From: Planctomycetaceae bacterium
GTDB lineage: Bacteria; Planctomycetota; Planctomycetia; Pirellulales; Pirellulaceae
Length of the DNA stretch: 64,000 nt
Direction of reading: 5' to 3'
Assembly: GCA_027487485.1 (NCBI GenBank)
Contig: JAIYDN010000088.1
Location: 62,001 to 126,000, forward strand
Part shown: one piece after another, positions 1 to 64,000 of the stretch
Layout: each line of letters begins with the position of its first letter
Position numbering within the stretch: position 1 is the stretch's first letter
Made by a program: the position numbers and the translations under genes
The notes under the pieces: generated by a model
What the model was told of the DNA's origin: nothing
The model's database searches: none
What the model saw: the letters and a program-made list of their open reading frames with translations, nothing else

Positions 1-108
1 GTTTAAGCCTAATCTTATCTACGAGAAACCCGCCGCTCGCATTACCGAAACCTTCCTTTATTTTCAGAGCGAACTAGAAAATCCACTTGTTACTTGCGTT
101 TTCGCACT

Positions 109-819
109 TCAAACTAGGGACATCATATAGAGCATTTCGCCACAAATTTGAGCACACCGCTCGTCGTATCGCTGGGCTTCCAGATCGGTGTCGTCGGCAA
201 CTTTAGGATCTTCGTACCGAATTGGCATGCGCAAATCGCATCCCATTACCAAGGGGCAAGCGTCATCTGCTTGCGAACACGTCATGACCGCACAGTAACC
301 CATGCTTGGATTGGGTGCATCGTCGTAAGCCTTGGAAAAGCAAACCTGTGGCGTCGCGGAGTCCGAAGTGAAAACGCTGTAGCGAGGGTTGGACGCCGCA
401 GGATCGTCGGCAACGATTTTGAGTCCGCATCGTTGCATGGCTGCGACCGCGCGAGGGTTGAATGCAGTCGCCTCCGTGCCCCCTGAATAGGTTTCAACTC
501 CTTTCAATCCATAGAATTCGGCTGCAACTTGTGCCCAAATCTGCGAAAGGTGACTACGTCTTGAATTGTGAGTGCAAATGAAGGTTAGCTTGGCCGGTTC
601 TAACTTCGACAGTTTTTCGCGAATGTAATCAGCAACTTTGGTAAGGTCGACCTTGCGTTCGCTCGGAATCACATCGAACCGGGTGGCTGCTTCTGTCAAG
701 TATCGCTCAAGTTGGGAGTAGAAAACAGTTGCAGCGTCTCTCGATTTCACTATTGTCACCAAAGTATTCCTATTGTTTTGTCTATGCGTTCTATCGCGGG
801 CCGAGTACGGGTTTTCCAT
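109..819 (-). CDS. Low-molecular-weight phosphatase / ArsC-like protein
   Basis: A 236-residue cytoplasmic protein. The P-loop C-T-H-N-S-R-R-S (CX5RS, Cys82) is the signature of low-molecular-weight tyrosine phosphatases and thioredoxin-linked arsenate reductases, and a later Y-E-D-P supplies the usual general-acid Asp. The C-terminal half carries several further cysteines (in ACPLVMGC and CAQIC), so either a phosphatase or an arsenate reductase role is possible. The first ~75 residues precede the fold and are unusual, because family members of 130-150 residues begin almost directly at the loop. The ATG at 819 is the only good start. Neighbours give no arsenic context: no ArsR, ArsB or Acr3 is visible. 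The family is firm; the substrate is open. Confidence 0.8.
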   Translation of the reverse strand: MENPYSARDRTHRQNNRNTLVTIVKSRDAATVFYSQLERYLTEAATRFDVIPSERKVDLTKVADYIREKLSKLEPAKLTFICTHNSRRSHLSQIWAQVAAEFYGLKGVETYSGGTEATAFNPRAVAAMQRCGLKIVADDPAASNPRYSVFTSDSATPQVCFSKAYDDAPNPSMGYCAVMTCSQADDACPLVMGCDLRMPIRYEDPKVADDTDLEAQRYDERCAQICGEMLYMMSLV

Positions 820-910
820 GAAAAGTCATCTAAAATGGCAAACGCCGATACTTAACATAACGTGGCGGTTTTAACAAAGTCATTTAGCGAGTCAAGTTAA
901 TCGGACAGAA

Positions 911-934
911 AAGAAAGTATCTTCGCACTTTCTT
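911..934. terminator. Inverted repeat after the histidine kinase gene, possible weak terminator
   Basis: AAGAAAGT (911-918) and ACTTTCTT (927-934) are perfect 8-base arms around an 8-base spacer. They lie just past the stop of the kinase gene and upstream of the phosphatase gene, both on the minus strand. On that strand the hairpin is followed by a T-rich stretch, so it may be a weak terminator. An operator for the phosphatase gene is the alternative. Confidence 0.3.
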
Positions 935-973
935 CAAGCAATAGGGCGAACCAATGTCATGGATTAAGATCGC

Positions 974-3900
974 TCACATCCATTTTGAACAAATCGTCAA
1001 AAGGGAGTGCTTGTCGACCGGCTTGCTCAGGTAATCATCGCAGCCGGCGTCTAAGCACTTTTGTCGGTCTTCTGCTAATGCATGAGCGGTGAGAGCAACA
1101 ATCGGCATTTTGACGCCCTGGTCTCGTAGTGTTCGTGCAAGCATGTAACCGTCCATGATTGGCATTTGGATGTCAGTAAGCAAAAGACTGTAAGGCGTAT
1201 TCAACTCGCTCGAGTGTTTCAGCATCTCCAGAGCTACCTGACCGTTTTCGGCAACCTCAACGGTAGCACCCGCTTTTCGAAGGAGGAACGAGATTAAGCG
1301 TTGATTATCTAGACCATCTTCGGCCAGCAGTATTCGTCCTTGAATCGAAATCTTCTCGCTTTTAACATCCACTACAGGGACGTTGTCGGTTTCGATTGAT
1401 TTAACGTAAACCGATCCTACGGCTGGAATCAAAGGCAACTGCAAGCGGAAGCAAGACCCTTTGTCGATCTCTGTCCGCACGAGCAAAACATCCCCCCCCA
1501 TGAGCATGGCTAGGCGACGGCTGATGGTTAAGCCAAGTCCCGTTCCACCATGTTTGCGTGAGACGGTATTGTCTGCCTGTTCAAATGCTTGGAACAGGGA
1601 ATGGGATTTTTCCGCAACGATTCCTCGGCCCGTGTCTTCGATATCGATTATCAAGGAAGTATTTTCAAAGGCAGCTTCGATGCGGACGCTGATGGTGATG
1701 GATCCGGCTTCTGTGAATTTGACTGCGTTACCGACTAGATTCATCAGAATCTGGCGCAAGCGTGTTGGATCGCACATAATTCGATCCGGAACTGGCGTTA
1801 CTAGTTTCGCGTTCAGCATGACTCCCTTTCCGGATGCCGACGTGCGAAGAATTCTTGCCACTTCAGAAAGTAAGTCGATCAACGGCGTTTCGATAAACTC
1901 AAGCGTTGTTTTGTCCGCTTCGATCTTGGACAAATCCAAAATGTCGTTGATGATGGAAAGTAGGTGTTTCCCTGCGCTGGAGATTGTATCGAGGTCATGA
2001 ATCCAATGCTGAGGAGCGGTGAATTCTTCGTCGCCTCGCAACACGTCTGCAAAGCCAAGAATGGCGGTCAGCGGTGTGCGAATTTCGTGGCTCATGTTTG
2101 CAAGGAACTCGCTCTTGGCATGATTGGCGGAATCGGCTTGCATGCGAGCGGCTTTCAAGGCTTGTTCGCGTTCCACTTCGGCGGTTACGTCTGCCAATGT
2201 CCCGTAGAGTTCAACAATTTTGCCGTCCGAATCTCGCCGCGATCGCCCCTCGCATCGTACATAGCGAACATCCGATTCCGAGTTTAGAACGCGAACATCT
2301 AGCGAATACGAAGTTCCTTCTGTCGACGCAGCTTGGAGAGCTACATTCAGTTTGGCCGCATCTTCTGGATGGAAAGTGTCAAGCATCAATTGGCAATCCG
2401 GTTGCGCCTGCGACAGCTCCAACCCGAAAATTCTATACATTTGATTTGACCAATGGTGCGTGTTGGTGAGCATGTCCTGGGACCAACTGCCGATGCGTGC
2501 CAACGTCTGTGCCTCCTCCAAGCGAGACTTGGCATCTTGCAATTCCATGGCTGCTTCGTGCGTCTCAGTGACTTCTTTCATGTAACTGTGCCATAACGTG
2601 GAACCATCTGGTTCACGCTCGGGAACTGCATCGAAAGAAATCCATCGTATTGATCCGTCATTATCCTTGACGCGGAATTCTCGACTCAGAGGAGTCAGGT
2701 TCTCGGCTGAGTTGCGAATGGCTTCGTGCAGCGCATCGCGGTCTTCAGTGTGAACTTGAGCAAAGGCTTCGACGCTGTCACCGTTTAGGAGATTCTGATG
2801 CAAACCTAAAATTGCTTCGAGCTTCTCGCTAGCGTAGGGAATGCTCGTACGATTGTCGGCCCCCAAACGGTAAAGAAAAATAGCTCCGGAAAGCTGGCTT
2901 GCAAACTTGGAAAGGCGTTGGGTAGCCACTTCCCGTGCATATTCCGCCTGTTTTCGTTCAGTGATGTCTAATGCCAAAACCAATCGTAACCGCCCTTGCT
3001 CCTCCGGAAGATCAAAGCTTGAAACTTCAACGTCGAAAACGACGCCATTCTTACGCAGGTGCTTCCACTGTTTCGAGTGGCTAAGCCCTCGTAATCTTCG
3101 AGCAACTTCCAACTCCAATCTTGGCACCTCTTCTACAGGCCGAATGTCCCGTAAAGTCATAGCCAGAAATTCCTCGCGAGAGTATCCGTAGGTCTGAATT
3201 GCGGCTTCATTGACCGCGAGGAACTTGAGAGAGTCCACGTCATACACCCACATCGGATGTGGATTCGATTCGAAAAGCAGACGATATCGTTCTTCACTGG
3301 CCTTGAGTTCTGACAAGGCCCGTTTTCGGTCCGTAATGTCCTGGAGAGAACCGCGGACTCGAACAACAGCTCCATTTTCAACGATAGGTCGACAAATTGT
3401 TCTTACCCATTTCGTTTCTCCCGTGGAATCGACCAATTGCAGCTCCATATCGTAGGGAGTGCCATCCTTGGTTGCGGCGTCAATTGCTTTCTCAAATGCC
3501 GGACGTTGCTCCCGACAAACGTAGTCGAGCGTTCGCGACAACGTTGGAGGCAACTCATTTGCTAGGCCATAGATTTCAGCCACAGAAGGAGTCCAGTCCA
3601 ATTGCAAAGAGTCTGGATCAAAGCCCCATCCGCCAACTTTCGCCAGTTCTGCAGCCTCCCGAACTAACATTTCTTGTTCCCGGAGTCGGGCTTGTGCTTC
3701 CCTTTGTTCCGTCACATCGGCGGTGACGATGATCGCACCTTTGGCTTGGCCATCCGTGAACAGGACTTGCTTGCGAATATTCAACCACCGAGTAGTACCG
3801 TCAGGCCAAACGACTCGATGTTCCAAAGCGAACCACCCGGTGCCACCAGGCTGCATCGCATCCTCAATTGCCTTAGCAAGCAGATCTGCGTCCGCTGGGT

Positions 3901-5158
3901 GAAAACGTGAATGAAGGTCCGCTCTGGAAGTGCTAATCTTTGGAAAAAGCCCAAATTGTTCAGCCGCACGCAACGAGAGCTCCACGTACTGCCGATCATA
4001 ATCCACGTCCACGACTCCGAGGCCAGCAACTTCAATCGCGGCTTGTAACCGGCGTTCGCTCCGATAGACAGATTCACGTGCTGATCGTTGATCTGTTATA
4101 TCTTGGTCAGTCCCTTCGACACGAACCACATTACCAGCTGCATCACGGGTTGCTCGAGCGCGACTGTGGATCCAAATGCACTTACCGTTGGCAAGGATGA
4201 CTCGCAAATCGTCAGCGAATTCATCGGCCCCAGCCAGCATGGACTGAACACGCGCAATTGCGACCTTACGATCCTCGGGATGCAGAAGTGTCAGGAATGC
4301 GTCAAAGCTTGGTTCAACCTCATTGGGGGTCACGCCAAACAGCTCGAATTCGGCATCGGACCACCAAACCTTGTTTGTTTGTGGATTCCAGCTCCAACTG
4401 CCCAGCTTGGCAATTTTTTGAGCTTCTCTAAGTCGCGCCTCGGTCTCACGAACGGTGGATTCGAACATAGCACGGTCGGTGATGTCACGACTAATTCCAA
4501 TCAATCCGGCAACCTTGCCCGAAGTATCAAAGAAAGCAGCTTTGGTTGCCAAATAGGTGCGGGTCACCCCACCGGAGGTAAGAGTCTCATCTTGGGTGGT
4601 GGCAACATTGCTGGCCATGATCTCGCGATCATTGGCCATCAATTGTTCTCCTTGAACGCCACCGAAAAGTTCGCGATCGTCCTTACCGAGAATGTCCGCA
4701 ACCGGACGGCCAATAAACTGAACCGCAGCATCGTTAACGAGTTGGTATCGGCCGTCGCGATCCTTGACAAAGACGGCGTCCGTCGTTCGCTCGACCACGG
4801 CACGGAGAAGTCCCATCGTGCGTGCTGAGTTTTGAAACTCACGTCTGCATAATCCATAAACTAACCCAGAGGAAAGCAATACGAACAACAGCCCTTTCCC
4901 CATGGCAATATAAAATCCTAAGGAGGTAAGTCCTCCGGACCAAGCAAGAGTGAAATCGGTCAATCCAATCCAAATCATTCCAGCCAGCAGATAGATCCCT
5001 GCGATTCGGGCAGGTGAATATCGATCTGGACTATGGTCCTGTTTTTCGCCCTGCCTTTGGGATGCAGACCGATCGGATTGATCATGAGAAGATTCAGCTT
5101 GTGCCATTGGGTGAGACGTTAGCGACCTAGGATCGAAATAGTACTGCTTGCCATGCAA
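974..5158 (-). CDS. Membrane-bound multi-PAS hybrid histidine kinase/response regulator
   Basis: A 1394-residue sensor. After a polar N-terminus come two membrane helices (about residues 51-72 and 79-100) with almost no external loop. Then follow about seven PAS/PAC modules, several with W-S-W or W-G-F and H-P-E-D-R style features of PAS_3 domains. The dimerisation/phosphoacceptor domain has S-H-E-I-R-T-P-L near residue 1010. The ATPase domain shows N-L-V-G-N-A-V-K-F, D-T-G-R-G-I and G-G-T-G-L-G-L. The C-terminal receiver domain (about 1275-1394) has the phospho-Asp in L-L-L-T-D-I-Q-M-P and Lys in L-S-K-P. The lack of a periplasmic domain suggests cytoplasmic or membrane-associated signals. 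No output domain or cognate regulator lies next to it, so phosphorelay through an unlinked Hpt protein is inferred. Confidence 0.93.
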   Translation of the reverse strand: MHGKQYYFDPRSLTSHPMAQAESSHDQSDRSASQRQGEKQDHSPDRYSPARIAGIYLLAGMIWIGLTDFTLAWSGGLTSLGFYIAMGKGLLFVLLSSGLVYGLCRREFQNSARTMGLLRAVVERTTDAVFVKDRDGRYQLVNDAAVQFIGRPVADILGKDDRELFGGVQGEQLMANDREIMASNVATTQDETLTSGGVTRTYLATKAAFFDTSGKVAGLIGISRDITDRAMFESTVRETEARLREAQKIAKLGSWSWNPQTNKVWWSDAEFELFGVTPNEVEPSFDAFLTLLHPEDRKVAIARVQSMLAGADEFADDLRVILANGKCIWIHSRARATRDAAGNVVRVEGTDQDITDQRSARESVYRSERRLQAAIEVAGLGVVDVDYDRQYVELSLRAAEQFGLFPKISTSRADLHSRFHPADADLLAKAIEDAMQPGGTGWFALEHRVVWPDGTTRWLNIRKQVLFTDGQAKGAIIVTADVTEQREAQARLREQEMLVREAAELAKVGGWGFDPDSLQLDWTPSVAEIYGLANELPPTLSRTLDYVCREQRPAFEKAIDAATKDGTPYDMELQLVDSTGETKWVRTICRPIVENGAVVRVRGSLQDITDRKRALSELKASEERYRLLFESNPHPMWVYDVDSLKFLAVNEAAIQTYGYSREEFLAMTLRDIRPVEEVPRLELEVARRLRGLSHSKQWKHLRKNGVVFDVEVSSFDLPEEQGRLRLVLALDITERKQAEYAREVATQRLSKFASQLSGAIFLYRLGADNRTSIPYASEKLEAILGLHQNLLNGDSVEAFAQVHTEDRDALHEAIRNSAENLTPLSREFRVKDNDGSIRWISFDAVPEREPDGSTLWHSYMKEVTETHEAAMELQDAKSRLEEAQTLARIGSWSQDMLTNTHHWSNQMYRIFGLELSQAQPDCQLMLDTFHPEDAAKLNVALQAASTEGTSYSLDVRVLNSESDVRYVRCEGRSRRDSDGKIVELYGTLADVTAEVEREQALKAARMQADSANHAKSEFLANMSHEIRTPLTAILGFADVLRGDEEFTAPQHWIHDLDTISSAGKHLLSIINDILDLSKIEADKTTLEFIETPLIDLLSEVARILRTSASGKGVMLNAKLVTPVPDRIMCDPTRLRQILMNLVGNAVKFTEAGSITISVRIEAAFENTSLIIDIEDTGRGIVAEKSHSLFQAFEQADNTVSRKHGGTGLGLTISRRLAMLMGGDVLLVRTEIDKGSCFRLQLPLIPAVGSVYVKSIETDNVPVVDVKSEKISIQGRILLAEDGLDNQRLISFLLRKAGATVEVAENGQVALEMLKHSSELNTPYSLLLTDIQMPIMDGYMLARTLRDQGVKMPIVALTAHALAEDRQKCLDAGCDDYLSKPVDKHSLLTICSKWM

Positions 5159-5312
5159 GTGCCGTGCAGAGTGATTTCACGGATTGAACTTCTCCGCACC
5201 GAAGACTAACGGAAGCGTACATCTATGTCTAGACGCCAGAATTGTTTAGCGTTTCACCTCTTACTCAGTAATAGATACTCAATGCCAATGAAATCTCGCC
5301 CTCAAGTCCCCT

Positions 5313-6824
5313 TCACTCTTTCACCACGTTGCCGACACAATAAAGGTTGCGATAAGACCTAAGAAACAGCCGTCCGCCATCCACCGCTGGCGTTGCATTG
5401 AAGACGCTATCATCGGATTCGAATCGATTTTGGCTAATCAGTTGATACCCTGGCTCGCCAGATAACACAAATACTCCGCTGTGCCGCGTCTGCATATACA
5501 ACTTGCCCCCGATCGCCACAGGAGACGCGTATACTTTTCGGCCTCGCGATTCAATATCTGGAACGCGTTTCTTTTCAATCAATTCTCCCGACGTTGCATC
5601 GATGCAGAAGTACATTCCCTGGTCATCGATCCAGGTAAGTCGGCCATCGAGAAGAATCGGAGTCACAACGTAGGACGAGTTGCGGCTAGTCCAAAGGACA
5701 TGGGACTTCGTTACGTCTCCCGTTCCACCCACTTGAATCGCAAGACTTCCCGAAGATCGATATCCGCCGAAGATGTAAACCTTATCGCCGTCTGAAATCA
5801 CACTTGGTGAAAGATTGCCAGTCAGGGTGGTTGTCGCAAACCAAATAAGCTTGCCAGTGTTCGGATTCAATCCCCAAACTTCGCCGGGAACGGCCAGAAC
5901 CAAATCGTCTCGCTGTTCGTCCACGCGCGCGATGATCGGTGTACCATAAGCCAGTTCCAAAATGGATGCAGGGGCTTTCCAGACCACTTCCCCTGAATCT
6001 TTGTTAAAAGCAAATAAGGCTTGGCTTTCTTCAGAGGCGTTCACGATAACTAAATTCTTGTAAAGAATTAAGCTCGACGCAGTCCCCCAACCGCGATTTC
6101 CGGATTCTTGCCCCACGTTGGCTTGCCACAACTCGTTCCCCCGAACGTCATACGCGAACACTCCAGACTTGCCGAAGAATGCATAAACGTTCGTCCCATC
6201 GGTGACGGGTGAATTCGTTGCGTAGCCATGTTCGGGTACTCCCATCCCGCTGTATCGATCTTCGGGCAAAACGGCGTTTACACTTCGGGTCCAAACAATT
6301 TCTCCAGACTTTCTATCGATACAATGCAGATGTCGCTTCAGATCTTCAAGATCTTTACCGCTTGAATCCTCGTCACCATAGCCCGAGTAGGAAGTCAAGA
6401 AAACGGAATCGTTGGTCAGAACAGGACTCGAGGACCCAGGGCCCGGAATCTTAGTCTTCCATATCAGGTTACTATTCTCGCTCCATGTGGTGGGAACAGA
6501 AGTCGCTGTACTAACCCCAGTACCGTTTGGCCCGCGAAAGCGTGTCCAACCTTGGTCGATGTTCGAGTTTTCGCTGGAGTACGATACCAAAGCGCTTGCT
6601 GTCTCGATTGGAGTCTCTGTTGGTTGGCCATCAAAACGATTTGCGAGCTCGTTCGGCATCAGATTTGCTTGCATCGCGTTGTCGGACTCAGGGCGAATGC
6701 TGCCACCCGATCGATTTGCCCGTCCAGGGCGAGGAGACTCAAGAAAACCTCGCAAGAAAAACAGAGCGACAGCACCAACGACCAGGAACGCGGCGGTTAC
6801 GAAGACTAACTTGACTCGAATCAT
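5313..6824 (-). CDS. PQQ-like beta-propeller repeat protein, membrane-anchored
   Basis: A 503-residue exported protein. A single N-terminal hydrophobic helix (about residues 6-25, LVFVTAAFLVVGAVALFFL) is followed by a Ser/Pro-rich linker and then repeated W-x-x-x-(L/V) and G-K-x-x-W blades. Examples are SGEIVWTRSVNAVL, GNELWQANVGQ, SGEVVWKAPASI and TGKLIWFATTT, which are typical of PQQ-type eight-bladed propellers. Planctomycetes carry many such proteins, usually annotated as BamB-like or PQQ-binding, and most lack dehydrogenase residues. No PQQ-dehydrogenase active-site motif was seen, so a binding or scaffold role is more likely than catalysis. It is transcribed away from the Hint-domain operon, with about 230 bp between the two starts. 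Confidence 0.85.
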   Translation of the reverse strand: MIRVKLVFVTAAFLVVGAVALFFLRGFLESPRPGRANRSGGSIRPESDNAMQANLMPNELANRFDGQPTETPIETASALVSYSSENSNIDQGWTRFRGPNGTGVSTATSVPTTWSENSNLIWKTKIPGPGSSSPVLTNDSVFLTSYSGYGDEDSSGKDLEDLKRHLHCIDRKSGEIVWTRSVNAVLPEDRYSGMGVPEHGYATNSPVTDGTNVYAFFGKSGVFAYDVRGNELWQANVGQESGNRGWGTASSLILYKNLVIVNASEESQALFAFNKDSGEVVWKAPASILELAYGTPIIARVDEQRDDLVLAVPGEVWGLNPNTGKLIWFATTTLTGNLSPSVISDGDKVYIFGGYRSSGSLAIQVGGTGDVTKSHVLWTSRNSSYVVTPILLDGRLTWIDDQGMYFCIDATSGELIEKKRVPDIESRGRKVYASPVAIGGKLYMQTRHSGVFVLSGEPGYQLISQNRFESDDSVFNATPAVDGGRLFLRSYRNLYCVGNVVKE

Positions 6825-7053
6825 TTTTGTTACACTTGCGCCAAAAGAATGAAGACGTATTGGACTGATGTTTCATAGAATGGGCTACGGTACCATGGAA
6901 AACTGAAGAGAAGATGAAGACGCGGAAACAAAACCACAGATTGCATTCTGCTTGCAATTCACTCTGCTCACTTTGCGTCAAAACAGCTTTGATTGCAAAG
7001 TTGGCAGCACAACACTATATTCTTGTTGGCCATTATTCTTTATGGAGGGCCTT

Positions 7054-8871
7054 ATGAGCTATCGATACCAATGTATTGCATTGCCACTACTTCTTGCTAT
7101 TTCCGTAGCAAGTTTAGCGTTCTCGAACGATCGGACAGAAGACTCCAAGAAAGTCTCGCAAGCCAAGAACCTGGTCCAACAGTCGCTTCAGGCGGAGGCA
7201 TCAGGGGACAATTCCAATCGAACCGAATTGCTGAAAGAAGCCACCGACTTAAAGACCGAAGAACCGTCTGCATATTGGCACATGGGTCAAGTCAAGGACG
7301 GTAAGGCCTGGGTTTCCTATTCAAGCTTCGTTGAGAAATCGAAGAAGTCAAAGGCCTTGGAGGAGTATCGTAACCTTCGCGACGAATCAAAACCAACCGT
7401 CGAAAGTCAACTCGCCCTGATAAAATTTTGCAGAAAGCATGGCTTGAAAGATCAAGCGATCGCGCATTGGTCAGCAATCGCAGAACTCGATCCGAACAAC
7501 GCGGAAGCCAAAAGTCAACTTGGACTCCAGCAAATCAATGGCTCATGGATCGAGACACGTGAGCTTGAGGCTACGCAAGAGAAAGCAAAGCGAGTTTCGG
7601 AATTTCTTCAACGCATGAAGGCCGATCTGATTCAAATTGCGGTTGAATTGCAATCGGAGGTTCGAGATAAAAATGATGTAGTTCAGGAACTGACGAAGGA
7701 TTTTGACGTCGACGCCATACCTGCTTATGAGCTTTTTCTTTCCTCAGCTCATAGACAAGGAGCTGCGGTTGTGGTCGACGTGCTTAAGCAATCCAACGAA
7801 GTGGAGGCTACATTATCGCTTGCTCGTCACGCTACCTGGGTCACAGATTTAGAAGTTCGCAAAGCCGCGATAGAAGCCCTCAAAAGCCGCGAGCAGATGG
7901 CTTATGTACCTGCAATGTTATCGGAGCTACAAGGGCCTTGGCTCGCGAATCGTCAATGGGTACTGGACCAAAGCAATCGTCTTGTTGTCCGATATTCGCT
8001 GATTGCAGATGGACCTGAACATCGAGCACTGAAAGTCCTGGATCAAACTTATTTTCTTTCGGGGAACGTTTCAAACGCTTTTTCAGATGCTGCTGTACGA
8101 AACAATCTGACTCAAACGCAATTGGAAACGACACGAAAAGCGATCAACGATCGAATCGAAGCCCGTAACACTCAGATCATCGAAGCACTTCGGGCGACCA
8201 CCGGAGAGTGGGAATTGCAGACGCCTCAAAAATGGTGGGAATGGTGGGATGATCGAAATGAAGTTTATTCGACCGATGAAAAGCCAATTATAACCAGTTA
8301 CGCCAGCAGTTCTGTTTCACTTCAGGGAGCATCTCGCCAGCCCGAAAATGGTATGGAACAAAGGAGTTCAGAATCCCGACGAACGGTGCGAGAACGCAAG
8401 GATTGTCTTGCCGGTGGGACGCCGATTCTGACGCAGCGAGGGCCAGTCGGAATTGAACGTGTGCGCATCGGAGACATGGTATTGTCGAAACACCCGGAAA
8501 CCGGCGAGGTCCGATTCCAACCCGTGATGAGAACAACCGTTCGAGCGCCTGAGAATTTGATTCGTATTACCCTTGCTGAGAACCCGCAAGGCCACCAACA
8601 GGTTATTCGAGCCAGCGGAGGTCATCCGTTCTGGGTAAGTGGTAAAGGATGGGTCCGGGCGCGTGAGCTTGAGATTGCTTCGAGGCTTCATGGCCTGGAA
8701 GGCACAGTGGAAGTGAACGATGTACTGGTCGAAGAGAAAGCCACAAGAACTTATAACCTCGTTGTTCGTGATTTTCATTCCTATTTGGTAGGCCCAGGAG
8801 GAATTCTTAGTCACGACAACAGTATTGTCGCACCGACGTCATGCTTAGTCCCAGGGCTTGTTGCCAAATGA
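7054..8871 (+). CDS. Secreted TPR/HEAT-like protein with C-terminal Hint (intein-like) domain
   Basis: The ATG at 7054 has GGAGG five bases upstream and begins a clean signal peptide (PLLLAISVASLAFS), so it is preferred to an in-frame start at 6952. It gives 605 residues. Residues ~30-200 are helical and TPR-like, and ~210-420 are helical with HEAT-like character. Residues 451-589 form a Hint module: it opens with Cys451 in D-C-L-A-G-G-T-P-I, has the internal G-G-H-P-F-W-V block, and ends G-I-L-S-H-D-N-S with Asn589. Hint modules cleave or splice autocatalytically through the first Cys and last Asn; here only 16 residues follow, so release of a short tail, or residual processing, is the likely outcome. 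The stop overlaps the next start (ATGA at 8868), so the two genes are translationally coupled. Confidence 0.85.
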   Translation: MSYRYQCIALPLLLAISVASLAFSNDRTEDSKKVSQAKNLVQQSLQAEASGDNSNRTELLKEATDLKTEEPSAYWHMGQVKDGKAWVSYSSFVEKSKKSKALEEYRNLRDESKPTVESQLALIKFCRKHGLKDQAIAHWSAIAELDPNNAEAKSQLGLQQINGSWIETRELEATQEKAKRVSEFLQRMKADLIQIAVELQSEVRDKNDVVQELTKDFDVDAIPAYELFLSSAHRQGAAVVVDVLKQSNEVEATLSLARHATWVTDLEVRKAAIEALKSREQMAYVPAMLSELQGPWLANRQWVLDQSNRLVVRYSLIADGPEHRALKVLDQTYFLSGNVSNAFSDAAVRNNLTQTQLETTRKAINDRIEARNTQIIEALRATTGEWELQTPQKWWEWWDDRNEVYSTDEKPIITSYASSSVSLQGASRQPENGMEQRSSESRRTVRERKDCLAGGTPILTQRGPVGIERVRIGDMVLSKHPETGEVRFQPVMRTTVRAPENLIRITLAENPQGHQQVIRASGGHPFWVSGKGWVRARELEIASRLHGLEGTVEVNDVLVEEKATRTYNLVVRDFHSYLVGPGGILSHDNSIVAPTSCLVPGLVAK

Positions 8872-10880
8872 AGGCTTTTCATTCTCCTCTTTGTCTCGGA
8901 TGGTTGCTGTATGTCCTGAGCTTGCTTATACAGCCATCATTTGCCCAGCTGCATGATTTCTCTGTCGACGCGATGAAAGTGGGTTCGGTTTTCGCCAATG
9001 GCCAGCTCAGGGGAAGCTGCTTCTATGTTGACGAACGAGGTTACATCGCAACGACTTTCACCAACGTCCTTGGCGCTAGTGAGGTGACAATCCTTTTTAG
9101 TAACGGACAAGTTTATCGCGTGACTGGAGTCATTTCGGCTTCGAAAGGTAAGGACATCGCGATCTTGAAAATGGTTTCTAAAACCAAATCCAAGAAGAAG
9201 GTCCCTAAAACAGAGGCTCTTAACTTAGACGTCGATGCCGATCCAAAAATCGATGATGAGGTGTACCCGTGGGGAGGTCCAAAGTCGCTAGCTGCTGAGA
9301 CCAATGTATCATTCCCCAAGATCACTCGACGGTTACTTGGTCAGGAATACGCGATAGGTTTGACGAGGGATACCGAGGAACATATCGGCAGCGACCCAGA
9401 TGCACTTTGGTTTTGGCTGAGTCTTACAATGCACGTAAGCTGCAATGGGGGCCCGGTATTTGACAAGAACGGTCATGCCATTGGAATGCTTTCCACAGCG
9501 CTCAGCAACACTCCCAAGTCCGTTTCCGATCCTACTTCGCTCGTCTTCTCGGCTATTCATATCAAGCACGTTCAAGATCTAATTCCGAAGCTTGAAGGGA
9601 AGCCACGGACGTTGAAGTCGCTGGAGAACTGGGACGACGCGCTTCCCAATTTTCAGACAACAGAGCCGGTTCAAGATCTATCAGCTGAACTGCAGCGATC
9701 CCTCAGCGGCACGCTCGGCCGCGGTGATTCTATTGCCAGTCGTTACGCCGATCTACAACGACGTGCCATCGATGCTGAGCAGGAAGGAGAAGTTGTGGCC
9801 AAGCAATTGTTGAAGCTTCAATCGGCCAACTTGGAAATTTTGGCCGATATCGATAAGTTGCAGGTTGAGCTGAACGCGATTCAACCGGAGGAAGCCTTCA
9901 CCGAGACCTTTAAAGAGACGGTCTTGAGGAACAAAGTAACTACCGAAAGGCAACGTGGACCTGACGGTCAGATGAGGGATGTCAGGGTGACCGAGAAAGT
10001 GCCAGAGGAAGTCACGCGAACTCGGACTCGCTTCCGGTTTTCCGCCCGGCAACAATCTGAAAGAGCTGCTCTTCAAACCAACATCGCCGAGAAGCAAGTT
10101 CGGGTTCAAGGGAACCAAAACGAGTACGGATTCGAGTCGAAGGTTCGGTCCCCTTTTCTAGCCCAAGTTCGACAGCACATCGATTTTGAGAGCTTCTGTT
10201 TCGCAGATCCGCTCGGCATGAGAAGCAGGGAAGAACAAAAGCTGCTAGAGGAACAGTTTACGAGTGTTATCGAAGAAGGAGGAGCAGCCGGGATTGTTTA
10301 TTTGTCGAGAGCGATCTGCCGTTTCAATCTTGGTGATCTCGAAAACGCGAAATTCGATTTGAACGAAACCAAGGAAGCAGACCCATCTCTTCGCCGAATG
10401 GCTGGAGCTATGGAAGAACGAATATCGTTATTGGATGGGTCGAAGCTGAGCAACGCGAAATTGCTGAAAGAATTAACGGACGAGTCGGAATTGGATCCCA
10501 GAATCTGGACGCTTGCTGCCAGACTGGAGATGGACTCCAAGGACTATCCGGCAGCCCTGAGGCATTTGGAGAAAGCGGCGTTGTTGGCTCCCCAAGAAGT
10601 TGAGATCCAACTTGGACTAGCATGGCTAGCACTGTCTGCGTCCAAGGTGAACATCAACCAATCTGTCGAAGCAGCCACGAAGGTGGTTCGGATGACTGCA
10701 GGTCGCGATTGGTTTGCAATCGCTTGTTTAGCGGCAGCTTACTCCCATGATCCGAAGTCGACTTTAGCAAAGGACATGCTTGAAGCAGCAATTCGCATTG
10801 CACCAGCTTATGCGTTGGAACGATGCGAAAGATGGCGTTCCAGTTTGAATGCCAACGAGACGATCAAACCAGATTGGTAG
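8868..10880 (+). CDS. Secreted trypsin-fold pseudoprotease with coiled coil and TPR tail
   Basis: The start at 8868 (ATGA overlap with the Hint gene) gives 670 residues beginning with a signal peptide (LYVLSLLIQPSFA). An earlier in-frame ATG at 8841 would spoil it. Residues ~30-240 follow the S1C/DegP-like pattern: G-S-C-F-Y-V-D-E-R-G-Y-I, then A-T-T-F-T-N-V-L where T-N-A-H-V-V is expected, then G-K-D-I-A-I-L-K with the Asp kept, then S-C-N-G-G-P-V-F where G-N-S-G-G-P is expected. The catalytic His and Ser are therefore missing (read as Thr and Asn). A charged coiled-coil section (~280-430) and TPR-like helices (~460-650) follow. A non-catalytic binding role, perhaps towards the Hint protein, is inferred. 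Confidence 0.8.
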   Translation: MKAFHSPLCLGWLLYVLSLLIQPSFAQLHDFSVDAMKVGSVFANGQLRGSCFYVDERGYIATTFTNVLGASEVTILFSNGQVYRVTGVISASKGKDIAILKMVSKTKSKKKVPKTEALNLDVDADPKIDDEVYPWGGPKSLAAETNVSFPKITRRLLGQEYAIGLTRDTEEHIGSDPDALWFWLSLTMHVSCNGGPVFDKNGHAIGMLSTALSNTPKSVSDPTSLVFSAIHIKHVQDLIPKLEGKPRTLKSLENWDDALPNFQTTEPVQDLSAELQRSLSGTLGRGDSIASRYADLQRRAIDAEQEGEVVAKQLLKLQSANLEILADIDKLQVELNAIQPEEAFTETFKETVLRNKVTTERQRGPDGQMRDVRVTEKVPEEVTRTRTRFRFSARQQSERAALQTNIAEKQVRVQGNQNEYGFESKVRSPFLAQVRQHIDFESFCFADPLGMRSREEQKLLEEQFTSVIEEGGAAGIVYLSRAICRFNLGDLENAKFDLNETKEADPSLRRMAGAMEERISLLDGSKLSNAKLLKELTDESELDPRIWTLAARLEMDSKDYPAALRHLEKAALLAPQEVEIQLGLAWLALSASKVNINQSVEAATKVVRMTAGRDWFAIACLAAAYSHDPKSTLAKDMLEAAIRIAPAYALERCERWRSSLNANETIKPDW

Positions 10881-10919
10881 GCGATTTGCAATGACGCGTC
10901 GAAAGCAGATTCTTCGATG

Positions 10920-12128
10920 CTAGTTTCTCTTGCGCAGCTTTAGCTCGTGCAGCACTTCGGGTGATGGTAAACCGAGGATTCCTCGCCCTTCCTGGAGCCT
11001 TGCGTTGAGGTCGTCTTCAATCTCTTGAACGCCCGGTTGCCAGAAGCGTTGAATCTCATTAGCTGTCAGCGGCTTGAAAGAACGGACCACTCGCATCCCA
11101 ACCATTCGGGATGGGTCCGACGTGTGCCACCAAGGACTATTGGGAAGATCAGGATCAATATCGCTCCATGCATCTTTGTCCGACGCCAATCGAACTGAGG
11201 ATCGGACTTGGTTGGGGGCGTCGCTCCAGCAACCACCACGAACGCAAATCGAGTTGGGCGAGGTAGGCCATTGAGTGCTTTGGTGCCCTAAGAAGAATCC
11301 ACCCGCTTGATTCTGATAGCCAAGCGAAGAATGCTGCTCAACTGTCCACTCCCAGACGTTTCCATGCATATCATGCAATCCAAATTGGTTTGGCTCTTTG
11401 GTTCCGACCACGGCTGCTCCTTCCTCTCTCGAAAAGACCGCGAATCGATCGAGATCGCGAATGTCATCGCCAAAACAATAGGCCGCAAGAGAACCGGCTC
11501 GGGCTGCATGTTCCCATTCCGCTTCGGTTGGAATTCGATGTTGAAGTCCAGTTACGCCGCTAAGCCATTTCGTGTATTGCTTGGCTGCATAGTTCGTCAT
11601 GGAAACCGCAGGATGTTTTGGAGTAGGGGTATACTCTTCGTGATGCAGTGGAGCATAGAGTGGGGTTGGCACCGTAACCGCATCCGCGTAGTTGGCTGAG
11701 GTTACTTTTCTCATCCCGCTTCTTGCCGCTTTTTTAAAGACTTCGTATGTCTGCATGAAGCATTGATACTCGGCCCAGGTGACTTCGGTTTTGCCGACCC
11801 AATACGGCTCCAATTGCACTTCAAACTGAGGCCCTTCATCAGGATTTCGACCTGATTCCGTAGTCGGCGAACCAATCCGCGTTTTGCCTCCTGGTACCGG
11901 AATCATTTCGAATACAACACCTGTATCGCCTAGTTCCTGAACGTATGGGATCATGTAGACTGCTGAATCACCATCAACCTGTACAAAGTGACCGGAAGCC
12001 GGTTTGTCATAAGCAATGCCGCTTTGCTTAGAATTGTCGCTTTGGCTTCGGACTATTGATACGCAACAAGAAATGCACACGACCAATAGGATATGTTGCG
12101 TTGCTGCGGGGAAAGCTGAAAATCGCAT
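10920..12128 (-). CDS. Secreted FGE-sulfatase-fold (SUMF1-like) protein
   Basis: The ATG at 12128 gives 402 residues with a signal peptide (HILLVVCISCCVSIVRS); a TTG at 12173 is possible but less likely. The body is a C-type-lectin-like FGE domain: F-E-M-I-P-V-P-G-G, Y-W-V-G-K-T-E-V-T, R-I-P-T-E-A-E-W-E-H-A, D-M-H-G-N-V-W-E-W and R-G-G-C-W. True formylglycine-generating enzymes use a cysteine pair in the C-terminal segment. Here the corresponding stretch reads S-D-A-P-N-Q-V-R-S-S-V-R without the expected S-x-C, so sulfatase-activating activity is doubtful. EgtB-type iron ligands were not seen either. A sulfatase lies 4 kb away on the same strand, but the two are separated by three genes on the other strand, so they do not form an operon. 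Confidence 0.82.
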   Translation of the reverse strand: MRFSAFPAATQHILLVVCISCCVSIVRSQSDNSKQSGIAYDKPASGHFVQVDGDSAVYMIPYVQELGDTGVVFEMIPVPGGKTRIGSPTTESGRNPDEGPQFEVQLEPYWVGKTEVTWAEYQCFMQTYEVFKKAARSGMRKVTSANYADAVTVPTPLYAPLHHEEYTPTPKHPAVSMTNYAAKQYTKWLSGVTGLQHRIPTEAEWEHAARAGSLAAYCFGDDIRDLDRFAVFSREEGAAVVGTKEPNQFGLHDMHGNVWEWTVEQHSSLGYQNQAGGFFLGHQSTQWPTSPNSICVRGGCWSDAPNQVRSSVRLASDKDAWSDIDPDLPNSPWWHTSDPSRMVGMRVVRSFKPLTANEIQRFWQPGVQEIEDDLNARLQEGRGILGLPSPEVLHELKLRKRN

Positions 12129-12304
12129 TGAAAGAGGGTATCCAGTTCGTTGAAGCAGGAGATCTTTTCTCAAACCGTCTTTTCCTGATCTTCGTTATAC
12201 TATCGCGATCGACGCTGCTTGCAATAAGATTCAGTGGCAGCGTTTCTTGGATTCGGGACGGACATTGAGAAACATCTGCATAGAGGAAAACAGAGGAGAG
12301 AATC

Positions 12305-13936
12305 GTGATTGGGGAAGAACCCGAAGTAACGGCAATGTTTTTGCAGCATGAAGGCGTTTCTATCATGGAGGGCCTTGATTCCGACACTGGGATTACGCTG
12401 ATCGCTCTCTTGTCAGAGGATCCCGATGATTGGACCGAAGCGAAGAGCGTTTGGCCCCGATATCGTACACCTGCGGTGCCCGAGTTCGTCGACAGCTTGC
12501 TAACGCATTCCGTTTCCTTGCAAAAAGGATTGCAAGAAATCGAAGCGGCCAAAAGTTGGATTGTGGTGGACTTCGTTAACAAACGGCTTCTTACTGGCGG
12601 TCAGTTCATGGCCATTGAACACGACAACGTTTTCGCAATGCACGTGGATGAAGCAGGTGATTATCATTGGCCCTTGAGTGTTCATCTGCCTCCTTGGTGG
12701 GAGCTTCTGACCGGTGTCTCGGTGGGGATGATCAGCCAAGAACGGCAACAACCTTGGACCAAACCCAATGTGGATCGCACGATTCTGTTTGGTGACCCCT
12801 TGCTGGATTATATTGCAACCAACGTTCTGCTAGTTGTTCAGTCAGAGCAGTGGTTGCAAGAATCGGCGAAAGACGAGCCTAAGAATAGATATCCTTTCAC
12901 CGTACAAGTGCATCGCGACTGGTTGATGACTCCCCGCGAAGATTTGGGTGGACGTATGCCTAGGCAATTGTTGCACGGTGCGAGAGGCTGGGTCGAAAAG
13001 GTGATATGGGGGCAGAGGCGGCGACTGGAAGATGGCGAGCCACTGGTAGCAATGCCGGGCGATTGGTCCAGTTACCCGACAGCTCCCATGGGGACGGAAG
13101 AAATTTCTCTTTATTTTAATCTGTGTCGCGAGCTAATCGAGGCCGGTTGGATTTGGTGCACCAAGAACGAACAGGCTATCGATTCAAACAAGATCGATTC
13201 AGACAAAGCGGCAGGTCAGCACTCCGAGCTTATGTCATTCCTGAAGGATGTTCGCGACAACTGGTTGGAAAGCTCCTTCGAAGGTGGGAAGCCACCGAGC
13301 TTAGTGATCGAATGCGAACGACGTCGTGTTCCGCGCGGCGTTGGTGTACCTATCGACGGGATCAACGGTGTAGAATCCGAGCAGCATGTCATGGATTGCG
13401 ATTGTCCCATTTGCGAGATGATGGCAGATGGGGCGTTTGGCATCACCTTTACAGGCATTGATGGATATCAATTGGAACTGGATGATGAATTTGCTTTCTC
13501 CTTGTATGAGACTCGAGAAGAATGGGAAGAAAACTTGAACGAGTTTGCTTCTTTCAGTGAAACTGGCAGCTTTGAGAGCGAAGCCGATGAAACAGATGAA
13601 TCAACGGAACCAGAGGATGATTTTCCATCAGTTTGGTCCGGAGTGAATACGACCGACGATCTGCCTGGAGACAAAAGCGGCACTCTCAAAATGGCTTTCA
13701 TGGTTGCTGAAGTGATCTCAACACTGAAAAGTTTGGATGCCCCCCACGATTCAATCCAACGATTGAATCAGCTCTTCAGCAGCTATCGTCGCGACACCAG
13801 CTTGGAAAAGCCCCGGGGCGCTATCGCGCTCCAAGAAATCCTGGAAGAACTGTCCGAAACCTATCCCGAGCTGGTTTCCATGTCGGCGGACTTACAAAGT
13901 CAAATCGACGAGGCCATTCGCAATTTACCTTATTAA
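12305..13936 (+). CDS. Hypothetical acidic protein with C-x-C-x-x-C motif
   Basis: No known family was recognised in this 543-residue protein. The GTG at 12305 is chosen because GAGGAG lies about eight bases upstream; ATGs at 12335 and 12365 are alternatives. There is no signal peptide or membrane segment. The first ~280 residues are mixed and tryptophan-rich. Near residue 365 is D-C-D-C-P-I-C-E-M-M, which could bind a metal. A strongly acidic, Glu/Ser-rich stretch (about 400-455) then leads to a helical C-terminus. It is transcribed divergently from the FGE-fold gene with under 180 bp between the starts, so the two may share regulation. Length, codon use and start signal support a real gene. 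Confidence 0.7.
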   Translation: MIGEEPEVTAMFLQHEGVSIMEGLDSDTGITLIALLSEDPDDWTEAKSVWPRYRTPAVPEFVDSLLTHSVSLQKGLQEIEAAKSWIVVDFVNKRLLTGGQFMAIEHDNVFAMHVDEAGDYHWPLSVHLPPWWELLTGVSVGMISQERQQPWTKPNVDRTILFGDPLLDYIATNVLLVVQSEQWLQESAKDEPKNRYPFTVQVHRDWLMTPREDLGGRMPRQLLHGARGWVEKVIWGQRRRLEDGEPLVAMPGDWSSYPTAPMGTEEISLYFNLCRELIEAGWIWCTKNEQAIDSNKIDSDKAAGQHSELMSFLKDVRDNWLESSFEGGKPPSLVIECERRRVPRGVGVPIDGINGVESEQHVMDCDCPICEMMADGAFGITFTGIDGYQLELDDEFAFSLYETREEWEENLNEFASFSETGSFESEADETDESTEPEDDFPSVWSGVNTTDDLPGDKSGTLKMAFMVAEVISTLKSLDAPHDSIQRLNQLFSSYRRDTSLEKPRGAIALQEILEELSETYPELVSMSADLQSQIDEAIRNLPY

Positions 13937-14097
13937 GCCTTGTTATCGCCGAGCAAGTTTCGACGTGGAGCCAGCGTATTCCTAGCATTTTCGAGAAAGT
14001 AAACTTCGAGATCGACACACGTTGTCTTGAGAGCTAGATATACTAACATCAGCGCAGGCTAGCAACGATTCGCAAAGTAGATCAACCGTCGAGATTC

Positions 14098-14856
14098 ATG
14101 AATAGCACACTGATTGCCAGTATCTTATTTGCCGCTTTGGTTGTGGCGACTCTTTTGGGACGCAGTTTGAGAAAGCGTCTTCCCGCGGATCACCTGAGCG
14201 CGGAATCCAGAGACGCCGTGAAATTGGCTGTGGGACTCGTCGCCACCATGACGGCCTTGTTGTTAGGTCTACTTGTTAGTTCAGCAAAAAACACCTACGA
14301 CACACAACGTACTCAAATCATTGTGATGGCATCCAAAGTGTCATTCCTGGGCCGAGTTCTACAAACTTACGGTCCGGAAACGGCAGAGGCGCGAGACTTG
14401 ATTCGCGATGCTGCAGTCGATGGACTTCATCGTATGTGGCCGGACGAGCCTGGGGCTCGGGGTGAGCTAACCGCGAGCGCACCCTCCGGCGAAGGTGCCT
14501 ACGCAGCCCTTCAAGCTCTTACCCCACATAACGACTTTCAGCGAGGCTTGAAAGAACAAGCGATTACACTTGCAACAGATATTGGTCAGATTCGCATGTT
14601 GATGCTGGCAGAGGCCGTACCCTCGCTCCCTAGAATACTCCTTCTGTCTGTCGGCAGCTGGTTGGTGGTTATTTTTCTTTGCTTCGGTTTGCTTGCGCCG
14701 CCAAATGGGACAACCGCGTTGTCGCTAGCAACAGCGGCTCTTTCTGTGGCAGTCGCGATTTTTCTGATGATTGAACTCGACCAACCCCTAGGTGGTATGA
14801 TCCGAATTTCCAGCGAGCCGATGAACCAGGCAATCAAGATGCTTACAGGGACCTGA
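14098..14856 (+). CDS. DUF4239-type (bestrophin-like) membrane protein
   Basis: A 252-residue integral membrane protein with four hydrophobic segments: about residues 3-20, 44-62 (VGLVATMTALLLGLLVSSA), 177-200 and 203-225. The second ends in S-S-A-K-N-T-Y-D, and the polar loop that follows holds A-x-x-V-S-F-L-G-R-V-L-Q-T-Y-G-P. This arrangement matches DUF4239 proteins, which resemble bestrophin channels by fold prediction but have no established transport activity. It stands alone, with a 161-base untranslated stretch before it and the coiled-coil gene after it. Channel function is only a family-level suggestion. Confidence 0.72.
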   Translation: MNSTLIASILFAALVVATLLGRSLRKRLPADHLSAESRDAVKLAVGLVATMTALLLGLLVSSAKNTYDTQRTQIIVMASKVSFLGRVLQTYGPETAEARDLIRDAAVDGLHRMWPDEPGARGELTASAPSGEGAYAALQALTPHNDFQRGLKEQAITLATDIGQIRMLMLAEAVPSLPRILLLSVGSWLVVIFLCFGLLAPPNGTTALSLATAALSVAVAIFLMIELDQPLGGMIRISSEPMNQAIKMLTGT

Positions 14857-14960
14857 TAGTATCCCATGCGTGCTCTCGTAAAAGCGTTTTGATCGCCTTA
14901 TCATCTAGATGGTTTTGTTCCGAATACACTCTCCCCATTGTTGAACCCAAGGAATCTCTC

Positions 14961-15713
14961 ATGAAGATCTATGCCTGCTCGAAACTGTTGGTTGGTTTTA
15001 TGTTGTTGACTGGCCAGGCGCTCTTCGCTTCCGATATCGACGACCTACGTAACAAAGCCAAATCGATGCAAACCAAAGCGGCACATTTGGCCGAACAGGG
15101 AAAAATGGATCAAGCCCAACGTCTCGAGAAAGAGTCCATTAAACTATTGGAAATGGCCGAACATCAGGAAGCAATTTCGAGAGAACGCGGTGAAAGCGAA
15201 AGCGGCGTCAAAAACGACCGAGAAGTATCGCGATTGAAAGATCGTCTCAATGATTTGCGCAACAAAGAACGAATACTGCACGATGAGAATGGTTCACAGT
15301 CCGATTTCGAAAAAGTGCACGGCGAGATTGCAGATATCGAACGCGAACTCCATAAAATTCATTCTCGTCATACTGACAGAGTCCACGGTCAACCAAAACA
15401 CCTCCATCCGCAACACCGGACTCAAATGGAAAAGCTGGAGAGGGTTGGTCAGCGAGTGCAACATTTGCGAATTGCATCGCAACATGCCAAGCTGGCCGAG
15501 GTGCATGAACTGGCTCATCAACTCATGGCAAGAGCGGAAGATATGGAACGGGACATGCAAGCTGCAAAAAAGCAGCTTGCTGCTGAAATGCAAGCTTTCG
15601 CAGAACAACCTAGAGAGGGCCATTCTGAGCTTGTCTCTCAGTTGAAAGAAGAGAACGAGCGATTGAAGGCTGAGATTCGTGAACTGAAACGCAACGCCGA
15701 CCGACGCTATTGA
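14961..15713 (+). CDS. Exported coiled-coil protein
   Basis: The ATG at 14961 has AAGGA upstream and starts a signal peptide (LLVGFMLLTGQALFAS), giving 250 residues; an upstream in-frame ATG at 14889 would bury it. Almost the whole mature protein is charged heptad repeat, with dense Lys/Glu/Gln and stretches such as RLKDRLNDLRNKERI and LKEENERLKAEIRELKR, and a His-rich patch near residue 145. It is a periplasmic or envelope coiled coil of unknown partner. No enzymatic motif is present. It converges on the sulfatase gene with only 11 bases between the stops. Confidence 0.7.
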   Translation: MKIYACSKLLVGFMLLTGQALFASDIDDLRNKAKSMQTKAAHLAEQGKMDQAQRLEKESIKLLEMAEHQEAISRERGESESGVKNDREVSRLKDRLNDLRNKERILHDENGSQSDFEKVHGEIADIERELHKIHSRHTDRVHGQPKHLHPQHRTQMEKLERVGQRVQHLRIASQHAKLAEVHELAHQLMARAEDMERDMQAAKKQLAAEMQAFAEQPREGHSELVSQLKEENERLKAEIRELKRNADRRY

Positions 15714-15724
15714 ACGGCGACGTT

Positions 15725-17311
15725 TTAGCTTTTGGGAATCGGGACTTGGCTTGGTTGCTCAAAGTCTGTTGGTTCCACCCAACCCGCGTTGACGGCGTCG
15801 CCCCGCATGAACTTTTCGTAGAATCCACCGCCCGTGGTTGGCGAATACTTATCAAATACTTCGCCCTGTCCATTCATGCGAGGGTCGCCTTGGGATTGGA
15901 GCATTTTTTCCATGCGCTGATGCAACGCTATCGCATACTGCTCCATGCCCGGGTTTGAAGCGACGTTGCGAATGCAATCTCTGTCGACATGCAGATCATA
16001 TAGTTCCTGGGCGGGGCGCATTCCAAAATTGAGCCGCCAGAATACGTTCGCTCGGTCGATGCGACCGAGTTGAAGGATGTTCGATTTCGTTGGGCTGCCG
16101 TCTGTGTCAAGGTAACCAGTCTCGGGATTACCGGCGGGCCAGCGCGATGGTTCGTAATTGCAAAGATAAAGGAACTCGGAAGTGACAATGCCACGAATGG
16201 GATACCCAGCGTTATTTGGACGCCCCACGTCGGTACGCTCTTTTCCAATGAGTACATGGTCGCGTTCCGGGACAATACGACCGGTCAAATGACTATCCAA
16301 AATCGGCCGCCAGCTTTTGCCTGTGATAGGCATCATTCCGCTGTTATTCCATGGAATGTCTGCATAATCCAGTATGGTCGCGGCTAGGTCCGTGAAATCC
16401 ACGAAGTCATCGATCACACGGCCCGGATACTTCATACCGATCGGCCAGCGAATCGCGAGAGGAATGTGGTTTGAATCATGGTAGGTATATCCCTTCACGC
16501 GAGGGAATGGCATACCGTGGTCGCTCGTGACGATAACAAGCGTATTGTCGAGCAACCCACGATGCTCAAGTTCGTCCAGCATCCGTCCAAGATGATTGTC
16601 CATATGCTCAACTTCGAAGGCATAGTCAAGCATGTCATGCCGCACGGTCTCGTTGTCGGGCCAATAACCGGGAACGCGATCAATATCCTCGAGCTGCTTG
16701 CCACCCTTGTTGACGCCCACTTGAAACTCATATGGCCGATGTGGTTCGGTACTGCCGTACCAAAAGCACCAAGGAGTGTCGGAAGGCGCAACATCCAGAA
16801 AGTCTTTGAAGTTCGCGGCATAGTCATTGTTCTCCATCGCTTGGGCAGGTGGAGTAGATCTGAACTTGTCAAAGCGATTTCCCGTTATAGCGCGCGGCTT
16901 ACCATGGATGTCGTTGGCGATGCCGGGTCCCCATCCCTTGCCGGTGATACCTACGTGCCAGCCCTTTTCCATAAGCACTTCGGGCCAACTCTTCAGCTTG
17001 GGCGGAAACACTGCCAAGTGATTACCAGCCTCCTCGTTCTGCCAAAGATGGCGCCCCGTGAGCAGAATCGCACGCGAGGGAGCACATTTCGCCATCGGCG
17101 TATAAGCGTTCCGAAACAGAAGCCCTTCCCGAGCAACGCGATCAAAAGCGACTGTCTTTACCCAAGGGGTACCATAAGCTCCCGCATGCAGGCCCCAATC
17201 ATCCGCGATCGCAAACAGGATGTTCGGTCGCGATGCATCGGATGCATTCAGTGAAAGAGTACCACTAAGGCTAGCAAGTAGCAGAAGGACAAGTTTCGTG
17301 ATATTGGACAT
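15725..17311 (-). CDS. Secreted type I sulfatase (arylsulfatase family)
   Basis: A 528-residue protein from the ATG at 17311, which begins directly at a signal peptide ([18 protein letters not shown]); an in-frame ATG at 17368 adds 19 residues. The sulfatase core opens with [13 protein letters not shown] (metal-binding Asp pair). The C-A-P-S-R site has the Cys that is normally converted to formylglycine, followed by T-G-R-H. Later V-T-S-D-H-G-M-P supplies the second metal pair. All key residues are present, so an active enzyme hydrolysing sulfate esters, probably on sulfated polysaccharide, is expected in the periplasm or outside. Sulfatases of this type are very numerous in marine planctomycetes. 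No polysaccharide lyase or glycosidase adjoins it, so the substrate cannot be named. Confidence 0.93.
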
Positions 17312-17463
17312 GCGGGATCTCTTGGGTGAGTCGTTTCGCTTTTTGACAAGTTGCACAATTGTAATCATCTTCCCTCGCTTCTACGAAATTTCAAAAATCT
17401 CAAGAGAGCAATTCTGCTATAATTCACGGAAGTAGCAAAAGGTGACCGCCGGAGAAATCCACC

Positions 17464-18072
17464 ATGTCTCATTCTAGGGTCCACGAAGACCAAGCACCCT
17501 ATCAATCGGCGTTCGACCTTCCGTTGACATTACGCGTGAATGATTCCTTCGAAGAATTCGTTCGTCTAAATCCTGACTTGGGCGTCGAACAGAATTCCAA
17601 TGGGGAGATCGTCATTCTGTCACCACCTGGTGGCGAATCTTCAAATCTTAATTCTGAGATCACTTTTCAACTGCGTGGGTGGGCAAAGCGATTTGGCGGA
17701 ACAACCTTCGACTCGTCGGTCATTTTTTGTCTTCCAGATGGCTCGAAACGCTCGCCGGACGCTTCATGGATATCTTCGGAGCGTTGGATGTCGTTGTCTC
17801 AGGAAGACCGAAGAAAATTCCCTCCCATGGTTCCTGATTTTGTGATTGAATTGAGATCCTACAGCGACCGATTAAAGCAACTCCAGACGAAGATGCAATC
17901 TTATATAGACAACGGTGTTCGGCTGGGTTGGTTGATCGATCCACAAACATCCCGAGTCCACATTTATCAGCCGAGTAAGACGATTGAAATTCTGGAATCC
18001 CCCGAAACGGTTTCGCATGCTCAAATACTGCCTGCATTCTCGCTCGACCTAAAGCCCATATGGAAGCAGTAA
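17464..18072 (+). CDS. Uma2-family (DUF820) putative restriction-type endonuclease
   Basis: A 202-residue cytoplasmic protein with the Uma2 pattern: an N-terminal F-E-E-F-V-R-L-N-P segment, G-E-I-V-I-L-S-P-P-G-G, R-S-P-D-A-S-W-I, and the PD-(D/E)XK-like core D-F-V-I-E-L-R-S followed by Q-T-K-M-Q-S-Y-I-D-N-G and G-W-L-I-D-P. Family members are abundant in cyanobacteria and planctomycetes, often as solitary genes, and their biological role is unproven. There is a GGAG about ten bases before the ATG. No toxin/antitoxin partner or methylase lies beside it; the neighbours are a sulfatase and a DUF1579 gene. Confidence 0.85.
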   Translation: MSHSRVHEDQAPYQSAFDLPLTLRVNDSFEEFVRLNPDLGVEQNSNGEIVILSPPGGESSNLNSEITFQLRGWAKRFGGTTFDSSVIFCLPDGSKRSPDASWISSERWMSLSQEDRRKFPPMVPDFVIELRSYSDRLKQLQTKMQSYIDNGVRLGWLIDPQTSRVHIYQPSKTIEILESPETVSHAQILPAFSLDLKPIWKQ

Positions 18073-18104
18073 GAACTCTCACGTTACTGCAGTTACCGAA
18101 CTAG

Positions 18105-18590
18105 CTACTTTCTTCTCGTATGTTTACCGTTCATGAACTTGACCCATTGGCCGTTGCCATCAAGAAACTGGGACGAGAACAGGTAAGTGTCGTGATCAAC
18201 GACTTCGATAATGTCTTGGTACTTGGCCATGCTACCATCGCCTGAGAAACTTGGGCCTTCGGCATCCAAGGTTAGAACCCGACGATCAGCATCCAACGAT
18301 CCTTCATAGAGCCAGTGATGGGTCATGCAGGAGGCAATAAAAGAACCAACGAATTTTCCGCGAGCGGGATCGAAGCCCAAGCTCACCAAAGATTGCATGG
18401 ACGAATCATCCGGCCCCTCGGTTTCCATTTCTCCCAAGGTCCACAGGGAACCAAGCGATCGAGTTGACTGTTTGCCAACCGATTTCATCGGAGGCTGGTC
18501 AGGGCCCATCACGTATTCTGCATCTAGGTCCCAGTCGCCAACCAATTGCAACAGATATTGGTGTTCAGGAGTTGGTTCAGGAATTTGCAT
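18105..18590 (-). CDS. DUF1579 domain protein
   Basis: A 161-residue soluble protein without a signal peptide. It shows the DUF1579 layout: L-V-G-D-W-D-L-D near the N-terminus, R-S-L-G-S-L-W-T-L-G-E, G-F-D-P-A-R-G-K-F-V-G-S-F and a C-terminal strand ending M-N-G-K-H-T-R. The family folds as a lipocalin/FABP-like barrel, but no function has been assigned. AGGA four bases upstream supports the ATG at 18590. It sits between the Uma2 gene (convergent, 32 bases apart) and the sigma-54 activator gene (same strand). Confidence 0.8.
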   Translation of the reverse strand: MQIPEPTPEHQYLLQLVGDWDLDAEYVMGPDQPPMKSVGKQSTRSLGSLWTLGEMETEGPDDSSMQSLVSLGFDPARGKFVGSFIASCMTHHWLYEGSLDADRRVLTLDAEGPSFSGDGSMAKYQDIIEVVDHDTYLFSSQFLDGNGQWVKFMNGKHTRRK

Positions 18591-18726
18591 GTTTTCCTAT
18601 CAAGGGCTCTAAGGAGTTGTCAAAAAGTCTAAGGGCTCCCATGTTAGCATCGAACAAACGGTGGAACAATCGAACTCAATTCGTATAGTTGCTCTTTTAT
18701 CCGGCACTGATTTTTGAAATCGAAGG

Positions 18727-20310
18727 CTATCCTTTTAGCTTGCCAAGCAACTCGACCTTCACTTTATCTTTAACTGTCCTCCAGTCCACGCCAAGTTTCT
18801 TGCCAGCTAGGTCGTATTGGCCCAATTGTGCGTAGACCATAGTAACGTAAAGCTGTGAAACCTCGTCCAAAGTCATTTCGCCGTCCAACAAAGAACGCAA
18901 GAATGCTTCAACACCTAATGCCGGTCGATCAGGAACGCCGTTCAGGTCTACAGCGGGAACGCGGCAATTAGGTGTGTAGGATTTTCGAATCAGGACATTG
19001 CGAACGCATTGCTCCAGTTCCCGAATATTGCCTGTCCAATCGTAACTGTTTCCGAGATGTTGCTCGACCCATTTCACTACCTCGGAGGCAAGAGAATCTG
19101 CTTCTTCGGGTAACTCAATCAAGATCCCTCTTGCAATGAAACGAGTTAACTCAAGTAGGTCTTCCGGGCGATCCTTGAGTTGCTCTTGCAGAGTTGGAGT
19201 GCGAACAATATCGGCACATAGGCGATAGTACAGATCTTCTCGGAATTTACCGCGACCGATCTCAGTTGTTAGGTCGCGATTCGTGGCCGTAACGAATTTC
19301 CCTAGAAAGTAACGTGTCTTCGTTTCGCCAACTCGGGAAAAGGTCCTGGTTTGCAGAACTCGCAGCAATTTCACTTGAATGGAAAGGTCGAGTTCGCCGA
19401 TTTCATCCAGGAAGACCGTCCCGTTTTGTCCACACGCTTCCAACCAACCGATTCGATCACCGACCGCTCCTGAAAAAGAGCCTTTGCAATGACCAAACAG
19501 TTCTGACTCTATCAACGCGGCAGAAAGCGCAGAGAGATTGACGGCATAGAAAGGCTCCAGTTCAGCATCGTCGAAATTTCTTGTTACCGGATTAAACGCT
19601 CGATATCGAGACATACCGATAGCACGAGCGACAAGTTCTTTGCCGGTCCCCGACTTGCCCACAATCAGCGTTGTGATATCCCCCATCGATTGATGAACAC
19701 CCCGAACGTATCTGCTCATGTCGTGGGTAAAGATAGACTCCCATATTGCCGCTCGCAGATTCGCAATTGGCATCGAGCTGCCAATGATGAATTCAAAAAT
19801 GTGGCCGAAAGCACGATCGATTTGAAAGAACACAGAAAAGCAATGAGCTGCGTTAAAGTACGTAGGCAATGCCAACTCTGGCAATTTCAAATACCAGTCG
19901 TAGTCTCTTTGAAACTGCGACCAGGACTTTCCAATCGTATTAGGTCGATCACTGGCTCGACCCACCAGCGGCACCTCATGGATCGAAAAGTGCTTGGCGT
20001 AAAGATGGAATATCACTGTCTCCCGATAGAGATGCTGGTCGTCATCGCTTTGGCACTTTCCAGCCATTACGCGAGGTCGCATTTTGTCAGCTAGAATCCT
20101 GGAATGCTCGAGCAGTAAACTAAAGTTCTTGAAGACGGTTTGGCCTTGAAGATTAGAAGGTAAGTGGATAACTGCAGCACCCGATAGAAAACGATCTCCC
20201 AGTACTTGACGTTCTAGTTCGAGTCTCTCTGGCAAAAACGGATTGCTATATCCGATGCGTGAAAATGCAGTCGCTTCGCGCCGCTCCGCCCTATTCAAGA
20301 AAACCATCAT
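18727..20310 (-). CDS. Sigma-54-dependent transcriptional activator (AAA+)
   Basis: A 527-residue bacterial enhancer-binding protein. The first ~210 residues match no sensor domain that I recognise; they hold no receiver Asp or clear GAF/PAS pattern. The AAA+ domain has Walker A G-K-S-G-T-G-K-E (218-225), the sigma-54 contact loop G-S-F-S-G-A (277-282) where G-A-F-T-G-A is usual, Walker B V-F-L-D-E-I-G-E (299-306) and R-E-D-L-Y-Y-R-L. The C-terminus is Fis-like (G-Q-Y-D-L-A-G-K-K-L-G-V-D-W-R-T-V). The gene is divergent from the radical SAM operon. Their shared spacer contains a -24/-12 promoter and an inverted repeat at enhancer distance, so that operon is the likely target. Confidence 0.93.
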   Translation of the reverse strand: MMVFLNRAERREATAFSRIGYSNPFLPERLELERQVLGDRFLSGAAVIHLPSNLQGQTVFKNFSLLLEHSRILADKMRPRVMAGKCQSDDDQHLYRETVIFHLYAKHFSIHEVPLVGRASDRPNTIGKSWSQFQRDYDWYLKLPELALPTYFNAAHCFSVFFQIDRAFGHIFEFIIGSSMPIANLRAAIWESIFTHDMSRYVRGVHQSMGDITTLIVGKSGTGKELVARAIGMSRYRAFNPVTRNFDDAELEPFYAVNLSALSAALIESELFGHCKGSFSGAVGDRIGWLEACGQNGTVFLDEIGELDLSIQVKLLRVLQTRTFSRVGETKTRYFLGKFVTATNRDLTTEIGRGKFREDLYYRLCADIVRTPTLQEQLKDRPEDLLELTRFIARGILIELPEEADSLASEVVKWVEQHLGNSYDWTGNIRELEQCVRNVLIRKSYTPNCRVPAVDLNGVPDRPALGVEAFLRSLLDGEMTLDEVSQLYVTMVYAQLGQYDLAGKKLGVDWRTVKDKVKVELLGKLKG

Positions 20311-20436
20311 CGTCTCAGTTCTGTTGTTGTCGTTGATTGCATGTCGTCGAACCCGTTTTGTCTGTCGGTTAAGATGGCATTTATTGGTTGATGCATGCCT
20401 CGGAGAGATTCGCCCACTCGGATTTACTCAACTGCA

Positions 20437-20464
20437 AAAAGTGTACATAGCTGGAGACACTTTT
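20437..20464. promoter_or_regulatory. Putative enhancer (UAS) for the sigma-54 activator
   Basis: AAAAGTGT (20437-20444) and ACACTTTT (20457-20464) form a perfect 8-base inverted repeat with a 12-base spacer. It is centred about 140 bases upstream of the -24/-12 element at 20587, where enhancer-binding proteins normally bind as dimers. It lies between the activator gene and the radical SAM gene. That it is the site for this activator is inference. Confidence 0.5.
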
Positions 20465-20586
20465 GGTAGTCGTCGTTCTCAATCCTATATTCTCACCAAG
20501 ATTTCCACCTTTCCCAACCTTGGATTTCTTTCAAAAACAAGGAAAAATCTCCAGTGGCTTCATGGCTCTGTTTAACGAGCGAATTT

Positions 20587-20602
20587 TGGCACAGCATTCG
20601 CT
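20587..20602 (+). promoter_or_regulatory. Sigma-54 (-24/-12) promoter
   Basis: TGGCACAGCATTCGCT matches the consensus TGGCACG-N4-TTGCW at 10 of its 12 specified positions, with the essential GG and GC separated by exactly ten bases. Transcription would start near 20613, leaving a leader of about 60 bases before the radical SAM ATG at 20674. The element faces the operon and lies next to a divergent sigma-54 activator gene, which strengthens the call. Confidence 0.68.
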
Positions 20603-20673
20603 TTCAGTTTGGGCATTGGGAAGACTCGATAAAGAGCGTTTCCCGTACAACCCATTTTTCTCCGAGGAAGATC

Positions 20674-22203
20674 ATGATTCATGTGGACGAAGTAGCGACA
20701 ACAGCAGTATCTGAAGGACAAGTTCTCAACGAAGATTTCGTAATCGAGCAGAACGACTCGCTCAGGCAATTGGTGAAGAGTCGTCTGAAAAAGCCGCAGC
20801 GCCATCGTTTGTTGCATGGATTCCCGCTAGCTGCCAGTATGCCGTATCTTGATCAAGAAACTCGGCGTGCCACCGAACGTGGAGACTCGCGCTTTCAACA
20901 CGACTATCAGCCTAGCAAGCCGCTTTTGGTGGGAGTGCTTCCTCATTCGTATTGCAATCCGAAAATTGCGGGCTGCGGCTTTTGCACCTTCCCGCACGAA
21001 GACTTCAGCTCTCTTAAAGCGACTGCGGCAGTCCACGGGGTCATTCAAGAGATTCAAACAAGAGTCTCAGGCAGTCCATCGCTCGAAGGCAAACCCATCG
21101 ACGCATTGTACTTCGGCGGCGCGACTGCGAACCTTACCCCGGCTGAACCGTTTCGGAAATTGTGCCGCAAACTGAACGAACTCTTTGACCTGCGCGGGGC
21201 AGAAGTCACTCTCGAAGGCGTGCCAGCCTTCTTTCTCAACCGTAAGCCATGGTTGTTGGATATTCTTCAGGAAGAGTTGTCAGCCCGGCACTTCCGGATC
21301 AGTATGGGAATCCAAACGTTCTCCAAGTCCTGGCTAACTAAGATGGGACGCACTGCCTTTGGCGATAGCGAAGTATTTGCTCAAGTTGTAGCAATGGCAC
21401 ACTCGCGAAAAATGACTGTCTCAGGCGATCTGCTTTTCAATTTGCCCGGGCAGTCGCTCACCGAAATGCTCTCGGATATTCAATGCGGCAACAACATCGG
21501 ACTCGATCAAGTCTGCCTCTATCACCTGGTCATGTTTCGTGGACTTGCGACAGAATGGGCTCGCGATCCAGAACTGATCGCAGCGTTACCCAGCAATGAA
21601 AAGGCTGCCGCCAATTGGGAAGCGATCCGAACAACGGCCATCGAAATGGGATATCACCAAACAACGCTCACCAACTTTGAAAAGTCATACTTTCAGGGAG
21701 ATTCACGCGGTTACATCTACGAAATGCGCAGCTTCGATGCAGACCGCTACAACATGATCGGCTTCGGGCCTTCCGGAATATCTTACTCATCCAGCGATCC
21801 AAGCCGCACTGGACTCAAGACGATGAATCCAGAAAGTTCGCTTGAATACATACAGTCGGTGAGGAAGCAATCTCCAATTTGGAATCGATACTATAAATTC
21901 GATGCCGAATCACAACGACTCCTCAATATTACCCGACAGCTTGCGAAACTGTCGATCGATCGTAAACGCTATCAGGAAGTTTTCGGTTCCGATGTCGAGT
22001 CGGACTATCGCAGCCAGCTAGAACTATTGGCGGAGATGGAGTTGATCGAGATTGCTCCAACCTCGATTCGATTGACCGTTCGCGGCATGTTCTACTCCGA
22101 TACGATCGCCTCTGTGTTAGCTCATGGTCGCCATGTACGAACGCTTGGCCGAGAGTCCGCGGAACGCATATCAAGCAGAGGAAACAGTAGCGGCAATATG
22201 TAA
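20674..22203 (+). CDS. HemW/HemN-like radical SAM protein with CX6CX2C cluster motif
   Basis: The ATG at 20674 follows GAGG at six bases and gives 509 residues; an upstream in-frame start at 20554 would lie before the promoter. The domain follows HemN/HemW order: cluster cysteines, Y-F-G-G-A-T-A-N (usually F-G-G-G-T-P), V-T-L-E-G-V, R-I-S-M-G-I-Q-T-F, a D-L-L-F-N-L-P-G-Q strand, and a C-terminal HemN_C-like region (Y-N-M-I-G-F-G-P-S-G). The cluster motif is Cys94-X6-Cys101-X2-Cys104 instead of CX3CX2C, with a three-residue insertion. The protein is therefore a diverged member, and coproporphyrinogen oxidase activity should not be assumed. It heads a probable operon with an M20 peptidase and a serine hydrolase. 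Confidence 0.85.
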   Translation: MIHVDEVATTAVSEGQVLNEDFVIEQNDSLRQLVKSRLKKPQRHRLLHGFPLAASMPYLDQETRRATERGDSRFQHDYQPSKPLLVGVLPHSYCNPKIAGCGFCTFPHEDFSSLKATAAVHGVIQEIQTRVSGSPSLEGKPIDALYFGGATANLTPAEPFRKLCRKLNELFDLRGAEVTLEGVPAFFLNRKPWLLDILQEELSARHFRISMGIQTFSKSWLTKMGRTAFGDSEVFAQVVAMAHSRKMTVSGDLLFNLPGQSLTEMLSDIQCGNNIGLDQVCLYHLVMFRGLATEWARDPELIAALPSNEKAAANWEAIRTTAIEMGYHQTTLTNFEKSYFQGDSRGYIYEMRSFDADRYNMIGFGPSGISYSSSDPSRTGLKTMNPESSLEYIQSVRKQSPIWNRYYKFDAESQRLLNITRQLAKLSIDRKRYQEVFGSDVESDYRSQLELLAEMELIEIAPTSIRLTVRGMFYSDTIASVLAHGRHVRTLGRESAERISSRGNSSGNM

Positions 22204-22251
22204 GGGAATAATGAGCACAAAAAGACCAGCATACACAAAGGAAAGATCTAC

Positions 22252-23793
22252 ATGACACGAAAGAAGAAGATCACGATCAAGCGAGTAATACTACTGTTGC
22301 TCTTTGTGTTCTTGCCCCTTATGGGCGTCTTGAGTTGGAACTATTTGGCGTTCTCGACCAAGCAACTCAAGGTTGATTCCGACCCATTGCAAAAAGTCGA
22401 TAGAGCGATGTTTCAGAGATCGGAGAATAGACTACCGATCCTAGAAAGGTTCATCAGGGCGATCCAGATCCGGTCGGTCCAAACACCAATGTCTCGGCTC
22501 ACAAGCGATTCTGCGCTCTACAGATTCCGAGATTTCATTCAAGAAGCGTTTCCAAGTTTGCATCAAGCACCGTTTGTCCGCAGAACAGGAAAGGATTTTG
22601 GTGACGAGCGGATACCCAGCATTCTCTTGGAATGGCCGGGACAGGCATCTGAACTCGATCCAATACTACTGATGTCGCATTTCGATGTGGTGCCTGTCGA
22701 AGCGAATTCGCTTTCCAGATGGACACATCCGCCATTCAGCGGCCACATGGACAATCAATACATATGGGGGCGAGGCACCTTAGACTGTAAGCACGGTGTC
22801 ATGGCGATTCTCGAAGCGATCAGCAAACTCGCCGCCGAAGGCTTTCATCCACAGCGAACGATCTACATCGCCTTAGGGCATGATGAAGAACTTGGTGGTG
22901 CGGATGGCAACAAGAAGATTGCCGGGTGGTTTCGCGGTCACGGTATTCGATTGCATTCGATCATCGACGAGGGAGGTTGCGTTTTCAATGAGTTTCCTGG
23001 TTTGGATCGGCCAGCAGCTTTGGTCGGTGTTGCGGAAAAGGGCTTTCTGACCGTCGAAATAAAAGTCAACCTTGCAGCAGACAAAGTCGGCCATTCCTCA
23101 ATGCCACCCAAAGAAACCGCGGTGAGTATTCTCGCTAGTGCCATCCATCGTGTCCAATCAGCGCCTTTCCCGTCGCGCATGGACGGTGGACTTCAAGACA
23201 CACTTAGGTTCCTTGGACCCGAGATGCCGTTTAGTAAAAAGTTGGCAATGTCTAACATGTGGTTATTTGGACCATTCGTGAAGCAAACTCTTAGCAATAC
23301 TCCCAGCGGCGACGCCTTGCTTCGCACCACCATTGCCCCAACCATGATCGAAGGGGGAATCTCCGAGACCGTGCTTCCTTTACAAGCAACCGCGAAGCTA
23401 AATCTAAGACTACTTCCTGGCGACAGCATCGAAGGCTCTATCGACTATCTTCGTCAATCGATCAACGATCCTCGTGTCACTCTGAACTCTCTTGGCCAGT
23501 CACGCGGAGCATCGCTGGTATCGGACATCGACTCGGACGCATTTCGAGTACTTCAGACAACCATTCACCAGGTACTACCTGACGTAGTCGTCGCACCGTT
23601 TGTTCTGGTGGGAAGCACCGACACGGTCCACTATTCGGACCTTTGCGAGAACGTCTTTCGATTCATTCCTACGCGATTGTCAGAACGTGATACACAGCGT
23701 TTTCACGGCATCGACGAACGAATCGGAATCGAAAACTACCTGGAGATCATCTCGTTCTTTAGTCAATATGTTCAAAATGCATCGGCGAAGTGA
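22252..23793 (+). CDS. M20-family metallopeptidase, membrane-anchored (PM20D1/CPS1-like)
   Basis: A 513-residue protein with an N-terminal anchor or signal segment (VILLLLFVFLPLMGVLSW, about residues 12-30). M20 metal-site motifs are complete: L-L-M-S-H-F-D-V-V-P, W-G-R-G-T-L-D-C-K with the bridging Asp, and G-H-D-E-E-L-G-G with catalytic and ligand Glu. A late V-G-S-T-D-T-V-H-Y and the C-terminal R-F-H-G-I-D-E-R also match. The long insert and T-H-P-P-F-S-G resemble yeast CPS1 and PM20D1, which cleave Gly-X or N-acyl amino acid substrates. It starts 48 bases after the radical SAM gene with AGGAAAG upstream, so it is probably co-transcribed. Confidence 0.9.
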   Translation: MTRKKKITIKRVILLLLFVFLPLMGVLSWNYLAFSTKQLKVDSDPLQKVDRAMFQRSENRLPILERFIRAIQIRSVQTPMSRLTSDSALYRFRDFIQEAFPSLHQAPFVRRTGKDFGDERIPSILLEWPGQASELDPILLMSHFDVVPVEANSLSRWTHPPFSGHMDNQYIWGRGTLDCKHGVMAILEAISKLAAEGFHPQRTIYIALGHDEELGGADGNKKIAGWFRGHGIRLHSIIDEGGCVFNEFPGLDRPAALVGVAEKGFLTVEIKVNLAADKVGHSSMPPKETAVSILASAIHRVQSAPFPSRMDGGLQDTLRFLGPEMPFSKKLAMSNMWLFGPFVKQTLSNTPSGDALLRTTIAPTMIEGGISETVLPLQATAKLNLRLLPGDSIEGSIDYLRQSINDPRVTLNSLGQSRGASLVSDIDSDAFRVLQTTIHQVLPDVVVAPFVLVGSTDTVHYSDLCENVFRFIPTRLSERDTQRFHGIDERIGIENYLEIISFFSQYVQNASAK

Positions 23794-23925
23794 ATCGACT
23801 TGCAATAACGCAAGCGAGTTCTCCGAGACTCGCGGCAAGAATTGCAATAACGACGGTCTTAAACAGGCGCCGCCACACAAAGCTGCAGAAACGTTAAGCC
23901 ACCAATCCTATTACCAATTCTATTT

Positions 23926-25158
23926 ATGGGTACTGAAATGTCTTTTGCTTTTTCACGTCGCTTTGCGATCCAAGCTGTCGTTCTTGTTGCTGTCCTGAGT
24001 CTGGGCTGGGCTGTTCATTTCTTCCACCGGGCATACCAACTAGAGACCTTATTTGATCCAAATAAAATTGTCACCAACTTTCGCAATATGCATCGGCTGT
24101 TCCGAACGACTCTGGTCCACATGAGTGCTCCCGTCTTGGTATTTGAGGAGACGCCCAAGACGCTGCCCGAGAGCTTCCGTTTCAAGGGCAACACCATCTC
24201 CACAGGTGACTGGATCAACAAGTCCGGAGCTACTGGCTTGGTCGTGATAGCCGAAAACAAGTTGGTCTTCGAGCAGTACTACCAAGGCAATTCAGCTCAG
24301 TCGAGGGCGATTTCCTGGTCGGTCGCAAAATCATTTGTTTCTGCATTGATCGGTTTTGCTGTGGCTGACGGCTCGATCGAGAGCTTACAAGATCCGGTTG
24401 GCAAGTATGTATCACTGCTCAAGAATAGCGGATACGCCGATGTAACTATTCAGGACGTACTGGAGATGGCTTCGGGCATCGAATTCAGCGAGGACTATGC
24501 CGATCCAGATTCAGGCATTAGTCGACTGGGAAGGGATATCTTCTACGGCTACTCGACCAACAACAGTATCTCAACGTTGCAGAAGGCTCGCCCGCCAGGC
24601 GAGGTTTTTGACTACATCAGCGTCAACACTCAGGTTTTAGGCATGGTGTTAGAAGCAGCCACCAAGCAAAAGCTTGCCAACTACATGCAGGAGAAACTTT
24701 GGTCGCGACTGGGGCCCGAAATGGAAGCGCTTTGGTTAACAGACTCCCATGGTACAGAATTAGGCTTTGGCGGATTGTGCATGTGCACTCGCGATTATGC
24801 TCGCTTTGGTCTGCTATATCTGAATCAAGGCCGGAACTTAAAGGGCGAGCAACTGCTTCCATCGCAGTGGATACAAGACTCCGTAACCCCACGCACGGAT
24901 TACCTCAAACCTGGAAACAAGATTTTCGAAGGTATCCCGACGCTGGGCTACGCCTATCAATTTTGGATTCCTCAAGGTGATGAAGGCGAGTTTATGGCAA
25001 TCGGAGTCTACGGGCAATTCATCTATGTCAACCCGACTCGCCGGGTCGTGATCGCCAAGAACTCCGCCTATGCTAATTACACCATAGATGGCGAACGAAT
25101 GGAGTACGAAACGATCGAAGCATTTCGTGCGATCGCACAGCAAGTTGGGAAAAGGTAG
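23926..25158 (+). CDS. Exported beta-lactamase-fold serine hydrolase (class C-like)
   Basis: A 410-residue protein with an N-terminal hydrophobic helix (FAIQAVVLVAVLSLGWAVHF). The nucleophile motif S-V-A-K (SxxK) lies in I-S-W-S-V-A-K-S-F-V. F-D-Y-I-S-V-N follows at the Y-x-S/N position, and G-V-Y-G-Q-F-I-Y-V occupies the third active-site strand. These fit the esterase/6-aminohexanoate-dimer hydrolase side of the family rather than a true AmpC. ATG 23926 is used; 23938 is also possible. A 132-base gap separates it from the M20 gene, so co-transcription is likely but less certain than for the first two genes of the set. Confidence 0.87.
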   Translation: MGTEMSFAFSRRFAIQAVVLVAVLSLGWAVHFFHRAYQLETLFDPNKIVTNFRNMHRLFRTTLVHMSAPVLVFEETPKTLPESFRFKGNTISTGDWINKSGATGLVVIAENKLVFEQYYQGNSAQSRAISWSVAKSFVSALIGFAVADGSIESLQDPVGKYVSLLKNSGYADVTIQDVLEMASGIEFSEDYADPDSGISRLGRDIFYGYSTNNSISTLQKARPPGEVFDYISVNTQVLGMVLEAATKQKLANYMQEKLWSRLGPEMEALWLTDSHGTELGFGGLCMCTRDYARFGLLYLNQGRNLKGEQLLPSQWIQDSVTPRTDYLKPGNKIFEGIPTLGYAYQFWIPQGDEGEFMAIGVYGQFIYVNPTRRVVIAKNSAYANYTIDGERMEYETIEAFRAIAQQVGKR

Positions 25159-25378
25159 ACAGCAAAAAGCAGTGCAATGGACTTCCGACCTTCCAATATC
25201 TTCTTTGCTCTATGCCAGAATGGGATTATGCGAGCCTCCCCGAGACTCGTGCAAATAGAAGCTCACACACTAGCCGAAATATTCAATTCTTCTTTTGCTG
25301 AACGAAATCTGTGAAAATCTTGGCCAATCATGTTGATGTTTGCGATTCTGGCGACATTAGCTATCCGGAGCCAAATCA

Positions 25379-25906
25379 ATGCAGAATTCGAATCAATCGG
25401 AAATCGTCGGTTTAATCGCACGCCACCAAAGTCGCCTACGGGGTTTGGTTAGGTGTTTGTTGGTGCGACCAGCGGATGTGGACGACATTCTTCAAGAAAT
25501 CAATGCCGTCCTTTGGGAAAAGGCAACCGAATTTCAAACCGGCACTGATTTTTGGGCTTGGGCCAGCCAAATCGCCCGCTTCAAGGCACTTAACCATATT
25601 CGAAAATACAGCCGAGACCGGCTCGTTTTCGACGATCAATTGCTTAACGAACTAGCCGATCTCGCTGACCAGCGTCTGTCGCAGATCGATCATCGACGCG
25701 ACGCCCTTGAAGGTTGTCTCAACGAACTTCCGCCCCCTCAACGACAACTCATCGATCTTCGTTATGCTGGCGGGCATGCCCTCGAATCTATCGCGGAAAT
25801 CATCGGAAGACCCCAGGCATCCATTCGACAAACGCTCTATCGAGTTCGACAAACCTTGTTGACTTGCATCCAGTCGAAGCTAGAGACAGAAGGAGGTGCA
25901 ACATGA
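25379..25906 (+). CDS. ECF RNA polymerase sigma factor
   Basis: A 175-residue sigma-70-family factor with region 2 (L-V-R-P-A-D-V-D-D-I-L-Q-E-I-N-A, F-W-A-W-A-S-Q-I-A-R-F-K) and region 4 (L-P-P-P-Q-R-Q-L-I-D-L-R-Y, A-E-I-I-G-R-P-Q-A-S-I-R-Q-T-L-Y-R-V-R). It resembles the factors called Rhodopirellula/Verrucomicrobium-type. The stop overlaps the next gene's start (ATGA, 25903-25906). The next protein has anti-sigma character, and a large secreted redox protein follows, so this set is probably self-regulated and responds to an envelope signal. Confidence 0.92.
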   Translation: MQNSNQSEIVGLIARHQSRLRGLVRCLLVRPADVDDILQEINAVLWEKATEFQTGTDFWAWASQIARFKALNHIRKYSRDRLVFDDQLLNELADLADQRLSQIDHRRDALEGCLNELPPPQRQLIDLRYAGGHALESIAEIIGRPQASIRQTLYRVRQTLLTCIQSKLETEGGAT

Positions 25907-26988
25907 AATCGACAGTTCGATTCAATGACTTGATGTCGAGAATGCTCGACGATACCCTGTCCGATTCTGATTTGGCAGAATTGCATACCCTTGTTTCAGC
26001 AGATCCAACACTTCGCCTCCAATTGGTCGATCACTTGCTACTGGATTCGCTCTTGGCGGAAAGTCTTGGGCAAGAGCCTTTGACCGCTCTTGTTGATCTT
26101 GTCGGGGATTCGTCGGAGCCCATACCCCCGACGGTTCGCGAGCCATCGCGCGTTCGAACTCAGTCAAAACCGACCTCAATATCTGGAAGGCACCATCGAC
26201 CTTGGATGTCAGGCTGGCTCGTCGTAGCAGCAAGCTTGTTCGTCGCAATAACATTTTTCTTGTTGCAAAGCGAGCGAGAAGCTTTTGCCAATCCATCGCA
26301 GCTTGTTCAGGCTGCTATGCATACTCATGCCGCACCTATTGAACGAGTTTATGTGGTCGAAGTGAAACGCAGCGAATCGAATGAACCGTTCTTCGAATTT
26401 CCAAAAGATGTGCGCGTGGCCACTCAAGGGGACCGGTTCTGGGTTCAAATGCGAGGGGTTCGTGAATGGGCTTGGGGGCGTGACGAGCAAGGGGCGATGT
26501 GGATGACACTTGGGTCACGACGCGCTATCGTCGTAAACACAAACGAGATCGGAAGCCCTCTGCGAAAAATCGGGGACCTTTACAGTTTGAACTTGGAGAC
26601 GTTACTGCAGAACCTCTTGAAGCACTGTGACCTAAAGATATCGGAGGGGCCAGTCGATTCCACCATCCTCGTAGCAACCATGCAACCTCAGTGGAGCAAA
26701 CGCCCTTTTAAGCGTGCTACCATCGAAGTTGATCGCGAAACCAAAGCGATACGAAAACTGATCGTTGAGCGCGATTTTGAACGTTTTAGTTCGACTTCTA
26801 CCTTCACCTTGGTAGATTCGAGATTGGCAGATGAATCCAAGTACGGCCCCGAAGGTCATTTGACCAAGCCCTATCGAATCTTTTCACAAGATACAAACAC
26901 CGAACGTCGCCATGACATGATGAGTAGTTGGTTTGGCCCCATGTCGGACCAATGGATACAACGGAAAGAAACTCTGGCCGATGAGTAA
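25903..26988 (+). CDS. Probable transmembrane anti-sigma factor
   Basis: The start at 25903 has a perfect AGGAGGT just upstream and overlaps the sigma gene stop; it gives 361 residues. The N-terminal ~60 residues (FNDLMSRMLDDTLSDSDLAE and following) resemble the cytoplasmic helical part of planctomycete anti-sigma factors; no HXXXCXXC zinc motif is present. One membrane helix (WLVVAASLFVAITFFLLQ, about residue 105-122) leads to a ~240-residue extracytoplasmic domain that I do not recognise, which may be the sensor. Position and coupling to the ECF gene support the role. Confidence 0.8.
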   Translation: MKSTVRFNDLMSRMLDDTLSDSDLAELHTLVSADPTLRLQLVDHLLLDSLLAESLGQEPLTALVDLVGDSSEPIPPTVREPSRVRTQSKPTSISGRHHRPWMSGWLVVAASLFVAITFFLLQSEREAFANPSQLVQAAMHTHAAPIERVYVVEVKRSESNEPFFEFPKDVRVATQGDRFWVQMRGVREWAWGRDEQGAMWMTLGSRRAIVVNTNEIGSPLRKIGDLYSLNLETLLQNLLKHCDLKISEGPVDSTILVATMQPQWSKRPFKRATIEVDRETKAIRKLIVERDFERFSSTSTFTLVDSRLADESKYGPEGHLTKPYRIFSQDTNTERRHDMMSSWFGPMSDQWIQRKETLADE

Positions 26989-27058
26989 CCGACATGTTGT
27001 ATCAACCAATTTGCTCCATACTTTCCTTGTTCCCCCCAGTCTGTTAGCGAGCCTGTTT

Positions 27059-29389
27059 ATGTCGCGTAGAATTGTCATCTATTCAATCGTCGCTGTGACC
27101 GCACTTGTTTTTGGTGGACTTGTTGCCAAACGCGTGAATGCTCAGCAAGAAATCGAAAGGCGGTTCGACCAGCTCGATAGTAATCGCGATGGAAAGCTGA
27201 CACCTGATGAGCTACATGAGACGGAAATCTTTAAGGCGCTCGATCTGGACGGCAACGGCGAGATTACGAAAAAAGAGGCAACTCGTGCGGCCCTTCGTGG
27301 AGCGTTGAAGAATTTGATCGGCAAAGCCGCCGAACGGAAGAATAACAGTGACGAAGTCGTTCCCGCGGTGCCCGTGAAACCTCTGGAGGCCCCTGTCCGC
27401 CAAGGGCCGAAGTTGCTGACGCCCGGCGAACACGGCATTGGTCGCTTTGTTCCAGACTTGGATTTTGTGGATCTGAGTGGGGTTTCTAGAAAGCTTCACG
27501 AATCTGACGCGAGCGATTTGACGGTCATCGCCTTTACCAGTACCAGCTGCCCTCTGAGCAAGAAGTATTTGCCAACGTTGGTGGAACTCTATCGGGACTA
27601 CTCGAAGCGAGGCGTTAGGTTCGTTCTGGTGAACTGTGTTGCCACCGACAAGCTCGAGGAAATGAAATCCGCAGCTGAACGATTCTCATCCGACGTGGAG
27701 TATACATTTGACAAGGATTCGAGATTCGCTTTCCATCTCTCGGCCTTAAGCACAACCGACGTCTTCATACTCGATCGCTCACACACGATCGTGTACCACG
27801 GAGCCATCGATGATCAATATGGTTTTGGCTACTCGATCGAAGCGCCTCGTTATACGTATCTTCGCGATGCCATAGAAGCCATGCTTGATAAGCGATCGGT
27901 GTTGGTGTCAGCAACTGCTGCGCCTGGTTGTTTGCTCGAGAGAAAACCGACGGAGACGGTTCTATCGGATGTCACCTACCACAATCAGATCTCGAGGCTG
28001 CTCCAACGGCATTGTGTCGAATGTCATCGCGAAGGTGGCGTTGGCCCTTTTGCTTTGGACACTTATGAAAGTGCTGTGGCCCATGCGCCGATGATTCGCG
28101 AGGTGATTGACCGCGGTATCATGCCGCCATGGTTCGCCACAGCCGACAAAAGCCATTCCGTATCACCTTGGATCAATGATCGATCGCTATCCGCCCCAGA
28201 AAAGCAGCAATTCTTTACTTGGCTGGATAACAAAATGCCAGCAGGCGACCTGATTCAATCGCCAGTGCCTAAGGCTTTTACGGATGGATGGATGATTGGA
28301 AAGCCCGACGCCGTGTTCGAATTTGTAGAACCGGTAAAGGTGAAAGCGACAGGAACGATGCCTTATCAAAATGTCATGGTGGAGACCCATTTGGAGAAAG
28401 ATCATTGGGTTCAGGCCATTGAAATTCGGCCTAGCAATCCAGGTGTTGTTCATCACGTGTTGGTTTTCGTCCAAGGGACGGACCAAGGGGATGGAAACCG
28501 GGATGATGCAGCCGACGAACGCTCTGGGTACTGGGGTATCTATGTTCCTGGCAATAGCACGCTTGTCTATCCGGAAGGCTATGCGAAACGGATTCCAAAG
28601 GGAGCGAGACTTCGATTTCAAATGCACTATACGCCGAACGGAACAGCCGCCGAAGATAGAACGAGTATTGGATTGGTGTTTGCGAAAGAGGAGCCTAGAT
28701 ACGAAGTGCATGTAGCGGGTGTGGTCAACGCCGGATTTCGTATCCCCCCGGGGGCCGATAACCACCAAGTAGTCGCAAGTGTAAAAAACATACCAACAGA
28801 TGTTCAAGTACTTGCCTTCCTCCCACACATGCATTTACGAGGTAAGGCCGCTCGATACGATCTTCTATCCGGCGATAAAACTTTTACGATGCTCGATATT
28901 CCTCGCTACGATTTCAATTGGCAATTGCTGTACCGTTATTCGGAACCGGTGAATGTCAAAGCCGGTGATACACTGCGATTTACTGCGTGGTACGATAACA
29001 GCAAAGGCAATCCAGCCAACCCAGATCCGAACAAAGAGGTGCGCTGGGGACCGCAGACAGAAGATGAAATGCATCTTGGTTATGTGGAGTACATCGTTCC
29101 AGGCTCTAAGCCGGGCGATCCAACCCCACTGTCGCCTCGTGGTCGAGTTCGAGGGGCGATTCGCAATGCACTGGGTGGTTCTACTTCCAGCGATCCCAAT
29201 GCTGGTGATGCTCTTTTCTTTCAATTGGACGCGGACGGCGATGGCAACGTCACTCGTGATGAAGTCAAGGCAAAGTATGCGAACAACCAGGCCGCATCGA
29301 CTACCATTTTCGATCGGCTTGATGCGAACAAGAATGGTCAGTTGGATCGACAAGAGCTCCGTAAACTGTCGGAAATCCTTGGGCGGTAA
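27059..29389 (+). CDS. Secreted EF-hand / redoxin / cytochrome c / copper monooxygenase-like fusion
   Basis: The ATG at 27059 starts a signal peptide (IYSIVAVTALVFGGL, cleavage near V-N-A-Q), giving 776 residues; ATG 26981 overlaps the previous stop but adds 26 residues before the signal. In order: two EF-hands (D-S-N-R-D-G-K-L, D-L-D-G-N-G-E-I); a thioredoxin/AhpC-like domain with a single Cys (S-T-S-C-P-L-S-K-K); a c-type heme site C-V-E-C-H; a copper type II monooxygenase-like domain with V-V-H-H-V, Q-M-H-Y, H-M-H and D-E-M-H at the expected copper-ligand positions; and a C-terminal EF-hand pair. It is probably a periplasmic redox enzyme, but the substrate is unknown. It directly follows the sigma/anti-sigma pair. 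Confidence 0.85.
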   Translation: MSRRIVIYSIVAVTALVFGGLVAKRVNAQQEIERRFDQLDSNRDGKLTPDELHETEIFKALDLDGNGEITKKEATRAALRGALKNLIGKAAERKNNSDEVVPAVPVKPLEAPVRQGPKLLTPGEHGIGRFVPDLDFVDLSGVSRKLHESDASDLTVIAFTSTSCPLSKKYLPTLVELYRDYSKRGVRFVLVNCVATDKLEEMKSAAERFSSDVEYTFDKDSRFAFHLSALSTTDVFILDRSHTIVYHGAIDDQYGFGYSIEAPRYTYLRDAIEAMLDKRSVLVSATAAPGCLLERKPTETVLSDVTYHNQISRLLQRHCVECHREGGVGPFALDTYESAVAHAPMIREVIDRGIMPPWFATADKSHSVSPWINDRSLSAPEKQQFFTWLDNKMPAGDLIQSPVPKAFTDGWMIGKPDAVFEFVEPVKVKATGTMPYQNVMVETHLEKDHWVQAIEIRPSNPGVVHHVLVFVQGTDQGDGNRDDAADERSGYWGIYVPGNSTLVYPEGYAKRIPKGARLRFQMHYTPNGTAAEDRTSIGLVFAKEEPRYEVHVAGVVNAGFRIPPGADNHQVVASVKNIPTDVQVLAFLPHMHLRGKAARYDLLSGDKTFTMLDIPRYDFNWQLLYRYSEPVNVKAGDTLRFTAWYDNSKGNPANPDPNKEVRWGPQTEDEMHLGYVEYIVPGSKPGDPTPLSPRGRVRGAIRNALGGSTSSDPNAGDALFFQLDADGDGNVTRDEVKAKYANNQAASTTIFDRLDANKNGQLDRQELRKLSEILGR

Positions 29390-29454
29390 GTCTCGTCAAA
29401 AACAATTGTAGAACAGTTACTAATCGGAAACGAAGCAATACGAGGATACGATTC

Positions 29455-30423
29455 ATGAAAACCACGGCCATTTCGATGTTACTGATCTTAAATCTCGTGC
29501 AGATGCTGCGAGCCGATTACGATCCGTTAGCTTCCGATAACAGTGCATTTACTCAGGCTGATTTTACGATCGAAGATGCGAAACGCTCGCGTGAAATACC
29601 GATCCGAGTGTATCTACCATCGGACAAATCGCCGGCCCCTGTCATTCTGTTCAGTCATGGCCTTGGTGGCAACCGTGAGGGATCTGCGTTTCTTGGAAAG
29701 CATTGGGCATCGCGTGGATACGTGGCTGTGTTTCTTCAGCATCCAGGAAGCGATGATAGCGTTTGGAAGAACGCGCCTGTAGCCGAACGCATGGCCGCAT
29801 TGAAAAACGCGGCTGGAATCAACGAATTTCTTATGCGAGTGCAAGACGTCCCTGTGGTTCTTGATCAGCTTGAGGTGTGGAACAAAGATAATTCCAACGA
29901 GTTCAAAAGTCGGTTTGATCTGGAACACGTAGGCATGTCCGGACATTCCTTTGGCGCCGTGACAACCCAAGCGGTAAGTGGTCAAGTAAATCCCTTAGGC
30001 AGGGGATTTACGGACGATCGCATTAGCGCTGCGGTAGTTATGAGCCCCAGTGGGCCAGCGAGAGGCAATAACAAGCAAGCGTTCGGCAGCGTGAAAGTTC
30101 CATGGTTGCTGCTGACTGGGACCAAAGACAACAACCCGGTCAATGGAGCCGAACCAAAAACGCGACTTGTTGTTTTTCCCGAGTTGCCTTCAGGCTCGAA
30201 GTATCAACTGGTTTTAGATAAAGCCGAGCATTCTGCCTTCACCGAACGTGCCCTACCGGGCGATACAGGACGGCGTAACCCAAACCATCATCGCGCGATA
30301 CTTGCACTGACGACCGCTTTCTGGGATTCTTATTTAAGAAGCGATGGCGAAGCCCGTCTGTGGCTTGATAGCGACGCTGTGAAAAGCGTTCTTGAAAAGG
30401 AAGACGTTTGGCAAAAGAAGTAA
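29455..30423 (+). CDS. Secreted alpha/beta hydrolase
   Basis: A 322-residue protein with a short signal peptide (TTAISMLLILNLVQMLRA). The fold is of the dienelactone hydrolase/PAF-acetylhydrolase type: V-I-L-F-S-H-G-L-G-G-N (oxyanion region), nucleophile elbow G-M-S-G-H-S-F-G-A, W-L-L-L-T-G-T-K-D before the acid residue, and K-A-E-H-S-A-F with the catalytic His. All triad elements are present, so it is likely an active esterase or lipase of unknown substrate. It lies 65 bases after the large redox gene on the same strand and could be the last gene of the sigma-factor operon. Confidence 0.88.
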   Translation: MKTTAISMLLILNLVQMLRADYDPLASDNSAFTQADFTIEDAKRSREIPIRVYLPSDKSPAPVILFSHGLGGNREGSAFLGKHWASRGYVAVFLQHPGSDDSVWKNAPVAERMAALKNAAGINEFLMRVQDVPVVLDQLEVWNKDNSNEFKSRFDLEHVGMSGHSFGAVTTQAVSGQVNPLGRGFTDDRISAAVVMSPSGPARGNNKQAFGSVKVPWLLLTGTKDNNPVNGAEPKTRLVVFPELPSGSKYQLVLDKAEHSAFTERALPGDTGRRNPNHHRAILALTTAFWDSYLRSDGEARLWLDSDAVKSVLEKEDVWQKK

Positions 30424-30463
30424 TTTAGTATTTCGGGCTAAAAGAAATTAGAATAGGCAGATC

Positions 30464-30660
30464 CATTGTAGAGAAGTTGTCCTCAACTGCTCGGAACTGC
30501 CAACCAGGCCCCCTCCCCGAATTAAGAAACTAGAACACAACGATTCCATCTCCTCTTCTGATTCTCAATCTGGCGGATAGTGCCGCCAGGTTGGAACTTG
30601 AGATGGAGAATGGCTGCAAGCTTCTTGAACAGTTGAGGACAACTGTTCGACATTGTAGAG
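30464..30660. mobile_element. MITE-like fold-back element with flanking direct repeats
   Basis: This is a non-coding stretch of nested inverted repeats. The outer arms GTTGTCCTCAACTG (30476-30489) and CAGTTGAGGACAAC (30630-30643) are perfect over 14 bases. Inside are TCCATCTC (30545-30552) with GAGATGGA (30600-30607) and CTGGCGG (30570-30576) with CCGCCAG (30583-30589). The 10-base word CATTGTAGAG occurs on both sides (30464-30473 and 30651-30660), as expected of a target-site duplication. No open reading frame of note lies inside. It occupies most of the 310-base space between the hydrolase and the YciI-like gene. A structured RNA is the alternative. Confidence 0.55.
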
Positions 30661-30733
30661 CTTGCCTCAAAGGCGCCTTAGACAATCACGCCATTTCCCC
30701 CCTCAGTTACTCTCGTACGTTTAGGACTTTTGT

Positions 30734-31441
30734 ATGCGATTCTCGCTTTGGTTCGTTTCTCTTTTCGCTTTCCTCTCCTGCACTGTGTTGGTGGGCCAAG
30801 CCGATGAAACAAAGAATGACTATTTCGTTTTCCTCACAACTGGCAAGGCGACGGATGGAGTCTCGTCCGAGGACATTAAGAAAAAGCAGGCAGCACACCT
30901 GGAGAATTTCGGACGCTTAGCAAATCTTGGATTTTTAACCACTGCGGGGCCGTGTTCAGACCCAGACAAATCGATTCGAGGAATTGTCGTCATTCACGCA
31001 GAATCCATAAGTGTCGCCGAAGACTATTTCAAATCGGATCCCTACGTATCCGAAGGATTCATGAACGTTGAACTGCATCACTATCAAACGGTTGCCGGAC
31101 GGCTGCAACTTGTTTCGGAAATGACGTCTTTGGAGCAAAGTGTACTTGTGATTCTCAGCCAAGGTGATAATTGGCCAAAGGAACCATCGGAAACGAATTT
31201 GATTGAAGCCAGTCTGGCCACAATGGCCACTGAGTACTTCGAAGCCAAAAAGCTTGGCTTTGCGGGGGCTTTCAAGGCAGAAAGCAACAACAAGTCCAAG
31301 CGCATCGCGGTCATGCTCTTTCGTGGCAAAGAACTGGATCCAGTATTGTCGATTTTAGAATCGCTGGAAGCGATCAAAAGCGGCGCTGTTCAATTTACTG
31401 CCTTCAAGCAATACTTGGCAAAAGGTGCGATTCCAGATTGA
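30734..31441 (+). CDS. Secreted YciI-like domain protein
   Basis: A 235-residue protein with a signal peptide (LWFVSLFAFLSCTVLVGQA). Residues ~30-125 follow the YCII pattern: Y-F-V-F-L-T-T-G-K, H-L-E-N-F-G-R-L-A-N-L-G-F-L-T-T-A-G-P, then I-R-G-I-V-V-I-H and a D-P-Y-V-S-E-G-F segment. The remaining ~100 residues (SVLVILSQGDNWPKEPSE onward) look like a second, diverged copy of a ferredoxin-like unit. YciI proteins are small putative enzymes with a conserved His/Asp; their function is mostly unknown, and export is unusual for the family. It is downstream of the fold-back element. Confidence 0.75.
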   Translation: MRFSLWFVSLFAFLSCTVLVGQADETKNDYFVFLTTGKATDGVSSEDIKKKQAAHLENFGRLANLGFLTTAGPCSDPDKSIRGIVVIHAESISVAEDYFKSDPYVSEGFMNVELHHYQTVAGRLQLVSEMTSLEQSVLVILSQGDNWPKEPSETNLIEASLATMATEYFEAKKLGFAGAFKAESNNKSKRIAVMLFRGKELDPVLSILESLEAIKSGAVQFTAFKQYLAKGAIPD

Positions 31442-31483
31442 CGAGCTGCACAAGAACTCAGTACCGTTTTGTGAAAGACAGAT

Positions 31484-32602
31484 TTACTTGCTGAACTTCA
31501 AAAACGGGTCACCCAAAAGCAGCACTCCCGATACGATGCTGCCATCTGGGTATTCGCGATGCATTTCCATTTCCCCGTCCGCCTTGGCGGCAAGGTAGGC
31601 ACGACCGAGACGATCGCCTAACCTCAAGGACTTGCATATTTTTGGATAGCCATAAATGCATCCGCTTCGAACATTTGCAACCACACTGATGCCGACACCG
31701 CTTCCGAAGATCCAAGACTGAGCGGTGGATAGGCCGGTTCCTTCCTTCTCACTAACGCACCAGTTTCCCGAAAAGCAACCATGATTCAGAGTCAAGATTG
31801 CACCGGTTGTCATGTTCTTGATTTCACTTGCCGAAAGGTCACCTTCCTCCAATGCTTGTCCAGACCAATCGGAATGCACACCCATAGTACAAATAGCATA
31901 GGATTTGTCTTGAAAGGCCGATCGAAAATTGGACAGACTATTCTTTGGAGTTGCGAGTATGTCTACGCCAGATCGCCCGAAGAGAACTCGCCCTAGTCTC
32001 GCTTCTTCGTCGCGCAATCCGAGTTCTGCATCGGTGATGATGATGGCACGCTTCTCATATGCGATTCCGCCAGTTCGATAACGCTTGACCTTGTTGAAAT
32101 AGCGTCGCAAGCCTTCGAGTTCATCATCAGTCGCAATTTCGCTTGCCCTCATGTTGGAAATCCAAATCTTGACGTCGGGCTTTCCGGCGTACGACTCTGC
32201 GGCTCCATCACCATCGACGTCTTGGTACTCTAGAGAGAAATCTTCATAGAAAAGAGGGTTCGGGTTTGCGTGTTCGTGCATGAAGAACCTGTGCATAGGT
32301 ATCGCTCCGATCAGAATTGCACCTTCGATACCTTTCTGTTCCCAGAGATTTTTCAATACGCTTCGAACTTGTTCGGGCGATTCGAATTCCTGCTGGGTCA
32401 ATTCAAACTCAACCTTCTCGCTGGCTCTTACGTCGTCCATATAGTCGGAGATTTCAGAGCTTAGTTCTTTCCAAACGGAAGGACGCAGCAGAATCGCGAC
32501 TTTGCTAGTCTGGTCCTCACTTGTTTCTGCTAAGCCAGTACTGCTGCCCAGGGTGAGTAGTAGCAGGTAGATTGCCAAGAGCAAACGAATGCGAATGAGC
32601 AT
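31484..32602 (-). CDS. Secreted caspase-fold peptidase, C25 (gingipain)-like
   Basis: The ATG at 32602 begins a signal peptide (LLLAIYLLLLTLGSSTGLA), giving 372 residues; a TTG at 32644 is less likely. The middle shows the caspase-like arrangement of the C25 family: G-A-I-L-I-G-A-I-P-M, a segment with D-V-K-I-W-I-S-N-M-R-A-S, then C-T-M-G-V-H-S-D-W with a candidate catalytic His, and L-N-H-G-C-F-S-G-N-W with the candidate Cys nucleophile. The C-terminal G-V-L-L-L-G-D-P-F-L-K-F is also typical. Gingipain Ig-like and sorting domains are absent. Cys protease activity is inferred from these residues; no substrate or partner is visible. It may act as a stand-alone secreted peptidase. Confidence 0.72.
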   Translation of the reverse strand: MLIRIRLLLAIYLLLLTLGSSTGLAETSEDQTSKVAILLRPSVWKELSSEISDYMDDVRASEKVEFELTQQEFESPEQVRSVLKNLWEQKGIEGAILIGAIPMHRFFMHEHANPNPLFYEDFSLEYQDVDGDGAAESYAGKPDVKIWISNMRASEIATDDELEGLRRYFNKVKRYRTGGIAYEKRAIIITDAELGLRDEEARLGRVLFGRSGVDILATPKNSLSNFRSAFQDKSYAICTMGVHSDWSGQALEEGDLSASEIKNMTTGAILTLNHGCFSGNWCVSEKEGTGLSTAQSWIFGSGVGISVVANVRSGCIYGYPKICKSLRLGDRLGRAYLAAKADGEMEMHREYPDGSIVSGVLLLGDPFLKFSK

Positions 32603-32696
32603 TAGGGAAATTCCGTGTAAGGTTGGTGGAGTCGTCCGAACCAATCTTGACTTTGGCTCGTTTCGCTATCGGCTAGCATGAGTAAAGACTAGGCAT

Positions 32697-34178
32697 TTAG
32701 GCCTCACTGCGTTTGCCTCGTTTTAATCGATGATGTCGTTCTGGTCGAGTATGCATGCCCCAGCGTAGTGACTCATCTTGTTCGTAACGCTTTCCAAGCG
32801 TCAATGCGGTTAACGCTTTATTCAATTCGAATCCCAGATAAAAGGCGTGTGATGGGTCAACGTTTCGTGATTCGGGAAGCATCATTAGCTGTTCCATGAT
32901 TTCAAAAGGATCGGCGCCACGGAGATGAACCCCAGCACTGATCAAGTGAATTTGCTTGTCATCGATCAAGATGCGATAGTTGTTGTCTTTGATATTCTGG
33001 GCTAATGCAGCAATCGCTTCCGCGGAAAAAGTAGTGGTCGAAGGATCTCGGAGCATCACCAAACGGTCTTCAAAGTGCTTGGGTGGGATTTTGTGACGGA
33101 CGGCATAGTTCACCAACCTTCGGGCCAGATCGCATTCACGAACACTGGAACGGGCCCAAGCGATTACTTGGGTCGTAAGCACACTTCGGATCTGCTGCTC
33201 TTCGCAAATACCCAGCAACAAGGTATTGATTCCTGCCGAATCGCAATCGGTCAGCTCAGTGATGTTGCCAATCCCCATCATGATGGACGCTTCCGGGAAT
33301 GCCTCACGAGTCGCTAAGTATCTTCCAAGAGAATTTGCAAATCCACAACCGATCGGCTCAAGGATGGGGTCCAGTCGAAATGCAACCGAATGCTTCTGCA
33401 AATACTCGGCTGTTTCCATCATCCCAGGCATGAAGTCACCTAAATCGTCAGGCACCACCACGACTTCACACCCCCAATCGATTGACGCTTCACGATTCGT
33501 TTTGTTCACGGAAAGCACAAGAGAAGAACCAGCCTTCGTTGCTGTTGCTGCTTCCCATACGTCAAACGTGTCGATCGAAGTCGGTATGCCTTCATCGCAG
33601 AGTGCCTTGACCGCGTCCGCCACCCCATACCAACGTACTCCCGGTTCGCATCCAAGATCGATTCGGTTCGCTCCATCGCCAATCAGTACTTTTGCTTGTT
33701 CGACGAGTGCAGCAACCGTGAGTCGCGGTGCGTAGTTGATCTCTGCAATGATCTCGATCGAATACTGCCCATAGTCTTCGCCTTTGAATCGCTTCTTCCC
33801 AAACAGTAAAGGAAGATCACGCACATCTTTCGGTCCGCATTCGATGGGAGTCGAGATTGCTGATCGAATTGCGTCGATCCCTGTCTGAAGATAACCAGGA
33901 AGAATCACTCGCGATGCTCCAGATGGAATCCGCATATGCTTTAGCAACCACTTCGGAGTCATCAATGCAGCGACAGTAATTGGTAGAACTTCGATCGTGT
34001 AGTCGAAGGACTGTTTGCTCGCAAGCGATGCAACAATCTCTCGCAACGAGGCTTCCGCAAGCTTGCCTGTCACAAAGTGAATCGATTCGCGTATTGATTC
34101 GTTATTGGAAGTAGATTCAGACTCAGGCTCTGACGCAGGCAATGACGAAGCAGCAGATGATGATGAAGAGGAGGACAT
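32697..34178 (-). CDS. Dihydropteroate-synthase-like protein of the tetrahydromethanopterin C1 type
   Basis: A 493-residue protein from the ATG at 34178, beginning with a Ser-rich low-complexity tail. An N-terminal domain (F-V-T-G-K-L-A-E onwards, ~150 residues) is followed by a DHPS-like TIM barrel: I-E-I-I-A-E-I-N, G-A-N-R-I-D-L-G-C-E-P-G, I-P-T-S-I-D-T-F-D and V-L-S-V-N-K-T-N. These match the DHPS-related proteins (TIGR00284 type) encoded with tetrahydromethanopterin genes in archaea, methylotrophs and planctomycetes, rather than the folate FolP. Its exact step in pterin cofactor synthesis is unproven. No other H4MPT gene (fae, mch, mtd, fhc) is in this window. The gene is divergent from the pseudouridine synthase gene. 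Confidence 0.8.
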   Translation of the reverse strand: MSSSSSSSAASSLPASEPESESTSNNESIRESIHFVTGKLAEASLREIVASLASKQSFDYTIEVLPITVAALMTPKWLLKHMRIPSGASRVILPGYLQTGIDAIRSAISTPIECGPKDVRDLPLLFGKKRFKGEDYGQYSIEIIAEINYAPRLTVAALVEQAKVLIGDGANRIDLGCEPGVRWYGVADAVKALCDEGIPTSIDTFDVWEAATATKAGSSLVLSVNKTNREASIDWGCEVVVVPDDLGDFMPGMMETAEYLQKHSVAFRLDPILEPIGCGFANSLGRYLATREAFPEASIMMGIGNITELTDCDSAGINTLLLGICEEQQIRSVLTTQVIAWARSSVRECDLARRLVNYAVRHKIPPKHFEDRLVMLRDPSTTTFSAEAIAALAQNIKDNNYRILIDDKQIHLISAGVHLRGADPFEIMEQLMMLPESRNVDPSHAFYLGFELNKALTALTLGKRYEQDESLRWGMHTRPERHHRLKRGKRSEA

Positions 34179-34269
34179 GATGTGATTCGATCGAGTGAAG
34201 AATATCTTTTGCAGCTGAAGCGTTTTTACGTCTTGACCTAGGTTCCACAAATACTAGAACATGAATGTT

Positions 34270-34338
34270 AACGAGAAGCACTATGAAGTCGTAGTCATGA
34301 TGACTCGAATTCGTGGCCGGTGCTTCTCGTTTTTTTTT
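34270..34338 (+). terminator. Strong hairpin with T-run, in front of the rlu gene
   Basis: AACGAGAAGCAC (34270-34281) pairs perfectly with GTGCTTCTCGTT (34320-34331), and an unbroken T-run to 34338 follows. The 38-base loop has an inner stem AGTCA-TGA-TGACT. It is an intrinsic-terminator shape on the plus strand, but the gene upstream is on the minus strand, so nothing obvious needs terminating. It may end a small RNA or act as a leader attenuator for the pseudouridine synthase gene. Confidence 0.6.
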
Positions 34339-34345
34339 GCACGAT

Positions 34346-34377
34346 GAACACCATGATGATCGAACACCATGATGATC
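34346..34377 (+). repeat. 16-base tandem duplication spanning the rlu start codon
   Basis: GAACACCATGATGATC occurs twice in immediate tandem (34346-34361 and 34362-34377). The second copy carries the start of the pseudouridine synthase gene. The first copy places further ATGs at 34344 and 34353 in another frame, opening a reading frame of about 15 codons that ends at 34391, inside the gene. Confidence 0.85.
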
Positions 34378-35058
34378 GAAATATTGATTGAACACCCTTG
34401 GTTCCTTGTGATCAATAAGCCAACAGGTATTTTAACTCAAGCTGTCCCCGGAATCGAAAGTGTCCAGACATTATTGGTTCAACAATTGCAACAACGGGAT
34501 CCGACTGGGCCGGTTCCGTTCATTGGTATGCCTCATCGATTAGATCGCGTTACGTCAGGCGTGATGGTGGTCGCCAGAAACCAACGCGCACTGCGGCGAC
34601 TCAGCGACCAGTTTGCAGCTCGAACGGTTCGCAAACAGTACCAGGCAACCATTCCCGCAATATCAGAGCGATCAGGCCGCTGGATCGACTGGATCCGCAA
34701 GATTCCCAATGAAGCCAAAGCCGAGATCGTTTCGGCCGATACCGAGGGCGCAAAAGAAGCGATCCTTGCGTTCCAAGTCGTTGCCGACTCGGAAATGACA
34801 CTGGGAGCAACTCTTCAAAAAGTAAGCACCGTGGAAATTGAACTGGAGACAGGGCGAATGCACCAAATTCGCTTGCAGTTCGCCCATCATGGATTTCCGA
34901 TCCTCGGGGACTCGCTGTACGGCAGCCCTTTTCGTTGGCAAGACGCAATCCCCGGCGAACGAGAATCACCCATCGCTCTTCACGCCTTTTGTATCGAATT
35001 CCGAAATCCACAAAACGCAGAGCATGTGAAAGCTGTCGCTCGACCGCCGCTCCCGTGA
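34369..35058 (+). CDS. RluA-family RNA pseudouridine synthase
   Basis: A 229-residue enzyme that isomerises specific uridines in rRNA or tRNA. W-F-L-V-I-N-K-P-T-G-I-L-T opens the domain. H-R-L-D-R-V-T-S-G-V-M-V-V-A contains the catalytic Asp, and G-R-M-H-Q-I-R-L-Q-F-A-H-H-G-F-P-I-L-G-D is the conserved second motif. An N-terminal S4 domain is absent, so it belongs with the short RluA/RsuA-type proteins of TruC/RluA form; the target site cannot be told. The start lies inside a tandem duplication, so 34369 or 34372 (adjacent ATGs) could be used. No strong Shine-Dalgarno is present. Confidence 0.9.
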   Translation: MMIEILIEHPWFLVINKPTGILTQAVPGIESVQTLLVQQLQQRDPTGPVPFIGMPHRLDRVTSGVMVVARNQRALRRLSDQFAARTVRKQYQATIPAISERSGRWIDWIRKIPNEAKAEIVSADTEGAKEAILAFQVVADSEMTLGATLQKVSTVEIELETGRMHQIRLQFAHHGFPILGDSLYGSPFRWQDAIPGERESPIALHAFCIEFRNPQNAEHVKAVARPPLP

Positions 35059-35101
35059 AGCGGCGTCAAAACCAGTGAACCAAGAAGTCTAACTCTCCCC
35101 T

Positions 35102-35833
35102 TTAGTTAGCGACGGCTCGCAGAACTTCCATTCCGATCCGTGCAAAGATTTGACCTCGCGATGGCCGAGAACCATCGTTGCGTTCCACTCGGTATTGAAT
35201 CGGTCCAATTTCGCGATCCTCCGGGAAGGCGTTCGGATCTTGGAACTCATAAGATCTCGATTCGGGTAGCTGTTCAAAATCGTAAGTGCTGGGAAAAGGA
35301 TTCGGTGCTAACGGCGCATGCAACGAACCATGTGGCCGAAGAATCACCCCTGGTATTTGTCGCCGAGCACGCGGTGGCTCACAGAACACCGGCTGAGTTT
35401 TTGCATAGGCTTTGTCAAGATTGCATCGCAATCGCTCAATACGACGCGAAAGTTCATTCAAGTGGTCCCGCGTCCGTCGGTCATTACGCACATTGCAATC
35501 TGCATTCACAAGCGCATTCACTTGGCCGGCCAAGGAACATGTTCGTTGAAGCGAACTTTGAACTTGGTGCCAAGGTGCTCCACGCGATACCGAATCAACC
35601 AGTTGGCAGGCAGCATTGTCGAGCTGGGCGGCTGGTTGACATGCAATGCTATACGGAAATTTTTCGTTAAGCCTCTCGGCCAGATCTTCCGTTGTTCGAC
35701 GAACCGCCCGGGCATCACCAACAGCGCATGACCAAACACCGGCAAACAGAGATGGCACTAAGCACGAGCTCCATAAGACCATCATTGCCATCCACCTGAC
35801 ACGACCTGAGTAGGCACTCGTTCCAATCAACAT
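35102..35833 (-). CDS. Secreted cysteine-rich hypothetical protein
   Basis: No family was recognised. The ATG at 35833 is preceded by AAGGGGGG and starts a signal peptide (MMVLWSSCLVPSLFAG), giving 243 residues. The mature N-terminal ~130 residues are helical, with about eight spaced cysteines (in WSCAV, SIACQ, AACQL, RTCSL, ADCNV, LRCNL, VFCEP), which suggests disulphide bonding outside the cytoplasm. The C-terminal ~90 residues are proline-rich and probably unstructured. It converges on the pseudouridine synthase gene, and nothing in the neighbourhood indicates a role. It is probably planctomycete-specific. Confidence 0.65.
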   Translation of the reverse strand: MLIGTSAYSGRVRWMAMMVLWSSCLVPSLFAGVWSCAVGDARAVRRTTEDLAERLNEKFPYSIACQPAAQLDNAACQLVDSVSRGAPWHQVQSSLQRTCSLAGQVNALVNADCNVRNDRRTRDHLNELSRRIERLRCNLDKAYAKTQPVFCEPPRARRQIPGVILRPHGSLHAPLAPNPFPSTYDFEQLPESRSYEFQDPNAFPEDREIGPIQYRVERNDGSRPSRGQIFARIGMEVLRAVAN

Positions 35834-36081
35834 GACTTCCCCCCTTATTCTATGCACAACGAAACTTGATTCGACCGGGCCACTTGCCCCAGGGGGATAA
35901 ATACAAACGCCGTGCCGCTCAACGAAAGAATCTTCACTTCTAGATTACACGAGCATTTCGCGGGCATATTTCCCAATACCCAGCCGAAGCCTTACGTCAG
36001 GCGCCACAACATTGATCGCAGCGCCATCAAGATGAGGATTCGCTCGCAGGCGGCGATAAGAATTTACCGACAGGCAAGGCT

Positions 36082-36591
36082 TCACTTCGAAGGCTTATCG
36101 GGAGCTTTGTTCTCTTTGCGATAATCCCATGGAGCCACAGGAGATTCTTGCGACCACAATCCCTTCTTGGCCTGCTTAGCTTCCAATTCGATCTTGGCAA
36201 GCTCTTCTGATTTGTTGTAACGCTTGAAGTGCCAGGCCATTCCAGATCGCAACATTTCAACGTTAATGTGCTTGTCTTCCAGATGGACTTGAGCGAGCAA
36301 GCGATCGTAAGTGTCTTTGCTTTTCCAAGTGAGTTTTACCTTTTGGTCTTTGAGCATTTTCGTTAAGGCCTCCAACGATTCCTTGCCGAATTCCTGCTTC
36401 ATTTCCGGAGCATCAATCCCTTCCAGCTGAGCCTCAAACTCCATGTCGTTGCTGTCGACTACCAAGATCGAGTCTCCGTCAATAACTCGCTTTACTTTTG
36501 CTTCCATCGTTTCATCGGCTGGTGCGATTGCCCAAGTCATCATGGAGAACGCTATACCGATGACGGATTGAACGAAAATTTGGTGAGTCAT
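36082..36591 (-). CDS. Secreted thermonuclease (SNase)-fold protein, active site altered
   Basis: The ATG at 36591 opens a signal peptide (FVQSVIGIAFSMMTWAIA), giving 169 residues, the usual length of a single SNase domain. The OB-fold motifs are clear: V-I-D-G-D-S-I-L, L-E-G-I-D-A-P-E, K-D-T-Y-D-R-L-L-A-Q-V with the second catalytic Arg, and a C-terminal K-K-G-L-W. The first catalytic Arg, normally in R-L-x-G-I-D-A-P-E, is Gln here (A-Q-L-E-G-I-D). Staphylococcal nuclease needs that Arg (Arg35), so this copy may be weak or inactive. It may be a nutrient-scavenging nuclease derivative. It is next to mscL on the same strand, separated by that gene's terminator. Confidence 0.85.
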   Translation of the reverse strand: MTHQIFVQSVIGIAFSMMTWAIAPADETMEAKVKRVIDGDSILVVDSNDMEFEAQLEGIDAPEMKQEFGKESLEALTKMLKDQKVKLTWKSKDTYDRLLAQVHLEDKHINVEMLRSGMAWHFKRYNKSEELAKIELEAKQAKKGLWSQESPVAPWDYRKENKAPDKPSK

Positions 36592-36693
36592 ATACAAAAA
36601 CCTATTGAGAGCAAAGTGTCGGTTTCTCTTGCTTGCCAGCCGCCAGCAAGCAATCACGCTGAATGCAGCCGTGATTTCTGCCATTATGCTAAC

Positions 36694-36723
36694 AAAAAAC
36701 CCTTCCATGGACACCGAAGGGTT
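36694..36723 (-). terminator. Rho-independent terminator after mscL
   Basis: AACCCTTC (36698-36705) and GAAGGGTT (36716-36723) make an 8-base stem with a 10-base loop. On the minus strand the stem runs straight into a T-run (the A-run 36694-36699 on the plus strand). It lies 33 bases beyond the mscL stop and insulates the SNase gene. Confidence 0.8.
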
Positions 36724-36755
36724 TATGAAGATTCTTCAATTGTTTTGGAACTGGA

Positions 36756-37250
36756 TTAGTCCGCTCGACGTGGCGCGCTTTTCATCAGGGAATCCCGGAT
36801 CTCGCGAAGCAACAAGACATCCTCGGACGGTGCTGCCGGAGCGGCTGGTGCTTCCTCCTGCTTTTTCTTCAGGGTGTTCATGACTTTGATCACCATAAAA
36901 AGCGCAAAGGCAACAATCATGAAATCGAGTGTCGCTTGAAGAAAGGGTCCGTACTTCAACAGGTCGGGATCCGACAAAACCGGTACTTCTTTGCCGTCAA
37001 CCAGAACCGGCTTACCACCTTCCATCTTCGGAAGGGAAATCTCAGAGCCGAAAACTTTGGAATACTTCAGAGACAGGTTGTTGAACGTCAGGCCCGACTT
37101 TGCTGTGATCAGATTGAGAGGCGGCATGATGATATCCCCCACCATGGAACTGATAATTTTGCCAAACGCCCCACCAATGACAACACCCACGGCCAGGTCA
37201 ACAACATTGCCTCGCATCGCGAAGGCCTTAAACTCTTGAAGTAAGCTCAT
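36756..37250 (-). CDS. mscL: Large-conductance mechanosensitive channel
   Basis: A 164-residue inner-membrane protein forming the osmotic safety valve that opens under membrane tension. It begins with the amphipathic helix [17 protein letters not shown], runs into TM1 ([19 protein letters not shown]), has a long extracellular loop including G-K-P-V-L-V-D-G-K, and ends with TM2 ([16 protein letters not shown]) and a charged C-terminal helix with E-E-A-P-A-A-P. Length and all landmarks fit MscL. The ATG at 37250 is used; a TTG nine bases earlier is unlikely. It is a single-gene unit with its own terminator. Confidence 0.97.
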
Positions 37251-37431
37251 AAGATACAATTCTCTGATTAGGACTCAAATTCGGAAAGCAAAAATAACAG
37301 AACGGAGTCTAGCCTTGCCAGGAAGAATGCGACAAGACGGGTTACCACATCGTGTTTTGAAATTCAAAAAATTGTCATGCTGAATTGAATGCTCTTGATA
37401 CAACCGGTAAGGTTTCGTATGCCCTAACCCC

Positions 37432-39315
37432 ATGCGAAACCGTTTGACTTTCCACCACTTAATTTCCGCCGCTGCCTCAACGCTAGCGTTGTGCTTGTGC
37501 GCGACTTGGGGTTCGTTCGTGTTTGGGCAGCAAGACCCCAATTCGCTGGTCACCCAGTACCAATTGGCTCGTCAGGCATATTCGTCGAAACAATACGACG
37601 AATCGTCCAAGCTGTTTCGGAGTGTTGCTAGCCAATGCCCCGGTTCCGAACTGGCGACGCAATGCGAATATTACGGCATCATGTCGGAGTGGGCTGTGAA
37701 GCCTTCCGAAGAAACTGCCCAAAGTCTTTCGCGATGGATTGATGAATCGCAATCGTCCATAAAAAAAGCGAAAGAGGCCGGCAGAACTTTGGACAATAGG
37801 CTCTTGAATTCTTGGATTGAGAGCTCGCAATTGCTTTGCGCTCAATGGGATCGGCAACATTCAAGATACGACGAGGCCGAGAGACGACTGCGCTCGCTGC
37901 TCGGCTCCCGTTCCACCTCGTCAGAGCATGATGTTCTTGCCGCGACCGCTTGGTTTGAATTGGGAATGCTTCTGTTGCACAACAAATCCACTTATTCAGA
38001 AGCGAAAGAGTGCTTCAATACTTCCATGGCGAACTGCGCCCAACAGCTGAAGCATGGCCCGAAAGAGCGGGCGATTGCCCTTATCGAAAGCCAGGCAAAC
38101 TTTGGCTCTGCAATGGCTTCTTGGCACGAGAAAAAATGGGAGGAAGCGAAACAAACTCTCGCTCAACTTGAGTCCGCCACCCTCGAGGAAAACCTGTCGA
38201 TCCAAGTGCGAGTCCTGCGGGCCCGTCTGGCAGTGGCGACCCAGGAGATCGCAAACGTTGCTACCGATCTTGAGCCGGCGGTTCAGCTTGCGTTAGCCGG
38301 CAATCCATCCGCCGCCGTACTTTATGAGCTAGCGATCGCATTGCTGGAAACTGGCAATTCCGCAAGCTCGGACGGCATCCTGCTGGAAATCGTTCATCGA
38401 TTTCCACAGTCTCCATTTTCCGTAGAAGCTCGAGTTCGTTTAGCCCGGACAGCGGTTCAGCGAGGCGAATGGGCCAATGCGATACCATTTGCGGAACAGG
38501 CCATCGCGCAAGGATGCCCAAGCGAATTGATCCGGCACGCAAGGTTGGCTTTGGGGCAAGCCCAATTGGAACTGGGCAATCCGCAAGAGGCACTTGCAAC
38601 CTTAGAGCTCATTTCCATCGAGGAGCCAATTGAAATTGAGATGCAGATGTCGGTTCGCTTCCATTTAGCAGAGTCGCTGTATCAACTGGAACGATGGCCT
38701 GAGGCGGAAAAGCACTGGAAATGGCTTTTGGACGCGTCCGCCCAGGCGATTGCTCAAGGAAACGACCGTCCAGCCTGGATAGCCACCATTTTGTTGCGAA
38801 AAGCCGAATTGCTAGCCTTGAACAGGCAGTGGCAACAAGCTGAAGACATCGTTTTGGGAATTCGTAAAGATTTTCCCGAATGCATTCGCCGTTCCGAGGT
38901 CGATTACCTATTAGCTCGCTGTTTGGTATCGAGGGCTCAGTTTGACGATGCACGCGCCACTTTGGAACTTGTTTCTAAGCGGACTGCAACATCTCCAGAA
39001 CTTACAGCCAGGGCGAACTGGATGGCTGGCGAAACCTTCTTGATGCAACGTCGTTACGAGGAAGCTCAAGTTGAATACAAAAAGGTGCTTCAGGTGCCGG
39101 GGCAAAAATACTGGCATTCTGCGGCTCTGCTCCAAATTGGGCAATGTTGCGAGGCCGTCCAAGATTCACCTTCCGCACGCGAAGCATACTCACAGTTAAT
39201 TGACCAATTCAGCGACAGCCCGTTTGTCTCTCTCGCAAGAGAACGGCTTCTGTTGCTTCCAAGCAGCACAATTGCAAAACAAACCGAACAAGATTCGTCA
39301 GGGACCAAGCGATGA
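37432..39315 (+). CDS. Secreted tetratricopeptide-repeat protein, first gene of the ExbBD operon
   Basis: A 627-residue protein with a signal peptide (LISAAASTLALCLCATWGSF). The mature part is almost all TPR-like helix pairs, for example Y-Q-L-A-R-Q-A-Y-S-S-K-Q-Y-D-E-S-S-K-L-F, Y-L-L-A-R-C-L-V-S-R-A-Q-F-D-D-A-R-A-T-L and R-R-Y-E-E-A-Q-V-E-Y-K-K-V. The late repeats resemble the YbgF/BamD type. Its stop overlaps the ExbB start (ATGA at 39312). A periplasmic scaffold coupled to the proton-driven ExbB/ExbD complex is inferred, comparable to YbgF (CpoB) beside TolQR. Confidence 0.85.
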   Translation: MRNRLTFHHLISAAASTLALCLCATWGSFVFGQQDPNSLVTQYQLARQAYSSKQYDESSKLFRSVASQCPGSELATQCEYYGIMSEWAVKPSEETAQSLSRWIDESQSSIKKAKEAGRTLDNRLLNSWIESSQLLCAQWDRQHSRYDEAERRLRSLLGSRSTSSEHDVLAATAWFELGMLLLHNKSTYSEAKECFNTSMANCAQQLKHGPKERAIALIESQANFGSAMASWHEKKWEEAKQTLAQLESATLEENLSIQVRVLRARLAVATQEIANVATDLEPAVQLALAGNPSAAVLYELAIALLETGNSASSDGILLEIVHRFPQSPFSVEARVRLARTAVQRGEWANAIPFAEQAIAQGCPSELIRHARLALGQAQLELGNPQEALATLELISIEEPIEIEMQMSVRFHLAESLYQLERWPEAEKHWKWLLDASAQAIAQGNDRPAWIATILLRKAELLALNRQWQQAEDIVLGIRKDFPECIRRSEVDYLLARCLVSRAQFDDARATLELVSKRTATSPELTARANWMAGETFLMQRRYEEAQVEYKKVLQVPGQKYWHSAALLQIGQCCEAVQDSPSAREAYSQLIDQFSDSPFVSLARERLLLLPSSTIAKQTEQDSSGTKR

Positions 39316-40334
39316 AAAGGTGGCGTACCATCGCAACGACAGCGACAAACTTATTTGGCCAGTCAATGAAGCAATTGCGATTTTGCATTTTCATGGTCCT
39401 GTGTCTGAATGGTTTGATTGTGAATCTGCATGCGCAGTATCAGCCGAACGGTGCCGGCTCGTTTCCCAATACGTTGAGCGGGGCTCCACAGAATCGAGTC
39501 AATTACCAAAATCCACAACCTGCGCCAGCTAACTTAGAACGTCCATTTGCCCCACCTACTCTGGTCGCGTCCAACACCCCTATTGGTTCGAATTCTCCAA
39601 GCACCGCTGGGCAGGTGAATACCGCTTCGCCTGAACCCTCGAAAGAGTCGGCAATCCCTGTTCGAAATCTGCTTCAGATTTTCCACGATGGCGGATTGAT
39701 GATGTACCCCATCGCTCTTTGCTCCTTCATTCTCACTGTATTTGCCTTCGAACGCTTCATTCACTTGCGAACTGGTAGAGTGATCCCAAGGCCTTTTGTG
39801 AAGCGATTGATCGAGCAATTGCAGCAGCAACAAATCGATCGCGATGAGGCGATTGAACTGTGCGAGCGCAATCCTAGCCCCATGGCGGCTATCCTTTGTG
39901 CGGGGGTAAAACGTTATGGCCGTTCCGCAGTGGAAATAGAACAAGCAGTCCTTGACGCTGGCGAACGGGAAAGCAATCAATTGCGACAGTACATGCGTCT
40001 TCTGAGTGCGATTAGCAATGTGGCCCCTTTGCTAGGAATGCTTGGGACGGTGACTGGCATGATTCAGTCATTCAATGATATTTCTGGATCCCAAGCGATG
40101 GGGCGTCCTGAAATGCTGGCCGGTGGAATTAGTGAAGCCCTGCTAACCACTGCAGCCGGGTTGATTGTAGCCATCCCAGCCTACTTGCTCTACATGTACT
40201 TCTTAGGCAGAACCGATCGACTTACCATGGAAATGGATAGCTTTGCTCATAAGCTGGTTGAAGTGATCAGCGCGGAAGGATTGCAAGAACACGATAGCAC
40301 GCGCTCACGAACTCGTACACGCAAGGCTGCGTAA
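39312..40334 (+). CDS. exbB: MotA/TolQ/ExbB proton channel subunit
   Basis: A 340-residue inner-membrane protein. An N-terminal hydrophobic stretch (FCIFMVLCLNGLIVNLHA) acts as a signal or extra helix and is followed by a ~90-residue Pro/Asn-rich periplasmic linker, which is longer than in E. coli ExbB. The channel domain starts at G-G-L-M-M-Y-P-I-A-L-C-S, with a helix near 135-150, then the diagnostic N-V-A-P-L-L-G-M-L-G-T-V-T-G-M-I and L-L-T-T-A-A-G-L-I-V-A-I-P-A. It uses the proton gradient with ExbD to drive an envelope process. Translation is coupled to the TPR gene before it, and exbD follows after 15 bases. Confidence 0.93.
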   Translation: MKRWRTIATTATNLFGQSMKQLRFCIFMVLCLNGLIVNLHAQYQPNGAGSFPNTLSGAPQNRVNYQNPQPAPANLERPFAPPTLVASNTPIGSNSPSTAGQVNTASPEPSKESAIPVRNLLQIFHDGGLMMYPIALCSFILTVFAFERFIHLRTGRVIPRPFVKRLIEQLQQQQIDRDEAIELCERNPSPMAAILCAGVKRYGRSAVEIEQAVLDAGERESNQLRQYMRLLSAISNVAPLLGMLGTVTGMIQSFNDISGSQAMGRPEMLAGGISEALLTTAAGLIVAIPAYLLYMYFLGRTDRLTMEMDSFAHKLVEVISAEGLQEHDSTRSRTRTRKAA

Positions 40335-40349
40335 AGGGCTAGGGTCTTC

Positions 40350-40778
40350 ATGCCGCTTAAGCTGAATCAAGAAGAGGCACCCACCATCAACCTGACCAGT
40401 ATGATCGACATACTGTTTTTGTTGATCATTTTCTTCATGGTGGGTACACGATTCACGGAAAACGAGTCGAACATTCAGATCAATTTGCCCAAAGTAGCTC
40501 CGAATGGTGCGATGCTTACCAGCCCTTCCAGCAAGATTGTATTCATCAAGGCGGATGGTTCGATTCAATTGGATGGCCAAGTTGTTTCCGCGGACGAATT
40601 GACCATGCGTTTGGCTCAAGCCGTAAGAAACTATCCCGACACCTCGGTTCAAATCAAGCCTGACGGGAATGTAACCGTGCAACAGGCAGCCAACGCCATC
40701 AGCGCGGTCCGGAATTCGGGTGCTCAAACAAACGGTATCACATTCGCATCGAGTCAGAATCTCAGTTCGCGGCGTTGA
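40350..40778 (+). CDS. exbD: ExbD/TolR biopolymer transport protein
   Basis: A 142-residue protein with a single membrane helix near the N-terminus. It contains L-T-S-M-I-D-I-L-F-L-L-I-I-F-F-M with the essential proton-carrying Asp, followed by a periplasmic domain (I-N-L-P-K-V, I-Q-L-D-G-Q-V-V, S-V-Q-I-K-P-D-G). Length and order are standard. The stop is two bases before the ATG of the next gene, so the four genes TPR-ExbB-ExbD-toroid form one operon. Confidence 0.93.
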   Translation: MPLKLNQEEAPTINLTSMIDILFLLIIFFMVGTRFTENESNIQINLPKVAPNGAMLTSPSSKIVFIKADGSIQLDGQVVSADELTMRLAQAVRNYPDTSVQIKPDGNVTVQQAANAISAVRNSGAQTNGITFASSQNLSSRR

Positions 40779-40780
40779 AA

Positions 40781-42751
40781 ATGCTGACGTTCGATCCTTC
40801 ACAAGACTTTATTCTTTCTCTACTGGATCATCCCTTGGGGCTAGCAGCCATCGGGGACCTAAGCAGCGGCCGCGTTTGGGCCATCGTTCTGGGGGTTTTG
40901 TTTGCGATCGTTGCAATCACGTTGCTGGTCGCTTCCTGGACTCGCTGGGGGCAAACGAAATCGCTAACCAAGTGCATAGCATTGGCCTTTCTGGCTCATG
41001 TTTGGTTGCTTATGTACGCTTACGGAACTCGAATCATCGTACCTGGGTCTGGCGGTGGAACAGGTGGCGGCGCTCGGTCTGACAACATGTCCATGACGGT
41101 AAACCTGCTTGATTCGACAGCGCCCGATCCAACTTTGCTTGAAGGCCCGAATGCGCCAACGGTCGAGCCTGATTCGCAAATGGAGCAAGATTCCGAGCCC
41201 CAACCCGAATCAACTGAAACGACGGCGTCCAACGAATCCCATCCGAAGCCGTCTCGCTGGGAAGCACCGCTGACCAAGTCGGATCTCAGCGGCCCACCCC
41301 CAGAATCCGTTCCTTCACCAGCGTTCCCCAGCACGCCCGCATCGGCAGCCGCGATCGCGGCTGAAATGCCTGTCGCTTTAGAGCCCGAACTGCCAACCTC
41401 TGAATCGGCGGAAGATATCATGCGGATGGCAGGCCTTTCGACGCCGTCTCTATATGGAAGGGAAACCGCACCGAGCGTTTCTGCGCTAGCAGTTCCAAGC
41501 TCCAGGCTTGCGATTCTGCAGTCTGTGACAACGCAATCAAACAGAGTGAACCAGCGCCCCGTTCCTTCAAGCTACGCAATGAGATTGTCCCCGGAACGCC
41601 AAAACTTTGCGATGCTTAGCGGCGGCGATGCGAACACCGAAGCGTCAGTCGAGAAAGCACTTGCCTGGCTGGCTCAAGCTCAAGCTTTCGATGGAAGCTG
41701 GAATGCCGCTGCTCATGGTGCCGGGCGCGAAGCAGCCCAGGGACGGAATCGAATCGACGGCGAGTATCGACATAATGCAGGCCTGAAGGCAAATACCGCA
41801 ATGACGGGCCTTGCTCTGTTGGCATTTTTGGGGGCCGGACACACTCAACTGGAAGGTCGGTATCACGACCAAGTCGCATTGGGGCTGCAATATCTTCTGT
41901 CGCAACAGCTTCCCTCCGGCGATCTTTCCGGACGCGATCAAGTCGGACAAGAGCCAACGGTTTTGTTCGCACGTATGTATAGTCACGGTATGGCCGCCCT
42001 GGCGCTGACGGAAGCTTACAACATGACGGGCGATCAAGCTCTATTGCCCGCGATCCAGTCTGCATGCCGCTATACACAACGAGCGATGAACCCACGAACT
42101 GGCGGCTGGCGATACTCCGTACCAACCGAGGACCCAGGTGACACAAGCCAATTTGGATGGCAAGCGATGACTTTACACAGCGCAGCAAGCAATGGTGCGA
42201 TTTCACTTGAGCCTCCGACTCGCCAGCGAATGCTAAGCTTCTTGGATTCGGTCAGCACAGGTCGATCGGGGGGACTTGCCGTTTATCGAGTTCGGCAATC
42301 TGGGTTTCCAACCGTCGATGAAGCGACACCTGCGATGACGGCTGAAGCAATGGCAAGCCGCTTACTTCTGGGAATGCCCGTCACGCCAGCCGCAGCCGAC
42401 GAAGCCCAACGAATGCTACTCAGTCGACTCCCTGGGCGAGGCGAGGAAAACTTATACTACTGGTATTATGCGACGCTGGCACTGTATCAACTCCGAGGCG
42501 ACGGAGACGATTCCAAAAATTCATTGACTTGGAATCAATGGAACGACGCCTTGAAGCGAGAGCTTTGCGCCAGTCAACTTCCACAAGGACCGAATGCCGG
42601 CTCATGGAACCCAACCTGTATTTGGGGTGGCTACGGTGGTCGCGTTTATAGCACAGCTGTCGCTTGCATGTGTCTCGAAGTTTACTATCGGTATCTTCCG
42701 ATGTACAAAGCGGAACAGTTTGCAAATCAATGGCAACCTGCAGTTCGATAA
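40781..42751 (+). CDS. Membrane-anchored prenyltransferase/squalene-cyclase-like toroid protein
   Basis: A 656-residue protein. Two membrane helices near the N-terminus (about 31-52, VWAIVLGVLFAIVAITLLVA, and 65-80, IALAFLAHVWLLMYAYG) are followed by a Gly-rich turn and a ~150-residue Pro/Ser/Glu linker. Then come repeats of the alpha/alpha-toroid type, such as A-L-A-W-L-A-Q-A-Q-A-F-D-G-S-W-N, G-L-Q-Y-L-L-S-Q-Q and T-G-G-W-R-Y-S-V-P. The terpene-cyclase D-x-D-D acid motif is absent (D-P-G-D-T stands there), so cyclase activity is unlikely. Anchor, linker and folded periplasmic domain next to exbB/exbD suggest a TonB- or TolA-like energy-transducing partner; this is inference. Confidence 0.82.
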   Translation: MLTFDPSQDFILSLLDHPLGLAAIGDLSSGRVWAIVLGVLFAIVAITLLVASWTRWGQTKSLTKCIALAFLAHVWLLMYAYGTRIIVPGSGGGTGGGARSDNMSMTVNLLDSTAPDPTLLEGPNAPTVEPDSQMEQDSEPQPESTETTASNESHPKPSRWEAPLTKSDLSGPPPESVPSPAFPSTPASAAAIAAEMPVALEPELPTSESAEDIMRMAGLSTPSLYGRETAPSVSALAVPSSRLAILQSVTTQSNRVNQRPVPSSYAMRLSPERQNFAMLSGGDANTEASVEKALAWLAQAQAFDGSWNAAAHGAGREAAQGRNRIDGEYRHNAGLKANTAMTGLALLAFLGAGHTQLEGRYHDQVALGLQYLLSQQLPSGDLSGRDQVGQEPTVLFARMYSHGMAALALTEAYNMTGDQALLPAIQSACRYTQRAMNPRTGGWRYSVPTEDPGDTSQFGWQAMTLHSAASNGAISLEPPTRQRMLSFLDSVSTGRSGGLAVYRVRQSGFPTVDEATPAMTAEAMASRLLLGMPVTPAAADEAQRMLLSRLPGRGEENLYYWYYATLALYQLRGDGDDSKNSLTWNQWNDALKRELCASQLPQGPNAGSWNPTCIWGGYGGRVYSTAVACMCLEVYYRYLPMYKAEQFANQWQPAVR

Positions 42752-43000
42752 ACATAAGAGTGGGGAGATGCCGCGAGCGGCTTCCTTCGTGCGAACCGAG
42801 GAAGCCAAGTCACCGTTCCAAGTCCATGAGTTATTGCCAGCCGCTTCGATGCATGAAATGTAGCAGGATGGCATAATCGACTGAACAGCCTGTTTATTGC
42901 CTTAGCCCCGGCGAGGATTATTCATGAACCTGGTTCGGTTTGGATGTTAGTCAAGCTCGCGTAACTTGTTATGTTGGCTTGCAAACAATGCAGACTGCTT

Positions 43001-43192
43001 CACAACCTGAAGCGTAAACGAGGCGCGATGTAGCAAGCCCTCACTTACCGGCTTGTTGTTTTGATCACAACCCGACGCGTAAGCGAGGGATTCTGTGGGA
43101 TTGCACGCCCCTCGCTGACACTTCGGGTTGTGATGTTTCCTTTGCCTGCGGAAAATCTATTTGATCAACAAGCCGTTACGCTTCGGATTATG
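43001..43192. repeat. Cluster of planctomycete-type GAAGCGTAAGCGAGG intergenic repeats
   Basis: The 469-base gap between the toroid gene and the next gene holds degenerate copies of a CACAACCCGAAGCGTAAGCG unit. Two are direct (from 43001 and from 43067) and two inverted (around 43110-43133 and 43174-43192). A second inverted pair of CGGCTTGTTG type (about 43050 and 43165) lies around them, so the stretch could fold. Similar repeats are widespread between genes in Rhodopirellula-like genomes. 42752-43000 shows no gene or clear signal. Confidence 0.65.
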
Positions 43193-43220
43193 AATAATCC
43201 TCGCTAGGCCCCGACTATGA

Positions 43221-43952
43221 CTAAGGCTGGCCAGCAAGAATAGTCGTACCGGTAGTCAGCAATTGAAATCGAAGTGCACCTTTGTCATAAGGAGCGCGCT
43301 GACGTAAAGCCGGGGCAACACTACCTGGTCGGTAATGATCGTAGCTTGGCGAGTATTTCAAGGGCGGATTTAGATACGACAGGTAGGGCATAAATGCAAT
43401 GCCTGAATAGAATCGAGCGCCTGAAACGAGCGGCTGCAAGCAAGGAAATCGTTCGTGCCCATGATTTTCAAGCATGGTATCTTCTAGGTAGGTTGGCTGA
43501 TGGCAATAGACGGGAGCAATCCACGTTCGAGTGCCAATGGCCCAAGGGCCGTACCGATCGGGGCCAAACGGCAAAGGAATAGTGCCTGGCAGACGTCCTG
43601 CGACCAAGTCTTCTGGGGTTGATTTGGTACCAATCTCTTGAATTGAGGTGTTGGGTATCAACAATGCAGGAAGTCGAATTGGTTCCTTCTTTTTATCGCT
43701 GGCCGTATCGACGTTGTCCTGAGGAATAACGTTGTCCTGAGGCATAACGGCCGCATCTTGAGCGGTTGGAGCAACCGGAATTCGGATGGAAACCAAATCC
43801 ATTTGGTATTCAGGTTCACGAAGCGTGGTCGAGCTCTCTTGAGCAAAGAGCGTGCTTGCGGAGAGCGACATACTCAAGCAAACAACAGCCGTTGTTTTGG
43901 TTGATTGCCGAATCGTCAATTGCAGAGCCATCCTGGCTAACGTGAGTGACAT
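43221..43952 (-). CDS. Secreted hypothetical protein
   Basis: No family was recognised. The start is uncertain. The ATG near 43952 gives about 243 residues with a signal peptide (TTAVVCLSMSLSASTLFAQ) placed reasonably; a GTG at 44057 and an ATG near 43931 are alternatives. The mature protein has a short Gln/Asn/Asp repeat (V-I-P-Q-D-N-V twice after M-P-Q-D-N), then a C-terminal ~130 residues rich in Tyr, Pro and Gly with conserved-looking D-R-Y-G-P-W-A-I-G-T-R-T-W and G-I-A-F-M-P-Y-L-S-Y-L-N-P-P. It is probably an envelope protein limited to planctomycetes. The repeat cluster lies directly downstream. Confidence 0.6.
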   Translation of the reverse strand: MSLTLARMALQLTIRQSTKTTAVVCLSMSLSASTLFAQESSTTLREPEYQMDLVSIRIPVAPTAQDAAVMPQDNVIPQDNVDTASDKKKEPIRLPALLIPNTSIQEIGTKSTPEDLVAGRLPGTIPLPFGPDRYGPWAIGTRTWIAPVYCHQPTYLEDTMLENHGHERFPCLQPLVSGARFYSGIAFMPYLSYLNPPLKYSPSYDHYRPGSVAPALRQRAPYDKGALRFQLLTTGTTILAGQP

Positions 43953-44203
43953 CCTGCCACCTATTGGTAAAGTGTTCGAAAAAGTCGACCTAGGGGTAAG
44001 CCAACGTGAAAACATTGGGGTCGACTTATGGGGAGTTCTCGGCAATTTCGAGGTCACGGCTTAAGGATTGCAACGAGAATTCAGTTCGTAAGGCAGTTTG
44101 TTCCAATTTCTGGGTGTCGTTATCGGCAAGGTTTCTCTATTTTGGAGTTCTGAAATTCTTCCGTCGGTGACATTTTCGATCAGAACGAACGCAGACCGGT
44201 CTT

Positions 44204-44221
44204 GACCGGCTGTCGCCGGTC
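44204..44221. other. Short GC-rich hairpin upstream of tRNA-Cys
   Basis: GACCGGC-TGTC-GCCGGTC is a perfect 7-base stem with a four-base loop, ending 30 bases before the tRNA. There is no T-run on either side, so it is not an intrinsic terminator. It may mark the tRNA leader or be a chance palindrome. Confidence 0.35.
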
Positions 44222-44251
44222 CATTAAAACCCTGAAATGCAACAGCATGGT

Positions 44252-44323
44252 GGCTCCGTAGCCAAGTGGCTAAGGCAGCGGATTGCAAATCCGCCATCGT
44301 GGGTTCAACTCCCACCGGAGCCT
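44252..44323 (+). tRNA. tRNA-Cys (anticodon GCA)
   Basis: The acceptor arms GGCTCCG (44252-44258) and CGGAGCC (44316-44322) pair fully, with discriminator T at 44323. The anticodon stem GGATT/AATCC closes the loop T-T-G-C-A-A-A, which reads GCA (Cys), and the T-arm GTGGG-TTCAACT-CCCAC is standard. The 3' CCA is not encoded. A strong terminator follows within ten bases, so it is transcribed alone. A recombinase remnant lies just beyond. Confidence 0.95.
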
Positions 44324-44332
44324 CTTCACTTT

Positions 44333-44380
44333 AAACCCAGTGTTTTGAAGGTAAACCCCCTTCGAAACACTGGGTTTTTT
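44333..44380 (+). terminator. Rho-independent terminator after tRNA-Cys
   Basis: AAACCCAGTGTTT (from 44333) pairs over 13 bases with AAACACTGGGTTT, with a further GAAGG/CCTTC inner stem, and ends in a T-run at 44375-44380. It terminates the tRNA-Cys transcript. Confidence 0.9.
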
Positions 44381-44399
44381 CATGCCCCGAGAGAATCGG

Positions 44400-44573
44400 C
44401 GGGTTTATTGCGTACGCATTCTCATCGCACCCAGTCGCACCTAATGGCACTGTTTCGCTCCAAGGAAACAAATGACCGATTCGATCCATCGATAGGCGAA
44501 TATCAGAATGGCTCATAATGGTTTGGACCGTTTTGGCATCTACCCCACTTCGGATCAACCAGCGACCACAAAA
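44400..44573 (-). pseudogene. C-terminal remnant of a tyrosine recombinase (integrase)
   Basis: Read on the minus strand, 44573 downward gives W-L-I-R-S-G-V-D-A-K-T-V-Q-T-I-M, then S-H-S-D-I-R-L-S-M-D-R-I-G-H-L-F-P. This is the C-terminal catalytic segment of phage-type integrases (H-S-D-I-R-x-T-M-D-x-Y-x-H). The nucleophile Tyr is replaced by Ile (D-R-I-G-H), a stop codon (TGA) lies in frame just before the match at about 44576, and no upstream part of the gene remains. It points towards tRNA-Cys, 80 bases away, as integrases at tRNA attachment sites often do. The rest of 44574-44754 holds nothing recognisable. Confidence 0.72.
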
Positions 44574-44754
44574 TCACCCAGACCGTACACAGCATTTCTC
44601 TGCGACCTCCGCGACTCCGTGTTTCAAAATCAGTCTGAAACTGGAGCTACTCGCAATACACCAACCAACTCAAGTTAGCTTTGATGACCCGTTCCGAATT
44701 CGCGAAATCGGCGAACTGAGCATGGAGTTCGGCGACAAGGGTAGTTTCCTCGGA

Positions 44755-47700
44755 CTAAGTCCTTAATCGGAATCCAAGAGGCAAGGAATCGCCCAAGATG
44801 GATTCCTCCATCGAATCATCCAGTTTGCCTCCGGAAGATACAAAATCGATATGCGTCTTGGGGGCTCCTGCTTTTTCTAAGCGATGCACAACCCGATCGC
44901 GTAGGGAGGACGAATGGTCGCGATAGCGATCGTGAGTCTTGACCGCTAATTGCATCATGCACAATGACATCGGCTCCAGACAGTCCACGAAAGCCGCATC
45001 TTCGAACGATAGCAGCTTTTCAATCCAGCCTTGGACAACCGAAGCCGGCACGACTTGTTGCAATGTTGCATAGACGGGACGGCGGCATCCAATTCGCCCA
45101 AGCGTCCAAAGCATGGCTCCCCGAAGATGTTCCAGCTTTTTCTTTTTGATGGCTGCCAATAATGCATTGGCTACGTTCTTTTTATCGCTGAAACTGATCC
45201 ACTCAAGAGCTCCGACCAATCGAAGCAATTCGATCGCCATGTTGGTGTTAACTGCTTGGTTGGAAGTTCCCCCTTCCAAGGTCGCTCGAACTCTTGGCCA
45301 ACAGTCTTGAAAGAGTGCTTGCTGCTGCCCAAGTGTGAAACCACCCGCGATGCGGCGCCAAAGAACGATCGCCTCCGATGCGTTGGCTACGGAACGGTGA
45401 TTCAGTTTTCCATGAATCGTCCGCCATGTCATGCTGACTCGCCAATCATCAGCCGCCATGCCGAATCCCGGTCTCAAACACCATCCAAGCAAGTTGATAA
45501 ATCGAGCCTCGTGTTCGGGCGATCTTTTTCGATAGTCATGATTGTCGATAAGAAAACGCCACATTTCTCGCAACATCGCGGGATTCCACTCGCGACGTCC
45601 TTGGCCGATCTCGTCCGATAAAAACGCAACGACGTTCTTGGGTGAAACATCAGAGTGCTCACCGAAAGCGACTTCCATTTTTGCAACGGCCATCTCGATC
45701 AAGTTGGATTGGACCGTTGCCACCATCGGTCCTTGAAGTTCGCCAGCTTCCTGTTTTGATGCGGTTGTAGAACGCACATCCAGTTCCAATTTCCAGCTGT
45801 TTCTTGAGCCTTCAAGTGAACCAACATCGTTGTTGTAATCGGTCACTTGGAGCAATTGCATAGCAAGCGTTCCGATCTCGGTAAGCTCCGATTCAATCAC
45901 AACGGGAACCGTGGTCCGAAGCTTGCGATTCTCTGCTTCCAAGACCGTTCGAATCGAAGTCATCTCCGTCATTGTTTGGTGATCCACCAAAACAATTTGC
46001 CCTGCTTGATGAACAAGATTGGTACTGCTTTGATAGATCGGAAACTGCACAGGTTGGCCCACGATCAGCTCAAACGGATGGTCATCGAATCGGAACCGAT
46101 CCATTGGGGAAGCATTCGCGGGCATCACGCAAATCGCTCTGGCGGGGGAATCATCCACCAGCAGATAGTACGCTCTGGCAAGTCTTGCATCGATTCGAAC
46201 ACCGTGGCCTCGTCGAACTAAGCCGAAGTACGCAGCCCCTTGTGCCACCGCAAGATCCAACCGGTTCCCTTCTAGGACACCTAGCTTCCAAGGTTCGGCC
46301 ATGCCGCCTGCAACGCTCGAATCATCGCTGTTGCCAAACCAATAACGGATTTGATCAAGAATCGCCGTCTTCACCTGAGTCGATTCAAGCACGCCGCCGT
46401 TGAATAGGATCCAATCCGGGCGAGCCGCCGCAACGTCGGACATCGCTGCTTGGTCCTGTTCGTTTCGGCCTGCCCATCGATGTTCCCACAGAAATTTGGC
46501 AAGGTGTCGGTTCGCATTCGGATCAGCTGCAAATGGGAGTCCAAACTCTTGAAAGCCGGACTCTGCCAAGTCGGGCCGGTCCTTTAGTTCCACTTGACCA
46601 AAGAACCCTTCGATCAGGAGGTTGTGGGCCCATTGGTATTCGATTGCAATCGAGCGACTGTTCTCGATCAGTTTGGACCCGGAACCAGGCAATGACAGCC
46701 AGTAGGTGTCCGGTGGCGAGCTTCCCAGAAGTGTCTCTTTTGCAACTCGGCATTGTGATTTCAGAGCATCCCACTGTCGTGGTTTTAATTGATCCATGCC
46801 AGGCGTCTCAGCGAGCAATCGTTGCTCCATCGCTTTAGCAAGTGCCAAATCGAGATTGTCACCTCCCAACATCAGATGTTCACCAACAGCCACACGATGC
46901 AAACCGTAAGTGGCCTGAAGAGCTTCGCTCACTTGAACGCTTGCGTCCGACTCGATGGTTTTCGACGGATTCAGCTCGGTTTCGCTTTGTGTTGCTGCTT
47001 GGGAAGTTTCCACTACGCGAATCAAGGTAAAGTCCGTGGTCCCGCCTCCAATATCGCAAACCAAAATGGTTTGGCCTGGCCGCATTGTTTCCGTCCAGCT
47101 GTCTTGATTGCGAAAGAGCCATGCATAGAAGGCGGCTTGCGGTTCTTCGATCAAAACCACATTGGACAAGCCGGCGTCTTTGGCGGCTTGCAAAGTCAGT
47201 TGCCGAGCCACTTCATCGAACGAAGCGGGAAGGGTGACAATCACCTCTTGATCTGCCAATAAACCGGTTGGATGCTCTCGGTCCCACATGCGCCGAATGT
47301 GTTCTAGATAACGACGGCTCGCTTCCACGGGTGAGAGAAGCTTTACATCTTCGTCGTTGCTCCAAGGTAACAAATCAGAAGTGCGATCCACCAAGGGATG
47401 GCACAACCAGCTTTTGGCAGAGGCGATGCAACGACCGGGCATTTGCATCCCTCGTTGACGAGCGAACACGCCGACAACACTTTTGTGCTTGCCATCCACA
47501 AACTGGAATCGAGCATCCAATTGCGATGCTTCTTGGGACGAAAGCTCGTAATGAAAAGAGGGCAGTGTGTCAGCGCGTTGGCTTGTTTGGAAATCGACCA
47601 TCTGCTCGACCCGAAAAAGCTCGATGCTGGGTGTTGCTTCATGCGAATCCATGAACGCCACGGCGCAGTTCGTTGTTCCTAAATCGATACCAACGACGTA

Positions 47701-47796
47701 CCTACTCTCTTTCTTCTCAAAAGCCTCCTCTAGCTGTGACAATCCAGCTTTCGCAGCCACGTTTTGACTAGAACCAAAAGATTTTGACTCGGACAC
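44755..47796 (-). CDS. Large Hsp70-family chaperone-like ATPase
   Basis: A 1013-residue cytoplasmic protein with an Hsp70 ATPase at the N-terminus: Y-V-V-G-I-D-L-G-T-T-N-C-A-V-A, V-T-L-P-A-S-F-D-E, V-L-I-E-E-P-Q-A-A-F-Y-A-W (the E-P-x-A-A motif) and L-V-C-D-I-G-G-G-T-T-D-F-T. DnaK is about 640 residues. Here a large insertion lies in the nucleotide domain, and a helical C-terminal region of ~400 residues (of the DUF3731-like sort) replaces a normal substrate-binding lid. Such proteins occur in proteobacteria and planctomycetes with no proven clients. No DnaJ or GrpE is nearby. It is followed on the genome by the recombinase remnant and preceded 13 bases away by the cytidine deaminase gene. 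Confidence 0.9.
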   Translation of the reverse strand: MSESKSFGSSQNVAAKAGLSQLEEAFEKKESRYVVGIDLGTTNCAVAFMDSHEATPSIELFRVEQMVDFQTSQRADTLPSFHYELSSQEASQLDARFQFVDGKHKSVVGVFARQRGMQMPGRCIASAKSWLCHPLVDRTSDLLPWSNDEDVKLLSPVEASRRYLEHIRRMWDREHPTGLLADQEVIVTLPASFDEVARQLTLQAAKDAGLSNVVLIEEPQAAFYAWLFRNQDSWTETMRPGQTILVCDIGGGTTDFTLIRVVETSQAATQSETELNPSKTIESDASVQVSEALQATYGLHRVAVGEHLMLGGDNLDLALAKAMEQRLLAETPGMDQLKPRQWDALKSQCRVAKETLLGSSPPDTYWLSLPGSGSKLIENSRSIAIEYQWAHNLLIEGFFGQVELKDRPDLAESGFQEFGLPFAADPNANRHLAKFLWEHRWAGRNEQDQAAMSDVAAARPDWILFNGGVLESTQVKTAILDQIRYWFGNSDDSSVAGGMAEPWKLGVLEGNRLDLAVAQGAAYFGLVRRGHGVRIDARLARAYYLLVDDSPARAICVMPANASPMDRFRFDDHPFELIVGQPVQFPIYQSSTNLVHQAGQIVLVDHQTMTEMTSIRTVLEAENRKLRTTVPVVIESELTEIGTLAMQLLQVTDYNNDVGSLEGSRNSWKLELDVRSTTASKQEAGELQGPMVATVQSNLIEMAVAKMEVAFGEHSDVSPKNVVAFLSDEIGQGRREWNPAMLREMWRFLIDNHDYRKRSPEHEARFINLLGWCLRPGFGMAADDWRVSMTWRTIHGKLNHRSVANASEAIVLWRRIAGGFTLGQQQALFQDCWPRVRATLEGGTSNQAVNTNMAIELLRLVGALEWISFSDKKNVANALLAAIKKKKLEHLRGAMLWTLGRIGCRRPVYATLQQVVPASVVQGWIEKLLSFEDAAFVDCLEPMSLCMMQLAVKTHDRYRDHSSSLRDRVVHRLEKAGAPKTHIDFVSSGGKLDDSMEESILGDSLPLGFRLRT

Positions 47797-47809
47797 GAAT
47801 GAAACAGTC

Positions 47810-48256
47810 TTACGAGTTGCTGAGGGGATGATGGATGGACCGCAAGGTCATTGCACCAGGCAATAACTGGTGAAGAAAGAATGGGCCTTCTAAGCTCAGC
47901 CCTTCCAGAAAGCCATTCCAAATGGTCAAGTCCGGTGCGAACTCATGCAAAAACTGTCTGCAGACTCCACAGGCGGAAACGCGCTGCGGTGAAACGACGA
48001 CGAGAGAGTCCCATTCCCGATCTTGATGGGCGATCGCTTGAGCGGCAGCGACGCGTTCGGCGCACAAGGTTACTGAATACGAGGCATTCTCGATATTGCA
48101 GCCCGTGTAGACTCTTCCGCTTTTCGAAAGCAGAGCGCACCCGACCGTGAATTGGCTATACGGAGCGTACGCGCGGAGCGCGGCTTGTTGTGCGGCGAGA
48201 ACTAAATTTTGGAGCGATTGATTGTCGGCTGTACTGTCTATGTTGATCATATTCAT
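47810..48256 (-). CDS. cdd: Cytidine deaminase
   Basis: A 148-residue enzyme that converts cytidine and deoxycytidine to uridine forms for pyrimidine salvage. R-A-Y-A-P-Y-S-Q-F-T-V-G is the substrate segment, G-C-N-I-E-N-A-S-Y and T-L-C-A-E-R supply the catalytic Glu and first zinc Cys, and S-A-C-G-V-C-R-Q-F gives the other two zinc cysteines (usually P-C-G-x-C). It is the single-domain tetrameric type. The ATG at 48256 or 48250 could be used. It lies in a same-strand run with the DUF1570 gene upstream and the Hsp70 gene 13 bases downstream. Confidence 0.95.
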   Translation of the reverse strand: MNMINIDSTADNQSLQNLVLAAQQAALRAYAPYSQFTVGCALLSKSGRVYTGCNIENASYSVTLCAERVAAAQAIAHQDREWDSLVVVSPQRVSACGVCRQFLHEFAPDLTIWNGFLEGLSLEGPFFLHQLLPGAMTLRSIHHPLSNS

Positions 48257-48264
48257 ACTATAGG

Positions 48265-49746
48265 CTAGTTCATCGCTTCGACCATACGGTCCACATCAGT
48301 TTTCAGAGTGTTCATGTATTCATGAAAATTCCGTTCCACGATACGAATATCACCAAACACATCCAAAAAGACCTTCACCAAGTCCGACCGCAAAATCTTG
48401 CCCTCGTCGTCCCCCTGCAATTCGGAACAACGGCGATAATAATCTACCATCTTTTCAAATTCGTTTTCCATCAAGTAGTGCGTCAGCGCCCAGGCTTGAC
48501 CGTACGCATCCCCAAGCTGCCCAGTGTCATTCGCCCCGTCGAAAAGTGCATCGGAGACGAGCAATTCGAGCGGAGCTCGGTTGGGATCGCGCGCTATTCG
48601 GCGGTACCCCATCAAACGCGACGCATTGACAGCTCCTATTCCACCCCAACCTGCCCCAGCTGGCGTCTCGAAATAACTTGCAAGTCCCTCTTGAGCCCAT
48701 CGAAGCCCCAGCTTTTTCCGAGGCATCAATCCAGAATTGCCTGCCAACTGATGAGTTGCTTCGTGAGAGACCACTTCGATGTCCGATTCTTCCTTAGAAA
48801 TCTTGATCAACAAATCGAATGAATTGGCCAAATAAGCAATGTCGCGTGAATCCCCTTGCCCCCGCGCTTTCTGCTTGGCAACTTGAAGCTTTTCAGCCAT
48901 CTCTGACATCAATTGCATCTCGTCGGTTGACCCCTGATCGTAGAAGACGCTGATGTTATCCTTTGGGGACCAAAAACCAGACGCTCGCCGCAGTTGCGGA
49001 TTCAATTCGGTTGCATATCGAAGGTACGTCTGTTCCTCATTGAAAAGGAGAACCATCATATGTTCTTGAGGAGGCTCTAGAACAACTCCGTCCAACGCAA
49101 ATTTCATAAAAAAAGCTTCATAAACTTGCTCCAAAAGTTCTAGTCGCTGTTCGGCACGAGTCTGTTTCTTGCGCCCTATTTTCCTATCGGGGGTGTCGTG
49201 AAACATGACATAATGTCGGCTTACCGCAATTTGCATCTGCTTCAGCCCAGTGGTCTCCTTGAGCTGAGTTGCCACCTGGTCGTGATTCCCCAGTTCCTGC
49301 CTGACTCTCTTCCTTGCTTCAATCAAATGAACGACGGTTGGATGCAAAGGATCGATCTTATAAGCGGCGCTACAGCATTCGTAGAACTCCTTGAGCATGC
49401 CGCGCTGCAATGCTTGCCGGGCGGCCTCCAGGAAGTCATCAATGTACTTAGAGCGATTCGCTTTCTGAAATAGTCTGCGAAACTCCTCTTGCCGCGTTGG
49501 TGCCTTGATCGACGTGGCAAACTCATTTCCTAGCGTAATCGAAGGGAAGCCTGGATACGAAAACTCGATCAAGTTCGCACTGTGAACCTTGGTCTTTCCC
49601 TCCAACACCGTTTTTCGCTTTGTTCCGGGAATGCCAAAGATAACGAAATCCGCGAAGCATGAATCAGCTCCAACGCTAAGGAGCAACAAACATAAGATTG
49701 GCCTAAACCGCTTGGCGAACATCGAATTCAATAAGGAATGATTCAT
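48265..49746 (-). CDS. DUF1570 secreted metallopeptidase-like protein
   Basis: The start is uncertain; ATG 49746 gives 493 residues with a signal peptide (FRPILCLLLLSVGADSCFA), ATG 49722 is equally possible, and 49824 would add a long leader. The N-terminal part is TPR-like. The DUF1570 domain carries V-V-S-H-E-A-T-H-Q-L, an H-E-x-x-H zinc-protease motif, followed by R-W-A-Q-E-G-L-A-S-Y-F-E with the third ligand Glu, and G-Q-A-W-A-L-T-H-Y-L. This pattern is common in planctomycete secreted proteins. Gluzincin-type peptidase activity is likely from the motif, but the substrate is unknown. Confidence 0.85.
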   Translation of the reverse strand: MNHSLLNSMFAKRFRPILCLLLLSVGADSCFADFVIFGIPGTKRKTVLEGKTKVHSANLIEFSYPGFPSITLGNEFATSIKAPTRQEEFRRLFQKANRSKYIDDFLEAARQALQRGMLKEFYECCSAAYKIDPLHPTVVHLIEARKRVRQELGNHDQVATQLKETTGLKQMQIAVSRHYVMFHDTPDRKIGRKKQTRAEQRLELLEQVYEAFFMKFALDGVVLEPPQEHMMVLLFNEEQTYLRYATELNPQLRRASGFWSPKDNISVFYDQGSTDEMQLMSEMAEKLQVAKQKARGQGDSRDIAYLANSFDLLIKISKEESDIEVVSHEATHQLAGNSGLMPRKKLGLRWAQEGLASYFETPAGAGWGGIGAVNASRLMGYRRIARDPNRAPLELLVSDALFDGANDTGQLGDAYGQAWALTHYLMENEFEKMVDYYRRCSELQGDDEGKILRSDLVKVFLDVFGDIRIVERNFHEYMNTLKTDVDRMVEAMN

Positions 49747-50112
49747 CTTTGACCCGAAGCTTCCCGGCTTTATCCGTAGCATTCTCAACATCGGTCGGGA
49801 CACGGAACTGAACCCATCGTACATGATCAGGTCTTCAACCTAAACGCTCCAGCGACGAGATTATTGAAATACGGGGAACCCGCCATCGAAGCACGAAATT
49901 GACGATTCAGCGCCTTGGCTCGTGAACGAATTTGGCGTTCTTGGCTTCGCTAACTGCCTTTCGCCGTACCTGAAGGGTCGTGTGACGCTCATTGGCAGTG
50001 GATAAATTCACCTAATTATTTTTGATTCTAGTACTGCATTGACGGTTCTTGTGGGTTACATTACTGACATTAAACACCTGTTTGTGGTTGCCGTAAGCAA
50101 CTAATCGAACCT

Positions 50113-50175
50113 GCCTCACTCAGCTCAAGATTGGATATCGGGCGTGACCAATCTAAGTTGGGTGGGGCTTTTTTT
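50113..50175 (+). terminator. Long hairpin with T-run in the 515-base gap before the sugar operon
   Basis: GCCTCACTCAGCT (from 50113) pairs, with G-T wobbles, with AAGTTGGGTGGGGC (ending 50168). After a small internal loop, AGATTGG pairs with CCAATCT. Seven Ts (50169-50175) follow. No plus-strand gene precedes it, since the DUF1570 gene points away, so it may end a small RNA or be a leader attenuator for the glycosyltransferase gene. A weak TTGACG at 50039 is the only promoter-like word. 49825-50112 otherwise shows no gene. Confidence 0.5.
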
Positions 50176-50339
50176 ATTGTTGAATGGTAGTTGGCAAGCT
50201 GCTGCTACAACCGTCGCGAACGGAACTCTTCCGACCCAAACCTTCTGGGATCCACAGTAGTAGGATCGTTCCAGCGTTTACGGTGATTCTTGGTCTGATT
50301 AAAGTGAATGGGACTCTTCGTACCTATTTCAAGATTGCC

Positions 50340-51104
50340 ATGATCGCAACGCACCTTCAGAAAACGGCCCCGGCGGATCAAGAGGCCATTCGCTTGTCTC
50401 TTGTGGTTCCATGTTTCAATGAAGAGATCGGCCTTGATCAACTTGCAGACCGGATTGAAGCTCTTCGAGTCAATTTCCGTGATCGCTTGGATGTAGAAGT
50501 CGTGTTCGTGGATGACGGCAGTACGGACCTGACATGGCAGGGTTTGAAAAGGCGTTTTGAGAGTCTCAGCTGGTGCAAGCTCGTCCAACATCCGCAAAAC
50601 CGAGGTATCACCGCATCCATTCAAACCGGGATCATTCATTCCAGCAATGAATTTGTCGCATCAATCGATGCAGACTGCACCTACGACCCGATTCAAGTGA
50701 TGGCCTTAGTCGATCTCATGACCAGCGACGTGGCGATGGTGACCGCATCACCTTACCATCCGCTTGGGAAAGTCGTTGGCGTTCCAAGATGGCGGTTGGC
50801 GTTATCCCGATTCGCATCAAGCGGGTATTCGCTTCTACTTGGAACCTCGTTGCATACCTACACAAGTTGCTTTCGCGTTCATCGCCGGTCGATCATGACA
50901 CAACTACCAGTTCGCGAAAGCGGCTTCGTTGGCATCGCTGAAATGCTCTGGCAAGTGCAACTTTCGGGGGGCCGCATCGTCGAAGCCCCTGCATGCCTTA
51001 CGAGTCGTAAGCTTGGTTTTTCCAAGATGCGAACCCTACCGGTCATCTTGGCACACCTGAGGCTGATGTTGCGAATCTTGATGACTCGCATTTCTAGAAA
51101 ATGA
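50340..51104 (+). CDS. Family 2 glycosyltransferase
   Basis: A 254-residue GT-A enzyme. The ATG at 50340 is preferred because the catalytic domain begins right after it (R-L-S-L-V-V-P-C-F-N-E-E); an ATG at 50184 would add 52 atypical residues. V-V-F-V-D-D-G-S-T-D binds the nucleotide, N-R-G-I-T-A-S-I-Q-T-G-I follows, and A-S-I-D-A-D-C-T-Y-D-P has the D-x-D metal site. It resembles dolichol-phosphate mannose synthase-type transferases but lacks C-terminal membrane helices. It heads the sugar operon, 74 bases before the aminotransferase gene, and probably loads a nucleotide sugar onto a lipid or glycan acceptor. Confidence 0.9.
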   Translation: MIATHLQKTAPADQEAIRLSLVVPCFNEEIGLDQLADRIEALRVNFRDRLDVEVVFVDDGSTDLTWQGLKRRFESLSWCKLVQHPQNRGITASIQTGIIHSSNEFVASIDADCTYDPIQVMALVDLMTSDVAMVTASPYHPLGKVVGVPRWRLALSRFASSGYSLLLGTSLHTYTSCFRVHRRSIMTQLPVRESGFVGIAEMLWQVQLSGGRIVEAPACLTSRKLGFSKMRTLPVILAHLRLMLRILMTRISRK

Positions 51105-51178
51105 AAACTTAGGCATACCTTTTTCAGCACACTCCGCAATCATTCGCAAGGCTTTTAGAATCTTTTGGAACCTACTTG

Positions 51179-52405
51179 ATGAACACCGCCGTACAAACCT
51201 CGATCCTACCGCTACCGTCGGACCAGGATATCTCTGGACGAACCTTTGGTCAGGAAGAAATTGAAGCCGTCACCAGAGCACTTGCTTCGGGAACTCTGAC
51301 CAGCACTAAAGGGGAGTTTACGAAGCAATTGGAGATCCAATTTGCAAAATACATGGATTGCCTTCATGCTCATGCTTGCTCATCGGGATCCTCAGCGTTG
51401 CATACCGCTGTGGCAGCAATCAATCCCGAGCCGGGCGAGGAAATCATCACAACCTCGATCACGGACATGGGAGCCTTGTCTGCAATCCTGTACCAAGGGG
51501 CCGTTCCGCGATTTGCAGACGTCGATCCGCGAACGTACAACGTGACTGCCAAATCGATCGAATCTTGCATCAGCGATCGAACGCGAGCCATCATGGTTAC
51601 CCATCTCTTTGGCAATCCCTGCGAAATGGATGAGATCGTGACGCTGGCGGCCAAGCACGGCATCCCCATTCTCGAAGATTGCGCACAGGCGTTTCTTGCC
51701 GAATACAAAGGGCGACTCGTAGGATCGATAGGGGATATTGGATGCTTCTCGCTACAGCAAGGTAAGCACATTTCCACAGGCGAAGGTGGTTTGGTCGTGT
51801 CAAACGATTCCGATCTGGCTCGGCGCATGTTCTTGTTTATTAATAAAGCTTGGGGATACGGGGATGCGAATCCAGACCACTACTTCCTGGCACCCAATTA
51901 TCGCATGAACGAATTGACCAGCGCTGTCGCTCTTGCGCAACTGGACAAACTTGATTTCAGTGTGAGTCAAAGAATTCACACCGCCGATCTGCTCACGGCC
52001 CAGCTTCAAGGTATCGACGGACTGACCACCCCCACTATTCATGGCCAAAACAAACATACCTATTGGAAGTATTGTCTTGACGTTAATCCCGATGTCATCC
52101 CAGGGGGTACGCTTGCCTTAGGAAAACTGCTTAAAGAACAAGGCGTTTTCTGTGCTCCTCGATACATTCAAAAGCCTGCCTTTCAGTGCCAAGTGATTCG
52201 CGACAAACGAACCTTTGGCAATAGCGGCTTTCCATTCAATCTCGCAGCTCCGGAAGCACTTGACTATTCTCCCGAATTGTTTCCAGGAACCTTCGAAGCC
52301 CTAGCAAGAGTCTTGGTCCTTCCATGGAGCGAACGATACGAACCCAAGCATGTCGACTACATTGGGGAAGTCATTCGGTCATCTGTTGAAAGGCTTTTAG
52401 GCTAA
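51179..52405 (+). CDS. DegT/DnrJ/EryC1-type PLP sugar aminotransferase
   Basis: A 408-residue aminotransferase that adds an amino group to a keto nucleotide sugar. Motifs: H-A-C-S-S-G-S-S-A-L-H (cofactor phosphate), V-T-H-L-F-G-N-P-C, I-L-E-D-C-A-Q-A (cofactor Asp) and F-S-L-Q-Q-G-K-H-I-S-T-G-E-G-G with the Schiff-base Lys. The ATG at 51179 is used. Four bases separate it from the dehydrogenase gene. With that gene and the acyltransferase it could form the oxidise - transaminate - acetylate route known from WbpB/WbpE/WbpD, making a 3-acetamido sugar; this is inferred from order, not proven. Confidence 0.93.
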   Translation: MNTAVQTSILPLPSDQDISGRTFGQEEIEAVTRALASGTLTSTKGEFTKQLEIQFAKYMDCLHAHACSSGSSALHTAVAAINPEPGEEIITTSITDMGALSAILYQGAVPRFADVDPRTYNVTAKSIESCISDRTRAIMVTHLFGNPCEMDEIVTLAAKHGIPILEDCAQAFLAEYKGRLVGSIGDIGCFSLQQGKHISTGEGGLVVSNDSDLARRMFLFINKAWGYGDANPDHYFLAPNYRMNELTSAVALAQLDKLDFSVSQRIHTADLLTAQLQGIDGLTTPTIHGQNKHTYWKYCLDVNPDVIPGGTLALGKLLKEQGVFCAPRYIQKPAFQCQVIRDKRTFGNSGFPFNLAAPEALDYSPELFPGTFEALARVLVLPWSERYEPKHVDYIGEVIRSSVERLLG

Positions 52406-52409
52406 TCCT

Positions 52410-53423
52410 GTGATCAAGAAGTCTCCTCTATCGTTTGCTATTGTGGGTGCAGGTGGCATCGCTCAAACCCACCTTCAGGCCTTCGCGAAAACCCATCTGG
52501 CTAAATTAGCAGCTGTGGTCGATGTGCGGATGGAGGCCGCGAAAGCCGTTGCTGCTTCAATGCATTGCCAGGCCTATCCAACCATCGAAGATTTGCCAAG
52601 CGATCTTAACATCGACGCTGCCATCGTTTGTACGCCTCCATCAACGCATCCCGACATCTGCGCCAAGCTAGCCAGTCGCAAAGTGCATGTCCTTTGCGAG
52701 AAGCCAGTTGCAACGGATCTGCAAACCGCGATTGCCATGATCGACAAGGCGGCTCAAGAGAAAACCCTGTTTACGATGGCTTCCAAGTTCCGTTACGTCG
52801 AGGACATGATCTACGCGAAACAGCTGATCACATCTGGCGTACTAGGGGATATCTTGCTTTTCGAAAACACCTTCGCAGGCCATGTGGATATGACCAAACG
52901 TTGGAATAGCAATCCCCATGTGAGCGGCGGTGGTGTGCTCATCGATAATGGGACGCATTCGGTCGATATCGTGCGTTATCTGCTGGGCCCCATCGAATCG
53001 ATCCAAACCATCGAAGGCAAACGATTTCAAGATATCCCTGTCGAAGATACAGTTCGAATCCACGCTAAAACGCAAAAGGGAACTCTGGCTGCCATGGATC
53101 TGTCCTGGAGCATCAACAAGCAAACACCTTGGTACGCCAGTATCTACGGGACGCAAGGCACCGTATTGGTGGGTTGGAAAGAATCGAAGTACAAGCGGTC
53201 GGTCGATACCGATTGGACTGTCTTTGGTCGTGGGTACGACAAGGTTCAAGCCTTCACCAGCCAACTCAATAATTTCTGCAATGCAATTCATGGGATTGAA
53301 CCTCTATTGATTACCTCGGAAGATGCGATTGCGTCCTCCGAAGCGATTCAAAAGGCATACGAATCGCTTCAAAAAGATGACTGGGTCACGGTCACGCCGC
53401 CAATCGCTCGAGCTGCTTCATGA
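52410..53423 (+). CDS. Gfo/Idh/MocA-family oxidoreductase
   Basis: A 337-residue NAD(P)-dependent dehydrogenase, with a GTG start four bases after the aminotransferase stop. The Rossmann motif A-I-V-G-A-G-G-I-A-Q-T-H opens the protein, V-C-T-P-P-S-T-H-P follows, and H-V-L-C-E-K-P-V-A-T contains the family's E-K-P. D-N-G-T-H-S-V-D-I-V-R-Y is the catalytic-helix segment with Asp/His. It probably oxidises the C3 hydroxyl of a nucleotide sugar for the preceding aminotransferase. Its stop overlaps the acyltransferase ATG (ATGA at 53420), so the two are translationally coupled. Confidence 0.92.
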   Translation: MIKKSPLSFAIVGAGGIAQTHLQAFAKTHLAKLAAVVDVRMEAAKAVAASMHCQAYPTIEDLPSDLNIDAAIVCTPPSTHPDICAKLASRKVHVLCEKPVATDLQTAIAMIDKAAQEKTLFTMASKFRYVEDMIYAKQLITSGVLGDILLFENTFAGHVDMTKRWNSNPHVSGGGVLIDNGTHSVDIVRYLLGPIESIQTIEGKRFQDIPVEDTVRIHAKTQKGTLAAMDLSWSINKQTPWYASIYGTQGTVLVGWKESKYKRSVDTDWTVFGRGYDKVQAFTSQLNNFCNAIHGIEPLLITSEDAIASSEAIQKAYESLQKDDWVTVTPPIARAAS

Positions 53424-54058
53424 GCCCCCGGATTCACGCTACCGCGATTGTAGAAGAAGGATGTGTTATCGGTGATGGAACCGCCATTTGGGACCACGTC
53501 CACATCCGATATGGAACTCAGATCGGTGAACAATGCATCATCGGTGGAAAAAGCTACATTGCGTACGAAGTGCGTATTGGAAATCGTTGCAAACTCAACT
53601 CGGCTGTCTACTTGTGCACCGGTGTAACGCTAGAAGATGGCGTCATGATCTCGGCCGGGACAATCTTTACCAACGACCGCTTCCCGCGAGCTACCACCCC
53701 CGACCTGTCCGCACTGCGGCCAAGCGAACCGGATGAGTTCACTGAAAAAACCACGGTCTGCGCCGGTGCAACGATCGGGGCTGGGTGTGTTATCGGAAGC
53801 AATTTAACGATCGGTCGCTGGGCCATGGTTGGCATGGGCTCCATTGTCACCAAAAGCGTACCCGCCCATCATGTCGTCTTGGGGACACCAGCCAGAAGCG
53901 TCGGGGCGGTTTGCCGATGCGGGCAATTGCTTTGCATGTTTTCGGACGAAGATATTCAAACCGTGATTCTGGCATGCGCCCATTGCGACGACTGTTACGT
54001 GCGGGATGGGCAATCCATTGAAAGGATTGAATCACCAAGGGATGCAGAAGGTAACTAG
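53420..54058 (+). CDS. Hexapeptide-repeat sugar N-acyltransferase with C-terminal cysteine pairs
   Basis: A 212-residue left-handed beta-helix acyltransferase (LbetaH). Repeats such as V-I-G-D-G-T, I-R-Y-G-T-Q-I-G, V-R-I-G-N-R-C-K and A-T-I-G-A-G-C-V-I-G fill residues ~8-150, with a loop F-T-N-D-R-F-P-R as in WbpD-type 3-amino-sugar acetyltransferases. After the helix, C-R-C-G and a later C-A-H-C-D-D-C form a small zinc-ribbon-like tail that the classic enzymes lack. It would acetylate the amino sugar formed by the two preceding enzymes. It is coupled to the dehydrogenase gene by the ATGA overlap. Confidence 0.9.
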   Translation: MSPRIHATAIVEEGCVIGDGTAIWDHVHIRYGTQIGEQCIIGGKSYIAYEVRIGNRCKLNSAVYLCTGVTLEDGVMISAGTIFTNDRFPRATTPDLSALRPSEPDEFTEKTTVCAGATIGAGCVIGSNLTIGRWAMVGMGSIVTKSVPAHHVVLGTPARSVGAVCRCGQLLCMFSDEDIQTVILACAHCDDCYVRDGQSIERIESPRDAEGN

Positions 54059-54064
54059 CAATTC

Positions 54065-54988
54065 ATGATCGCAAGCATCTCGTTAGACCTAGACAATCAA
54101 TGGTCCTACATGAAAACTCATGGTGATGCTGGCTGGGAATCTTTTCCTAGTTATTTGCCACTGGTTGTGCCTAGGGTGTTGAATCTGCTGAAGGAAATCG
54201 ATTTGACGATCACGTTCTTCGTGGTCGGACAAGACGCGGAACGTTCGGAAAACGCGGAAGCTTTGAGATCCATCGCGGACGCCGGTCATGAAATCGGAAA
54301 CCACTCGTTCCACCACGAACCCTGGTTGCATTTATACTCGCGCGAGGAAATCGTGCGTGAATTTGAACGCAGTGAGCGAGCGATTGAAGGCGTAACCGGT
54401 CAGAGGACGCTGGGCTTTCGAGGCCCTGGATTCAGCTATTCGGAAACCGTTTTACAAGTTCTAGCAGAACGCGGTTACCTTTATGATGCGTCGACATTCC
54501 CAACCTTTCTTGGGCCTATCGCAAGAGCCTACTATTTCTTACACAGTGGTCTCGGCAAAAAGGAGAAGGACCAGCGCAAACAGTTGTTCGGGTCGTGGAA
54601 TGCTGGCTTCCAGCGACTTAGACCCTTTCGCTGGAATTTATCGAATGAACAGAAGCAATCGCTAATCGAAATTCCCGTGACCACGATGCCTTGGCTGAAG
54701 GTGCCGATCCACTTGAGCTATGTGATGTACCTAGCAACGTTTTCTCCATGGGTAGCAAAGCGATACTTCTACCAATCGATGCGGTTTTGTTGGCTGAATC
54801 GGGTCCAGCCTTCGCTGTTGCTTCACCCGCTGGATTTCATGGGGTGTGATGATCTTAAAGAACTAGCCTTTTTCCCAGGCATGTCGCTGGAATCGAAGCC
54901 TAAGGTTGCCATTGCGCGTGAAACATTGGGGTGGATGGCTGGTACGTTCGAGTGTTTGACAATGAAGCAGCATGCGTCCCGAGTTTAG
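54065..54988 (+). CDS. NodB-type polysaccharide deacetylase
   Basis: A 307-residue cytoplasmic or peripheral protein without a signal peptide. The carbohydrate esterase 4 motifs are S-I-S-L-D-L-D (catalytic Asp region), G-N-H-S-F-H-H-E (H-S-x-x-H metal site), G-F-R-G-P-G-F-S (motif 3) and, near the C-terminus, S-L-L-L-H-P-L-D-F-M (the usual H-x-x-D/His base). It begins seven bases after the acyltransferase stop and ends the operon. It may deacetylate the lipid-linked or nascent glycan. CE4 members in such clusters often act on polymer precursors; the exact substrate is not evident. Confidence 0.9.
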   Translation: MIASISLDLDNQWSYMKTHGDAGWESFPSYLPLVVPRVLNLLKEIDLTITFFVVGQDAERSENAEALRSIADAGHEIGNHSFHHEPWLHLYSREEIVREFERSERAIEGVTGQRTLGFRGPGFSYSETVLQVLAERGYLYDASTFPTFLGPIARAYYFLHSGLGKKEKDQRKQLFGSWNAGFQRLRPFRWNLSNEQKQSLIEIPVTTMPWLKVPIHLSYVMYLATFSPWVAKRYFYQSMRFCWLNRVQPSLLLHPLDFMGCDDLKELAFFPGMSLESKPKVAIARETLGWMAGTFECLTMKQHASRV

Positions 54989-54995
54989 ACCTCGT

Positions 54996-56087
54996 TCAAG
55001 CCACCTGGTCTAGCAGTTGACGCATTTGTTGCGTCGCATGAGACGGTGATTCTGCCCTCCAAACCGCATGGCTCACTGCAATACGTCGGGCGCCAGTTGC
55101 GAGCACTCTGGGAAGATTCTCTATCGTGATTCCACCGATAGCAAAGGCGGGCAAACTCACTTGTTCTTGATTCAAAAAGTCGACGACCGATTGGAGAAAA
55201 TCGAGTCCTGAAAACGACTCGAACGCTTTGGTCGACGACGGGAATGTGGGCCCGCAGCCGATGTAATCGGCCCCGACGTGGATCGCTTGCTTCACTTGTT
55301 GCAGATCATGAGTTGACAAACCTAAGACGCAGTGGCCGGGGATCAGCGATCGAGCCTGAGTCACGCTGAGATCCGTCTGGCCAACATGAAGTGCCCAAGC
55401 TTGTGTGCAGTGAAGAACGTCCGCACGATCATTGACGACAATGCGTGTCTGATCGGCATCAACCACCGCAATGGCCGCATTGGTGTATTCGATGATCTGT
55501 TTTGCGTCGAGTTGTTTATCGCGCACTTGAATGATATCGACACCGGCACGGCTGATTGATGCAATTCGCGTTTGAAAGTCCACGATGGGCATTTGGCAAT
55601 CGGCCAGAACGTACAGCTTCGATTTTGCAAGGAAAACGAGGTCACGTTTTTGGGCCAACAGGAACCTCGCATTGAGGTCATAAACTTGATAGCGCAGGGA
55701 CTCGATGCCAGCGGCTGAATTGGAATAGAGAAATTTCGCGAATTCCTCGAGACAACGCAAAGATTGCTGAACACGTTGAGCGGCAGCTTCGGCAATGTCC
55801 ATTGCACCGTCACTGCGCGAGCCTTCGCTTTCTGTTTTAGTCGTCCGGCCAACGTCATCCGAAGCATTGCGACTGGTCAAGAGAGCGGATTTGTCCCAAT
55901 CCGAAGTGAAGCGTTGCAGATCATGTCGCAGGGTTTTATAGCGGTTCTGGATACTGCCATGGTTTTGGAAGCGAGCCAAGTCTTCAAGGGTCCGTAACCC
56001 TTCCATGGTCCGATTCAGATTTGCGTCCAAGATGCGATGGCAAGCTATCGAATCCGCTTGGCTTTTTCCAGTGTTTGATGGGTCCAT
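54996..56087 (-). CDS. thiE: Thiamine phosphate synthase with N-terminal extension
   Basis: A 363-residue protein, against ~210 for standard ThiE. The C-terminal ~210 residues are the TIM barrel that joins HMP-diphosphate and thiazole phosphate: I-I-Q-V-R-D-K, V-V-N-D-R-A-D-V, L-H-V-G-Q-T-D-L, L-G-L-S-T-H-D, Y-I-G-C-G-P-T-F-P-S-S-T-K and F-A-I-G-G-I. The first ~150 residues are a helical domain beginning I-L-D-A-N-L-N-R-T-M-E-G-L-R-T-L-E-D, which is attached to ThiE in several planctomycetes and some other phyla; its role is unclear. No thi genes lie nearby and no TPP riboswitch was found upstream. Confidence 0.93.
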   Translation of the reverse strand: MDPSNTGKSQADSIACHRILDANLNRTMEGLRTLEDLARFQNHGSIQNRYKTLRHDLQRFTSDWDKSALLTSRNASDDVGRTTKTESEGSRSDGAMDIAEAAAQRVQQSLRCLEEFAKFLYSNSAAGIESLRYQVYDLNARFLLAQKRDLVFLAKSKLYVLADCQMPIVDFQTRIASISRAGVDIIQVRDKQLDAKQIIEYTNAAIAVVDADQTRIVVNDRADVLHCTQAWALHVGQTDLSVTQARSLIPGHCVLGLSTHDLQQVKQAIHVGADYIGCGPTFPSSTKAFESFSGLDFLQSVVDFLNQEQVSLPAFAIGGITIENLPRVLATGARRIAVSHAVWRAESPSHATQQMRQLLDQVA

Positions 56088-56382
56088 GGGGCAACAGAAG
56101 AAGATTGTGAATGGGGCTGAAAGAGAGGAGTTTAGTTAACAGATCGTGACGTAACATCTGCAAAATTGCTGCAGATTTACATGTGTCAACGTGTCTCAAG
56201 TAGCAAAAGCTTTTGATGATAAGGGAAATCAGCAGTTCCGAAAGGGTTTTCGATCAAAATGGCTTTTGCATCCTGAAAGGATAAAGGAGCTTTTCGTTCG
56301 GGCTATCCCCGTCGGAAGCAACAATTGGAAGCTACAAGTTGCACTCGCCGGCTAAACTCTCCATAAAAAAACGGATATGGAA

Positions 56383-56652
56383 CCACGGAATACACGGAAC
56401 ACACGGAAATGGAAGCACAAGCAAAGACAAAGGGAAACAGGCTCTTGAACGAAATAAACACGGAACTGCACCGGAGTTTACGCAGAAGATCCACTCTCGG
56501 CTACCGCAACACTCGCACACAGCGGAGCCGTTTCTCGGTTTGAAGCCCGGCGGGTTTGAAGCCCTGTAGGGCTGACACATCCTCTGCAGGGGCAGAGATG
56601 CCCCGGATACGAAGCGGATTTTGCCCTCAGCCCTGAAGGGGCGACACACCAT
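56383..56652. repeat. Repeat-rich intergenic stretch between thiE and tRNA-Arg
   Basis: The 711-base gap 56088-56798 has no convincing gene. Three copies of ACACGGAA-like words lie in a row at 56383-56408. From about 56540, GAAGCCC/GGGC words recur in related units (GCCCGGCGGG, GCCCTGTAGGGCTGACACAT and, near 56635, GCCCTGAAGGGGCGACACAC), each a small palindrome followed by GACACA. These look like dispersed intergenic repeats. A short ATCTGCA/TGCAGAT inverted repeat lies at 56156-56176, 70 bases before thiE. Confidence 0.55.
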
Positions 56653-56782
56653 CGCGAAACTAATGGAACTCTCAACCAGCTTTCCAGAATTTCAACCGAA
56701 GTCTGGCGACTCCAGCTACATCATTGTGGTGCCAAAAACGGTGCAGTTGCAGACCCCTGGAAGCAAAATCGATTATCAAATA

Positions 56783-56898
56783 CAATGTTTTCATTGATGC
56801 CCTAGTAGCTCAGTTGGATAGAGCGCGGCTTTCCTAAAGCTGAGGTCGCAGATTCGAATTCTGCCTGGGGTACTGAAGCAATAGCAATGTTTTCATTG
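56783..56898. repeat. 14-base direct repeats on both sides of tRNA-Arg
   Basis: CAATGTTTTCATTG occurs at 56783-56796, two bases before the tRNA, and again at 56885-56898, twelve bases after it. Each copy is itself a small hairpin (CAATG/CATTG). The tRNA is thus bracketed by identical palindromic words 102 bases apart. They may be processing signals or a trace of recombination. Confidence 0.75.
56799..56872 (+). tRNA. tRNA-Arg (anticodon CCT)
   Basis: The acceptor arms GCCCTAG (56799-56805) and CTGGGGT (56865-56871) pair with two G-T wobbles, and the discriminator is A at 56872. The D-arm GCTC-AGTTGGATA-GAGC is clear. The anticodon stem CGGCT/AGCTG holds the loop T-T-C-C-T-A-A (anticodon CCT, Arg, reading AGG), and the T-arm GCAGA-TTCGAAT-TCTGC is standard. 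CCA is not encoded. No downstream terminator is obvious. Confidence 0.95.
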
Positions 56899-57031
56899 GT
56901 CGGACGCTATCGTAGCGTACCGGGAATTTTCCCGAGCGCCCCCGCAAACCTGACGCTACTACCGAAGCTGTCTGCCACAAAGAGCATCGAACGGTTCATT
57001 TAACAGAATCCAGCTCCAAGGATTGGAATCC

Positions 57032-58033
57032 ATGAAAATTGTGCGGACAGATCGTGAACTGGAAATGCTTGTCGTGGACGCTCGGCTCCGGGAGATGGGG
57101 GCGACGCTTGTCAAATTGCCAGATGGTGTCTCGGAGCAGACGCTGATCCAAGAAATCGCCGACGCGGATCTGCTGCTGATGTGCTACACCAAAATCAGCC
57201 GTAAGGTGATCGAAAGTGCTCCGCGACTGAAAGCTATCATCAAGTACGGGGTCGGTATCGATGCAATCGATATCGTTGCGGCTCGCGAACGGGGAATTCC
57301 CGTGGTCAATATCCCCGATTACGCCGAGGAAACAGTCGCCGAAGGTGCTTTCGCTTTGCTGATGGGCTTGGCGAAGCAATTCAAACCAATTCAAAACGCA
57401 ATGCAGCAAACGGGATGGGTTTGGCCAGAACCGAAATGGTTGGCAAACGATCTTGCTGGCAAAACATTGGGTTTAGTTGGCGTCGGACGCATTGGAACCA
57501 GCATGGCAAGAATGGCAAGCGCGTTTCGTATGCGAGTGTTGGCCTACGATCCATTCGCAACCAGCATGCCTGCCGATCGATTTGACGACCTTGGAGAAAT
57601 GCTGCAAGAGTGCGATTTTGTTTCGATCCATTGTGTGCTTAATGACAGCACTCGAGGGCTGGTCGGCGAAGCCGAATTTTCACGGATGAAGCCGAGCGCC
57701 TTTCTAATCAATGTTTCGCGAGGCGAGATTGTCAACGAGCTTGCGCTGCTCCAAGCATTGCAAGCCAAACAGATCGCGGGCGCAGCTCTCGATGTTTATG
57801 GTCAAGAACCTTTGGCAAAAGAAGGCCATCCGTTATCGGCACTCTACGCTATGGACAATGTGATTGTTTGGCCTCACATGACCTTCTACACGCGGGAAGC
57901 CATGCAGCGTTTAGAAGAAGAAACTTTAGCGAGATGCATGGAAGCGATCGAAGGTCGCCCGCTTTGGGTGAAATCAAACGACCCGCGATTGCGCGCTCAA
58001 ACAGCGGGTATTGCGTTTGAACAAAAGCGGTAG
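57032..58033 (+). CDS. D-2-hydroxyacid dehydrogenase (SerA/CtBP-like)
   Basis: A 333-residue NAD-dependent dehydrogenase from the ATG at 57032 (a TTG at 57023 is less likely). Y-G-V-G-I-D-A-I-D links the domains. L-G-L-V-G-V-G-R-I-G-T-S is the NAD motif with A-Y-D-P-F after it. The catalytic set is complete: Arg in N-V-S-R-G-E-I-V, Glu in Y-G-Q-E-P-L and His in W-P-H-M-T-F. Regulatory ACT domains of long SerA are absent. It may act on phosphoglycerate or another D-2-hydroxyacid; the substrate cannot be set from sequence alone. It is a solitary gene between tRNA-Arg and a convergent hydrolase. Confidence 0.9.
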   Translation: MKIVRTDRELEMLVVDARLREMGATLVKLPDGVSEQTLIQEIADADLLLMCYTKISRKVIESAPRLKAIIKYGVGIDAIDIVAARERGIPVVNIPDYAEETVAEGAFALLMGLAKQFKPIQNAMQQTGWVWPEPKWLANDLAGKTLGLVGVGRIGTSMARMASAFRMRVLAYDPFATSMPADRFDDLGEMLQECDFVSIHCVLNDSTRGLVGEAEFSRMKPSAFLINVSRGEIVNELALLQALQAKQIAGAALDVYGQEPLAKEGHPLSALYAMDNVIVWPHMTFYTREAMQRLEEETLARCMEAIEGRPLWVKSNDPRLRAQTAGIAFEQKR

Positions 58034-58115
58034 CCATTTGCGTCTGCAGAAGCCAAACACGCTTTGCATGGTATTGATTCTTGAGAGGCTGCCCCTTTCT
58101 TACTTTTTTATCTTA

Positions 58116-59207
58116 CTATTTTACGATCGGCAGCGATGGTCGTACCGAGGATTTGAATGTTGTGAAATCTTCGCCCAGCAATGCTGCTACGGTTGCTGCT
58201 ACTTGTGCTTGCTCGTACTTACCACCTTGGTCCACGCCCGAACTGCCAACGCCAGTTCCGAAAGCAGCTGCCCAAGTTCGTTCCGAGCCAGGTAGCTTGT
58301 CACTGTGGTTCTTCCAGCCTTCGCGACCATCGCCCCGTCCGTGATCTGAAGTGATCACGAAAGCGGTCTTGTCCTTGTGGGAGGGCAGAGACTGTACTGT
58401 CTCCCAAAGTTGTCGAATGAAGAAATCGTTTTGCTGTGCGGTCAGCAAGTACTTTTCGTACTTCCCTTCGTGGGCCCAATCGTCTGTTTCCCCCAAGGAC
58501 ACAAACAAAACGCGAGGTTGATTCGTTTTTAGTTCTTCGATAGCTCCACTTACCGTCAGGACGTCATACCGAACTCCTTCCCATTGGTGAAACAGCTGTT
58601 TCGAAACGAAATTCAAAACCTCCACTCGGTCAGGGGCGCCGACATGGAAAGGTTGCCAGCCAGCATTTACTGGTATCATGCTGCGCTTGTCATTAATAAT
58701 GTAGGGGAACACGTCCCAGGATCCATACGCAGCGACTTTGCCCGCAAAGGCTGGTTTGCTATGAAGCCATTCCAGTACGGTGGTGTTCAGGTTGTATTTC
58801 TTGTCGTTGCTGTTGATTGCAGGATCAGGGAACCCACTTAAAATTTCGTTGTATCCAGGGTAAGAAAAATACAGACCGTTAGTTACAGCAACAAGACTTT
58901 CATTTTCAAGATCACCAGCGATCCAAGCAGTTCCTTCCTGGCATCGCCCCCATAGAAACGGCAGCAACATGGCGCGGCGTTTTTCGCGGTCTTCAACCCA
59001 GTACTTCTCTTTGAGTTCGTCGGGTTTCTCAACACCGTTTTCTTTGGTCATTAATCTGGGGTCAGCACCGCCAAAAACCTCTTCGCAGCGCAGCCCATCC
59101 AGCGTGATTAAAACGACATTTTGCGCGCGATTAGCAACTTGCGCGAAGACACTCGATGTCGAGCCCATCAGAATAAAAAGCATGCCTACAACCAACCGAA
59201 AACTCAT
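58116..59207 (-). CDS. Secreted alkaline-phosphatase-superfamily hydrolase
   Basis: A 363-residue protein with a signal peptide (LVVGMLFILMGSTSSVFA). The superfamily metal site begins with V-L-I-T-L-D-G-L-R, and the nucleophile region Y-F-S-Y-P-G-Y-N-E-I resembles phosphodiesterase/nucleotide pyrophosphatase types. D-D-W-A-H-E-G and T-S-D-H-G-R-G-D-G supply further metal Asp/His, and N-H-S-D-K-L-P completes it. A sulfatase C-x-P-S-R site is absent, so this is a phosphatase, phosphodiesterase or phosphoglycerate-mutase-like member. Periplasmic release of phosphate from an organic ester is the general expectation. The gene is solitary. Confidence 0.85.
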   Translation of the reverse strand: MSFRLVVGMLFILMGSTSSVFAQVANRAQNVVLITLDGLRCEEVFGGADPRLMTKENGVEKPDELKEKYWVEDREKRRAMLLPFLWGRCQEGTAWIAGDLENESLVAVTNGLYFSYPGYNEILSGFPDPAINSNDKKYNLNTTVLEWLHSKPAFAGKVAAYGSWDVFPYIINDKRSMIPVNAGWQPFHVGAPDRVEVLNFVSKQLFHQWEGVRYDVLTVSGAIEELKTNQPRVLFVSLGETDDWAHEGKYEKYLLTAQQNDFFIRQLWETVQSLPSHKDKTAFVITSDHGRGDGREGWKNHSDKLPGSERTWAAAFGTGVGSSGVDQGGKYEQAQVAATVAALLGEDFTTFKSSVRPSLPIVK

Positions 59208-59273
59208 GAGACTTTACTTTCTTGGGTGCAATTCAGATGCTTGTCGCTGGGAAGCTTACTCGGTACAACGATC

Positions 59274-59315
59274 GAGATAGCGAAATCGAACTTGGATTCG
59301 AACTTTCGCGATCTC
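59274..59315. other. Hairpin in the 360-base divergent spacer
   Basis: GAGATAGCGAAA (from 59274) pairs with TTTCGCGATCTC (ending 59315) with one mismatch, and a further CGAA/TTCG forms the inner part of the stem. It lies between two divergent hydrolase genes. There is no adjacent T-run, so an operator or leader structure is more likely than a terminator. A short near-duplicate CAATCCAACC also occurs twice near 59530-59552; nothing else was seen in 59208-59567. Confidence 0.45.
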
Positions 59316-59567
59316 AAGGTAAAGTTTAGCCTTACGTTGGTCCCTGACTTTGCCAAACGATTGATTTTGAAAATCTTCACGACGAATTCACGATCGGATC
59401 AATGCACCAGGTTTGCCCCATGGAGTAAGCTCGTCGCGAACAAATGCCTTTTGGAGCGACTCGTCTTTCATCAAACGCTGCGTTCGTTGTCCATTTACAT
59501 TTCCCGTAGCCCGCTCCCCGTTTAAGCCTCTCAATCCAACCTCCCAATCCAACCTTACGGTGCTTTC

Positions 59568-60464
59568 ATGCGTTATGTCCTTCTTGCCTTATCCATCCTG
59601 CCGTTCATCTTTGGAAAAGCTGTAGGGCGGCAAGCCAGTGTTGATTCGCAGCCAGGGGATGAAAACAGCATTCGGGTTATGAGTTTTAACATTCGATATG
59701 GAACCGCGAACGACGGTGATAATCACTGGAATAAGAGAAAGGACTTTTTGATGGATACGATCCATGCTTTTGGTCCGGATCTGCTGGGAACGCAAGAGAC
59801 GCTGCGCGACCAACGCGACTTCATCTTGTCGAAGCTCGCTGGATACGAGTCTTTTGGCGTGGGACGCGATGACGGCAAAGACGGGGGCGAGATGGCTGCT
59901 TTGTTTTATCGCACCTCGCGATTTGAAAAGCTAGCCGGAGGCCATTTCTGGCTGAGCGAAACTCCAGATACGGTTGGTAGCAAGGGGTGGGACGCAGCTT
60001 TGCCGCGGATCGCAACTTGGGTTCGATTGCGAGATCGCCAAAACGAAAATGGGAAACCTATTTTCTTTTTGAACACTCATTTTGATCATCAAGGGCGGCA
60101 AGCGAGAAAGGAAGCAGCCATGTTGATTCGGAAGAAGGTACTTGAGCTGGGAGCCGATTGTGATTCCATCGTAACAGGCGATTTCAATGCGGGTGCCGAT
60201 AGCGATGTGTTTTGCGCCTTGTTTGCGGATCATGCTCTTCAAGAATCGCCCTTGGTAGATACCTTCTCGCAAGCCCATCCAAAATTCGAAGAAGGGCAAG
60301 GGACATTTTCGGGCTTTCAGTCAACAGCCACAACAGGACCTAGGATTGATTGGGTCGGCTGCTCGCGTAGCTTTCAAGTTCTGGCAGCCGCGATTGATCG
60401 AACCCAACGCGACGGACGAACCCCATCCGACCACTTTCCTGTAACAGCCATCCTGAAGCGTTGA
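59568..60464 (+). CDS. Secreted endonuclease/exonuclease/phosphatase (EEP) family protein
   Basis: A 298-residue protein with a signal peptide (YVLLALSILPFIFGKAVG). EEP fold motifs: R-V-M-S-F-N-I-R-Y-G, L-G-T-Q-E-T (metal Glu), F-F-L-N-T-H-F-D-H-Q-G, V-T-G-D-F-N-A-G (catalytic Asp/Asn), R-I-D-W-V-G and P-S-D-H-F-P-V (catalytic Asp-His). The G-T-x-x-G-F-Q segment is typical of sphingomyelinase or nuclease-like secreted members. All catalytic residues are present, so a phosphodiesterase or nuclease of unknown target is expected. It is divergent from the preceding hydrolase gene. Confidence 0.9.
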   Translation: MRYVLLALSILPFIFGKAVGRQASVDSQPGDENSIRVMSFNIRYGTANDGDNHWNKRKDFLMDTIHAFGPDLLGTQETLRDQRDFILSKLAGYESFGVGRDDGKDGGEMAALFYRTSRFEKLAGGHFWLSETPDTVGSKGWDAALPRIATWVRLRDRQNENGKPIFFLNTHFDHQGRQARKEAAMLIRKKVLELGADCDSIVTGDFNAGADSDVFCALFADHALQESPLVDTFSQAHPKFEEGQGTFSGFQSTATTGPRIDWVGCSRSFQVLAAAIDRTQRDGRTPSDHFPVTAILKR

Positions 60465-60538
60465 ACATCCCAACAGATGCTGATGGTCAACGGAAGCACG
60501 CTTCCTGATTGCAAGCGCGTAAGACGCCGGGCAGCTTC

Positions 60539-62614
60539 TTAGTCGCTGACCATGGCAACGGATTCGATGCTTGTATCTCGAGAGATTTCGTTGTAGCTAA
60601 GGATGCGAAGGTCGGGCATCGATTCTTGAGTGATTTGACGCAATGCAACGCGAATCTTGGGACTGACCAGAACGCAACGCGGCTTGCCCATGGCGTCCAG
60701 TTTTTTAATGTGATCCGATATTTTGGAGCATGTTTTTGCAATCACATCCGGTGACATCCTGATAAAAATGCCACGGTCGGTTTGTTCCGTCCCAGCCGCC
60801 ACGCGATCTTCCATCGCAGGGTCCAACGTAATGACTCGCAATACCCCAGCAGGGTCGCGGTAGCGATGCGAAATGGTTCTAGCCAGTCGGTGTCGAACGT
60901 ATTCGGTTAACCAAATAGGATCCTTGATGCGATGGGCAAAATCGCCGAGTGTTTCAAAAATGATTCCTAGCTGCCGAATCGGGATGTCCTCTCGCAATAG
61001 ATTTTGTAGCACTTGTTGCACTTCTGCGAGCTTCATCACCCCAGGGACCAGTTCATCGACCACGGTTGCAGAGGTCTTCTTCAGTTGCTCGACCAACTGC
61101 TTTGCGACTTCGCGAGTGAGTAATTCATCAGCGTGTTTTCGAGCAGTCTCTTGAACGTGTGTTGCAAGAACGGCTCCGCACTCGACAACTTGATAGCCGT
61201 AGATTTCCGCTTGCTGTCGATTTTTCGGATCAATCCAAAAGGCTCGTTTGCCGAAAGCGGGGTCGGTGGTTTCGTCACCTTGGATCTGCCCAAGGGTTAG
61301 GCCAGAGTCGATAGCCAGCAAGCGGTCGGGGCGCAGGGTCCCAGATGCAATTCGATTGCCCGACATGTCCAATTCGTAGGTGTATTCTGGTAGACTCATT
61401 CGGTCTTTGATGCGAACCATCGGGAGCAGAATTCCCATTTCGCTGGCAAGTGTTGCACGGACCGTGGAGATTCGCTTCATCAAATCGCCACCACGATTGG
61501 GGTCGGCCAGAACAATCAGTTTCGCGCCCAGTTCCAGACGCAGCGGATCAACTTCCAAGTAATCTTCCACCTTCTTTTCGGCGGGTGCTTTTTTGGTGTT
61601 GTCTGCATCGGTTTGCTTTTTGGTTGCAATGGTGTCTGTCTGACGCTTTTGGCGTTGCATCAGCAGAGCAATACCAATGCACCCTCCGCCCATGGTGATC
61701 ATGGGCATGGTGGGCAGTTGAGTGAATGTCAGCAAACACAGAAACACACCCGAAACAATCAAGGCTTGCGGGCGCGAAAAGATTTGCCGGAGAAATTCGC
61801 CCGAGAACTCAGATTTTTGAGTGCTCCGTGTGGTGAGCAAGGCCGCTGCCAACGAAATCAAAAAGGCAGGGACTTGGCTAACCAAGCCGTCACCGATGGT
61901 GAGTTTCGCATAGACATTTGCCGCTTCCATTAACGTCATTCCAGAATACATGTAGCCCATGTACAGGCCGCCAACCAGATTCAGCAAGGTGATTGCGATA
62001 CCCGCGATGGCATCCCCGCGAACGAACTTACTGGCACCGTCCATCGATCCATAAAAGTCCGCCTGCCGAGTGATTTCTTCACGCCGCTTTTGAGCTTCTT
62101 TTTCGTCGATGGCTCCAGCGCTGAGATCGGCATCGATGGCCATTTGTCGGCCTGGCATCCCATCCAAAGCAAACCGAGCTGCCACTTCGCCGATTCGAGT
62201 TGCTCCCTTGGTGATAACGATAAAATTGATCAAGAAGATGATGATAAACAGGATGATTCCCACTTCCAAGGAATCCCCCGAAACAAACTCGCCGAACGCT
62301 CGGATCACTTCGCCAGCCGCGTCGAGCCCTTCGGATCCAGTTCGAGTCAAAATCAATCGAGTGGTTGCAAGATTTAGAACCAATCGCGACAGGGTTGTCG
62401 CGACGAGCATGGCTGGGAAAATATTGAATTCTAGAGGTGCATCAATGTAGATCGTGGTTAGTAGGACCACTACAGCGATCGCAATATTGGCAGAAAGTAA
62501 GATGTCGAGCAGGTAAGGTGGCAAGGGAACAAGGATAACCACCAAGCATGCAATGATCCCAATCGGGACGATAGCGTGTCGATGTTTGAAGAAAAGCCGT
62601 GTAAAAATGTCCAT
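60539..62614 (-). CDS. flhA: Flagellar export apparatus protein FlhA
   Basis: A 691-residue inner-membrane component of the flagellar type III export gate. The first ~310 residues carry about eight membrane helices (IVPIGIIACLVVILVPLPPY, LLSANIAIAVVVLLTTIYI and so on). The FHIPEP signature region appears as A-R-F-A-L-D-G-M-P-G-R-Q-M-A-I-D, with D-A-D-L-S-A-G. The C-terminal cytoplasmic domain (~365-691) has Y-Q-V-V-E-C-G-A-V-L-A-T-H and R-E-D-I-P-I-R-Q-L. A Lys/Thr/Asp-rich linker (~340-365) is of ordinary length. No other flagellar gene is in the window, so the locus is separate from any flagellar cluster. Confidence 0.96.
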   Translation of the reverse strand: MDIFTRLFFKHRHAIVPIGIIACLVVILVPLPPYLLDILLSANIAIAVVVLLTTIYIDAPLEFNIFPAMLVATTLSRLVLNLATTRLILTRTGSEGLDAAGEVIRAFGEFVSGDSLEVGIILFIIIFLINFIVITKGATRIGEVAARFALDGMPGRQMAIDADLSAGAIDEKEAQKRREEITRQADFYGSMDGASKFVRGDAIAGIAITLLNLVGGLYMGYMYSGMTLMEAANVYAKLTIGDGLVSQVPAFLISLAAALLTTRSTQKSEFSGEFLRQIFSRPQALIVSGVFLCLLTFTQLPTMPMITMGGGCIGIALLMQRQKRQTDTIATKKQTDADNTKKAPAEKKVEDYLEVDPLRLELGAKLIVLADPNRGGDLMKRISTVRATLASEMGILLPMVRIKDRMSLPEYTYELDMSGNRIASGTLRPDRLLAIDSGLTLGQIQGDETTDPAFGKRAFWIDPKNRQQAEIYGYQVVECGAVLATHVQETARKHADELLTREVAKQLVEQLKKTSATVVDELVPGVMKLAEVQQVLQNLLREDIPIRQLGIIFETLGDFAHRIKDPIWLTEYVRHRLARTISHRYRDPAGVLRVITLDPAMEDRVAAGTEQTDRGIFIRMSPDVIAKTCSKISDHIKKLDAMGKPRCVLVSPKIRVALRQITQESMPDLRILSYNEISRDTSIESVAMVSD

Positions 62615-62800
62615 GCAATCAGCACCCAGTCGCCCAACTTTAGAAAATCTGCGTCAGAATCCGGAAACTACCCATCTTTCTTGTCAGATGTCTATATCGT
62701 TTTTGAAACCGGAACGATAATGTACGAACCAGACGGACGAATTATGGAGTAAAAGCGTTACCTCCGTTGTCACCGTGGAATCCCAAAGCGAAAACTCTGA

Positions 62801-63925
62801 ATGCCAGCAAAAGACGCAAGCGAAGCGAACAATTACCCGTTAATGTCCCCTCGCTTTTGGCATGGGATGCAATCTCGCGTATGGTTTTCAGAACTTGCAA
62901 GAAACCGATTCAGTTTCTCTTGGTCTCGCCTCCCTTTAGCCTTTGGGGTATCGTGCTTCATGCCAGTCTCCGACTGCATGGCGTTAACTCAACATTTGCT
63001 GTTTGGTCGCTCCATTGCTGCTACCAAGCTTGCTGGTCCACCACTTTTTATTTTGGGCCATTGGAGAAGCGGAACAACGTTGCTGCATGAACTGCTGGCG
63101 CTCGACACCAAGTATGCATCTCCCACGACCTTTGAATGCTTTGCACCCTCCCATTTTTTGTTGACGGAAGGGTTGGTTACGCGCTTCGGTGGATGGTTGC
63201 TTCCTGACAAGCGTCCTATGGATAACATGAAGGCTGGTTGGGCGTTGCCTCAAGAGGATGAATTTGCCCTGATGAATCTAGGTGCTCCAACTCCCTATCT
63301 TCGCATGTTATTTCCTTGCAACGACATCCCATACGAAAACACACTGGCATCAAGTGGATTCACAGACGAAGAACTTGCAAAATGGAAGTTCTTATTGGAC
63401 TGGTTCTTGAAGGCTGTTACGTACAAATCTGGGAAGCCTTTGGTGATCAAGAGTCCGCCTCATACCGGGCGATTAGGGATCTTGAAAGACATGTACCCGG
63501 ATGCAAAGTTCGTGCACATTGTTCGCGACCCTCGCAAGCTGTTTCCGTCCACCATGAAACTTTGGCGATCCCTGGACACAGTTCAAGGGCTACAAGTGGG
63601 TGAGAACGAACCACGATTGCGAAAGTTTGTGTTCGATTCCCTTCGCACGATGTACCGCTCTTTCGACGAAGACAGAAAAGGGATCCCTTCCAATCAATTG
63701 GTCGAGGTCAAGTACGAGGACTTGGTTCGCGATCCGGTTGGTGTGGTTCGAGGTGTTTACCAAGATCTGGAGTTGCCTGATTTTGAAACCATCGAACCGC
63801 AAATCCAGTCCAAAATGCAGCAAGAGAAAGATTACAAAACCAACCGCTTTTCTAGCGACAACCAAGAGGAAGCCGTCATCTTGCAAGAGTGGCAAGAGTA
63901 CGCGACCAAATACGGGTACGTCTAA
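62801..63925 (+). CDS. Sulfotransferase family protein
   Basis: A 374-residue PAPS-dependent sulfotransferase. The 5'-phosphosulfate loop is I-L-G-H-W-R-S-G-T-T-L-L-H, and the 3'-phosphate site is H-I-V-R-D-P-R-K-L-F-P-S with I-K-S-P-P-H-T-G-R before it. The rest follows bacterial members that transfer sulfate to carbohydrate or lipid acceptors. There is no signal peptide, and a moderately hydrophobic segment lies near residues 40-60. The organism also encodes a sulfatase in this window, but the two are not linked. The ATG at 62801 is used; there is no strong Shine-Dalgarno. Confidence 0.9.
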   Translation: MPAKDASEANNYPLMSPRFWHGMQSRVWFSELARNRFSFSWSRLPLAFGVSCFMPVSDCMALTQHLLFGRSIAATKLAGPPLFILGHWRSGTTLLHELLALDTKYASPTTFECFAPSHFLLTEGLVTRFGGWLLPDKRPMDNMKAGWALPQEDEFALMNLGAPTPYLRMLFPCNDIPYENTLASSGFTDEELAKWKFLLDWFLKAVTYKSGKPLVIKSPPHTGRLGILKDMYPDAKFVHIVRDPRKLFPSTMKLWRSLDTVQGLQVGENEPRLRKFVFDSLRTMYRSFDEDRKGIPSNQLVEVKYEDLVRDPVGVVRGVYQDLELPDFETIEPQIQSKMQQEKDYKTNRFSSDNQEEAVILQEWQEYATKYGYV

Positions 63926-63936
63926 GAAGTACCATA

Positions 63937-64000
63937 ATGCTCGACCCACTTCCCATCGATCCCTTTCTCCCTTCCTTGCGAGAATGTGTCGCCAAGCATC
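63937..64000 (+). CDS. Start of a gene cut by the window end (possibly HrpB-type helicase)
   Basis: An ATG at 63937, 12 bases after the sulfotransferase stop, opens a frame to the window end: M-L-D-P-L-P-I-D-P-F-L-P-S-L-R-E-C-V-A-K-H. The L-P-I-D-P-x-L-P opening resembles the N-terminus of HrpB-like ATP-dependent helicases, but the helicase motifs would lie beyond the window, so this is only a guess. The close spacing suggests co-transcription with the sulfotransferase gene. Confidence 0.4.
   Translation, partial: MLDPLPIDPFLPSLRECVAKH

Follow-up and report, generated by a model that had tools for sequence, protein, structure and literature searches.

A divergent sigma-54 activator and a predicted local switch for a HemN-fold radical SAM operon in a Planctomycetaceae bacterium

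The locus described here is arranged as a sigma-54 control unit, and with a probability of roughly 0.7 we regard activator, enhancer site, sigma-54 promoter and divergent operon as a local switch. Within the window, i.e., the whole 64-kb stretch of DNA analysed, a sigma-54 enhancer-binding activator (18727-20310, reverse strand, 527 aa; PF00158, E 1e-46) is encoded divergently from three forward genes. These encode a HemN-fold radical SAM protein (20674-22203, 509 aa), a M20 metallopeptidase/aminoacylase-like protein (22252-23793; PF01546, E 1.9e-24) and a NylB-like serine hydrolase of the beta-lactamase fold (23926-25158; PF00144, E 2e-29). We infer that the activator, which carries a conserved all-helical N-terminal sensor, would bind a TGTACA-N5-TGTACA-type site next to its own gene (20432-20446), loop to RNA polymerase-sigma-54 at 20587-20602 and switch on the divergent operon, with a transcription start near 20613. 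Judged by its sequence, the circuit is a regulatory pair of known sigma-54 type, whose activator belongs to a family with its own sensor and a recurring DNA site. The open-licence literature yielded no paper joining the activator family, its enhancer or the radical SAM-M20-NylB-like operon. All features listed by the initial annotation (activator, radical SAM protein, hydrolases, -24/-12 element and an inverted repeat) are present where it had placed them.

The -24/-12 element TGGCACAGCATTCGCT (20587-20602, forward strand) has its GG at 20588-89 and its GC at 20600-601 with ten bases between, and is the highest-scoring position of the whole window. Allowing one mismatch to TGGCACRNNNNTTGCW, it is the only match on both strands of the 64 kb, while two mismatches give 25 matches against 20.9 expected, which is not above chance. 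The nearest relative, L029, keeps the element as TGGCACACCATTCGCT. Across 61 loci of the activator family, the median score is 13.4 in the divergent direction; it is only 5.5 when the activator side is read, and random windows give 6.0. Elements above the 95% control level point away from the activator in 36 of 57 non-redundant loci (two in the reverse direction) and in 11 of 24 later loci (one in reverse), leaving 21 and 13 loci, respectively, that have none above this level. Among the nine loci that combine activator and radical SAM gene, two stay below it (L103 with 10.9 and L109 with 6.5). Radical SAM orthologues that lack the activator show a clear element in none of seven cases (scores 3.3-11.0, the highest being L112, at about the 95% level), as expected if the divergent activator acts on this operon. 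Thus the element is above chance and conserved alongside the activator, which supports the earlier proposal of an activator-driven divergent operon.

For these counts, near-duplicate spacers and spacers from the same contigs were dropped (L044, L056, L059, L069, L070, L085, L150), as were L075 and L077 (hardly any upstream DNA next to the activator gene), L025 (partial activator) and G645 and G604 (partial, at a contig start); L063 was kept with 247 bp upstream only. The activator of L069 is broken. For the tree and the partner table L085 was kept and the other dropped rows were left out; three weaker radical SAM matches (L117-L119) were left out of the neighbour analysis. Chance levels for motif, repeat and half-site spacing derive from first-order resamplings, not from exact dinucleotide shuffles. 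A further control, on the downstream sides of the loci, is biased, since its reference proteins had been drawn from the upstream sides of these loci.

The activator consists of an all-helical N-terminal domain (about residues 1-203), an AAA+ Sigma54_activat domain (209-365; 158.9 bits, Pfam cut-off 20.2) and a C-terminal helix-turn-helix-like segment, and its structure was modelled with a pLDDT of 88.9. The C-terminal segment is assigned by family consensus: no helix-turn-helix model exceeded its cut-off in the window protein or eight relatives, while L049 and L086 give weak matches at about 474-504. The loop usually reading GAFTGA, GSFTGA or GAYTGA in most of 60 listed family members is GSFSGA in the window and in L029, a departure that weighs against the proposed switch. 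The genome has one rpoN match (Sigma54_DBD, 207 bits). With NifA, RtcR and NorR, whose curated models come nearest, the activator shares the AAA+ core, a probable upstream enhancer and a divergent target with a -24/-12 element, its loop being a variant of the GAFTGA type. However, it misses all their curated cut-offs by far (at best NifA, 187 of 528.85 bits), and differs in its helical N-terminal domain and in the TGTACA-N5-TGTACA enhancer of its family. The initial annotation recognised no sensor in the N-terminus, and indeed this region of the window protein is without a match in Pfam and, by profile, in the PDB; among 57 family members only two single weak Pfam matches occurred. To our knowledge, the sigma-54 activators of planctomycetes and of their relatives are little characterised. 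Those of Pirellula sp. strain 1 have been considered in silico together with nearby sigma-54 promoters, according to PMC12316311, which cites Studholme and Dixon (2004).

The first gene of the operon is taken to start at ATG 20674; a longer frame, opening with GTG at 20554, would begin upstream of the promoter. Its product resembles HemN in most of the chain: the best PDB fold match is 1olt (E 7e-19, TM 0.63/0.72), the profile match to HemN reaches E 1.7e-21, and the protein shares its fold and the HemN_C region with HemN and the radical SAM methyltransferase NocN (9p2u). HemN-type radical SAM enzymes are canonically defined by the spacing CX3CX2C. In contrast, the window protein has CX6CX2C (Cys94, 101 and 104), with all three cysteines invariant in 14 of 14 aligned orthologues; the same alignment reveals an invariant N-terminal PQRHRLLH and a near-invariant methionine at the C-terminal end, which likewise set the protein apart from HemN and NocN. 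One might place the operon in heme or porphyrin metabolism, with a HemN/HutW-type enzyme and incidental hydrolases. Besides the HemN matches, this is favoured by the best NCBIfam score, that of the heme-degrading methyltransferase ChuW/HutW (TIGR04107). However, that score is 103.5 bits where 400 are required, the STM4012 family (NF006067) is missed with 86.3 of 380 bits, HemW and HemN cut-offs are widely missed as well, and no curated radical SAM family is reached. The cysteine spacing shared by all 14 orthologues is not the canonical one either. Furthermore, no heme gene was recognised beside the radical SAM gene, among neighbours that were not screened against heme families, and the neighbours that were identified are amide hydrolases, joined by a ceramidase in two relatives. 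A role in heme metabolism is therefore unlikely.

Both hydrolases are clear members of their superfamilies. The M20 protein scores 87.2 bits against PF01546 (cut-off 24.6) and possesses H143, D178, E212/E213, D239 and H485, which we take to be the metal ligands and which are conserved in L045 and L046. It is matched by PRK08262 models, presumably representing a PM20D1-like M20 group, with E values down to 5.6e-115, yet attains 384.9 bits where the cut-off is 503. The serine hydrolase scores 103.2 bits against PF00144 (cut-off 27), carries its SxxK motif as SVAK at S132 and misses the class C beta-lactamase model NF033085 (19.5 of 415 bits). Its nearest solved relatives are 8rlj and 6-aminohexanoate-dimer hydrolases, while that of the M20 protein is aminoacylase-1. 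Domains and catalytic residues are thus shared with aminoacylase/PM20D1-like enzymes and with the NylB 6-aminohexanoate-dimer hydrolase. The window enzymes differ in that their genes are clustered with radical SAM and sigma-54 activator genes, and in that both are probably membrane-anchored, as hydrophobic N-terminal segments of the M20 protein and of the NylB-like hydrolase suggest. That the radical SAM enzyme modifies something and the two hydrolases process the product is a guess. A rival reading is that the operon serves peptide maturation or breakdown, with a precursor that the radical SAM enzyme modifies and the hydrolases trim. A radical SAM gene next to a peptidase gene is a common maturation layout, and M20 enzymes include peptidases. 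However, no precursor gene stood out among the listed open reading frames of at least 100 aa, although a short precursor could be missed since smaller frames were unlisted. The solved relatives given above, aminoacylase-1 and amide hydrolases, also speak against peptide processing, as does the ceramidase or C45 acyl-amidase of relatives, and we consider it quite improbable.

The DNA site of the activator was approached through its family. The motif TGTACA-N5-TGTACA was discovered de novo in activator loci and occurs in 44 of 57 (4.45 expected from resampled sequence); among 24 loci set aside for validation, 18 contain it where 1.2 would be expected. Half-site pairs spaced by 11 bp number 46 against 0.2 expected. 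Of the 36 loci with both enhancer and -24/-12 element, 27 place the enhancer 93-98 or 115-119 bp from the -24. The window copy CTGCAAAAAGTGTAC (20432-20446, forward strand) is degenerate, with 8/10 matches to GTACAN5TGTAC, and is centred 148 bp from the -24 element; L029 has a 9/10 copy at the same place, while four of the nine activator-radical SAM loci (L045, L103, L104, L107) lack even an 8/10 copy. It is probably the enhancer of the window activator, as predicted from this motif. The initial annotation had instead proposed an 8-bp inverted repeat (20437-20464; arms AAAAGTGT at 20437-20444 and ACACTTTT at 20457-20464). The repeat is perfect over 8 bp, extends to 12/14 over 14-nt arms and lies at a plausible distance. 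However, comparable repeats (loop 3-20) arise in 9.6% of 500 resamplings of the 363-bp spacer, so it is not above chance, and the window holds about 0.56 such perfect repeats per kb. Its geometry differs from that of the family motif, whose dyad overlaps the left arm only. In L029 the right arm is altered whereas the overlapping GTACAN5TGTAC-like site is preserved; of the conservation anticipated for promoter and repeat, only the former was thus borne out. The repeat is present but probably not an operator, and very unlikely to be the binding site. That a sigma-70-type promoter drives the operon, with the -24/-12 element as a relic, is highly improbable: the 9/12 site TTGGTA-17-TATATT at 20463-20491 is one of eight in the region (4.7 ± 2.6 expected, within chance) and is not conserved in L029, whereas the -24/-12 element is.

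The sigma-54 switch outlined above is not tied to one set of target genes. Judging from gene neighbourhoods, the activator family, which is present in several bacterial phyla, swaps partner operons: among 82 loci we counted 29 VIT-vWA, 15 acyl-lipid (a 28% PlsC-like match in L081 being excluded), nine HemN-like radical SAM, six B12-radical SAM and 18 unclassified operons. In the branch of the window, the radical SAM gene is the only recurring partner. An M20 gene occurs in two of the nine loci and the NylB-like hydrolase in the window locus only; the gene set as initially annotated is therefore not kept together, and relatives add a ceramidase or a C45 amidase. The commonest partner, a VIT-vWA protein with rhombosortase, is not a lipid enzyme set. 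About four inspected cases have a GGGGGAI-type tail, and in the one locus tested (L053) the rhombosortase lies just above the TIGR03902 cut-off. Such pairs resemble the GlyGly-CTERM/rhombosortase systems, absent from the window, as these appear in the main text of Haft and Varghese (2011; PMC3237569), a text from which the terms 'sigma-54' and 'transcriptional' are absent.

As a whole, the partner genes include many for acyl enzymes and for amide hydrolases, and those of the relatives suggest acyl-lipid or N-acyl-amide chemistry. On these grounds the operon products, a radical SAM enzyme of HemN fold and a pair of amide hydrolases probably anchored in the membrane, may remodel or degrade an envelope compound of acyl-lipid or N-acyl-amide type, a reading we hold only tentatively. 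The sensor might then detect an envelope or lipid signal. It is rather doubtful that the all-helical domain represents a novel sensor of acyl lipids and that the family provides, across phyla, a local sigma-54 response when envelope lipids are damaged or turned over. If true, a single sensor and a single enhancer code with 11-bp phasing would be combined with varying lipid operons (Aas/LplT, LPLAT-GNAT, B12-radical SAM, VIT-vWA/rhombosortase, and HemN-like radical SAM with N-acyl-amide hydrolases), and the CX6CX2C HemN-fold enzyme would represent a new radical SAM family whose substrates are acyl chains or N-acyl amides. The radical SAM family with its unusual cysteine spacing is marked out here and directly testable. 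Conserved sensor, sequence-readable enhancer code and preferred spacing would allow the operon of each activator to be predicted genome by genome, and therefore envelope genes without an assigned role could be linked to one signal.

Re-examination of the window, which stems from a genome of 7.49 Mb in 114 contigs, confirmed the gene and element coordinates of the initial annotation. The sigma-54 activator gene (18727-20310, minus strand, 527 aa) encodes a PF00158 protein and is separated by a 363-bp spacer from a codirectional row on the plus strand: a HemN-like radical SAM gene (rSAM, 20674-22203), an M20 gene (22252-23793) and a gene for a NylB-like hydrolase of beta-lactamase fold (23926-25158). 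The gaps within this row measure 48 and 132 bp, and neither contains a sigma-54 element by matrix scan or a terminator-like site. For rSAM the longest frame opens at 20554, 5' of the promoter; the likelier start is the ATG at 20674, kept as ATGATTCA in the spacer alignment with L029, the nearest relative locus, and L045. Among titled contigs, the nearest activator (77% match) belongs to an uncultured Pirellula MAG and lies on the same contig as L029.

The promoter element TGGCACAGCATTCGCT (20587-20602) is the sole match with at most one mismatch within the 64 kb. A general sigma-54 weight matrix built from the known consensus gives this element 14.6, more than any other position on either strand. 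The relatives search covered 59 other genomes and yielded full-length activator relatives in 15 of them, with one partial copy besides; 44 further loci came from genome_contigs, and five more were found beside rSAM genes. By their record titles, which may err since most are MAGs, the 44 loci belong to Planctomycetota, Acidobacteriota, Myxococcota, Verrucomicrobiota, Lentisphaerota, Hydrogenedentota and Pseudomonadota. We scanned 450 bp upstream of each activator and took the best score per direction. In 61 loci the median was 13.4 pointing away from the activator versus 5.5 towards it, while random windows gave a median of 6.0 and a 95% level of 11.0. When the N-terminal alignment was searched across the phylum, 28 of 246 genomes matched, the own one included; 25 regions were taken, leaving 24 further loci after removal of one duplicate. 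Conservation of the -24/-12 element among relatives had been suggested as a check, and the element passes the 95% level pointing away in 36 of 57 non-redundant loci (2 towards the activator) and in 11 of the 24 further loci (own 95% level 10.1; 1 in the other direction). Overall, 45 of 81 loci score at least 11. Seven of the nine activator-rSAM loci reach 11.0, the others being L103 (10.9) and L109 (6.5). The seven rSAM orthologues without an adjoining activator score 3.3-11.0 in 500-bp windows, the highest, L112, at about the 95% level. Thus the element tracks the activator and not the rSAM gene.

De novo word and dyad counts in 57 spacers yielded TGTACA and GTACA-N5-TGTAC. At 8/10 positions or better, this dyad occurs in 44 of the 57 loci, where resampling gives 4.45 on average and never more than 8. 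Among the 24 held-out loci it occurs in 18; resampled sequence gives 1.16 and other parts of these loci 1.2, with a maximum of 5 in either control. Half-site pairs in 81 loci are spaced by 11 bp (n = 46, 0.2 expected), 22 bp (n = 16, 0.3) or 33 bp (n = 9, 0.4); the 11-bp pairs are the dyad itself and the others mostly tandem copies. Where both elements are present (36 loci), the distances from enhancer to -24 element form two peaks, 93-98 bp (10 loci) and 115-119 bp (17 loci), separated by two 11-bp steps; the remaining nine fall between 82 and 163 bp. The distance in the window is 148 bp, about three such steps beyond, and 149 bp in L029. The window copy (20432-20446) matches at only 8/10 and that of L029 at 9/10. 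The 8-bp inverted repeat at 20437-20464, originally proposed as the enhancer, did not prove conserved: its right arm is changed in the L029 alignment, while the 20432-20446 block is kept. An 8/10 copy is found in five of the nine activator-rSAM loci; L045 and L103 have 7/10 copies, and L104 and L107 lack one even at that level. In the latter two spacers, by eye, other sequence with CATTTTCTGTC/GACAGAAAATG-like arms replaces the family enhancer, clearest in L107, and is perhaps an altered recognition site. A count across the genome of the window shows no enrichment of the motif, so the activator is a local rather than a global regulator. Often, the start codon of the activator gene itself follows 13-60 bp after the enhancer, which makes self-repression possible.

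As suspected earlier, the activator N-terminus carries no recognised sensor: residues 1-203 lack a Pfam match, and PDB sequence and fold searches with this domain gave no clear match. Its model comprises eight helices and no strands (pLDDT 88.9), and eight residues are invariant in 57 such domains, two of them (N23, F25) within an NPFLP motif. Most relatives have a GAFTGA-like sigma-54 contact loop; the window and L029 have GSFSGA. In the most likely mode of action, a signal would be perceived at the helical domain, an activator hexamer would assemble on the enhancer, a DNA loop would bring it to sigma-54 polymerase at 20587, and the divergent operon would be transcribed. The hexamer and looping steps are known behaviour of this activator class, and a sigma-54 activator adjoining its target is of a well-known kind. 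Pirellula sigma-54 activators have reportedly been the subject of earlier in-silico work; in open-licence literature, we found no record of this activator family, its enhancer or an rSAM-M20-NylB operon.

Orthologues of the rSAM protein (E at most 1e-60) occur in 14 of 397 class genomes, the own one included, and the activator adjoins seven of them; a 294-genome phylum sample added three matches of 40-44% identity. Fold and profile comparisons both indicate HemN; the protein stays below the curated cut-offs of the HemN, HemW, HutW and STM4012 models. All 14 aligned members contain CX6CX2C. In 15 of 16 examined, the C-terminus is H, F, Y or N followed by M, preceded by G in 11; the exception, L112, ends in MG. 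This conserved end (window 22180-22203) sits behind a variable linker, and its conservation suggests a functional tail. The L029 orthologue (1492-3018) is interrupted by a single in-frame stop, at codon 199, which reflects either a pseudogene or an assembly error.

Partner operons divergent from the activator were classified in 82 loci, keeping L085, a near copy of L071, by Pfam/NCBIfam on representatives and, for the rest, by tblastn (E up to 1e-6, within 7 kb) against references from the same loci. We found VIT-vWA in 29, acyl-lipid in 15, HemN-like rSAM in 9, B12-rSAM in 6, a large membrane protein in 3, M20 without rSAM in 2 and other or unclassified partners in 18, a class that absorbs those missing from the same-locus references, and some contigs end early. 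Families among the representatives include VIT, vWA, Rhomboid, rhombosortase, B12-binding radical SAM, acyltransferase with AMP-ligase or MFS, LPLAT-GNAT, thiolase, acyl-CoA dehydrogenase, ceramidase and AAT/C45. Of the VIT-vWA proteins (L053:4760-7864, L030, L048 and others), those inspected have a glycine-rich GGGGGAI-type tail, a transmembrane segment and a basic end; most VIT-vWA genes have a rhombosortase-like gene alongside. Varying sets of B12-binding radical SAM, alpha/beta hydrolase, Aas/LplT-type acyltransferase-ligase and very large membrane protein genes adjoin the activator in L169, L170, L149, L159 and L172. In L032, L037 and L038 the sole recognised partner belongs to one family of multi-helix membrane proteins of 740-960 aa; the one tested (L032) matched neither Pfam nor NCBIfam. 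On the 82-row tree, one starred set of 8 holds seven of the nine rSAM activators together with that of the M20-only locus L046, with L103 and L107 outside it. The partner label requires 30 changes, fewer than the 46.6 of shuffles but far above the minimum of 6: partner operons get swapped while sensor and enhancer stay.

The four genes of the window are not kept together in relatives: among the nine activator-rSAM loci, M20 lies beside rSAM only in the window and L045, there with a C45 gene, and the NylB-like gene only in the window. A ceramidase-family gene lies beside rSAM in L036 and L102; the other five have no reference-class gene there, although the contig of L029 stops shortly beyond. 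An aldehyde dehydrogenase gene lies downstream in L109. In L046 and L049, too, M20 adjoins the activator. Among solved structures, aminoacylase-1 is closest to the window M20 protein; for the third operon protein 8rlj, which is described just as a class C beta-lactamase-related serine hydrolase, comes first and amide hydrolases follow. The partners beside rSAM would have N-acyl or amide chemistry in common. Together with the acyl-lipid partners elsewhere in the family, this gene neighbourhood suggests envelope-lipid processing.
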